From the IMG/VR virus record IMGVR_UViG_3300030329_000317, positions 1 through 31,445 of that record: a stretch of DNA of 31,445 nt; one strand, given 5' to 3'. Made by a program: the position numbers and the translations under genes. The DNA is from a virus. The notes under the pieces are model-generated. The model saw nothing but the letters and a program-made list of their open reading frames with translations, was not told where the DNA came from and made no database searches. Shown in pieces: positions 1 through 31,445 of this stretch (within the stretch, counting starts at the first letter, position 1; every line of letters starts with the position of its first letter).

Positions 1-1
1 G

Positions 2-298
2 TTCCCGGCTAAATATTATTTTACTGTTGACTATGCAGAGAGTGAAATAGCAGATGATCCAGCTCAACATAAAAGTAGTCATGTTTTAGAGCTACTAGAT
101 GCTGGAGAATGGACAGGAAACATTGTAGCATTACCAAATAATAGAGTTAGAGTTACACACCCTGCTTGGTTTCAAACAGGAGAGGGCGCACCTGACTTTA
201 GACCATCGCAACATATACATTACTCTAAATCTGATTTAGACTATACTTTGGATGTCAATCGAGTATTCGATAATTTATATAACGATACGGAGGAATAA
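2..298 (+). CDS. Partial phage protein, C-terminal 98 residues, function unknown
   Basis: The reading frame is open from the window edge to a TAA at 296-298, so only the C-terminal 98 residues are visible. The segment is rich in aromatic and charged residues (it begins FPAKYYFTVDYAE and contains RVRVTHPAWF and RPSQHIHYSKSD) and shows no signal peptide, membrane segment or motif I recognise. It ends directly at the start of the next gene: the last A of TAA is the A of its ATG. Its place upstream of a P22 gp4-like adaptor suggests a capsid or neck region protein, but that is context only. I do not recognise the family. Confidence 0.75.
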   Translation, partial: FPAKYYFTVDYAESEIADDPAQHKSSHVLELLDAGEWTGNIVALPNNRVRVTHPAWFQTGEGAPDFRPSQHIHYSKSDLDYTLDVNRVFDNLYNDTEE

Positions 299-423
299 TG
301 GCAGAATTAACAGTAGCGCAAAAAAGAAAGTTAGTTAGCGCATTAAAGAAAGCATCTAAAACTCACCTTGCACAAGCAAAAATTATTGAAAAAAGTCTTA
401 AAACAAATAAACGTAAGAAGTAA
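298..423 (+). CDS. Small basic protein, 41 aa, unknown function
   Basis: A 41-residue lysine-rich protein that starts MAELTVAQKRKLVSALKKAS and ends TNKRKK. Its ATG overlaps the upstream stop (TAATG at 296-300) and its own TAA overlaps the ATG of the next gene (TAATG at 421-425), so it sits in a perfectly coupled chain. GGAGGA at about 289-294 provides a ribosome binding site. It is predicted to be helical and strongly positively charged. Small lysine-rich proteins recur at this position in uncultured marine phages, from memory. It could bind DNA or nucleate a head-tail part; neither can be shown from the sequence. Coupling on both sides makes it a credible gene despite its size. Confidence 0.72.
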   Translation: MAELTVAQKRKLVSALKKASKTHLAQAKIIEKSLKTNKRKK

Positions 424-1097
424 TGCCAAGTTCAGGAAGCACAGATTTTGAACCAAATGTAGCTGAGTTTGTAGAAGAGGCATTTGAAAGATGCGGTCTA
501 GAGCTTAGAACTGGATATGATTTAAAAACAGCTAAAAGATCAATAAATTTAATGTTAGCTGAATGGGCTAATCGTGGTTTAAATCAATGGACAATAAGCC
601 AAGACACACAAACTGTTACTGAAGGCACTAATGAATATACATTAAACGCCAATGTTATAGATGTATTAGATTGTTCTTTAAGAAGAACAATTAGCGGCAC
701 TACGACTGATTTACAAATGTCAAGGATTGGCAGAGCTGAGTATCTTAATATTCCTAATAAATCTACTAAATCTAGACCATCTCAATTTTTTCTTGACAAG
801 CAAAATATTCCTGTTTTAAAAATATGGCCATCACCAGAAAACTCTACTGACATTTTAGTTTTTAATAAAATAGTTAGGATGGATGATGCTGATGCAGCTA
901 CTAATACTGTAGACATGCCATTCAGATTTTACCCTTGTTTTGCTGCAGGGCTTGCATATTACATATCCATAAAAAGAGCTCCTGATAGATCTGTCATGTT
1001 AAAACAAATGTATGAAGATGAATTTGAAAGAGCATTATCTCAAGATGAAGACAGAGCTTCTTTTAGAATTTCACCTTATCTAAGACACGGATATTAA
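423..1097 (+). CDS. P22 gp4-like head-tail adaptor (tail accessory factor)
   Basis: A 224-residue protein resembling the P22 gp4 tail accessory factor family, which binds below the portal ring and closes the DNA-filled head. The typical N-terminal helical part is visible at residues 13-55, with FVEEAFERCGLE then a repeated-helix stretch containing SINLMLAEWANRGLNQWTI. It is followed by a TVTEGTNEYTLNANVIDVLD segment, which in this family precedes the portal-facing region. No signal peptide or membrane segment is present. The start overlaps the upstream stop as TAATG. The neighbours (a second adaptor-like gene and fiber genes) fit neck assembly. Family identification is from memory of the sequence pattern and is fairly secure; the exact contacts are inferred. 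Confidence 0.75.
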   Translation: MPSSGSTDFEPNVAEFVEEAFERCGLELRTGYDLKTAKRSINLMLAEWANRGLNQWTISQDTQTVTEGTNEYTLNANVIDVLDCSLRRTISGTTTDLQMSRIGRAEYLNIPNKSTKSRPSQFFLDKQNIPVLKIWPSPENSTDILVFNKIVRMDDADAATNTVDMPFRFYPCFAAGLAYYISIKRAPDRSVMLKQMYEDEFERALSQDEDRASFRISPYLRHGY

Positions 1098-1098
1098 T

Positions 1099-1821
1099 AT
1101 GGCGTATGCTTCAGCTAAGTATGCAAAAGCCATTTGTGATAGATGTGGATTTGAGTACAAGCTATTACGACTAAAAGAAGAATGGAATGGTTTGAAAGTT
1201 TGCCCAAATTGTTATGAACCAAAACATCCACAGCTTGATCCATCACCTCATGTTATTGATCCAGAAGCTTTATATGAACCTAGACCCAATAATGATAAAG
1301 AAGTTGGTGAAGGTTTTGTTGTCGTAATATATAACGATATTACAAAACAACATTATATGGACAAAGACATCATAGGATCTAATTTTTTATTGTCTAGAAT
1401 GGATGGAGAGTTGGGTAGCATAACTGTTAGCACCGATGGATCAGTAGCACCAAGCCCAAGCCCTACACCTAGCCCTACACCTAGCCCTTCAGTTACAACT
1501 TACACAGTAACTGTAGCTAGTTATTATGGATCTAATTATTTTTACATAAATGGTTCTAGAGCCCCTACACTTGATTTAACAGAGGGTCAAACTTATAAAT
1601 TTGACCAGTCAGATAGCACTAACTCAAATCATCCATTAAGATTTTCAACCACTGCAAATGGCACACATGGAGGCGGATCTGAATATACCACAGGAGTAAC
1701 AACATCAGGAACACCAGGATCTTCAGGAGCTTACACTCAGATAGAAGTTGCAAGTGGAGCACCAACGCTTTACTATTACTGTACTAATCACTCGGGTATG
1801 GGTGGACAATTGAATACATAA
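1099..1821 (+). CDS. Zinc-ribbon plus cupredoxin-like virion protein
   Basis: A 240-residue two-domain protein. Residues 1-60 carry a zinc ribbon with C13-x2-C16 and C35-x2-C38, followed by the segment YEPKHPQLDPSPHVIDPEALYEPRP. A Pro/Ser linker (about 117-131, PSPTPSPTPSPS) joins it to a C-terminal beta-rich domain, 133-240. This domain has the ligand pattern of type 1 copper proteins: H178 in NSNHPLRF, then C228, H231 and M234 in YYYCTNHSGMGG. The C-x2-H-x2-M loop is shorter than that of plastocyanin. The gene is one base after its upstream neighbour and lies between two adaptor-like genes, so a structural neck or fiber role is likely. Whether copper is bound is not known. The zinc-ribbon part is frequent in marine phage neck clusters. 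Confidence 0.7.
   Translation: MAYASAKYAKAICDRCGFEYKLLRLKEEWNGLKVCPNCYEPKHPQLDPSPHVIDPEALYEPRPNNDKEVGEGFVVVIYNDITKQHYMDKDIIGSNFLLSRMDGELGSITVSTDGSVAPSPSPTPSPTPSPSVTTYTVTVASYYGSNYFYINGSRAPTLDLTEGQTYKFDQSDSTNSNHPLRFSTTANGTHGGGSEYTTGVTTSGTPGSSGAYTQIEVASGAPTLYYYCTNHSGMGGQLNT
1461..1490 (+). repeat. 12-bp tandem repeat coding a Pro/Ser/Thr linker
   Basis: The unit CCCTACACCTAG is present twice in tandem at 1461-1472 and 1473-1484, with a partial third copy (CCCTTC) after it and a degenerate copy before it. It encodes a flexible PSPTPSPT linker between the zinc-ribbon and the cupredoxin-like domain. Slippage at such a repeat could vary linker length between related phages. Confidence 0.7.
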
Positions 1822-1822
1822 T

Positions 1823-2506
1823 ATGAGTAGTCCAATTACATTATCAGAACTTAAAACACTAATTCAAAATTATACTCAAAACAGTGAAACAACTTTTGTC
1901 AATACTTTAGACGACATCATTAAAAATACAGAAGAAAGAATATTTGAGTTAGTTCAGTTTGATTATTTTAGAAAAAATGTAAAAGGTGTTTTATCTGCTG
2001 GTTCTAGATTCTTAACAACACCAGATGACTTTGAATTATCTTTTTCACTTGCTGTAATAAACACAAATGGAGACTATAGTTTTTTAGATAAAAAACACAC
2101 TAGCTTTATGCAAGAGTATTCTCCAGATCCAACAGACTCTGGCTCTCGTGGATTACCCTTATATTATGGGGATTTTGATAAAGACTTACACACAGGAACT
2201 AAAGAGTCTACTATTATCATAGCTCCAGTCCCGGATCAAAATTATGAAGTAGAACTTCACTATCTTTATAAACCAAATTCATTGGTTACAGACACAACAG
2301 GCACATGGATATCAGAACATGCTAGAAATGGATTGTTATATGGATGTTTGGTAGAAGCTTACACTTTTATGAAAGGTGATGCTGACATGATGAATTTATA
2401 CGAGTCTAGATTTCAACAAGAAATGGCTAGACTAAAAAACAAAGCAGAAGCAAGAGGTAGAAGAGACGAATATAGATATGACTCTTTAAGATCACCGGTT
2501 ACATAA
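1823..2506 (+). CDS. Putative head-tail connector / adaptor protein
   Basis: A 227-residue protein with an N-terminal helical part (residues 5-50, including LDDIIKNTEERIFELVQFDYF), a central beta-rich part, and a C-terminal helical region ending in a basic tail (MARLKNKAEARGRRDEYRYDSLRSP). The phrase WISEHARNGLLYGCLVEAYTFMKGD at about 162-186 is a familiar feature of a conserved neck protein in uncultured marine phages. The architecture is similar to tail tubular or gp4-like adaptors, which form the ring between portal and tail. It starts one base after the previous stop. No catalytic motif is visible. The exact position in the neck is inferred from context. Confidence 0.58.
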   Translation: MSSPITLSELKTLIQNYTQNSETTFVNTLDDIIKNTEERIFELVQFDYFRKNVKGVLSAGSRFLTTPDDFELSFSLAVINTNGDYSFLDKKHTSFMQEYSPDPTDSGSRGLPLYYGDFDKDLHTGTKESTIIIAPVPDQNYEVELHYLYKPNSLVTDTTGTWISEHARNGLLYGCLVEAYTFMKGDADMMNLYESRFQQEMARLKNKAEARGRRDEYRYDSLRSPVT

Positions 2507-2516
2507 GGAGAGAAAG

Positions 2517-3260
2517 ATGGAACCAATTAATAAGCTAGAAGGCAAGACTGTAGCCATAGTGGGCATGGGCAAGAGTTGGTTTGACTATAATTTAGCAAAA
2601 TCACATGGCACACACTTTGATGAGGTGTGGGCAATTAATGCAGTGGCCTCAGTTATATTTCACGATAGAGTTTTCATGATGGATCCACCATCTAGATTTT
2701 TAGATACTGATGATGCTGGTGGTCAAACAGAAAGCATGTCAAAACTTTTACAAGAACATGAGGGTCCGATCTATACATGTCAATTAGATGATAGATGTCC
2801 AGGCCTCGTAGAATACCCAATAGAAGAAGTTTTAGGAGCTTGTGGATGTCATTATTTAAATAATACTGTTTCATATGCAGTTGCTTTTGCCATTTGGAAT
2901 AAAGTTAAAAAGATAAAACTATTTGGCGTAGATTTTGGTTATAAAGGTAATATATATTTTGCAGAAGCAGGGCGTGCATCTGTAGAATTTTGGCTTAGTA
3001 AAGCTATGAATTTAGGCATACAGGTTGAAGTTGCACACACAAGTTATTTATTAGACACAGCAGTTCCTAACCATGAAAAACTTTATGGCTATCATAGATT
3101 AGATGATCCATTGGTTGTAATAACCAACGAACATGGTCATTTAATACCTAAAAAACAAAGCGAAGTAATGCAATACAAACAAGAACCAGAACCAGTTTTG
3201 GTAGATAGAAATGATACACATTTGAAAAAAAATAAAGTAGGAGAGCCAAACAAATGGTAA
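2517..3260 (+). CDS. Rossmann-like protein resembling DUF115/MptE or sialyltransferase-like enzymes
   Basis: A 247-residue soluble protein. A glycine loop IVGMGKSWFDY at residues 14-24 follows a first beta strand, typical of a nucleotide or sugar-nucleotide binding Rossmann fold. FDEVWAINA (34-42) and the NNTVSYAVAFAIWNKVKKIKLFGVDFGY stretch (115-142) resemble the DUF115 / MptE-like and GT42-like families, in which small conserved residues precede a strand ending in G-x-D. These comparisons are from memory. A strong site (AGGAGAG at 2507-2513) precedes the ATG. Sitting in the neck/fiber operon, it may modify a virion protein or a host surface glycan, but substrate and activity are unknown. 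The C-terminal 60 residues are polar and probably disordered. Confidence 0.5.
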   Translation: MEPINKLEGKTVAIVGMGKSWFDYNLAKSHGTHFDEVWAINAVASVIFHDRVFMMDPPSRFLDTDDAGGQTESMSKLLQEHEGPIYTCQLDDRCPGLVEYPIEEVLGACGCHYLNNTVSYAVAFAIWNKVKKIKLFGVDFGYKGNIYFAEAGRASVEFWLSKAMNLGIQVEVAHTSYLLDTAVPNHEKLYGYHRLDDPLVVITNEHGHLIPKKQSEVMQYKQEPEPVLVDRNDTHLKKNKVGEPNKW

Positions 3261-3580
3261 TGAGTTACAAAGCCGGGCCAGAGCTTGGAATGATTGAAGT
3301 TCATACAACAGACAATGGTGGACACTCAATAGAATTTTGGGCGGATTTATGTGTAAAAAAAATAGTTGCTGTTAGTGAGGATGCACCACAAGACATTAAG
3401 GATCAAGTAAAAACTTATCAAGACAACATCCAAAAAGTTATTGAAGTATATATGCAAAACGCTATAAAATCTGATAGGATTACAATTAACAATAAATTAG
3501 AACAAGCAGGTTTGAAAGAAGCTGCTGATTTAATTAGGAAAAACTATGGCAATAACATCAACTCTAACGACAAGCTTTAA
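3254..3580 (+). CDS. Conserved small phage protein, 108 aa, unknown function
   Basis: A 108-residue protein with a short beta-rich start (PELGMIEVHTTDNGGHSIEFWADLCVKKIVAVSED) and two helices containing APQDIKDQVKTYQDNIQKVIEVYMQNAI. It is similar in pattern to a small conserved protein next to tail genes in many marine phages. The ATG at 3254 overlaps the previous gene by 7 bases and is 8 bases after AGGAGAG (3239-3245). The in-frame ATG at 3260 is too far from that site. The C-terminal 12 residues overlap the next gene in another frame. No enzyme motif is visible; a chaperone or small structural role is possible but unproven. Confidence 0.6.
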   Translation: MVMSYKAGPELGMIEVHTTDNGGHSIEFWADLCVKKIVAVSEDAPQDIKDQVKTYQDNIQKVIEVYMQNAIKSDRITINNKLEQAGLKEAADLIRKNYGNNINSNDKL

Positions 3581-3971
3581 GAAAGAATTACTGCTTGGTA
3601 ATCATAATTTTGCAACCAATGGAGATACTTTTAAACTTGCTTTATATACAAGTTCAGCAACATTAGGAGCAACCACCACGTCCTTTGTAACTACTGGTCA
3701 AGCTAGTGGAACTAATTATAGTACAGGTGGAGGCACTTTAACTAAAGTTGCACCTGCTACATCTGGTACCACAGCTTTTACTGACTTTGCTGATCTAACA
3801 TTCAGCACAGCAACAATAACAGCTAGAGGTTGCATGATTTATAATTCAAGTGATAGCAACAAATCTGTAGCTACCATAGATTTTGGTGGCGATAAAACAT
3901 CCACTGCTGGAGATTTTACTATCGTATTCCCGGCAGCAGCAGCCTCAACAGCGATCATAAGAATCGCCTAG
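3546..3971 (+). CDS. Beta-rich phage structural protein (fiber/decoration-like)
   Basis: A 141-residue Thr/Ser/Ala-rich protein predicted to be almost all beta. The N-terminal KLALYTSSATLGATTTSFVTTGQASGTNY and the later ATITARGCMIYNSSDSNKSVATIDFGG are recurring phrases in small fiber-associated or decoration proteins of marine phages. The start lies 35 bases inside the preceding gene. There is no signal peptide. It is the first gene of a run of beta-structured proteins leading to the adhesins, so it is probably a virion component at the tail or capsid surface. The specific location is not deducible. Confidence 0.6.
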   Translation: MAITSTLTTSFKKELLLGNHNFATNGDTFKLALYTSSATLGATTTSFVTTGQASGTNYSTGGGTLTKVAPATSGTTAFTDFADLTFSTATITARGCMIYNSSDSNKSVATIDFGGDKTSTAGDFTIVFPAAAASTAIIRIA

Positions 3972-3977
3972 CCTTAA

Positions 3978-4613
3978 ATGGCTATCATTAACGGTTGGGG
4001 TCGAGGCACTTGGAATGAAGGTGCTTGGGGCACTGCTCTTCCAGTAACACTATCAGCACCAGGAGCAGGAACTTCTGCTCTAGGAACAATATCAGTTGTA
4101 GCAAAAGCTACAGTATCACCTAGCGGCTTATCTGCAACCATTGTAAATGGTGGCGTAGCAGTTGATGCAGGTGGTGTTGTAGGAGTAAACGGATTTGCTG
4201 GTGTATCTGGATTAGGCACAGCTACAACAATATCAAATAATAGCATAAGTGTTAGCGGCCTTGCAGGGACAACAGGCGTTGGATCTATTGTTCCAGATGC
4301 AGAAGCAAATGTATCAGTAAGCGGTCAAGAAGGAACTGGGTCTGTAGGCACTCCAACATTTATATGTAAAGCCAATCAAACTCCGACTGGACAAGGAGCA
4401 ACATCTGCACTTGGCACTGCAACAACCAAAACAGATAATAGATTTGAAACTCAAAATTTTAATGCTGTTGGTATTATAGGAAGTGTTTCTTTTAATGCTA
4501 AAGCCAATGTTACAATAACAGGTGTTTCTGCTACAGGGGAGCTTGGCACTCCATTTAAGTGGCAAGAGGTAGATGATAATCAAACTCCTAATTGGACAGA
4601 AGTGGCAGCATAA
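3978..4613 (+). CDS. Repeat-based structural protein with eight 22-residue units
   Basis: A 211-residue Gly/Ala/Ser/Val-rich protein. After an N-terminal cap (INGWGRGTWNEGAWGT) residues 23-198 divide exactly into eight consecutive 22-residue units without insertions or deletions. The units begin at 23, 45, 67, 89, 111, 133, 155 and 177 and share a V-x-V-S-G ... L-G-T pattern. A short C-terminal cap contains WQEVDDNQTPNWTEVAA. Such a repeat should form a regular beta structure (solenoid or sandwich stack), fitting a fiber shaft or spacer. It lies between two other fiber-type genes and has no signal peptide. The role as a fiber component is inferred; the repeat itself is read directly. Confidence 0.62.
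   Translation: MAIINGWGRGTWNEGAWGTALPVTLSAPGAGTSALGTISVVAKATVSPSGLSATIVNGGVAVDAGGVVGVNGFAGVSGLGTATTISNNSISVSGLAGTTGVGSIVPDAEANVSVSGQEGTGSVGTPTFICKANQTPTGQGATSALGTATTKTDNRFETQNFNAVGIIGSVSFNAKANVTITGVSATGELGTPFKWQEVDDNQTPNWTEVAA
4044..4571 (+). repeat. Eight diverged 66-bp coding repeats (22-residue units)
   Basis: Eight consecutive 66-base blocks (528 bases) encode the 22-residue units of the structural protein in this region. The period is conserved in protein but the nucleotide sequence has diverged, so the array looks old rather than freshly expanded. Units 1, 3, 5 and 6 share the most residues around the L-G-T or V-G-T turn. Confidence 0.62.
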
Positions 4614-4640
4614 TTTAATATAGAGACGAGGTAAAAAACT

Positions 4641-5621
4641 ATGGCAACTTACGTTAATAATTTAAGGTTAAAAGAGATAGCTACAGGTGATGAATCAGGC
4701 ACATGGGGCACATCTACTAACACTAATCTCGAATTGATTGGAGAGGCTCTCGGTATAGGCACTGAGGCCATTACCACTAACGCTGATACACACACCACAA
4801 CTGTAGCAGATGGAAGCTCTGATGAAGGTAGAGCTTTTTATTTAAAATATACTGGCACGTTAGACTCAGCTTGTACTATTACTATCGGTCCTAACACAAT
4901 GAAACGTGTGCAGATTATAGAAAATGCAACAAGCGGATCTCAAAACATTATTATATCGCAAGGCTCTGGAGCCAATGTAACTATCGCTCCAGGCAAAGTA
5001 GCAGTTGTTCAATTAGATGGAGCAGGATCTGGTGCAGCAGTTTTAGATGCCCTAACAGATCTACAAGTAACTGATACGCTATCAATTAATGGAACCACAT
5101 TAACTATTGGTGATGCCACTGCTGAAGATACTAAAATAGTATTTGATGGTAATGCACAAGATTTTTATATAGGCCTTGATGATAGTGCAGATGATTTAGT
5201 CATAGGTTTAGGATCAGCAGTAGGAACAACACCTGCAATCTCAGTGGATGAAAACCAAAATGTTACCATGCCACAAATAGTTACTGCATCTACTTCAGCT
5301 AATATTACTCAAGTGTCTTTAACCGATGGCACAGTATCCTGGGATGCAAAAGCTGCGGCAAATGCTTTCTTATTACTAGAAGAAAACTCAACAATATCAG
5401 CACCAAGTAACGCAGTCGAAGGAGCTATTATAAGTATTGAGGTAGCTCAACATGCTTCTAGCGGGCCATATACTCTAGCCTGGAACGCAATCTTTGAGTT
5501 TGTTGGAGATGTAACACCAACTCAAACCGCTACAGATGCTAAAACTGACATATATGCTTTTAGATATAATGGTAATAAATGGCAAAATATCGGTATTAGT
5601 CAAAATCTGACACAAAGCTAA
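4641..5621 (+). CDS. Tail fiber protein
   Basis: A 326-residue fiber-type protein. The N terminus (MATYVNNLRLKEIATGDESGTWGTSTNTNLELIGEALG) is a common virion-attachment start in marine phage fibers. The middle contains repeated beta strands, including TLTIGDATAEDTKIVFDGNAQDFYIGLDDSADDLVIG, typical of triple-stranded fiber shafts. The C-terminal part (NAFLLLEENSTISAPSNAVEGAIISIEVAQ to KWQNIGISQ) resembles fiber-tip domains of the same phages. A 27-base gap before it contains GACGAGGT as ribosome binding site. Neighbouring adhesin genes support a role in host attachment. The ligand is unknown. Confidence 0.72.
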   Translation: MATYVNNLRLKEIATGDESGTWGTSTNTNLELIGEALGIGTEAITTNADTHTTTVADGSSDEGRAFYLKYTGTLDSACTITIGPNTMKRVQIIENATSGSQNIIISQGSGANVTIAPGKVAVVQLDGAGSGAAVLDALTDLQVTDTLSINGTTLTIGDATAEDTKIVFDGNAQDFYIGLDDSADDLVIGLGSAVGTTPAISVDENQNVTMPQIVTASTSANITQVSLTDGTVSWDAKAAANAFLLLEENSTISAPSNAVEGAIISIEVAQHASSGPYTLAWNAIFEFVGDVTPTQTATDAKTDIYAFRYNGNKWQNIGISQNLTQS

Positions 5622-5622
5622 T

Positions 5623-7029
5623 ATGGAAACCTTACAGAGAACTGCTAACAGAGGATCTGTTTCAACAGGCTATGATGTGGCTAACTCTTTAAAGTTTGAA
5701 GATGATAATGATGAGAGGATGAATAAAGCTATATCAAGCACTAATCAAAGAACTTTTACTATTAGTTTTTGGTTAAAGAGAACTGAGTTAGGCTATCGCA
5801 GGACTTGGGGTGCAGGTGCTAGTGGTAATGATGAGTTCTTTTTTTATTTTGATGCTAATGATTATTTAAATATTTATTCTTATACAAGTAGTGCTTACCA
5901 ACTTAGGTTTATAAGTAATAGAAGGTTTCAAGATACTGCGGCTTGGTACCATTTAGTGTTTCAGGTAGATACCACTCAAAGCACTGAAGCTAATAGATTT
6001 AAGATATATGTAAATGGTGTGCAAGAGACATCTTTTTCTACAGCTACTTACCCTTCACAAAATGCTGATCTGCAAATAACTAATAATTTTTATGTTGGTA
6101 CACAAAGAAATGAATCACCTGATTTTAGTGGTTATATATGTGAGTTTGTTTATTTAGATGGAACATCAGCAGCACAAACTGACTTTGGTGAGTTTGACGA
6201 TGATACTGGTATTTGGATACCTAAAGATCCTAGTGGTTTAACTTTTGGTACTAATGGATTTTATTTAGATTTTGAAGATTCTTCTAATTTAGGTAATGAT
6301 GCGAATGGTGGTACAGATTTTACTTTAAACAATATTACAGCAGCAGACCAGTCAACAGATACTTGTACTAATAATTTTGCTACTTGGCTTTGTGATGGAA
6401 CACAATTTAATGTAAGCACAGATAATGAAACCTTTAAAGAGGGAGGAACTCAATTCAATAATAGAGCAGGCACAGGTTGGACAGCAGTTTACCCCACACA
6501 AAGTTTTGCTGGTGGTAAATGGTATATGGAAGTTAAAGTACACACCAATGCAGAACTAGCTATGTATGGTGCTATGCCAGTAGCAAGAATAAACAGTTTA
6601 GAAAGACAAAATCAATATCATGGACAAGATACTGATGGATCAATAGGTTTATATGGAGATGGAGGACAAATTTATTATGGCACAGCAGGGAGTGGAGGTT
6701 TAGGAAGTTCAGTTTCAGCAGGAGATATTATAGGTTTAGCTATAGATATGGAAAATTATAAAATGTATTTTGCAGTTAATAATACTTATGTTGAAAGTGG
6801 TAATCCAGCAGGTAATTCTAATGGTAGAGATATTGAGCAAGAGCCTTATGTTTTTTCAATAGCTAAGTATTCACCTAATGAAGATACAGAAACAAACTTT
6901 GGTGGCTATACAGTTTTTTCTAATACACATACTAATACTGATGACAATGGTTTTGGTAATTTTGTTTATGCACCGCCATCAGGATTTTTAGCGTTGTGTA
7001 CTAAAAATTTAGCAGAAACAGGAGGATAA
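5623..7029 (+). CDS. LamG/concanavalin-like and SPRY-like tail adhesin, N-terminal half
   Basis: A 468-residue protein with two lectin-type domains. Residues about 42-180 form a LamG/concanavalin-like fold (TFTISFWLKRTELGYRR, AAWYHLVFQVD, NRFKIYVNGVQETSF, DLQITNNFYVGTQ, FSGYICEFVYLDG). Residues about 265-460 resemble an SPRY domain (FAGGKWYMEVKVHTN, SVSAGDIIGLAIDMENYKMYFAVNN). Such domains bind carbohydrate or protein on host cells. The protein ends PPSGFLALCTKNLAETGG, a phrase that in related marine phages is usually followed, in the same chain, by the domain found here in the next gene. Here a TAA (7027-7029) and an immediately following ATG separate the two in the same frame. Binding partner unknown. 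Confidence 0.7.
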   Translation: METLQRTANRGSVSTGYDVANSLKFEDDNDERMNKAISSTNQRTFTISFWLKRTELGYRRTWGAGASGNDEFFFYFDANDYLNIYSYTSSAYQLRFISNRRFQDTAAWYHLVFQVDTTQSTEANRFKIYVNGVQETSFSTATYPSQNADLQITNNFYVGTQRNESPDFSGYICEFVYLDGTSAAQTDFGEFDDDTGIWIPKDPSGLTFGTNGFYLDFEDSSNLGNDANGGTDFTLNNITAADQSTDTCTNNFATWLCDGTQFNVSTDNETFKEGGTQFNNRAGTGWTAVYPTQSFAGGKWYMEVKVHTNAELAMYGAMPVARINSLERQNQYHGQDTDGSIGLYGDGGQIYYGTAGSGGLGSSVSAGDIIGLAIDMENYKMYFAVNNTYVESGNPAGNSNGRDIEQEPYVFSIAKYSPNEDTETNFGGYTVFSNTHTNTDDNGFGNFVYAPPSGFLALCTKNLAETGG

Positions 7030-7032
7030 ATG
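7020..7032 (+). promoter_or_regulatory. Shine-Dalgarno and in-frame stop/start junction splitting the adhesin
   Basis: AGGAGG at 7020-7025 lies 4 bases before the ATG at 7030 and is read through by the last codons of the upstream gene. The stop TAA (7027-7029) directly precedes that ATG and both genes are in the same frame. Ribosomes terminating here can restart at once, and stop readthrough would give a fusion of about 830 residues. Confidence 0.6.
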
Positions 7033-8118
7033 GGAGCTTATACTACAATAGACGACCCATCAGCACACTTTCAAGCTACAGCTTATAGTGGTGCAGGAGC
7101 AAGTACAACTGTAACTAACGGAGGTAACTCTGATTTAAAACCTGATTGGCTTTGGATTAAAAATAGAACTGGTGCTTATGCTCATGCTTTATTTGATTCA
7201 AACAGAGGTTTAGGTTCAAGTAGTCCACCAATGCTAGAATCTGATAGTACTGCTGTTGAAAATGCTAATCAAAACTGGATTAGTGCAGTAGGCACTGATG
7301 GTTTTACTATTGGAGTTAATGAACATAATCTTTCAAATTCAAGTAGTGAGTATGTAGCTTGGCAATGGAAAGGAGCGGGTGGCACAACAGCTTCAAACTC
7401 AAATGGCTCAATAACTTCCACAGTTCAAGCTAACACCACAGCAGGATTTAGCATTGTTACTTATACAGGCACAGGTTCAGTAGCAACAGTTGGTCATGGT
7501 CTTGGAGTTAAACCTGATATGATGATTTTAAAAAATAGAGATTCAGCAGTTAACTGGATTGTTTTTCATAAAGATATTAACACAAGTGCAAATTATTTTT
7601 TAAGACTAAATACAACTGATGCAACTCAATATAGTGGTGGTAGGTTCAATGGAACACAACCAACATCTTCTGTTTTTACAGTTGGCACATCATCACAAAC
7701 AAATAATAATGGTGATGATATAGTAGCTTACTGCTTTGCATCTAAACAAGGTTACAGCAAGTTTGGTCAATATATCGGTAATGGCAATTCTGGTAACACT
7801 GGTGCATTTGTTTTTACAGGCTTTAAACCTAACTTTGTAATGTTAAGGGAAACAGGTAACTCAAATAGTTGGTGGATGTTTGACACAGCAAGAGATACTT
7901 ATAATACTGCTGATGCTCGGCTTGTTGCTAACACTACTGCGGCAGAAGCCACAGGCAGTTTTACAGATGTAGTAAATTTTTTATCAAATGGATTTAAGAT
8001 AAAAAACTCAGACTCAGCTTGGAATAGGAGTGGTGGCACATACATCTATATGGCATTTGCAGAAAATCCATTTGTTACAAGTGATGATGGTGGCAGTATA
8101 CCAACAACAGCTAGGTAA
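7030..8118 (+). CDS. Repeat-containing tail adhesin (DUF7483-like), C-terminal half
   Basis: A 362-residue protein built of three related segments at about residues 34-115, 158-235 and 260-350. Each starts with K-P-D/N-x-x-x-(I/L)K/R (KPDWLWIKNR, KPDMMILKNR, KPNFVMLRE), followed by a W-x-x-F-D/H motif and a late SEYVAWQWK, DIVAYCFAS or TYIYMAFAEN strand. This pattern occurs in a domain common in marine phage adhesins and resembles DUF7483, from memory. No signal peptide is present. The protein is encoded immediately after, and in frame with, the LamG/SPRY protein, so both probably form one receptor-binding structure. Confidence 0.66.
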   Translation: MGAYTTIDDPSAHFQATAYSGAGASTTVTNGGNSDLKPDWLWIKNRTGAYAHALFDSNRGLGSSSPPMLESDSTAVENANQNWISAVGTDGFTIGVNEHNLSNSSSEYVAWQWKGAGGTTASNSNGSITSTVQANTTAGFSIVTYTGTGSVATVGHGLGVKPDMMILKNRDSAVNWIVFHKDINTSANYFLRLNTTDATQYSGGRFNGTQPTSSVFTVGTSSQTNNNGDDIVAYCFASKQGYSKFGQYIGNGNSGNTGAFVFTGFKPNFVMLRETGNSNSWWMFDTARDTYNTADARLVANTTAAEATGSFTDVVNFLSNGFKIKNSDSAWNRSGGTYIYMAFAENPFVTSDDGGSIPTTAR

Positions 8119-8146
8119 ATTAAATTAATTGAGGTAATATAAAATC

Positions 8147-8686
8147 ATGTGGGCATTAGTAGAAGATAGTAAAATAAGTAAGGTTTATAATAAACCTATA
8201 CAATTAACCATAGGAGATATTAAGTATCCTAGTAATATTCATAACCTTTGGTCAGAGGCAGAACTTAAAAAGATAGGTGTTTATATAGTAATTGAAGATA
8301 ATTCTAATTTAAAAGATAAAGAATACTATATTAATACAAATCAATCTTATTCATTTGGCAGTGGCAAAGTAACAGCCACCTATGGCACAGCTACAGCTAG
8401 AGATTTAGACACCTTAAAAACAAATCATTGTGCAGTTATAGATAATACAGCTTATGGTTTATTACAACCTAATGACTGGATGGTGGTAAGAAATGCAGAA
8501 AGTTCTAAAGCTATACCATCAGACTGGTTAGACTATAGAGTTAATGTAAGGTCAACCGCCACTGATATGAAAGCTAAAATAAATGCAGTCGCTGATGTAG
8601 ATGCTTTGGCTGCATTATATGTATATAACGATGCCACGCCACCAGTAAGACCACTTGGGGATTGGCCAACAGAACCAACTTCATAG
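8147..8686 (+). CDS. Putative tail fiber assembly or fiber-associated protein
   Basis: A 179-residue protein that starts MWALVEDSKISKVYNKP and ends PVRPLGDWPTEPTS. The opening, a short beta-hairpin describing a small domain, and the central NDWMVVRNAESSKAIPSDWLDYRVNVRSTATDMKAKINAV segment (D-W-x-x-Y/R-x-x-V-R) resemble C-terminal phrases of tail fiber assembly chaperones and DUF4376-type proteins found directly after fiber genes. A 28-base gap upstream contains GAGGT as ribosome binding site. Gene order supports a chaperone or fiber-tip role; neither is proven. It closes the adhesin cassette before the lysis region. Confidence 0.5.
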   Translation: MWALVEDSKISKVYNKPIQLTIGDIKYPSNIHNLWSEAELKKIGVYIVIEDNSNLKDKEYYINTNQSYSFGSGKVTATYGTATARDLDTLKTNHCAVIDNTAYGLLQPNDWMVVRNAESSKAIPSDWLDYRVNVRSTATDMKAKINAVADVDALAALYVYNDATPPVRPLGDWPTEPTS

Positions 8687-8695
8687 GAGTAAATT

Positions 8696-8872
8696 ATGGT
8701 ATATATGTTAGATTTAATATTAAAACTAATCCAAATCGTACCCTGGATTGTTACAGCAGCATCTTTGATAGCTTCTATTACACCCACTCCAAAAGACGAC
8801 CTTTGGATTGGTAAGGTTTATAAATTACTAGACTGGTGTGCAATAAACGTTGGTAAGGCGAAAGACAAATGA
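8696..8872 (+). CDS. Small membrane protein, candidate holin, 58 aa
   Basis: A 58-residue protein with one hydrophobic N-terminal segment at residues 4-29 (LDLILKLIQIVPWIVTAASLIASI) and a short amphipathic tail containing DDLWIGKVYKLLDWCAINVGKAK. TAGGAGTAA at 8685-8693 is a good ribosome binding site. Its TGA overlaps the next gene's ATG (ATGA at 8869-8872). Size, single membrane helix and its place at the head of the lysis cassette make it a holin or holin-accessory candidate. The tail is conserved in similar marine phage proteins, from memory. Confidence 0.68.
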   Translation: MVYMLDLILKLIQIVPWIVTAASLIASITPTPKDDLWIGKVYKLLDWCAINVGKAKDK

Positions 8873-9030
8873 GTTGGTGGAAAAAAGTAGTAGATTATTG
8901 GACTGGTACTGAAGAAAAGAAAGTACGAGCTAGAACAAAAAAAGGTCGATTCGTAGCTGATGATCCATCAACACCAGACGTTGATGAAGCTTATACAACA
9001 GTAAGAGTTAAAAAAGAAAAGAAAAAATAA
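8869..9030 (+). CDS. Small basic soluble protein, 53 aa, unknown function
   Basis: A 53-residue protein with an aromatic N terminus (MSWWKKVVDYWTGTEEKK) and a lysine-rich end (RVKKEKKK). The start is fused to the previous stop as ATGA, and the next gene begins 3 bases after its TAA. It has no membrane segment. The amphipathic WWKKVVDYW start could associate with membranes and, given the neighbouring holin candidates, might modulate lysis; that is speculation. It is accepted as a gene because of its tight coupling on both sides. Confidence 0.62.
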   Translation: MSWWKKVVDYWTGTEEKKVRARTKKGRFVADDPSTPDVDEAYTTVRVKKEKKK

Positions 9031-9033
9031 CTC

Positions 9034-9216
9034 ATGGCGACTGTAAAAGATGCTCTCAATAAATTAGAGTCGCATGAAAAAGAATGCGCCATTCGTTATA
9101 AGAACATCGAAGCTAGATTAGAATCCGGGACTAAAAGATTCGATAAACTAGAAAACATGATATGGGGCGTTTACCCTTTCATAGTTGTAAGTGTCATACT
9201 CGCTAAATTTTTATGA
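9034..9216 (+). CDS. XhlA-like coiled-coil membrane protein, candidate holin component
   Basis: A 60-residue protein with an N-terminal charged helical part (residues 3-40, DALNKLESHEKECAIRYKNIEARLESGTKRFDKLEN) and one C-terminal transmembrane helix (residues 42-58, MIWGVYPFIVVSVILAKF). This coiled-coil-then-membrane layout is that of the XhlA haemolysin family, whose members work with a holin during lysis. Its TGA overlaps the following gene's ATG (ATGATGG at 9213-9219). The family link rests on layout, not on a motif. The role in lysis fits the neighbours. Confidence 0.65.
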   Translation: MATVKDALNKLESHEKECAIRYKNIEARLESGTKRFDKLENMIWGVYPFIVVSVILAKFL

Positions 9217-9602
9217 TGGAAGATAACAGAGGTAGATTTTCTGGCGACATGGATCGTAATGAGGTCGAGATGGATCTTAATAAATTCATGGCCATGATTG
9301 AAGAAATATCTCAACTAAAAGATAAGATAAGGGATTTAGAGGATGAAACAACTCGTAACCCTCATCAAAAATGGATTCACTTAGCTCAAGCTGTTGATTC
9401 CTGGAGAATATTCCCAAGAGTTTTTTTAAGCGTATACATATTCTTACTTTATTATTCCACCATGTGGTTTATGGCTTTAGATGATCCGAGCATGAGCCAA
9501 AGTGGATTAATCTCAATAATTGTGGGGGCAGGCGCAGCATGGTTTGGCTTATACGCAGGCACAAGCGGAGCAAGTAAAAGTTTTAAAGGCGAAGATAAGT
9601 GA
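9213..9602 (+). CDS. Two-span membrane protein, candidate holin, 129 aa
   Basis: A 129-residue protein. Residues 1-50 are charged and helical (NEVEMDLNKFMAMIEEISQLKDKIRDLEDET), a likely coiled coil. Two hydrophobic helices follow, at about residues 70-88 (FPRVFLSVYIFLLYYSTMWF) and 99-115 (GLISIIVGAGAAWFGLYAG), separated by a short acidic loop (ALDDPSMSQS). The tail GTSGASKSFKGEDK is polar. The two-span design and size fit class II holins; similar proteins sit in this place in marine phages. It starts ATGATG with overlap of the previous gene, and its TGA overlaps the GTG start of the next. Confidence 0.66.
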   Translation: MMEDNRGRFSGDMDRNEVEMDLNKFMAMIEEISQLKDKIRDLEDETTRNPHQKWIHLAQAVDSWRIFPRVFLSVYIFLLYYSTMWFMALDDPSMSQSGLISIIVGAGAAWFGLYAGTSGASKSFKGEDK

Positions 9603-10723
9603 ACAAAAAAGAACAAAGAAAACATGATAATGTTATTGTGTGGTGCTTCTTTTTATTTTGGATTACATTTTTAGCAGGCCTCACTACAGTAGCAAAAGCA
9701 CAATCTACTCAACAATCAGGCACAGCTTGTGTAAATGGCACCCAGTATTGTGAAAACAATAATTTGTATACATCCAACGATACCACTACTAATAATACCA
9801 ACACAAATACGAATACAAATACCAATACTAATAATACAACTACAAACAACACGAATGTTTCAACTAATACAAATGTATCTACAAATACCAACACTTCAAC
9901 GAATACAAATGTAAATACAAATCAAAATACAAATGTAAACACTAATGTTAATACATCAACGAGTTCAGCAACCTCTAATAACACTAACACAAATATAAAT
10001 ACATCTAACTCTACTTCAACTGTTAACAGCACAGTAAATCAGACAGTTAACAATAATAATATTAATACTTCGACTAGCACTTCTGATAACACAAATAGAA
10101 ATATTAATTCATCTACATCAGACTCAAATGTTACTACTAACAACAAAAATGTTAACGAGAATAACACAACAACTAATAACACGAATAGAAATATCAACGA
10201 ATCAAGTTCGACACAAACTATCAATCAAAATGTAAAAAGCGAAGCACCACCAGCCAGTGCTATTGCTCCATCTATAATGTCTTATTCACAGGATTTATGT
10301 ACTACAGGAGTTTCAGGTGCTTTCCAAGGACAAGTATTTGGTTTGTCTGGTGGTAAATCTGTTAGAGATATGAATTGTGAAAGACTTAAACTTTCTAAGT
10401 ATTTATATGACATGGGTATGAAAGTAGCTGCAATATCTTTACTAGCACAAGATGAGAGAGTATTTAAAGCTATGTGGCAAGCAGGCACACCAGCACCATA
10501 CGAGGGTAAAATAGGAGAAGAGGCTAAAGCTTTATGGTTGGCTAATCCACAAAAAAGGCCTGATAAAAAAGACTTTGAATCAGAGTTTGTCGCACAGTGT
10601 AGTCAAGAACACAATCCTAACAGAGATAGAATAAAAGCTGATGTCGCAGGTCTAGTAAGTAGAGTTGTAGTCAGCAAAACAAAAACAAAAGCGCAATGCA
10701 AAAAAGAACTTTATGGTGGGTAA
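9599..10723 (+). CDS. Exported Asn/Thr-rich protein with C-terminal conserved domain
   Basis: A 374-residue protein starting at GTG (9599), which overlaps the previous TGA. Residues 11-34 form a signal peptide with likely cleavage after VAKA (34). Residues 59-210 are an extreme low-complexity tract made almost only of Asn, Thr and Ser with some Val/Ile, in TNTN and NVNTN repeats. Residues 215-374 form a compact domain (IAPSIMSYSQDLCTTGVSGAFQGQVFGLSGG to KMKVAAISLLAQDERVFKAMW-type helices) with cysteines at 44, 51, 232, 258 and in the C-terminal part. Export to the periplasm or outer surface is predicted. A role in lysis, superinfection or surface modification is possible but not established. 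Confidence 0.68.
   Translation: MNKKEQRKHDNVIVWCFFLFWITFLAGLTTVAKAQSTQQSGTACVNGTQYCENNNLYTSNDTTTNNTNTNTNTNTNTNNTTTNNTNVSTNTNVSTNTNTSTNTNVNTNQNTNVNTNVNTSTSSATSNNTNTNINTSNSTSTVNSTVNQTVNNNNINTSTSTSDNTNRNINSSTSDSNVTTNNKNVNENNTTTNNTNRNINESSSTQTINQNVKSEAPPASAIAPSIMSYSQDLCTTGVSGAFQGQVFGLSGGKSVRDMNCERLKLSKYLYDMGMKVAAISLLAQDERVFKAMWQAGTPAPYEGKIGEEAKALWLANPQKRPDKKDFESEFVAQCSQEHNPNRDRIKADVAGLVSRVVVSKTKTKAQCKKELYGG
9773..10228 (+). repeat. Low-complexity Asn/Thr codon tract
   Basis: This stretch encodes the Asn/Thr/Ser-rich tract of the exported protein (residues 59-210). It is AAT, AAC, ACA and ACT codons in irregular alternation, with runs such as AATACAAATACAAA. Synonymous codons vary between copies, so it is not a perfect microsatellite. 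Slippage and recombination are likely here and length may differ between strains. Confidence 0.7.
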
Positions 10724-12933
10724 TGTGTTTGTGCCTAAATATACAGGCACAATACATATACGAAGCTAATCAAGATCTGTATCAACTACAAAAAAATGCT
10801 GGTAATTTTGAGGGAGAACTAGCTTATGAAGTAGGCGATGACCAACTTTCAACAAACATAGACCTTACATTTAACTTTACATTTTACGGACAGACCTTTG
10901 ATTCTGCTCGCATGGCCACAAATGGTTGCCTTCACTTTGGATTAGGCACAGGCAATATTAATTACAATAATTATTGTGGAGATTACACTCCTGACCCCAT
11001 AGGTTCTCAATATACATATACTATGTTTCCCTTTTGGACTGACCTTATAAGAGATAACAACTCTCGTATGAAGTCTTGGGGTGATAATACTAAGATGATA
11101 TTTGGTTGGTATGACATGCGTGAATATAATCGCAACTCCGATAACAGTTTTGAAGTCATACTTTATCCAAACAATTCATTTGAATATAGATATGATGAAT
11201 TAGATATTATAAATCATGATGTCATTATTGGTGAGGTTGGTGCTAACTCAACACAAGTTTATCAATATTTATTTCACGATGAATGTAATACAGGCACAAC
11301 AAACAGTAATGCTTGTGTAAATACAAACTGGAATAATACGTCTTCAAATACTTTACTTGAGGGTGGTGGCAGTCTATATGGAGTTGGTAGCGGTAATGGT
11401 ATTGATTGTTCTGATCCATTAAATAACAGCAGTTGTGCAGGATATGCAGATGCTTTTTTAAATCAACAATGCAATATAAGTCAGCTTTATAGTCAATCAT
11501 GCCCTAATTATTGGGAAGCATACGATGATGAACAATGTAGAGAAGATCCTCAATATGCACCATTTTGCCCCGGTTATAGGCAAAGAGAGTCAGTAGCTTT
11601 TTTTGATGATGAACAAGCTAACTATGGTTTTGTAGATGAACAAGAACAATTTGCCACTGGTATATTCATTGAAGAAGATCATCACCGCCATCACGATGAA
11701 GAGATATTCACAGTAATAGAAATTTTTGAAGAAGAAATATTTCCACCTTTTGAAGATTTTGGGGGAGATAACTTTGAAGATTTTTTTGGTAGTCCAGAAC
11801 CTGAAGAATTAATTATATTTTTTGAACCTGAACCTTTGCCTTTCATAGACGATTTTCATCCTAGACATGAAGATCCAATACACCAAGATGATATTTTAAT
11901 AGAGCAATTTGTTTTACAAGAAACTTTATTTGTTGAAGATTATTCAGAGCCAACGACATTTGTGGTGATTGAGACGATTGAAGAATTAGATAATTGGTTT
12001 GAAGAAGAAAGAAGAGATCATCATCAAGAGAGAGAAGAAAGATTAGCAGATAATGATGAACTAGAAGAAGAAGTTTTTGAAGAGGAAGTTGTAGAAGAAG
12101 TATTTGAAGAACTAGAAGAAGTTTTTGAAGAGCTTAGAGAAGAACGTTTGGCAGATGCAGAAGAAGAAATGCAAGAGGAAATAATAGAAGATGAGATAGA
12201 AGAGATTGATGTAATAGAAAATGATAATCCAGGTAGTAATAAAAAACTTAAATCTATTGCATTACAAGTTGTTAAGAATGCTTTGAATACAGCTTCTAAT
12301 AGTTCAAACACTGGAGTCTCATCTCAAGGGAGTCAATCAACCACTGCATTAGTTTCTAACTCTCAATCAAGTGGATCTACATCTGGGTCAGGTGGTATAA
12401 GCACAACCTCATCTCCTAGCATCTCAGACCAGTTTGCTAGTGCCACTGCTCAGAACAATCAGGTGTTATCCATGAGTGGAGATGTCGGTGGAACTGTAAA
12501 TGTAAATATCACTCCTATGAATAATGTTGATGGTGGCACAGAAATCGTCATGGCAGATGTGCAAGTGCAAAATGTTCAAGGCGAGATAGATACTGCTATA
12601 GGTGGTGTTATGACTCAATCAGAGGCAGATCAAATCGCAGATAAAATTATCGCTCAAAACATAGAAGCTCAACAAGAAGAAATGCAAGAAGAACAACAAG
12701 CAACTGGCGAGTATAGTGATGAATCAGGATTGGTTGCTTTGATAGGCTATGTGCCACAGTTTAACAGTTATACTCAATATGTCATACCTGATGCTGATGG
12801 TTGGTACACTTCTCAAGATATATATACCTCTGTTACACTAGATGACAATATAAACGCTTTTTATAATTATGCGAGTCAAAATATAAATAACTTACAAAGC
12901 ATGATTGACAATGAGCCTAAGATTTGGAGATAA
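10696..12933 (+). CDS. Large exported protein: NIDO-like domain, Cys repeats and acidic region
   Basis: A 745-residue protein overlapping the previous gene by 28 bases. Residues 1-19 are a signal peptide (LWWVMCLCLNIQAQ). Residues about 50-195 resemble a nidogen-type (NIDO) extracellular beta domain: FNFTFYGQTFDSARMATNG, MFPFWTDLIRD, MIFGWYDMREYN, SFEVILYPNNSFEYRYDEL. Residues 238-300 hold three units of about 22 residues with paired cysteines (C238/C247, C259/C269, C281/C291). Residues 330-510 are dominated by Glu, Asp, Phe and Ile with HH clusters. Residues 530-580 are a Ser/Thr/Gly linker, and a C-terminal domain follows. Disulfide-forming cysteines plus signal peptide imply export. Its function is unknown; a surface or lysis-related role is inferred from location. 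Confidence 0.66.
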   Translation: MQKRTLWWVMCLCLNIQAQYIYEANQDLYQLQKNAGNFEGELAYEVGDDQLSTNIDLTFNFTFYGQTFDSARMATNGCLHFGLGTGNINYNNYCGDYTPDPIGSQYTYTMFPFWTDLIRDNNSRMKSWGDNTKMIFGWYDMREYNRNSDNSFEVILYPNNSFEYRYDELDIINHDVIIGEVGANSTQVYQYLFHDECNTGTTNSNACVNTNWNNTSSNTLLEGGGSLYGVGSGNGIDCSDPLNNSSCAGYADAFLNQQCNISQLYSQSCPNYWEAYDDEQCREDPQYAPFCPGYRQRESVAFFDDEQANYGFVDEQEQFATGIFIEEDHHRHHDEEIFTVIEIFEEEIFPPFEDFGGDNFEDFFGSPEPEELIIFFEPEPLPFIDDFHPRHEDPIHQDDILIEQFVLQETLFVEDYSEPTTFVVIETIEELDNWFEEERRDHHQEREERLADNDELEEEVFEEEVVEEVFEELEEVFEELREERLADAEEEMQEEIIEDEIEEIDVIENDNPGSNKKLKSIALQVVKNALNTASNSSNTGVSSQGSQSTTALVSNSQSSGSTSGSGGISTTSSPSISDQFASATAQNNQVLSMSGDVGGTVNVNITPMNNVDGGTEIVMADVQVQNVQGEIDTAIGGVMTQSEADQIADKIIAQNIEAQQEEMQEEQQATGEYSDESGLVALIGYVPQFNSYTQYVIPDADGWYTSQDIYTSVTLDDNINAFYNYASQNINNLQSMIDNEPKIWR
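11407..11595 (+). repeat. Three coding repeats of a C-x9/10-C motif
   Basis: Three consecutive units of 21-22 residues, each with a cysteine pair followed by G/N-Y: CSDPLNNSSCAGY, CNISQLYSQSCPNY and CREDPQYAPFCPGY. They are probably disulfide-bonded mini-modules in the exported protein. Confidence 0.6.
12001..12219 (+). repeat. Glu-rich low-complexity coding tract
   Basis: GAA/GAG/GAT-dominated stretch encoding EEERRDHHQEREERLAD, EEEVFEEEVVEEVFEEL and EERLADAEEEMQEE type segments (about residues 436-508 of the exported protein). The phrase EERLAD occurs twice and VFEE three times, suggesting internal duplication. The opposite strand gives a Ser-rich open frame that is a shadow of this composition. 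Confidence 0.6.
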
Positions 12934-12935
12934 GT

Positions 12936-13283
12936 ATGGATTGGTTTCAAAGTAAGACAGGACAAATAATAGCTTTAGTATCAATAGTTGGTACTCTAGC
13001 TGGGTTTGGTTATACAGGTGCTACTTATGTAAATAGATTAGAAAATCTTGAAGCTAAGATTGGTGGTGTAGATGAAGCAGAAGACGAGATGAAAATAATA
13101 GAAGAACGCTTTGCATCTATAGAAACATCAGTACAGTTTTTAGAAAAAGCAGTTGATAGTATAGATGTTCCAGATGTTACTGAAATAAAAACAGATATAG
13201 CTACTATAAAAGCTGATATAGAAAGTTTAGATAAACAAATAGAGGAAATAAAAGATGATAACAAGAATCCTCTTGCTGGTTAG
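12936..13283 (+). CDS. Coiled-coil protein with N-terminal membrane anchor, 115 aa
   Basis: Starting at the ATG at 12936 (6 bases after GGAG at 12926-12929) gives 115 residues; an upstream TTG would add four residues but is the less likely start. One hydrophobic helix at about residues 9-30 (IIALVSIVGTLAGFGYTGATYV) is followed by a long heptad-like region (RLENLEAKIGG, EDEMKIIEERFASIETSVQFLEKAV, TEIKTDIATIKADIESLDKQIEEIKDD). Topology is probably N-in with a periplasmic coiled coil, like an inner-membrane spanin-like or tethering protein. It follows the large exported protein by 2 bases and overlaps the next gene by 29 bases. Confidence 0.65.
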   Translation: MDWFQSKTGQIIALVSIVGTLAGFGYTGATYVNRLENLEAKIGGVDEAEDEMKIIEERFASIETSVQFLEKAVDSIDVPDVTEIKTDIATIKADIESLDKQIEEIKDDNKNPLAG

Positions 13284-13458
13284 TATATTTGCAATAGGTT
13301 GTTCAGCACCATCTAAATTTATACCTATAGCAGAAAACTCTAGCTTGGAGTGGAATAATAAGTTTGACTCTGATAAATGGAGAGAAAAATATAAAAAATG
13401 CGAAGCGTTTTTGTATCATGATCACGATGCTTGGAATTGGTGTATGAATAATGAGTAA
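13255..13458 (+). CDS. Small lipoprotein, 67 aa
   Basis: A 67-residue protein with a lipoprotein signal: MITRILLLVSIFAIGC, a lipobox AIG-C16 and Ser at +2, which favours outer-membrane sorting. The mature part of about 50 residues is polar with two further cysteines (C36 and C64 by count) and an unusual FLYHDHDAWNWCMNN end. It overlaps the preceding gene by 29 bases and the following by 8. It could be an extra outer-membrane lipoprotein of the lysis set or an entry-exclusion factor. The function is unknown. The lipobox is read directly. Confidence 0.62.
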   Translation: MITRILLLVSIFAIGCSAPSKFIPIAENSSLEWNNKFDSDKWREKYKKCEAFLYHDHDAWNWCMNNE

Positions 13459-13846
13459 AATTTTAACAGGCATCATTATTGTTCTTTGTATGGGCTTGTA
13501 TTACTTTTATAGTCAAAACCAAATACTGGTTGCCAACAACTCACAATTAAAAAACGCAGTAGCCATTCAAGAAGAAACTATAAAAGAGCTACAAGAAGAT
13601 TTTGTTTTGCAAACTCAACAGTTGCAAGACATGACTTTAAAAAGTCAAGCAGCTCAAAGAGAGTTGAACCGATACACTCAATTTATACAAAACTATCAAC
13701 TAACAGCAAAAATATTAAATGATCCAGTAGAAATGGAGAGGAAAATAAATAATGGCACAAAACATATCATGGAAGATATCGAGAAACTTAGTTTTACTAT
13801 TGATGATCTTGATAGCGGTCTCCAGCTGCAGTCTACTTCCAACTAA
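13451..13846 (+). CDS. Putative i-spanin (Rz-like inner-membrane spanin)
   Basis: A 131-residue protein with one N-terminal membrane helix (residues 4-21, ILTGIIIVLCMGLYYFY) followed by a long coiled coil (about residues 28-95, LKNAVAIQEETIKELQEDFVLQTQQLQDMTLKSQAAQREL). This is the standard layout of Rz-type inner-membrane spanins, which fuse inner and outer membranes at the last step of lysis together with an o-spanin lipoprotein. The next gene, a lipoprotein, starts inside this one in another frame (95-base overlap), as in many Rz/Rz1 pairs. Identification is by topology and gene architecture. Confidence 0.7.
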   Translation: MSKILTGIIIVLCMGLYYFYSQNQILVANNSQLKNAVAIQEETIKELQEDFVLQTQQLQDMTLKSQAAQRELNRYTQFIQNYQLTAKILNDPVEMERKINNGTKHIMEDIEKLSFTIDDLDSGLQLQSTSN

Positions 13847-14132
13847 TCCAATACAAGTAACTGCAAAACCAATGGAGCGTACTATCGTACAGCCTATTAT
13901 GCCTAGAGAAATTGATCTCAAACAACCACAATGGATCGCTGTAACGCCCGATAATTGGGAAGAACAGCTTGCAAGAATAGAAAAACAAGAAGGCGAGCTA
14001 GTGTTTCTAGCTATGACAATACCTGATTACGAAGTGATGGCTTACAATATGCAAGAGATAAAAAGGTATATTACTGAGTTAAAAGATGTTGTTGTATATT
14101 ATAGAACAGTAACAACTAAGAAAAATGAGTAA
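13752..14132 (+). CDS. Putative o-spanin (Rz1-like outer-membrane lipoprotein)
   Basis: A 126-residue lipoprotein. The signal is LVLLLMILIAVSSC with the lipidated cysteine at residue 26. The mature part begins SLLPTNPIQVTAKPMERTIVQP, a Pro-containing stretch, then PQWIAVTPDNWEEQLARIEKQEGELVFLAMTIPDYEVMAYNMQEIKRYITELK. That last segment matches a conserved outer-membrane protein pattern in marine and T4-like phage lysis genes, from memory. A good ribosome binding site (GGAGAGG at 13735-13741) lies inside the upstream gene, and the reading frames overlap by 95 bases. It is longer than the classic Rz1 but fits the two-component spanin architecture. Confidence 0.7.
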   Translation: MAQNISWKISRNLVLLLMILIAVSSCSLLPTNPIQVTAKPMERTIVQPIMPREIDLKQPQWIAVTPDNWEEQLARIEKQEGELVFLAMTIPDYEVMAYNMQEIKRYITELKDVVVYYRTVTTKKNE

Positions 14133-14505
14133 TAAACCAGAACCGTATATATACAAAGCAACTATCGAGAGAGTGGTTGATGGCGATACAATTGATGTTA
14201 CCCTTGACTTAGGCTTTGATGTCCGTCTGCATAAACAACGCTGCAGGTTGGCAGGCATAGACACACCTGAGTCAAGGACTCGTGATCTAGCAGAAAAAAA
14301 ATTAGGTCTAGCTGCTAAAGAAAGATTAAAAGAATTATGTATAGGATCTATAACTATAAAATCATTTGGTAAGGGTAAATATGGCAGAATACTTGCTATA
14401 CCTTATACAGAAGATGGCAAAGATATTTGTCAGCTTCTTATTAACGAAGGCCACGCAGTTCAATACGATGGTGGTAAAAAAACTAAAATATGGGGGGATT
14501 ATTAA
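14125..14505 (+). CDS. Staphylococcal nuclease-like (thermonuclease) enzyme
   Basis: A 126-residue nuclease of the SNase family. The family residues align with correct spacing: VVDGDT with D21, RLAGIDTPE with R41, D46, T47 and E49, and GKYGR with R88, matching D21, R35, D40, T41, E43 and R87 of staphylococcal nuclease. The enzyme would hydrolyse DNA and RNA with calcium. There is no signal peptide, so it would act inside the infected cell or after lysis. It overlaps the o-spanin by 8 bases and is followed by the endolysin. Possible roles are host DNA degradation for nucleotide recycling or reducing viscosity at lysis. Confidence 0.85.
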   Translation: MSNKPEPYIYKATIERVVDGDTIDVTLDLGFDVRLHKQRCRLAGIDTPESRTRDLAEKKLGLAAKERLKELCIGSITIKSFGKGKYGRILAIPYTEDGKDICQLLINEGHAVQYDGGKKTKIWGDY

Positions 14506-14506
14506 T

Positions 14507-14950
14507 ATGAACATATCAAATGAAGGCATATCTTTAATTAAAAAATTTGAGGGATGTGAACTAGAATCTTATCAAGATGCAGTGGGGGTTTGGACTATTG
14601 GTTATGGTCATACTAAAAATGTCAAAGAAGGCATGACAATATCAAAAGAACAAGCAGACAACATGTTATTAAACGAACTTGATGAATACTGCGAGCATGT
14701 AGAAAAAGCAGTAGATGTTACTTTAAAACAAAACGAGTTTGATGCTTTGGTTTCTTGGACATATAATTTAGGTCCGACAAATTTAAACGATAGCACCATG
14801 TTAAAAGTTTTAAATAATAAAGATTTTCAAGAAGTTCCAAATCAAATAAAACGTTGGAACAAAGCAGGTGGTAAAGTATTACAAGGCCTGGTTAGGCGTA
14901 GAGAAGCAGAAGCTTTGTTATTTCAAGGAAAAGATTGGACAGAGGTATAG
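14507..14950 (+). CDS. T4-type lysozyme endolysin (GH24)
   Basis: A 147-residue muramidase starting at the ATG at 14507, directly after the nuclease stop. The catalytic triad E15-x8-D24-x5-T30 (FEGCELESYQDAVGVWTIGYGHT) has the same spacing as E11, D20 and T26 of T4 lysozyme. Later family phrases are NEFDALVSWTYNLGPTNLNDSTML and RRREAEALLF. It cleaves the glycan strands of peptidoglycan. No signal peptide or SAR helix is visible, so access to the wall needs the holin candidates upstream. An in-frame open stretch runs upstream of 14507, but the start is set by homology. Its TAG is followed directly by the next gene's ATG. Confidence 0.88.
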   Translation: MNISNEGISLIKKFEGCELESYQDAVGVWTIGYGHTKNVKEGMTISKEQADNMLLNELDEYCEHVEKAVDVTLKQNEFDALVSWTYNLGPTNLNDSTMLKVLNNKDFQEVPNQIKRWNKAGGKVLQGLVRRREAEALLFQGKDWTEV

Positions 14951-16834
14951 ATGCCACTAACTAAATTTACATTCAATCCCGGCATCAATAAAGAGATGAC
15001 TGACCTTATGAGTAAAGGTGGATGGACTGATGGTAATTTAGTTAGATTTAGAAAAGGACTACCAGAAAAAATAGGTGGTTGGACTAAAAATACTGTCAAT
15101 ACTTTTTTAGGGGCATGTCGTGCCTTGTTAGGTTGGGTAGCTCTTGATTCAACGAAATACTTAGGATTAGGAACGAATTTAAAATATTATGTAAAAGAAG
15201 GTAATACTTTTAATGATGTAACTCCCCTAAGATCTACAACAGCAGCAGGCGATGTAACTTTCTCTGCAACTAATGGCTCTTCAACTGTTACAGTTACTGA
15301 TACAAGTCATGGCGCAGTAGTAAATGATTTTGTAACTTTTAGTGGAGCATCTAGTTTAGGTGGTAATGTTAATTCAAATGTTCTTAATCAAGAGTATCAA
15401 ATAGATGCTATAACAAATGCTAACTCTTATACTATAACCGCAAAGAACACAAGCGGAGTTACAGTTACTGCCAACTCATCTGACACTGGTAATGGTGGTA
15501 GTTCAGTTGTAGGTAAGTATCAAATAAATACTGGCCTTAATGTTTATGTACCATCAACTGGTTGGGGCGTATCGACTTGGGGAGATGGAGCATGGGGATC
15601 TGCTTCTGCAATAAGTTTTGCTAATCAATTAAGACTTTGGTCGCATGATTCATTTGGTGAGGATTTAATTATCAACCCAAGAGCTGGCGGTATTTTTCTT
15701 TGGGATGAGTCTGGTGGGTTAACAACAAGAGCAGTCAACATAACAGCTTTATCCGGGGCAAACTTAGCACCTACTGTTGGATTACAAACTATTGTTAGTG
15801 ATATTGATAGACATGTGATAGTTTTAGGTGCTGATCCAATAGTCGGCAGTTCTAGAAGTGGATCATCTGATCCTTTGCTAGTAGCGTTTAGCGATCAAGA
15901 AAGCGCAACAGAATGGGAGCCAACTGCTACCAATACAGCAGGATCATTAAGATTATCATCTGGATCTCAAATAGTTGGTGGCCTTAGAGCAAGACAAGAA
16001 ATACTTATTTGGACAGATACATCTTTATATTCTATGCAGTTTGTAGGTGCGCCATTTACCTTTGGTGTTAACTTAATTAATGAAAATGTAGGCATGATAT
16101 CTCCAAATGGTGCTGTAAACGCACCAGATGGCGTGTATTGGATGGCAAGAGATGGTTTCTACAAATACACTGGCTCCGTACAAAGAGTGCCTTGTAGCGT
16201 CTTAAATTACGTTCTAGACGATTTAAACAATACTCAGTCATTTAAAATATTTGCCTTTAGCAATAAAGAGTTTAATGAAATAGGTTGGTTTTATGCGTCT
16301 AGTGGTAGTGATGACATTGATAGATATGTTAATTACAACTATTTAGAAGGCGTTTGGAGTATTGGCCAACTATCAAGAACAGCTTGGTTAGATGAAGGGA
16401 TCTTTGAAAATCCTCTTGCTACTGAAGGATCTAGTAATAGCAGTGTTTTATATAATCATGAAACTGGAGATGACGATGATGGGTCTCCAATGGATAATGT
16501 ATTTATAGAATCTGGTGATATAGATATAGAGCAAGGAGAACAATTTGGTTTTGTCAGTAGAATCATTCCTGATATTAAATTTTTTGGAGACACTCCAACC
16601 ACAGGGCAAATAAATTTTGTACTAAAAACAAGAAACTTTCCTGGAGAAAGTTTGACCACAAATTCAACCAATGATGTAACAAGTTCCACGCAACAAAATT
16701 TTGTTCGTGTTAGGGGCAGACAAATGGTTTTGAGAGTTCAATCTGATGATGATGCCGCAACTGGTGTTAGACTTGGTTTTAAATGGAGATTAGGAGCAAG
16801 TAGGTTTGACATAAGAACTGATGGTAGAAGATAG
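14951..16834 (+). CDS. P22 gp10-like tail hub / DNA stabilization protein
   Basis: A 627-residue beta-rich protein. The N-terminal part MPLTKFTFNPGINKEMTDLMSKGGWTDGNLVRFRKGLPEKIGGWTK is typical of the P22 gp10 packaged-DNA-stabilization family, which forms the tail hub below the gp4 adaptor ring. Later segments (RLWSHDSFGEDLIINPRAGGIFLWDE, DRHVIVLGADPI, LRARQEILIWTDTSLYSMQFVG, DGVYWMARDGFYKYTG, VRGRQMVLRVQSDD) show the repeated-strand propeller-like pattern expected of this family. It lies after the lysis genes. A TAG-ATG junction at 14948-14953 couples it to the endolysin. The assignment is by family resemblance and agrees with the gp4-like adaptor upstream. Confidence 0.72.
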   Translation: MPLTKFTFNPGINKEMTDLMSKGGWTDGNLVRFRKGLPEKIGGWTKNTVNTFLGACRALLGWVALDSTKYLGLGTNLKYYVKEGNTFNDVTPLRSTTAAGDVTFSATNGSSTVTVTDTSHGAVVNDFVTFSGASSLGGNVNSNVLNQEYQIDAITNANSYTITAKNTSGVTVTANSSDTGNGGSSVVGKYQINTGLNVYVPSTGWGVSTWGDGAWGSASAISFANQLRLWSHDSFGEDLIINPRAGGIFLWDESGGLTTRAVNITALSGANLAPTVGLQTIVSDIDRHVIVLGADPIVGSSRSGSSDPLLVAFSDQESATEWEPTATNTAGSLRLSSGSQIVGGLRARQEILIWTDTSLYSMQFVGAPFTFGVNLINENVGMISPNGAVNAPDGVYWMARDGFYKYTGSVQRVPCSVLNYVLDDLNNTQSFKIFAFSNKEFNEIGWFYASSGSDDIDRYVNYNYLEGVWSIGQLSRTAWLDEGIFENPLATEGSSNSSVLYNHETGDDDDGSPMDNVFIESGDIDIEQGEQFGFVSRIIPDIKFFGDTPTTGQINFVLKTRNFPGESLTTNSTNDVTSSTQQNFVRVRGRQMVLRVQSDDDAATGVRLGFKWRLGASRFDIRTDGRR

Positions 16835-17161
16835 ATGGCAAAGCTTCTCAACACTAGATTACCATTAGCAGTTAATGATGTAGATGCGCCAGTCTTTAAT
16901 CGTCTAGTTAGAATATTAGAGTTAAACTTAGATCAGTTTGATCCTAATAGCACACCTCAGTTTACTGATTCTCAAATAGGAATATTAAATTTTAATGCTG
17001 GAGATGTCATTTGGAACTCTTCAGTTGGTGTATTACAAGTGTACACTGGTAACAAATGGGTAGATTTGCACACACCTGTAGATCCACATGGGTTTGAAGC
17101 TAGCGCAGAACTTGGTAATATAGATATAAAAACTAATGGTGATATCACCATAACATTATAA
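16835..17161 (+). CDS. Small tail-associated protein, 108 aa
   Basis: A 108-residue protein, directly after the tail hub gene (TAG then ATG). The first half is helical (AVNDVDAPVFNRLVRILELNLDQFD), the second is beta with DVIWNSSVGVLQVYTGNKWVDLHTP, a phrase common in phage tail-fiber or tail-tip proteins. It has no signal peptide or catalytic motif. Such small proteins regularly follow the gp10-like gene in marine phages, from memory; a fiber-attachment or needle-like role is possible. Function not proven. Confidence 0.6.
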   Translation: MAKLLNTRLPLAVNDVDAPVFNRLVRILELNLDQFDPNSTPQFTDSQIGILNFNAGDVIWNSSVGVLQVYTGNKWVDLHTPVDPHGFEASAELGNIDIKTNGDITITL

Positions 17162-17174
17162 TCGGGAGCAAAAT

Positions 17175-17360
17175 ATGCCTGCAAAAAGAAAAACTACTAG
17201 AAAAAAAACAACTAAAAGAAAAGGAGCTACACCCACTAATCCATCGTTATATGCTAGGGTAAAAGCTGAAGCTAAACGAAAGTTTAAGGTTTATCCGTCT
17301 GCATATGCCAATGCGTGGTTGGTAAGAACTTATAAAAAACGTGGTGGTGGATATAGATAA
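17175..17360 (+). CDS. Very basic small protein, 61 aa, DUF5872-like context
   Basis: A 61-residue protein with 20 Lys/Arg and only one acidic residue. The N terminus (AKRKTTRKKTTKRKG) is a histone-tail-like stretch. The C-terminal part (ARVKAEAKRKFKVYPSAYANAWLVRTYKKRGGGYR) is a conserved segment I recall from small proteins of marine phages. The ATG follows GGGAG (17164-17168). It probably binds nucleic acid and could be packaged in the capsid or help condense DNA, but no function is shown. It is the first of three such basic genes in a row. Confidence 0.65.
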   Translation: MPAKRKTTRKKTTKRKGATPTNPSLYARVKAEAKRKFKVYPSAYANAWLVRTYKKRGGGYR

Positions 17361-17377
17361 AAGTTCCACATAGAACA

Positions 17378-17674
17378 ATGCCAAGAAAGAAAAAAGACCC
17401 AAGAGTAGGCACAGGCAAGAAACCTAAAGGCAGTGGTAGGAGACTATACACAGATGAAAATCCAAAAGATACAGTTAAAATTAAATTTGCAACTCCAGCA
17501 GATGCGAGAGCAACTGTGGCAAAAGTTAAAAGAATTAAAAAACCTTTTGCAAGAAAGATACAAATTTTAACTGTAGGAGAACAAAGGGCTAAAGTTATGG
17601 GTAAAAAACAAGTGGTGTCTATATTTAAAAAAGGCAAAGATAGCATTAGAAACATGAGAAAAAAACGTGGCTAA
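17378..17674 (+). CDS. Very basic small protein, 98 aa
   Basis: A 98-residue Lys/Arg-rich protein: MPRKKKDPRVGTGKKPKGSGRR, then a more ordered part (DENPKDTVKIKFATPADARATVAKVKRIKKPFARKIQILTVGEQRAKVMGKKQVVSIFKKGK). The second part looks like a small beta/alpha domain with FATPADARATVAKVKR resembling conserved phrases of other marine phages. It overlaps the next gene by 8 bases. It may bind DNA or act inside the capsid; no activity can be assigned. Confidence 0.64.
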   Translation: MPRKKKDPRVGTGKKPKGSGRRLYTDENPKDTVKIKFATPADARATVAKVKRIKKPFARKIQILTVGEQRAKVMGKKQVVSIFKKGKDSIRNMRKKRG

Positions 17675-18020
17675 ACCAACTGGAGGCTTAACTGAATGGT
17701 TCGGTAAAGGTCCGAAGGGCGATTGGGTAGATATCGGTGCGCCAAAAAAAGATGGTAAGTTTCAAAAATGTGGTCGTAAATCTGCTAAAAGCAGTAAAAG
17801 AAAATACCCAAAATGTGTACCAAGAGCTAAAGCTAAGTCTATGACTGCGGCTCAAAGAAGAAGTGCAGTTAGAAGAAAACGTGCAGCTGGTAATCCAGGT
17901 GGTAAACCAACCAATGTTAAGACTATATTAAAAAAGAAAGATGGTGGTATAGTATCTCGTATGCATAAAGGTTGCGGTGCAGTCATGCCAAACAGAAGAA
18001 AGAGAACTAAGTTTTCATAA
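17667..18020 (+). CDS. Basic Cys-containing protein, DUF5872-like
   Basis: A 117-residue basic protein starting at GTG (17667), inside the end of the previous gene. Central phrases KFQKCGRKSAKSSKRKYPKCVPRAKAKSMTAAQRRSAVRRKRAA and the end KDGGIVSRMHKGCGAVMPNRRKRTKF are typical of a family (I think DUF5872) seen in marine viruses. Cysteines lie at 35, 50 and 103, so an intact zinc knuckle is not evident. High charge suggests nucleic-acid binding or packaging. Its end precedes a short AT-rich gap with a promoter-like motif. Confidence 0.63.
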   Translation: MAKPTGGLTEWFGKGPKGDWVDIGAPKKDGKFQKCGRKSAKSSKRKYPKCVPRAKAKSMTAAQRRSAVRRKRAAGNPGGKPTNVKTILKKKDGGIVSRMHKGCGAVMPNRRKRTKFS

Positions 18021-18039
18021 ATAAAATATAAGTTATAAT
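18012..18039 (+). promoter_or_regulatory. Weak sigma70-like promoter candidate
   Basis: A perfect TATAAT at 18034-18039 has TTTTCA (four of six matches to TTGACA) at 18012-18017 with a 16-base spacer. It lies in the only AT-rich gap of this part and upstream of a gene without a Shine-Dalgarno sequence. A chance match in AT-rich DNA is quite possible. Confidence 0.25.
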
Positions 18040-18048
18040 GAAAAAAAA

Positions 18049-19239
18049 ATGAAAAGTTTAGAAACAGCCAACAAAGGACTTAAAGCTTTAGCTAAAGAGA
18101 ATCCTTCTTTGGTTGAAGATAAGTTTGGGTACGATGTGCCGGGATATATGATGGGTGGTATTGCTAACTTTGCACCTGGTGGATCTGTGTTCGGGCCTAT
18201 GATGTTATCAGACCCAACTTTAATGCCAGGTTCAGATATAAACATTCCTAATATAGAATCTGGCAAAGATATAGATTTTAGTGATGTATTTGATAAAGAC
18301 GCTCAAGATGAAGCTCAAGAAGATTTGGATGATTTCATTTACGATTTTGAAAAAGATGGCGGAATAGATGCTGGAACTAGAGATCCTGATAAAATAGCAA
18401 AAATTATAAAAGATAAAAAAACTCCTAAAGAAAAAATGAAATTATTAAGAGAAATGTTAAGTATGGTTGGAGACTCTAATGATTTTTCTCAATTGGTTCA
18501 AAGTCAATTAATTAGAGGTTCGCAACCAAATATACCCCAATTAAGAAGATTGCAAAGGGGTGGAATTGCTGGTTTGAACATCGATGTAACTGAGTTACCA
18601 GGATATGATCCAAAAGTAGCATCTAGAGCTAGGAGAGCTGGTAATTTAGAAAGTTATATTAATAGTCTTACTGGAAACATGGACATAGACGATTACATAC
18701 AAGATGTTTTAGGTATGGAGATGGGAGACACACCTAACATAGCATCAGATTTGGCTACAGCATATGGTGCAAAAACTGGTATAGGATCATTAGGTTATTC
18801 AGATACTAGGCCTGGAGCTAGAATTAGTATTGATGCTAAAGATGTAACACCAGATGTTTATCGATTCTATCCAAGTGAAGTATCTAAAATTTATTCACAA
18901 GCAAAAGGCGTGCCTTTTTCTCCATTAGTGGCTCCTCCAAGAGAAGCAACTTATGTAGACGCTTTACAACCAAGACGTATTGCCAGTCAGTTATATGCAA
19001 AAGAAGGCACTTTTGTTGATAGAGAAAAATTAGTTACCGGTCCCGGTGGTGAAAAAGGCGATGAAATACCTGCTATGTTAAGCGATGGTGAGTTTGTAAC
19101 TAATTCAGCAGCAGTAAGAGGCATGGGTATTATGGCTGGAGCTGATCCCCAAGATGAGTATGAACAAAGGCTGATGGGTGCTCGTGAAATGTACAAAATG
19201 CAAAAGTTTGGAGAAGACATAGCTAAACAACTTGCATGA
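18049..19239 (+). CDS. Putative internal virion or virion-associated protein, 396 aa
   Basis: A 396-residue protein. An acidic, poorly structured N-terminal half (with DFSDVFDKDAQDEAQEDLDDFIYDF) is followed by segments such as QLVQSQLIRGSQPNIPQLRRLQRGGIAGLN. The C-terminal GPGGEKGDEIPAMLSDGEFVTNSAAVRGMG (about 330-360) is a signature phrase of phage structural proteins. No signal peptide or enzyme motif is visible. The start codon has no Shine-Dalgarno sequence. Its stop overlaps the next gene's ATG. Together with the three genes after the acetyltransferase-like gene it probably belongs to the ejected internal-protein set, by position. Confidence 0.56.
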   Translation: MKSLETANKGLKALAKENPSLVEDKFGYDVPGYMMGGIANFAPGGSVFGPMMLSDPTLMPGSDINIPNIESGKDIDFSDVFDKDAQDEAQEDLDDFIYDFEKDGGIDAGTRDPDKIAKIIKDKKTPKEKMKLLREMLSMVGDSNDFSQLVQSQLIRGSQPNIPQLRRLQRGGIAGLNIDVTELPGYDPKVASRARRAGNLESYINSLTGNMDIDDYIQDVLGMEMGDTPNIASDLATAYGAKTGIGSLGYSDTRPGARISIDAKDVTPDVYRFYPSEVSKIYSQAKGVPFSPLVAPPREATYVDALQPRRIASQLYAKEGTFVDREKLVTGPGGEKGDEIPAMLSDGEFVTNSAAVRGMGIMAGADPQDEYEQRLMGAREMYKMQKFGEDIAKQLA

Positions 19240-19709
19240 ACTTAACCTTACAATCTGTATTAGCCACTCCTAAAAATGGCAAACAGATAGCTGATTTTTT
19301 ATCAAAACACTTTTGGAAAGAACACTCTCTATCAGATAAAGGATCTCCTGAAATAGATTGGAGTAGAGCTTCAGCTCACATAAATCATTTCCTGTTTGAA
19401 GGAGTTGTGTATAATGTATTAGATGATGATACAATCATTGGTAGTATTGCAGTTGCACCAGATGCATATTGGTGGTCAGCAGAGCAATACATAGGCGATG
19501 GTTGGTTTTATGTTTTACCAAAATATAGAAACATAAAAGACCAAACACCACCTTCACATCTTTTAATAGATGCAGTTATAGAATATGCTAAGAGAAAAGA
19601 TAAACCTTTAATTCTTGGTATTTTCAACCTAGATGGGGTAGAAAGAGCCAAGAAACTTTTTATTAAAAAAGGTTTTCACCAAATAGGTGGTATGTATTAT
19701 AAGGATTAA
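19236..19709 (+). CDS. GNAT-like acetyltransferase with degenerate acetyl-CoA loop
   Basis: A 157-residue GNAT-fold protein, by pattern: N-terminal helix IADFLSKHF, beta strands VYNVLDDDTIIGSIAVAPD and YIGDGWFYVLPKYRNIKD, a helix SHLLIDAVIEYAKRK, then LILGIFNLDGVERAKKLFIKKGFHQIGGMYYK. The usual R/Q-x-x-G-x-G/A loop that binds the acetyl-CoA pyrophosphate is replaced by RNIKDQTPP, so catalysis may be lost or changed. It lies between virion-type genes, with a 4-base overlap upstream, and similar genes are seen at this site in related phages. It might modify a virion or host protein, or be structural. Confidence 0.68.
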   Translation: MNLTLQSVLATPKNGKQIADFLSKHFWKEHSLSDKGSPEIDWSRASAHINHFLFEGVVYNVLDDDTIIGSIAVAPDAYWWSAEQYIGDGWFYVLPKYRNIKDQTPPSHLLIDAVIEYAKRKDKPLILGIFNLDGVERAKKLFIKKGFHQIGGMYYKD

Positions 19710-19717
19710 ATGAAAAG

Positions 19718-20848
19718 ATGTGTTTAAGTAAAACTAAATCAGCACCTCCAGCAGAAGTAATAACCACTCCGCAAACTGGTTATTCTTTTGTATCACCATA
19801 CATAGAAGATTACTCAAGAAGATTACTAGCTTCATATTTTGGCGCACCTGGTGAATATGAAGGTCTCATATCAAGGCCTAGAGATATTCCCATTGAGCAA
19901 ACTGCCGGGCTCACCCCATTACAAATACAAGCTCGACAGCAAGCAGGAAGACTAGGAGAGTATCAACCTTATGTAACTGAAGCCGGTCGACTCTTCGGTA
20001 GACAAGAGAGAGCACTAGAAGATGCTTTTGGATATTTGCCAGGTGCAAGGCAAGCCATGACTGGAGGACTAGGAACTTTAGCTAGAGCAGAACAATCAGC
20101 TATGGGTGCTACAGGAATGTATGATCCTTCAATGGCTAGAATGTTTTTTGATCCTTATGAAGATCAAGTTGTTCAACAAACGCTAGAAGATATAGACAGA
20201 CAAAGATCACAAGCTGACATTGGTTTGAGAGATAGAGCTATATCTCAAGGTGCTTTTGGTGGATCTCGTGGCCGCATATCTCAAGAAGAATTAGCAAGAC
20301 AAACAGGTAGAGGTGCTGCTGAAGCTGTCGCTGGTATAAGAAGCAGAGGTTTTGGTCAAGCTCAACAACAAGCTCAACAAGCATTTGAATCACAAAGAAG
20401 AGCGCAACAAGGGCTCGCACAATTACAATCTGGATTAGGAGCACAACAAGCTCAAATTGGTCAAGGCATTGGTGGGCTAGGTCAACTAGCTGCTGGTCTT
20501 GGTGGTCAGTTTGGGCAGATTGGTGGTGGACTAGCAGGACTTGGTAGACAAACACAACAACAACTAGCCAACCAAGTAAACATGTTAAACCAACTCGGTC
20601 AACAAGGACAAGCAACACAGCAAGCAGCCTTGTCAAGACAATTCGCTGGTGCTCAACAGCTTGCTCAAGAACCATTACAAAGATTACTAACAGGACAACA
20701 ACTTCTTGCTGGTGCTCCTGTTGGTGGTATTTCTGGAGGCACTGGCACAAGCGCATATCAACGTGGTGTCTATCAACAACCTACAGCATTAGGACAAGCA
20801 GTTGGTGCGATTGGAACATTAGGAACTGCATTTGGAAGTTTTGGATAA
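19718..20848 (+). CDS. Gln/Gly/Ala-rich internal virion protein
   Basis: A 376-residue protein. The N-terminal part (residues 1-60) contains YIEDYSRRLLASYFGAPGE. The middle, residues about 130-210, has DPYEDQVVQQTLEDIDRQRSQADIGLRDRAISQGAFGGSRGRISQEELARQTGR, a familiar pattern of phage ejection or internal proteins. Residues 210-320 are a helical region dominated by Gln, Ala and Gly (QAQQQAQQAFESQRRAQQGLAQLQSGLG). It has no signal peptide. High helix content and repeated Gln/Ala residues suit proteins that pass through the tail and form a trans-envelope channel, as in P22-like phages. That is inferred. Confidence 0.6.
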   Translation: MCLSKTKSAPPAEVITTPQTGYSFVSPYIEDYSRRLLASYFGAPGEYEGLISRPRDIPIEQTAGLTPLQIQARQQAGRLGEYQPYVTEAGRLFGRQERALEDAFGYLPGARQAMTGGLGTLARAEQSAMGATGMYDPSMARMFFDPYEDQVVQQTLEDIDRQRSQADIGLRDRAISQGAFGGSRGRISQEELARQTGRGAAEAVAGIRSRGFGQAQQQAQQAFESQRRAQQGLAQLQSGLGAQQAQIGQGIGGLGQLAAGLGGQFGQIGGGLAGLGRQTQQQLANQVNMLNQLGQQGQATQQAALSRQFAGAQQLAQEPLQRLLTGQQLLAGAPVGGISGGTGTSAYQRGVYQQPTALGQAVGAIGTLGTAFGSFG

Positions 20849-22579
20849 ATGAAAGGAATAATGTCAGGCCTTGAGCCCATAAACATGAAAGATGGTGGCT
20901 TTCCAGACTTAACTGGCGATGGCAAAGTTACACAAGCTGACATACTTAAAGGTAGAGGTGTAGAGGGTTTTAAAGAGGGTGGTAGGCCATCTAGACCTAC
21001 ATCAACAGGTTATGAAGGTGGTGTTAGTCAATTCATTAAAGACTTTATAGTAGATTATGAAGACCCATCTGACATAGCTTTAATGTCTCTTTACTTAGCA
21101 GGTCCGCTAGGTGTTGGTGTTAACAGAGGTATTAAAGCTTTACGAACAGCTAAAAAACTATCAAAAGGTAAACAAGATTATAAAACTTCTGGTATAGAGG
21201 ATTTAATAGATAGAGCGATAATTAAAAAAGGTACACCCATTGCAGGAGGTGCTTTTGGTTATGACATAACATCAGCTTTGTTAGAGGATGATGACACCAA
21301 AGAGATGAAAGAGGGCGGTATCGTTCATGCTGCTAGGGGAAAAGCTATTGTAAAGTTTGGTAAAAAATTCTTAGATCAAGTAAAAAAAGATCCCAAATTA
21401 AGAAACAAAGATGGCTCTCCTAAAAAATCTACAAAAGCGTACAAAGATGAAATAGCACGACAAGAAGCAGCTAAAAAAACAGCCGCTAATAAAAGAAGAG
21501 CTGAAACAAGAAGAAGAAACCAAGAAGCAAAAGCTAGAGAAGAAGCTGAAAGACAGGGTAGATTAGATAGGGCTAGAGCTAACAGAGAATTAGATAGACA
21601 ACCAACTCCTGCTAGAACGGATACTCCAGAAGTTGGACAGCCAAAACCCATGACATCTGGACAACAATCTAAAAAAGTATTAGAAAATACAAGTGATTTT
21701 GAAGGTAGTGCTGGTGGCAGAGTTAATCCAATGAGAGGAGGAGGTAAATTTTTGCTTCCAGCTGCTTTAGTTGGAGGAGCCACTTTATTTGGTTCGCTAA
21801 TGAATCAAGAGACAACTCCTGTAACAACTAATAGAAGAAATAGAAAAACAGATCCCGACCTATTACCAAATGACCCTCAATTAACTGATACAAAAAAAAC
21901 ATTTACCATTACTGGTCCGGGATTTAATACAGACAAAACCACATCAGATGAACCACAGTTAGATCAATCTTTAATGTATTACATGAAACAAGATTTAGCG
22001 AACAAAGGTTTTGATTTAGATGCTGATACACAAACATTTACTGGTGATAAAAAACCAACCTTCTTTGATTACGTTAAATCTTTGCCTGCTGGTTACATGG
22101 ATAAAGTAGCAGATGATGAAGATTATGCTAAGAAAATGATGGCAGGATTTTTAAACATGATGAAACCAGTAGAAGGCTTTGTTCCTATAAATCCAGCAGT
22201 TGCGTTTGGCGAAGGATATCTTGGCGAAGAAACAAGACAAGCTGACATGTTACCTGCTGATGCGAAACTTCTAGAATATTTAAAGAAAAACCCCGGAGCA
22301 TTAAATAAATTAAAAATATTAGAAGCTACAAGAGCTGGTACAACTCTTGGAGAAGGTAAAGTAGATACAATAAGAGGTTTTTATAATTTACTTGTAGATG
22401 GTTTAGCACAAGCACAAAGAATACCTGAAGATCAAGTTGCAAATTATGAGGTTGTTTACACAGATCCAGTTACAAAACAATCAACCCCAGTTCCTATAAC
22501 AACATTTACAACTCTTGTAGATGACCCATTAGCTTCTATAAGTAATCCAAACTTTAGTTTAAAACTTAAAGGAACCTAA
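20849..22579 (+). CDS. Putative internal virion protein with EF-hand/dockerin-like loop
   Basis: A 576-residue protein. Residues 20-31 (DLTGDGKVTQAD) have the calcium-loop pattern D-x-T-x-D-G-x-V-T-x-x-D of dockerin-like EF hands. Residues about 180-240 are a long Lys/Arg/Ala/Glu helix (KDEIARQEAAKKTAANKRRAETRRRNQEAKAREEAERQGR). One hydrophobic segment lies at about 302-320 (FLLPAALVGGATLFGSLM). The rest is polar. TAA of the previous gene directly precedes its ATG. The mixture of charged helix and one hydrophobic helix, next to the other large late genes, suggests an ejected internal protein; calcium binding is plausible but unproven. Confidence 0.6.
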   Translation: MKGIMSGLEPINMKDGGFPDLTGDGKVTQADILKGRGVEGFKEGGRPSRPTSTGYEGGVSQFIKDFIVDYEDPSDIALMSLYLAGPLGVGVNRGIKALRTAKKLSKGKQDYKTSGIEDLIDRAIIKKGTPIAGGAFGYDITSALLEDDDTKEMKEGGIVHAARGKAIVKFGKKFLDQVKKDPKLRNKDGSPKKSTKAYKDEIARQEAAKKTAANKRRAETRRRNQEAKAREEAERQGRLDRARANRELDRQPTPARTDTPEVGQPKPMTSGQQSKKVLENTSDFEGSAGGRVNPMRGGGKFLLPAALVGGATLFGSLMNQETTPVTTNRRNRKTDPDLLPNDPQLTDTKKTFTITGPGFNTDKTTSDEPQLDQSLMYYMKQDLANKGFDLDADTQTFTGDKKPTFFDYVKSLPAGYMDKVADDEDYAKKMMAGFLNMMKPVEGFVPINPAVAFGEGYLGEETRQADMLPADAKLLEYLKKNPGALNKLKILEATRAGTTLGEGKVDTIRGFYNLLVDGLAQAQRIPEDQVANYEVVYTDPVTKQSTPVPITTFTTLVDDPLASISNPNFSLKLKGT

Positions 22580-22580
22580 A

Positions 22581-25500
22581 ATGCCATTCCTTACATTTGA
22601 GGATGGTTCTCAAACTTTTATTCCAGATGAAAAGCCAGAAACTATTGCTAAAGCAAAAGAGGCTTATAGATTAAGTAAAAAGGGGGATGCAAGTGTTCTC
22701 GGTGATATTGGTCTTCAGACTATAAGAGGTCTTCAAAAAATTGGAGAGGGAGCTGCAACGACAATTACATCTGGGATAGATTATTTTGCTGATACTAATC
22801 TTACTCAAGATGTGAAAAGATTTTATGAAAGAACAGATGTAGGTGAAGCTAAAACAACAGCAGGTGAAGTAACTAGATATCTAGTTCAATTTGGTTTACC
22901 AGGATTTGGCGCAGCAGGAGTATTAGCAAGGACAGGAAAAGTTAACAGATTTGGACAAGCAGTAGGTGCTGGAGTTGTAGATGGTGCTGTAGCTACAGAT
23001 GATGTTGTAACTTTAAAAGATACATTTTTAGACACTGAATCTGAGTCAGATGAAGCTAGACTAGCTAGACTCAATGGAGCTGAAGCAGCATCAGAAAGAT
23101 TAAAAGAAAAATTTGAAGTAGCTTTAGAGGGTGGTGCTTTTGTTTTTGGACTTCCTTTGGCCATAAAAGCCGTTGGTAAAACAGTTGGAGCCGGAGTTGA
23201 TTTAATGTCCCCTGTTGGTTCTTTTATTGCAAAACTTGGATCATCAAAAACTAAACCAGGAGAGATATCGCAATTTGCATTTGAAGCAGATAGCAAACAA
23301 TCAAAGGGTATATTAAGAGATTTATTTAAAGAAGAAAATTTTAAATTTTATGGAGACAGCCCAGATGAACTGGTTGGCCAAGCTAAATTTGCTAAAACTA
23401 ATATGATAAGAGCTGTGCAAGATAGGGTAGACTCTTCATTTAATTCTGTTGAAAATATTATTCAAAAGACAGTAGATACAGGCAGTGTTAATCAAAGCAC
23501 TGCACTTTCTTTATCTAGAAACATAGAGGACTATTTATTTCCAAGAGTAAAAATAGATTATCAACAACCAAATTTAACTAGAGGACAAAAATTACAAGAG
23601 GCAAAAAGACTTCAAGAAGAAGCATTGAACAACATTAAAAATTTAGAAAAAAAATACATCAACTATGAATCGGTTGGATTAAATTACAACAACGGAATAT
23701 CAGAGACATTAAAAGCAAATAAAGAATTATTTGAAACATATTCAAAACAAATATTAGACATAAGCGATGAAAGTTCTACAGGTTTTATGAATTTATTTTT
23801 ACCAGATGATTTAAGAAATACAATAGCAAAAAATGTTGGAACATATGGAACAAGAGCTTATAAGGCCTACATAGATAAAGGTTTTAAAGTAGATCCTAAC
23901 TTTCAGAAAACAGCCATAGAAGAACTTAAATTAATAACAGGAAATGAAAACGAAGCTAGAGCCATCTTTAATGAATTATTAAATCCCGGGCCAAAAAACA
24001 AAGTTGGCACGCCTTATGAAGTAAACGAGGTTTTACTTGAAGGTTTAAAAATTGATAAAGGTATTTTAAAAGGTAAAACATTAGATGATTTGCCTGCTGT
24101 AAGAAGAGCTCTAGGAGAGACAGCTGGTTATTTGCAAGGAGATTGGAGAACTGCATTAAAAAATACACAAATCACTGCTACAACAACAGCTAAAAGACAA
24201 GCATCTTTAGTAGGCAAATACAAAATGTTTGACGAAATTAAAAAATTAGATGAGCTATCTCCAATAACCGGAGGTGCAAAATTTTTAAAAACAGAGGCAG
24301 AAGCTTTAAAAACAGGTAAACAAATAGATCAAAATACCATTCAAATTTTTAATGAAGCTGGAGAGTCAATGATACTTAAAAAATTTACTGGAGATAACGC
24401 TGGCTCTTTAGATGGAATGTATGCAAGCAGTAAAACATATAACGCTTTGCTTGGTGCAGCATCAGATATTGCAGCTGAAAGTAATGCAATTAATAGAGCA
24501 TATGCATCATTGTTAGCTGTAAAAGCTGGATCTCAATACGGTAAAACTGTTTTGTCTCCGGGCGCACAAGTAAGAAACTTTACCAGTATTCCATTCTTCT
24601 CATTACTAAATGGTAATGTTGGAAGCACAGGAAGATTTGCTGATGCTGTGGCTAATTCTTTTGCTGGTATTTTAGATCCAAAGAAAAGAGTTATACGCAA
24701 AGATGTGATTCAAGAACTAACAGAAGAAGGCATGATACAGGGTGGGGGTGCTCAACTTGGTGAGACTTTAGAGCTTGCTAAGTTGGCTACAGATAATTTA
24801 AAGTGGGCAAGAGGGGTAGCAAAAATATCTGATACAGCTCCTATAAAATTTTTAGAAAAAACATACAGAATGACTGATGACACTGGTCGTGTATTTAATT
24901 ATTTGAACGAAAAAGAAAGATTTAAAATAGCCATATCAAATAGTTTGGATGCGTCTGTTCCAATTGAGTCAGCGAAAAACATAACTAGATTTGCAAATAT
25001 AATTCAAGCATCCCCTAGAACTGGAGCTGTAGTTAAACCAAAGGACATCATAGAAAACTATGGTGAAGAAGCCTTGGAAAGATTTATAAAAAGTGAATCA
25101 GCAGAGATAACAGCCAACACTGTACAGAATTATCAAAGAGTTGTGCCAATTGTTTCTCAAATAATTAGAAGACTACCCATTGGTAACTTTGTTGCATTCC
25201 CATCTGAGATCATAAGAAATACTTTCAATGCTTATTCAAGAGGTGTAAAAGAACTTCTGAGCGATAATAAACAAATTCAAAAAATAGGCATGCGAAGAGT
25301 TGTTGGTGCGACTGCAACAACAGCCTCTATACCAACAGCTTTATTAGCTATTGGAAGTACATTAACTGGAGTTGACAATGAAAAAGTTGATGCCTACAAA
25401 AGATCATTTGCAGCACCATGGGATAGAACAGCCACATTAATACCCATTGCGTCTGATAAAGATGGCAACCCAACTCAATTTTTTAATTTTAGTTACATGA

Positions 25501-26489
25501 ATCCTTATGATTACTTAAAAAGACCTGGAGTTAGATTAATACAAGAAATAGAAAATGGTAACAGAGATGAAGAAAGTTTAATGAAAATATCTAGAGATTC
25601 CTTTCTCGGCTCTCTTCAAGAAATGTTTCAAAGTTTTGCAGAACCTGCTTTCTCTGCTCAAGCTGTAATCGAAGCTGCAAATGGAGAAACTTCTACTGGT
25701 AGAAAAGTTTGGGGCGAATCAGACACTGCAGGAGATAAAATGGCTAAAGGATTTTATCATGTTATTGACACCATACTACCGACTGCAACTCCATTTAATC
25801 TTGAATTTGATAGAACATCTAAGCTGCCACTTGGAATAGGAGTTGAAACTCTACAAATGAAAGGTTTCCCCAGAGCTGTAATTGGAAGCACAGGAGGAAA
25901 AGGTGAGGATAAAAAAATATTAAACAGAAGCGGTAAAGAAATAGATGTGGCAGAGACATTAGTTCAAGCTTTCAGTGGCATTAAGGTAGTAAAACCACAA
26001 CTGGATTTAACTTTAAGATACAGAGGATTTGAGGCCAATGATGCCATAAGAGATTCAACTAATGAATTTAATAGAATATTGAGAACAACTGATGCTTTAT
26101 CAGCAGATCAAATATTGCAAGGTTTTCTTAATCAAAATGAGTCTAGATTTAATGTATTAAGAGATTTATATACAGCAATAGATGATGCTAGAACTCTAGG
26201 ATTATCTAATTCACAAATCGAAGAGCAACTAAAAATAGCTAAAGTAGCTAATTATAAAGAAGTTATGAGAGGAAGATTCAAACCCATAGAACCTAGCTTT
26301 GATTTAATTCAAGCAGCAAGAGCTGGTGCTTTTGGTACACCTCAACCTGTAGATACTAGCACAATCACAGTAGCACAAAGAAATTTGAGGCAAGACTTAG
26401 AAGGAAGATTTATAACTCCTGATGCCAGAAGAAGAGCTTTACAAGTTCTTAGAGAAGAAGAAGAAAGAAAACTAACAGGCTCACCTTAG
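22581..26489 (+). CDS. Very large internal virion / ejection protein, 1302 aa
   Basis: A 1302-residue protein, the largest in the window and the last of the late operon. The N terminus (MPFLTFEDGSQTFIPDEKPETIAKAKEAYRLSKKG) is a small conserved domain followed by largely helical sequence. A glycine/alanine-rich, moderately hydrophobic stretch occurs at about 95-135 (YLVQFGLPGFGAAGVLART). Others are at about 190-215 and 915-940 (VVGATATTASIPTALLAIGSTL), consistent with membrane-interacting helices. I see no lysozyme or transglycosylase signature. Length, helix content and position fit large ejected proteins that build a conduit for DNA entry, comparable in role to T7 gp16. The stop TAG overlaps that of the opposite-strand RusA gene. 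Confidence 0.62.
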   Translation: MPFLTFEDGSQTFIPDEKPETIAKAKEAYRLSKKGDASVLGDIGLQTIRGLQKIGEGAATTITSGIDYFADTNLTQDVKRFYERTDVGEAKTTAGEVTRYLVQFGLPGFGAAGVLARTGKVNRFGQAVGAGVVDGAVATDDVVTLKDTFLDTESESDEARLARLNGAEAASERLKEKFEVALEGGAFVFGLPLAIKAVGKTVGAGVDLMSPVGSFIAKLGSSKTKPGEISQFAFEADSKQSKGILRDLFKEENFKFYGDSPDELVGQAKFAKTNMIRAVQDRVDSSFNSVENIIQKTVDTGSVNQSTALSLSRNIEDYLFPRVKIDYQQPNLTRGQKLQEAKRLQEEALNNIKNLEKKYINYESVGLNYNNGISETLKANKELFETYSKQILDISDESSTGFMNLFLPDDLRNTIAKNVGTYGTRAYKAYIDKGFKVDPNFQKTAIEELKLITGNENEARAIFNELLNPGPKNKVGTPYEVNEVLLEGLKIDKGILKGKTLDDLPAVRRALGETAGYLQGDWRTALKNTQITATTTAKRQASLVGKYKMFDEIKKLDELSPITGGAKFLKTEAEALKTGKQIDQNTIQIFNEAGESMILKKFTGDNAGSLDGMYASSKTYNALLGAASDIAAESNAINRAYASLLAVKAGSQYGKTVLSPGAQVRNFTSIPFFSLLNGNVGSTGRFADAVANSFAGILDPKKRVIRKDVIQELTEEGMIQGGGAQLGETLELAKLATDNLKWARGVAKISDTAPIKFLEKTYRMTDDTGRVFNYLNEKERFKIAISNSLDASVPIESAKNITRFANIIQASPRTGAVVKPKDIIENYGEEALERFIKSESAEITANTVQNYQRVVPIVSQIIRRLPIGNFVAFPSEIIRNTFNAYSRGVKELLSDNKQIQKIGMRRVVGATATTASIPTALLAIGSTLTGVDNEKVDAYKRSFAAPWDRTATLIPIASDKDGNPTQFFNFSYMNPYDYLKRPGVRLIQEIENGNRDEESLMKISRDSFLGSLQEMFQSFAEPAFSAQAVIEAANGETSTGRKVWGESDTAGDKMAKGFYHVIDTILPTATPFNLEFDRTSKLPLGIGVETLQMKGFPRAVIGSTGGKGEDKKILNRSGKEIDVAETLVQAFSGIKVVKPQLDLTLRYRGFEANDAIRDSTNEFNRILRTTDALSADQILQGFLNQNESRFNVLRDLYTAIDDARTLGLSNSQIEEQLKIAKVANYKEVMRGRFKPIEPSFDLIQAARAGAFGTPQPVDTSTITVAQRNLRQDLEGRFITPDARRRALQVLREEEERKLTGSP

Positions 26490-26866
26490 AATACATCTAT
26501 CACTAGCTCACATCTAGGATCGTCCTTATCCACCCCACCAAACTTGTAGACCACTTCTTTTATTTGCTTGAAGTCATCGTCTTGTATGATCTGTGCTTTA
26601 ACCAAAGCATCACAAGCAAACTTATCTATGACCGAACATGGATTGCTTATGTCAAGTCGCCTGTTGCTTCTAGCATAGTAGGTGTATGTCAATCTAACTG
26701 GCTCTGTAAACTTAGGTAAGTCTTGTATCTCTGGTAAAAGATCATCTGAGTATGTCTTCTTTGCTATAGATAAAACTCTGTAATGAGCATTGCGATAGTT
26801 ATTTAGATTTAGAATAAACTTTTTTTTCTTTGAATAATAAACATCCAAAGATAATTTAATCCGCAT
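26486..26866 (-). CDS. RusA-like Holliday junction resolvase
   Basis: On the minus strand, starting at the ATG at 26866 (TAATG junction with the upstream gene) it gives 126 residues; an in-frame ATG at 26893 would add nine. The RusA pattern is visible: SNRRLDISNPCSVIDKFACDALVKAQIIQDDDFKQI, with D72 in RRLDISN and D96-D98 in IIQDDD. In E. coli RusA the equivalent of RRLDISN is RRD-x-D-N, so the second essential Asp appears as Ser here. RusA-family enzymes cut branched DNA before packaging. Its stop overlaps the stop of the opposing late gene. It is the last gene of the early operon. Confidence 0.82.
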   Translation of the reverse strand: MRIKLSLDVYYSKKKKFILNLNNYRNAHYRVLSIAKKTYSDDLLPEIQDLPKFTEPVRLTYTYYARSNRRLDISNPCSVIDKFACDALVKAQIIQDDDFKQIKEVVYKFGGVDKDDPRCELVIDVF

Positions 26867-27948
26867 TAGAAAGGAGCCCCAGTGTCTACCCATGGCCTAA
26901 TCTTTTCTATCGTGCCATCAAACAAATGTTTTATCTTATTGTATTGTTCTAAAGCTTCTTTCGGAAAGCCACTGTTGATAACCTCTATCAGCTCTTTGCT
27001 AGAATAAAAGTTATCTTCTTTAGAATGTTTGCCTTCCGGGACATTAACAAATCGCATCTCATCTTTCTCGTAAATTACTATGCTGTCGTCCTTTTCTATG
27101 AGCGTAGCTGGTATAAGATCTGGAATATAGTTGTGATTTGCACAACCTGTGGTCTGTCTTTTCTTACTTATTATCCTATTATCTTTAGAGCAAACCCAAT
27201 TACCACTTTCAATATCAGCGTTAGAAAAACGACACGATCTACAATGTAACTTACTTGGCAAAGACCTACCTAAATAAGCAGACTGTTGCTTTGGAGTCAT
27301 GTAGCTGCGTATTCTGTAATCTGTCTCAGGTATGTAATTATCTGGTGGAGCGTCAGCTAACAGTATATTCTTGGCTTTTTCCATAAACATACTGAACTTC
27401 TCAAGATCAAAGTCTATAACTTCTGTGTATAAAGCTGAATTGTTTTTGTTGTAAACAATAACTATGCAATGACTTAACTTAAACAAACCCATATACAAAT
27501 GTATTTGAGCATCATATTCTGCTGACCAATCACAATAGCTACCTAACTTTTCTAGTTTATTAAAACGATTTTCATTGGCTGTCTTAAACTCTAGTAGGTA
27601 TGGTTTGTTTGCTTTTAAGCCGGGTAAATCTTTTGCTACACCATCTATATGACCTTTTACATGGCCACCAAAAGCTTTAGTCTCAAACTGATTACCATTC
27701 TTATCTACGTCATAGATTTTTGCGCCAGGTATCTTTCTTAACTTTTTAATTAGATCTTCTTCAACCACATTACCTAGATCCAACAGACGCAATACTCTTG
27801 GTTCCCAATCATCTGGCATCAGCCATCGCCAACGCAACCACAATAGTCTTTGGTTTGGATTACCTATTTGACTAATACCTAAATAAAATCTAAGACCTCT
27901 TTCTTCTTGTAGCTCTACATCATCAAGCAATTGATTTATATCTTTCAT
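26866..27948 (-). CDS. PD-(D/E)XK nuclease with C-terminal Cys cluster (Cas4/RecB-like)
   Basis: A 360-residue protein. The nuclease core is GGHVKGHIDG (H100, D102), E120-F-K122 in YLLEFKTANEN and Q148 in DAQIHLYMG, the classic G-H-x-D-G ... E-x-K ... Q-x-x-x-Y order. Four cysteines follow at 236, 239, 253 and 269 (HCRSC ... WVC ... TGC), which may bind zinc or an iron-sulfur cluster as in Cas4/AddB-type exonucleases. It probably acts as a DNA exonuclease in recombination or end processing together with the ATPase, helicase and resolvase of the same operon. The ATG overlaps the stop of the small gene upstream (ATGA), and the stop overlaps the RusA gene. Confidence 0.78.
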   Translation of the reverse strand: MKDINQLLDDVELQEERGLRFYLGISQIGNPNQRLLWLRWRWLMPDDWEPRVLRLLDLGNVVEEDLIKKLRKIPGAKIYDVDKNGNQFETKAFGGHVKGHIDGVAKDLPGLKANKPYLLEFKTANENRFNKLEKLGSYCDWSAEYDAQIHLYMGLFKLSHCIVIVYNKNNSALYTEVIDFDLEKFSMFMEKAKNILLADAPPDNYIPETDYRIRSYMTPKQQSAYLGRSLPSKLHCRSCRFSNADIESGNWVCSKDNRIISKKRQTTGCANHNYIPDLIPATLIEKDDSIVIYEKDEMRFVNVPEGKHSKEDNFYSSKELIEVINSGFPKEALEQYNKIKHLFDGTIEKIRPWVDTGAPF

Positions 27949-28178
27949 TCGTCAAAGCCTTTATATTCTTTAGCTTCTTTAATTTCTTGCATAACATCCA
28001 ATAATCCTTGTTTTACTATTTCATGATTTTTATCAACAAGTTTTCTGCCACCCAAAAAAGCTCTAAGAATACACTCATTCAAACCCATTCTTTTTGCAAG
28101 ACTAAGTATTCGTATATTGTATTTATCTTTTATAACCTCAATATCTTTACGCATTTTAATTTGTTCAATTTCTTTCAT
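27945..28178 (-). CDS. Small helix-turn-helix-like protein, 77 aa
   Basis: A 77-residue protein. Residues about 24-44 (ILSLAKRMGLNECILRAFLGG) fit the helix-turn-helix pattern with L-A-x-x-x-G-L ... L-x-x-F-L-x-G. It has charged N- and C-terminal helices. It is coupled on both sides by 4-base ATGA overlaps, between the helicase and the nuclease. A DNA-binding regulator or replication accessory role is plausible; I do not recognise the family. Confidence 0.55.
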   Translation of the reverse strand: MKEIEQIKMRKDIEVIKDKYNIRILSLAKRMGLNECILRAFLGGRKLVDKNHEIVKQGLLDVMQEIKEAKEYKGFDE

Positions 28179-29842
28179 AAACTTATCTCCGTTCCATCTT
28201 TTGTTTTAACACCAACAACATTCTCATACTTGCCTTGCTTTTGCACAATGATCTCAGAGATAGAATCGAACGCACCGTTCTTAATTAACTCAGCGGCCAT
28301 CCAAGGTTGAGTGGGCGAGCCCCACTTAGGAGTTATCTTCTTCCACTTACGCACTGCCATATTATGTGCAGTAGGGTGGCCAAACATTAAAGGCATCTTC
28401 CTTGAAAAAAACTCGTCCTTAATTGTAAAGACAACTTGACAATAGTCAGCACCATTTCTAGACTTCGTTACATTCGCATACACGTCCGTTACAGTCTTTC
28501 TTTTTGGAGTTGATGCTTTTCTTTCATCTGATAAAACAGCTTGCTTCTCGGCTTTTGTACGCCTTGCTACTTGCCTTTCTTTCTTTGTCCATAAAACATT
28601 TGTTTTATTAGCCTCAAACTTCTGTCCACATTCAATACATTCTTTTGCTGATGGTGAGTTGATAGCATTACAGCTTGCACAGATCTTAGGCTTGTATCGT
28701 CCGGGCAATGCATCACCTGGTTCTACCTCATCTAAACAACCATGGCGTGCAACATTCTCGCCATAGTCAAGCAACAAACAATTCTCTTTGTCATCATGCA
28801 ATCTCATGCCACGACCACACATTTGCACATACAAGCCAATGCTTTGTGTTGGTCTTAATAAAGCTATGCAGTCTGTTCTTGGAGCGTCCCAACCTTCAGT
28901 CAGCACACCAACGTTACATAGCGCATGGATCTTGCCATCTTCGAAGTCTTTTAATATTTGATCTCTTTCATCATTAGGAGTTTCTCCTGTAATAAGACTG
29001 GCTTTAATATTGTATTGTTGTAGATATTGAGTCATCTTGGCCGCATGTAGCACTGACACGCAAAAGAAAACAGAAGCTGTTCTGCCTTTGGTGTAAGCGT
29101 TATCTATCCAGTCGTTAATAACTTCAATGATGGTTTCATCTATCATGGCTACATCTTCTAATTCTTTTTCCCGGAAGTCGCCATTCTTAAACTTTAAACT
29201 AACTTGACTAGCATCAATGATTGCATCATCTTTAACTGCAAAAGCAGATAACCTTGACAAATAACCTGTTTGGATCAGTTCCGGGATAGATACACTGTAA
29301 GCTATGTCTTTGAAGAAATGATCTTTACGATCCCCATAAATATAACCTTGACCCATGCGATAAGGTGTGGCAGTGCAACCCATAACCTTCATTGGTTTTA
29401 TGGCTGACAAAATATTTATTATTTTTTTATATCTAGTGAAAGAGTCAGGGGATATGTTGTGAGCCTCATCAATTATCATGTAATCAAAACCGCCTACCTT
29501 TTCTAAACGTTTGGGCGAGGCAAGGGTATCACGACTAGCTATCAATATTTGAGCATCATGTTCAAATCTTTTCATGCCAGCAGCTAACACACCTGTGGGT
29601 GCACCGGACCACACAGTCTTTAATTTTATTTCAGCTTGAGATACTAATTCTTTTCTGTGGGCTAACACTAAAAATCTAGCATTTGAATCTTTAGCCAACA
29701 CCTCTTTTATAAAGTGTGAAAATATAATTGTCTTCCCGGCAGCTGTTGGCAAAGATAATAAAGGGTGTTCTCCAACAGGCCTGCTATCAAACCAATCGTG
29801 CAATGCATCAATGGCATTACGTTGATAATATCTAAGTTTCAA
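28175..29842 (-). CDS. SF2 DEAH-box helicase with zinc ribbon
   Basis: A 555-residue superfamily 2 helicase: Q-motif-like YYQRNAIDAL, motif I PTAAGKT (32-38), motif II DEAH (125-128), motif III TATP (157-160), motif V VGVLTEGWDAP (311-321) and motif VI QMCGRGMR (340-347). A zinc ribbon follows (C388-x2-C391, C402-x2-C405). The C-terminal 130 residues have a second domain with KNGDYCQVVF-like strands (residues about 450-540). It resembles SSL2/UvsW and type III restriction-type helicases. It probably unwinds or remodels recombination or replication-fork DNA. The ATG is close to the preceding gene stop (29844), and its TGA overlaps the small gene downstream. Confidence 0.88.
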   Translation of the reverse strand: MKLRYYQRNAIDALHDWFDSRPVGEHPLLSLPTAAGKTIIFSHFIKEVLAKDSNARFLVLAHRKELVSQAEIKLKTVWSGAPTGVLAAGMKRFEHDAQILIASRDTLASPKRLEKVGGFDYMIIDEAHNISPDSFTRYKKIINILSAIKPMKVMGCTATPYRMGQGYIYGDRKDHFFKDIAYSVSIPELIQTGYLSRLSAFAVKDDAIIDASQVSLKFKNGDFREKELEDVAMIDETIIEVINDWIDNAYTKGRTASVFFCVSVLHAAKMTQYLQQYNIKASLITGETPNDERDQILKDFEDGKIHALCNVGVLTEGWDAPRTDCIALLRPTQSIGLYVQMCGRGMRLHDDKENCLLLDYGENVARHGCLDEVEPGDALPGRYKPKICASCNAINSPSAKECIECGQKFEANKTNVLWTKKERQVARRTKAEKQAVLSDERKASTPKRKTVTDVYANVTKSRNGADYCQVVFTIKDEFFSRKMPLMFGHPTAHNMAVRKWKKITPKWGSPTQPWMAAELIKNGAFDSISEIIVQKQGKYENVVGVKTKDGTEISL

Positions 29843-29843
29843 T

Positions 29844-30131
29844 TTAGTGAATCGTTTTACCTTTCTCTAACTCTGATAAGAACTCTTCTATGTTAGATGG
29901 ATCTTTAACAAAGTTATCGTAAACGATTGATGATATTAGTTTGACTGCATCTTCTGGATCATGTGAAAACTTAAACGCAGTTAAGATAGCAAACCTGGTT
30001 AATGTTATTACTGCAGCTTTAGTATCTAAGTCTTGTCGAGACCAGTCATCTAAACATATTTCCATGTCTTGCATTACTCTGTCGCAAGTATCTTTATCAA
30101 GCAAGTCTTTTGTCATCTTGTTTTTTTTCAT
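29844..30131 (-). CDS. Small helical protein, 95 aa, unknown function
   Basis: A 95-residue protein, mostly helical: KDLLDKDTCDRVMQDMEICLDDWSRQDLDTKAAVITLTRFAILTAFKFSHDPEDAVKLISSIVYDNFV. It overlaps the upstream gene by 35 bases and ends 2 bases before the helicase start. ATG at 30131 has only a weak ribosome binding site; an alternative ATG lies 15 bases further in (MTKDLLDKDTC). No motif is recognised. It could be a helicase-associated factor by position only. Confidence 0.55.
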   Translation of the reverse strand: MKKNKMTKDLLDKDTCDRVMQDMEICLDDWSRQDLDTKAAVITLTRFAILTAFKFSHDPEDAVKLISSIVYDNFVKDPSNIEEFLSELEKGKTIH

Positions 30132-30282
30132 TGTTTACATCTACATTTAATAATGTAAGTTTAGCATTATGCATAGACTTGCCTAGCTTGGGTGGTAGTT
30201 TACTAATCGTTGTATCCACAGAGTTAACTAGATCTGTCATTGCATATATCAAAGCGTTAGCTTCTCTCTTATCTATATTCAT
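30097..30282 (-). CDS. Small early protein, 61 aa, preceded by structured leader
   Basis: Starting at the ATG at 30282 (GGAG 7 bases upstream on the minus strand) gives 61 residues: MNIDKREANALIYAMTDLVNSVDTTISKLPPKLGKSMHNAKLTLLN then a charged tail. An upstream TTG at 30294 would add four residues but is not favoured. The sequence is helical. It overlaps the downstream gene by 35 bases in another frame. It lies right after the 67-base leader that contains the pseudoknot/attenuator, so its expression may be controlled there. Function unknown. Confidence 0.58.
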   Translation of the reverse strand: MNIDKREANALIYAMTDLVNSVDTTISKLPPKLGKSMHNAKLTLLNVDVNNEKKQDDKRLA

Positions 30283-30292
30283 ATTTTTCTCC

Positions 30293-30331
30293 AAAAAAAT
30301 AGTGAGGTGTTTTGGGGCTTAACCACACCTC
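30293..30331 (-). terminator. Alternative reading: intrinsic terminator/attenuator
   Basis: The GAGGTGT/ACACCTC stem (14-nt loop) is followed by ACTA and then seven T at 30299-30293 on the minus strand. This could be a partial terminator inside the early operon. It cannot coexist with stem 1 of the adjacent hairpin except as a pseudoknot, so stem choice could switch readthrough. The stem is short, so strength is doubtful. Confidence 0.4.
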
Positions 30332-30340
30332 AAGGTTAAG
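30304..30340 (-). promoter_or_regulatory. Candidate H-type pseudoknot in the leader of a small early gene
   Basis: On the minus strand two perfect 7-bp stems interlock. Stem 1 pairs CTTAACC (30334-30340) with GGTTAAG (30318-30324). Stem 2 pairs GAGGTGT (30325-30331) with ACACCTC (30304-30310). GAGGTGT lies in the loop of stem 1 and is directly adjacent to its 3' arm, leaving a 2-nt first loop (TT) and a 7-nt second loop (CCCCAAA). This is the geometry of a compact H-type pseudoknot. It begins 9 bases after the upstream gene stop and precedes GGAG and the ATG at 30282. Function (ligand sensing, protein binding, translational control) is not known. Confidence 0.5.
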
Positions 30341-30349
30341 ACGGAGATA

Positions 30350-30550
30350 TCAACCCCACTCTTCTCTCCCGGAAATAATTTCTTCTATTTCAGTTTTGAG
30401 ATTATCTCCAAGCCTATCAATTATTTTACATAGACCATCTTTGATTGTGTCATGAACACCAAGGGCTTTTATTTCGCCCTTGATGTCTCCTGACAGACGA
30501 TTAACTATGGCATTATAACCGTCATATGTGGGATAACGACTAGCCATCAT
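30350..30550 (-). CDS. Small early protein, 66 aa, unknown function
   Basis: A 66-residue protein: an N-terminal RYPTYDGYNAIVNRLSGDIKGEIKALGVHDTIKDGLCKII followed by DRLGDNLKTEIEEIISGREEWG, helical and amphipathic. The ATG at 30550 overlaps the stop of the DUF669-like gene (ATGA); an ATG three bases later is equally possible. No family recognised. It sits between an ssDNA-binding-like protein and a structured leader, so a small accessory of the replication module is a reasonable but unsupported guess. Confidence 0.6.
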   Translation of the reverse strand: MMASRYPTYDGYNAIVNRLSGDIKGEIKALGVHDTIKDGLCKIIDRLGDNLKTEIEEIISGREEWG

Positions 30551-31047
30551 TTATCCCAATCAAAGTCATCCTCATCGTTGGATGATTCAGACTGATCTGT
30601 ATTCTTACTTGCAACTGGCTTGCTATCACCAGGAATAAATGTGCCAATAACATTTTTATCAGCCCACTTAGTGCCATCGCCTTTGTCTTCGCCAACTTTG
30701 ACACGCAGTGTTGCAAGAAAAGGTACGTTCATCATTTCTTCTAGTTGCTCAATGCCAAAAGCTTCTACATCTGGATCCATGCCCATGGCTTTTCTCCAGT
30801 TACGCAGTTGACTTTTGGATACATTGAGGCCATTGCCCTCTAGCATATAGTTTTGCCAAACTTTTCTGCCTTGGTACTTAGGTCCGACAACATCATAAGT
30901 AACATTAATCATCTTATGACCTTGTTCCCGGGATTTTTTAGCTTCCCATGTGGTGGCCACCATTTCATAATCGCCACCGGGCATCACATCTATACCAGTG
31001 TCGTCTTCGACATCGGTTAGATTTAAATTAAATATATCTTCCGCCAT
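30547..31047 (-). CDS. DUF669-like phage protein, probable ssDNA-binding
   Basis: A 166-residue protein. Typical DUF669 phrases are GIDVMPGGDYEMVATTWEAKKSREQGHKMINVTYDVVGPKYQGRKVWQNYML and SKSQLRNWRKAMGM, followed by an OB-like strand NVPFLATLRVKVGEDKGDGTKW. The C-terminal 18 residues are very acidic (SSNDEDDFDWDK), as in SSB and T7 gp2.5, where the tail contacts partner proteins. A strong site (AAAGGAG on the minus strand, 31054-31060) precedes the ATG, 3 bases from the upstream stop. Its place next to a RecA-like ATPase supports a role in DNA recombination or replication. Binding is inferred. Confidence 0.72.
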   Translation of the reverse strand: MAEDIFNLNLTDVEDDTGIDVMPGGDYEMVATTWEAKKSREQGHKMINVTYDVVGPKYQGRKVWQNYMLEGNGLNVSKSQLRNWRKAMGMDPDVEAFGIEQLEEMMNVPFLATLRVKVGEDKGDGTKWADKNVIGTFIPGDSKPVASKNTDQSESSNDEDDFDWDK

Positions 31048-31445
31048 TTATTTCTCCTTTAATAATTTTAAAGATTGCTTAAACGCAGTTAAAAATGCAT
31101 TCCATTCGAGATCCAAAGGTGCATTACCTAAGTCAACTCGACTCTTAGCATCAAAAGCTGCACTGAATTTATGAAACAACTTACGTTTGCCATAAGACAC
31201 CCCTCTAGTTGTTTCTTTAAAACCTTGGCCGCTAGTACGAGTAGATACTTCGTAGTTAGCAAACAGGTTAAAGTCTACCCATTCTTTTATCTGTGAAGAT
31301 ACTTTCTTGTGTAAACTCATCTCCCAACGATCATAGGGCTCACGCTCTGGATCATTGAAAGTTCTGATAGCTACATGGGAGAGTAAGATGATGTGCATCT
31401 TTTTCTTTTGTAGCAGATCAAACATTTTAAGGATTCGATTATAGA
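31048..31445 (-). CDS. Partial RecA-like ATPase (AAA_24/Sak4-like), C-terminal part
   Basis: The frame is open to the window edge, so the N terminus, including Walker A, is missing; a Met at 31425 is internal. Visible are the last 132 residues: YNRILKMFDLLQKKKMHIILLSHVAIRTFNDPEREPYDRWEMSLHKKVSSQIKEWVDFNLFANYEVST, then VSYGKRKLFHKFSAAFDAKSRVDLG. The hydrophobic strand ending IILLSH and the RWEMSLHKK region resemble phage RecA-type ATPases (AAA_24, Sak4). These act in annealing or strand exchange with an ssDNA-binding partner, here the DUF669-like gene immediately downstream. Family assignment rests on this C-terminal half only. Confidence 0.66.
   Translation of the reverse strand, partial: YNRILKMFDLLQKKKMHIILLSHVAIRTFNDPEREPYDRWEMSLHKKVSSQIKEWVDFNLFANYEVSTRTSGQGFKETTRGVSYGKRKLFHKFSAAFDAKSRVDLGNAPLDLEWNAFLTAFKQSLKLLKEK

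Follow-up and report, generated by a model that had tools for sequence, protein, structure and literature searches.

The closest described parallel to the RNA leader analysed here is the T4 gene 32 operator, where gp32 binding starts at a pseudoknot and from there extends across an unstructured ribosome binding site (RBS) (PMC535899, PMC3014915). Ribosomal protein S1 likewise binds H-type pseudoknots and sequences near RBSs, enhancing translation (PMC7708055). The tisB standby site, to which this protein binds, is a further H-type pseudoknot; it is located 5' of its RBS and comes with a single-stranded stretch (PMC7708055). Compact H-type pseudoknots are known, too, from riboswitches of the preQ1-I, SAM-II and SAM-V type. 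In HK620, the DUF669 gene neighbours sak4, and its product is an SSB whose acidic tail is required (PMC5928155).

We analysed a 31.4-kb virus record (the window, meaning the whole stretch of 31,445 nt; 36% G+C) and examined a leader in its early operon that precedes g61, a gene for a 61-aa protein. As in the gene 32 operators of T4, T2 and RB69, an H-type pseudoknot lies directly 5' of an AU-rich, little-structured RBS, within a phage replication/recombination transcript. The gene 32-type arrangement of a pseudoknot 5' of an unstructured RBS is thus found, with the RBS here lying in a weak AU hairpin. The loops of the T2 gene 32 pseudoknot are 1 and 7 nt long, a pattern similar to that of this leader. 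Both kinds of pseudoknot are absent from some relatives (RB49 for gene 32, five lineages here). There is no sequence relation between the two, and the T4 operator precedes the SSB gene that it regulates, whereas this leader precedes g61 and the SSB-like gene stands two genes upstream. The Shine-Dalgarno (SD) sequence lies in a hairpin of a U-run and an A-run, in place of the UUAAA repeats of gene 32. The pseudoknot-to-AUG distance is ~20 nt against ~45 in RB69, and, unlike the gene 32 operator, the pseudoknot occurs in tandem copies in one lineage.

The other parallels are looser. The tisB pseudoknot acts ~100 nt 5' of a sequestered RBS, whereas the pseudoknot described here is adjacent to the RBS and the SD lies in a loop. 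The leader shares size, topology and an A-rich loop L3 with the compact riboswitches but differs in having plain Watson-Crick stems of covarying sequence before a non-metabolic gene, and no Rfam family matches it at either gathering or permissive thresholds. A riboswitch was rejected for want of a conserved core and of a metabolic gene. The locus offers a covariation-supported pseudoknot leader, on the general plan of gene 32, in uncultured marine phages. Even where a phage operon is tightly packed, a short intergenic gap can contain a genuine RNA element that is absent from Rfam, and the natural variation of the leader (one to three copies, or a hairpin instead) makes its role testable by comparison.

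The leader and its operon

The plus strand of the window carries the structural genes and the minus strand the early operon. The two operons converge at 26486-26489 with their ends overlapping, which leaves no space for terminators between them. The early genes around the leader are as follows.

31425-31048, minus strand: Sak4-like ATPase, cut by the window end
30547..31047, minus strand: DUF669 protein, SSB-like (Pfam DUF669 1.4e-11; weak PHROG SSB hits)
stop at 30352-30350, minus strand: 66-aa ORF (g66), between the DUF669 gene and the leader
30349-30283, minus strand: leader gap of 67 nt, between the 66-aa ORF and g61
30097..30282, minus strand: g61, 61-aa protein with conserved MxIDxREA...AKLTLLNV

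Downstream of g61 come, in order, a 95-aa ORF (g95), the helicase, a 77-aa ORF, a Cas4-like exonuclease and a RusA-like resolvase. The initial annotation had described the leader as the sole gap of this operon and was right to do so, since all other minus-strand operon junctions in the window overlap or abut. A search with g61 gave no credible Pfam or PHROG match, and the leader holds no credible sigma-70 promoter site. The 66-aa ORF contains a separate 11-bp hairpin in its coding sequence (30456-30487, minus strand; ACATCAAGGGC/GCCCTTGGTGT), and its counterpart in L020 is a perfect hairpin of 12 bp (ACATCAAGGGTG...CACCCTTGATGT). Three relatives (L079, L117 and L126) carry an extra ORF of ~278-293 aa (MNPYKIEGPALISFSGGRTSAYML...) between g95 and the helicase, putatively a PAPS-reductase/PP-loop family protein by the look of its sequence.

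The leader is built as follows, from 5' to 3'.

30354..30358, minus strand: possible third stem S3, TGGGG, pairing with CCCCA of L3 (30317-30313); window clade only, low confidence
30343..30348, minus strand: possible anti-SD ATCTCC, pairing with GGAGA (30292-30288) in the nested minimum-energy fold (MFE); window clade only
30334..30340, minus strand: 5' arm of stem S1, CTTAACC, pairing with 30318-30324
30332..30333, minus strand: loop L1, TT, conserved in the alignments; T30332 can also pair with A30303
30325..30331, minus strand: 5' arm of stem S2, GAGGTGT, pairing with 30304-30310
0 nt, minus strand: loop L2
30318..30324, minus strand: 3' arm of S1, GGTTAAG, inside the S2 loop with no gap to the S2 5' arm
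30311..30317, minus strand: loop L3, CCCCAAA; its A-rich 3' end is kept in most lineages (CCTAAA, TCGAAA, CCGAAA)
30304..30310, minus strand: 3' arm of S2, ACACCTC; S2 has 8 bp if T30332-A30303 is counted
30293-30299, minus strand: T7, the U-run
30289..30292, minus strand: SD sequence GGAG of g61, invariant across all g61 leaders
30282-30280, minus strand: start codon ATG of g61

Both the two perfect 7-bp stems, interlocking with loops of 2, 0 and 7 nt, and the T7 run followed by GGAG and ATG stand where they were first annotated. The pseudoknot lies ~3 nt or less from the U-run, which leads into GGAG and an A-run, so that the RNA 3' of the pseudoknot reads U7-GGAG-AAAAAU-AUG in the window. 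ATCTCC is kept in L001, L008 and L009, yet it is unused in their MFE. The S3 counterpart in L009 is TAGGGCTT/AAGCCCTA, and S3 appears in the nested MFE of L008 and L009. S3 would compete with the pseudoknot, and S3 together with S1 would exclude S2 and could form a switch; as the anti-SD and S3 pairings come from few sequences, we do not rely upon them.

When the window was searched for H-type pseudoknots (each stem at least 6 bp, at least 12 Watson-Crick pairs in all), only that of the leader came up. Among dinucleotide-shuffled windows, 10% hold a pseudoknot as good (15 pairs) and 55% hold one with 12 pairs. With equally good pseudoknots in a tenth of the shuffles, the sequence of the window does not by itself prove the pseudoknot. 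The nested fold of the leader is not unusually stable (z -1.3). Before any pseudoknot loop penalty, the stacking sum of S1 and S2 is -20 to -25 kcal/mol against -6 to -11 for the nested MFE, and two-stem stacking beats the best nested fold by 10-17 kcal/mol.

Homologous leaders and compensatory changes

IMG/VR was scanned with the DUF669 protein, three helicases and a g61 alignment. The scans returned more than 200 uncultured-phage loci, many of which share a contig with others and most of which keep the gene order; the region 5' of g61 was inspected in every one. The leader is always followed by g61. The operon has no DNA match in named phages, nor do g66 and g61 match there; the helicase relatives in named phages all fall below 60% identity, and GTDB genomes yielded only distant helicases and no host. 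The structural proteins match those of Pelagibacter, Roseobacter and other aquatic phages at less than 41% identity.

The pseudoknot is present in four lineages of uncultured marine phages: A (the window, L001, L008, L009), B (L057, L061, L062, L075, L078, L104), C (L063, L180, L181, L344) and D (L065, L083, L087). The geometry 7-(2)-7-(0)-7-(7/8) recurs in all four, and in L057, L078 and L065 it is the same or nearly the same as in the window (7/2/7/0/7/7). The lineages share the TT of L1, an S2 frame TTGARRxxx...YYTCA and a mostly A-rich L3, while the stem sequences differ.

S1 variants: CTTAACC/GGTTAAG, AGTGTCT/AGGCATT, AATGTCT/AGGCATT, CAACC/GGTTG, AGCAACT/AGTTGTT
S2 variants: GAGGTGT/ACACCTC, GAAGTGT/ACACTTC, GAAGTGC/GCACTTC, GAAATCC/GGGTTTC, GAAGCGC/GCGCTTC

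The covariation sets are small, with 8-9 sequences each. In a first alignment of nine leaders, 95.5% of cells pair and changes on both sides occur in 6/7 pairs of S1 and 4/8 of S2; sliding the partner by 1-3 columns reduces pairing to 33-41%. A second, gap-poor alignment gives 95.8% paired cells, both-side changes in 6/7 pairs of S1 and 5/8 of S2, and 26-47% pairing after slides. The covariation score was reached in 0/500 shuffles, a count that is not an independent probability as the sequences are related. Taking S2 as given, p for S1 is 0.0004 in the window lineage, 0.004-0.01 in L057/L078, 0.019 in L063 and 0.004 in L065, with a range over lineages of 0.0004-0.027. In L001 and L009, S1 has one mismatch, which leaves 5 bp and the outer pair. 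The lineages being few, the covariation represents about three to five independent histories. It had been proposed that a lack of conserved pairing among homologous leaders, or covariation in one stem only, would speak against the structure; both stems covary. Judged from these comparisons, the H-type pseudoknot is very probably real, with both of its stems maintained by compensatory change.

About half of the related lineages do without it. Five other lineages have a plain, unrelated hairpin at the leader site, so the pseudoknot is not essential to the leader's job. The hairpins of L020/L021 and L046/L049 are long (11-13 bp, -15 to -21 kcal/mol, a 2-nt gap, U6-8), that of L050 is looser, and the L022-L048 clade has a short GGGAAT/ATTCCC hairpin whose stem reaches only -5 kcal/mol. 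L224-L239 have a 5-6 bp hairpin ~5 nt from U5, or no stem that we could find. Loci without g61 (L082, L116-L131 and others) show neither hairpin nor U-run, and a pattern scan of IMG/VR detected no pseudoknot outside the g61 context; its matches there to a stem end followed by U7 and GGAG lacked the pseudoknot and were set aside as chance. In trees of the helicase and of the DUF669 protein, the window clade groups beside L020 and apart from lineages B-D, which, with the distribution of pseudoknot and hairpin, implies that the leader was swapped or lost more than once.

That some stable structure nearly always occupies the leader site, while its sequence changes between lineages, would suit a stability or processing element, a 5' structure shielding the g61-helicase mRNA after cleavage upstream. 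The strict distance to the SD and the joint loss with g61 suggest instead a role at the g61 start, and we regard shielding as very unlikely.

Terminator-like stems, the U-run and the ribosome binding site

The same survey bears on transcription attenuation, in which S2 and the U-run would form an intrinsic terminator and so reduce how strongly the helicase, nuclease and RusA genes that follow the SSB gene are expressed, with S1, or S1 and S3 in the window clade, modulating it. In nearly all lineages only 1-3 nt separate the end of a stem from U6-8, as in intrinsic terminator attenuators; the long stems of L020/L021 and L046/L049 are examples. In most of the plain-hairpin lineages and in several pseudoknot lineages, the stem with its U6-8 resembles an intrinsic terminator. 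A place after the SSB gene would fit control of stoichiometry, and in the window clade S1+S3 cannot form together with S2. The terminator shape is uneven, however: a GC-rich stem stands directly before ~7-8 U in L020, L046, L063, L065 and L083, is weak in the L022 clade (-5 kcal/mol) and is missing from L224-L239, where the gap is 5 nt or there is no stem and the run is only U5. A terminator also needs no covarying S1. A terminator scan did not flag the leader, partly since its loop limit was 8.

Further pseudoknot copies were sought with a covariance model. Lineage B has tandem copies, two in L057, L062, L078 and L104 and three in L061 and L075. Both stems persist in the upstream copies at 6-7 bp each, among them a compensated S2 (GAAGCGC/GCGCTTC). 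The U-run and SD are found only at the last copy. Copies without a U-run are hard to explain as terminators and easy to explain if the pseudoknot is a recognised object. The upstream copies may also be decaying remnants of a duplication, as copy 1 has a shortened S2.

The U-run itself has a second context. In every lineage it runs directly into GGAG and then an A-run. Folding predicts an SD hairpin here, one that the initial annotation did not mention, for almost every g61 leader lineage and likewise for the gene that opens the operon.

30282..30301, minus strand: SD hairpin UAUUUUU[UUGGAG]AAAAAUA (loop in brackets); the U-run is the 5' arm, GGAG lies in the loop and the last base of the 3' arm is the A of the start codon
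relatives: L022 UCUUUU[UUGGAG]AAAAGA; L020 AUUUUUU[UUGGAG]AAAAAAU; L224 AUAUAUUU[UUGGAG]AAAUGUAU; L232 AUGUAUUU[UUGGAG]AAAUAUAU

Changes on both sides occur in 3/7 pairs of this hairpin, which is weak, AU only and of low complexity. Its shuffle p is mostly 0.01-0.03 per leader, but these values are driven by the U- and A-runs themselves and the evidence is therefore moderate. In the window clade, TATTTTTTTGGAGAAAA also precedes the first gene of the operon, soon after the promoter, with no hairpin before it. Since its flanks covary with the A-run and it recurs at the first gene, where no hairpin precedes it, the U-run makes more sense as a component of the ribosome binding site than as the tract of a terminator. 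The initial reading of the U-run as a terminator mark was thus weakened by the first-gene U-run, the stem survey, the tandem copies and the flank covariation. The leader also differs from attenuators in the conservation of its second, interlocking stem and in a U-run that merges into the SD hairpin. With several lineages of textbook terminator shape, attenuation stays the main rival, a real possibility that we nonetheless consider improbable on balance.

The region 5' of the early promoter, outside the window, has a structure of its own in L020, L023, L057, L083 and others. There, a long inverted repeat, for example GATGCGCTTC...GAAGCGCATC or GTGACACRCTTT...AAAGTGTGTCA, surrounds both AAGGAGGA and another repeat further inside. 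Its shape is kept while its sequence varies between lineages, and it may be a small RNA or an operator in the divergent promoter region.

A proposed translational operator

We lean slightly towards a translational rather than a transcriptional role for the leader. More specifically, we put at about even the case that it is a cis-acting RNA element controlling g61 translation, by analogy with the T4 gene 32 operator. The pseudoknot would be the recognition site for an RNA-binding protein that, once bound, may cover or free the neighbouring RBS, be it single-stranded or folded into the weak AU hairpin. Initiation at g61 would be controlled in this way, and gene overlaps may extend the control to the helicase genes that follow. 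Of the functions first suggested for the leader, that of a protein-binding element, acting on translation, has thus gained ground, a plain attenuator has become less favoured, and nothing like the ligand-binding core of a riboswitch was found.

The likeliest ligand would be the SSB-like DUF669 protein of the phage itself, whose gene stands two genes upstream, with the g61 protein and host ribosomal protein S1 next. The DUF669 gene lies beside the Sak4-like gene and its product ends in an invariant acidic DxFDWDK; the parallel with the HK620 SSB in neighbour and tail makes it our first, if tentative, candidate. A PDB sequence search with this protein returned nothing useful, and an AlphaFold2 model built for a fold search was discarded as too poor (pLDDT 51). 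It is a more speculative thought that these phages are a second, unrelated lineage using a pseudoknot as an SSB landing site that tunes translation of replication/recombination genes, the tandem pseudoknots (up to three) being a cooperative array.

S1 protein features in a different proposal, in which pseudoknot and U-run act as a tisB-like translation enhancer that binds it and loads the 30S subunit. Its known binding to H-type pseudoknots and to sequences near RBSs (PMC7708055) and a U-run that is invariant while the pseudoknot is optional across lineages agree with such a role. In most leaders, however, the SD is strong and nearly open, so little help would be needed, and enhancement leaves unexplained why g61 alone carries the pseudoknot; we judge it unlikely.

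A different set of pairings occurs in relatives between the DUF669 gene and g61/g95 (L082 ~3286-3420, L116 1460-1590, L050 1558-1690, L030 3376-3505) and is absent from the window. Three pairings, a (TTTCATCGCAGA/TCTGTGATGAGA), b (CAGGTC/GACCTG) and c (CGAGyGAGTAGC/GCTACTCCTCG), interlock as a-b-a'-c-b'-c', that is, as two hairpins with a possible loop-loop kiss. They have no Rfam match. Of their cells 95% pair, and 8 pairs in a and c show changes on both sides; b is invariant, so that the kiss is conjectural. The pairings lie inside an intact 68-aa ORF and are also present where that ORF is broken.
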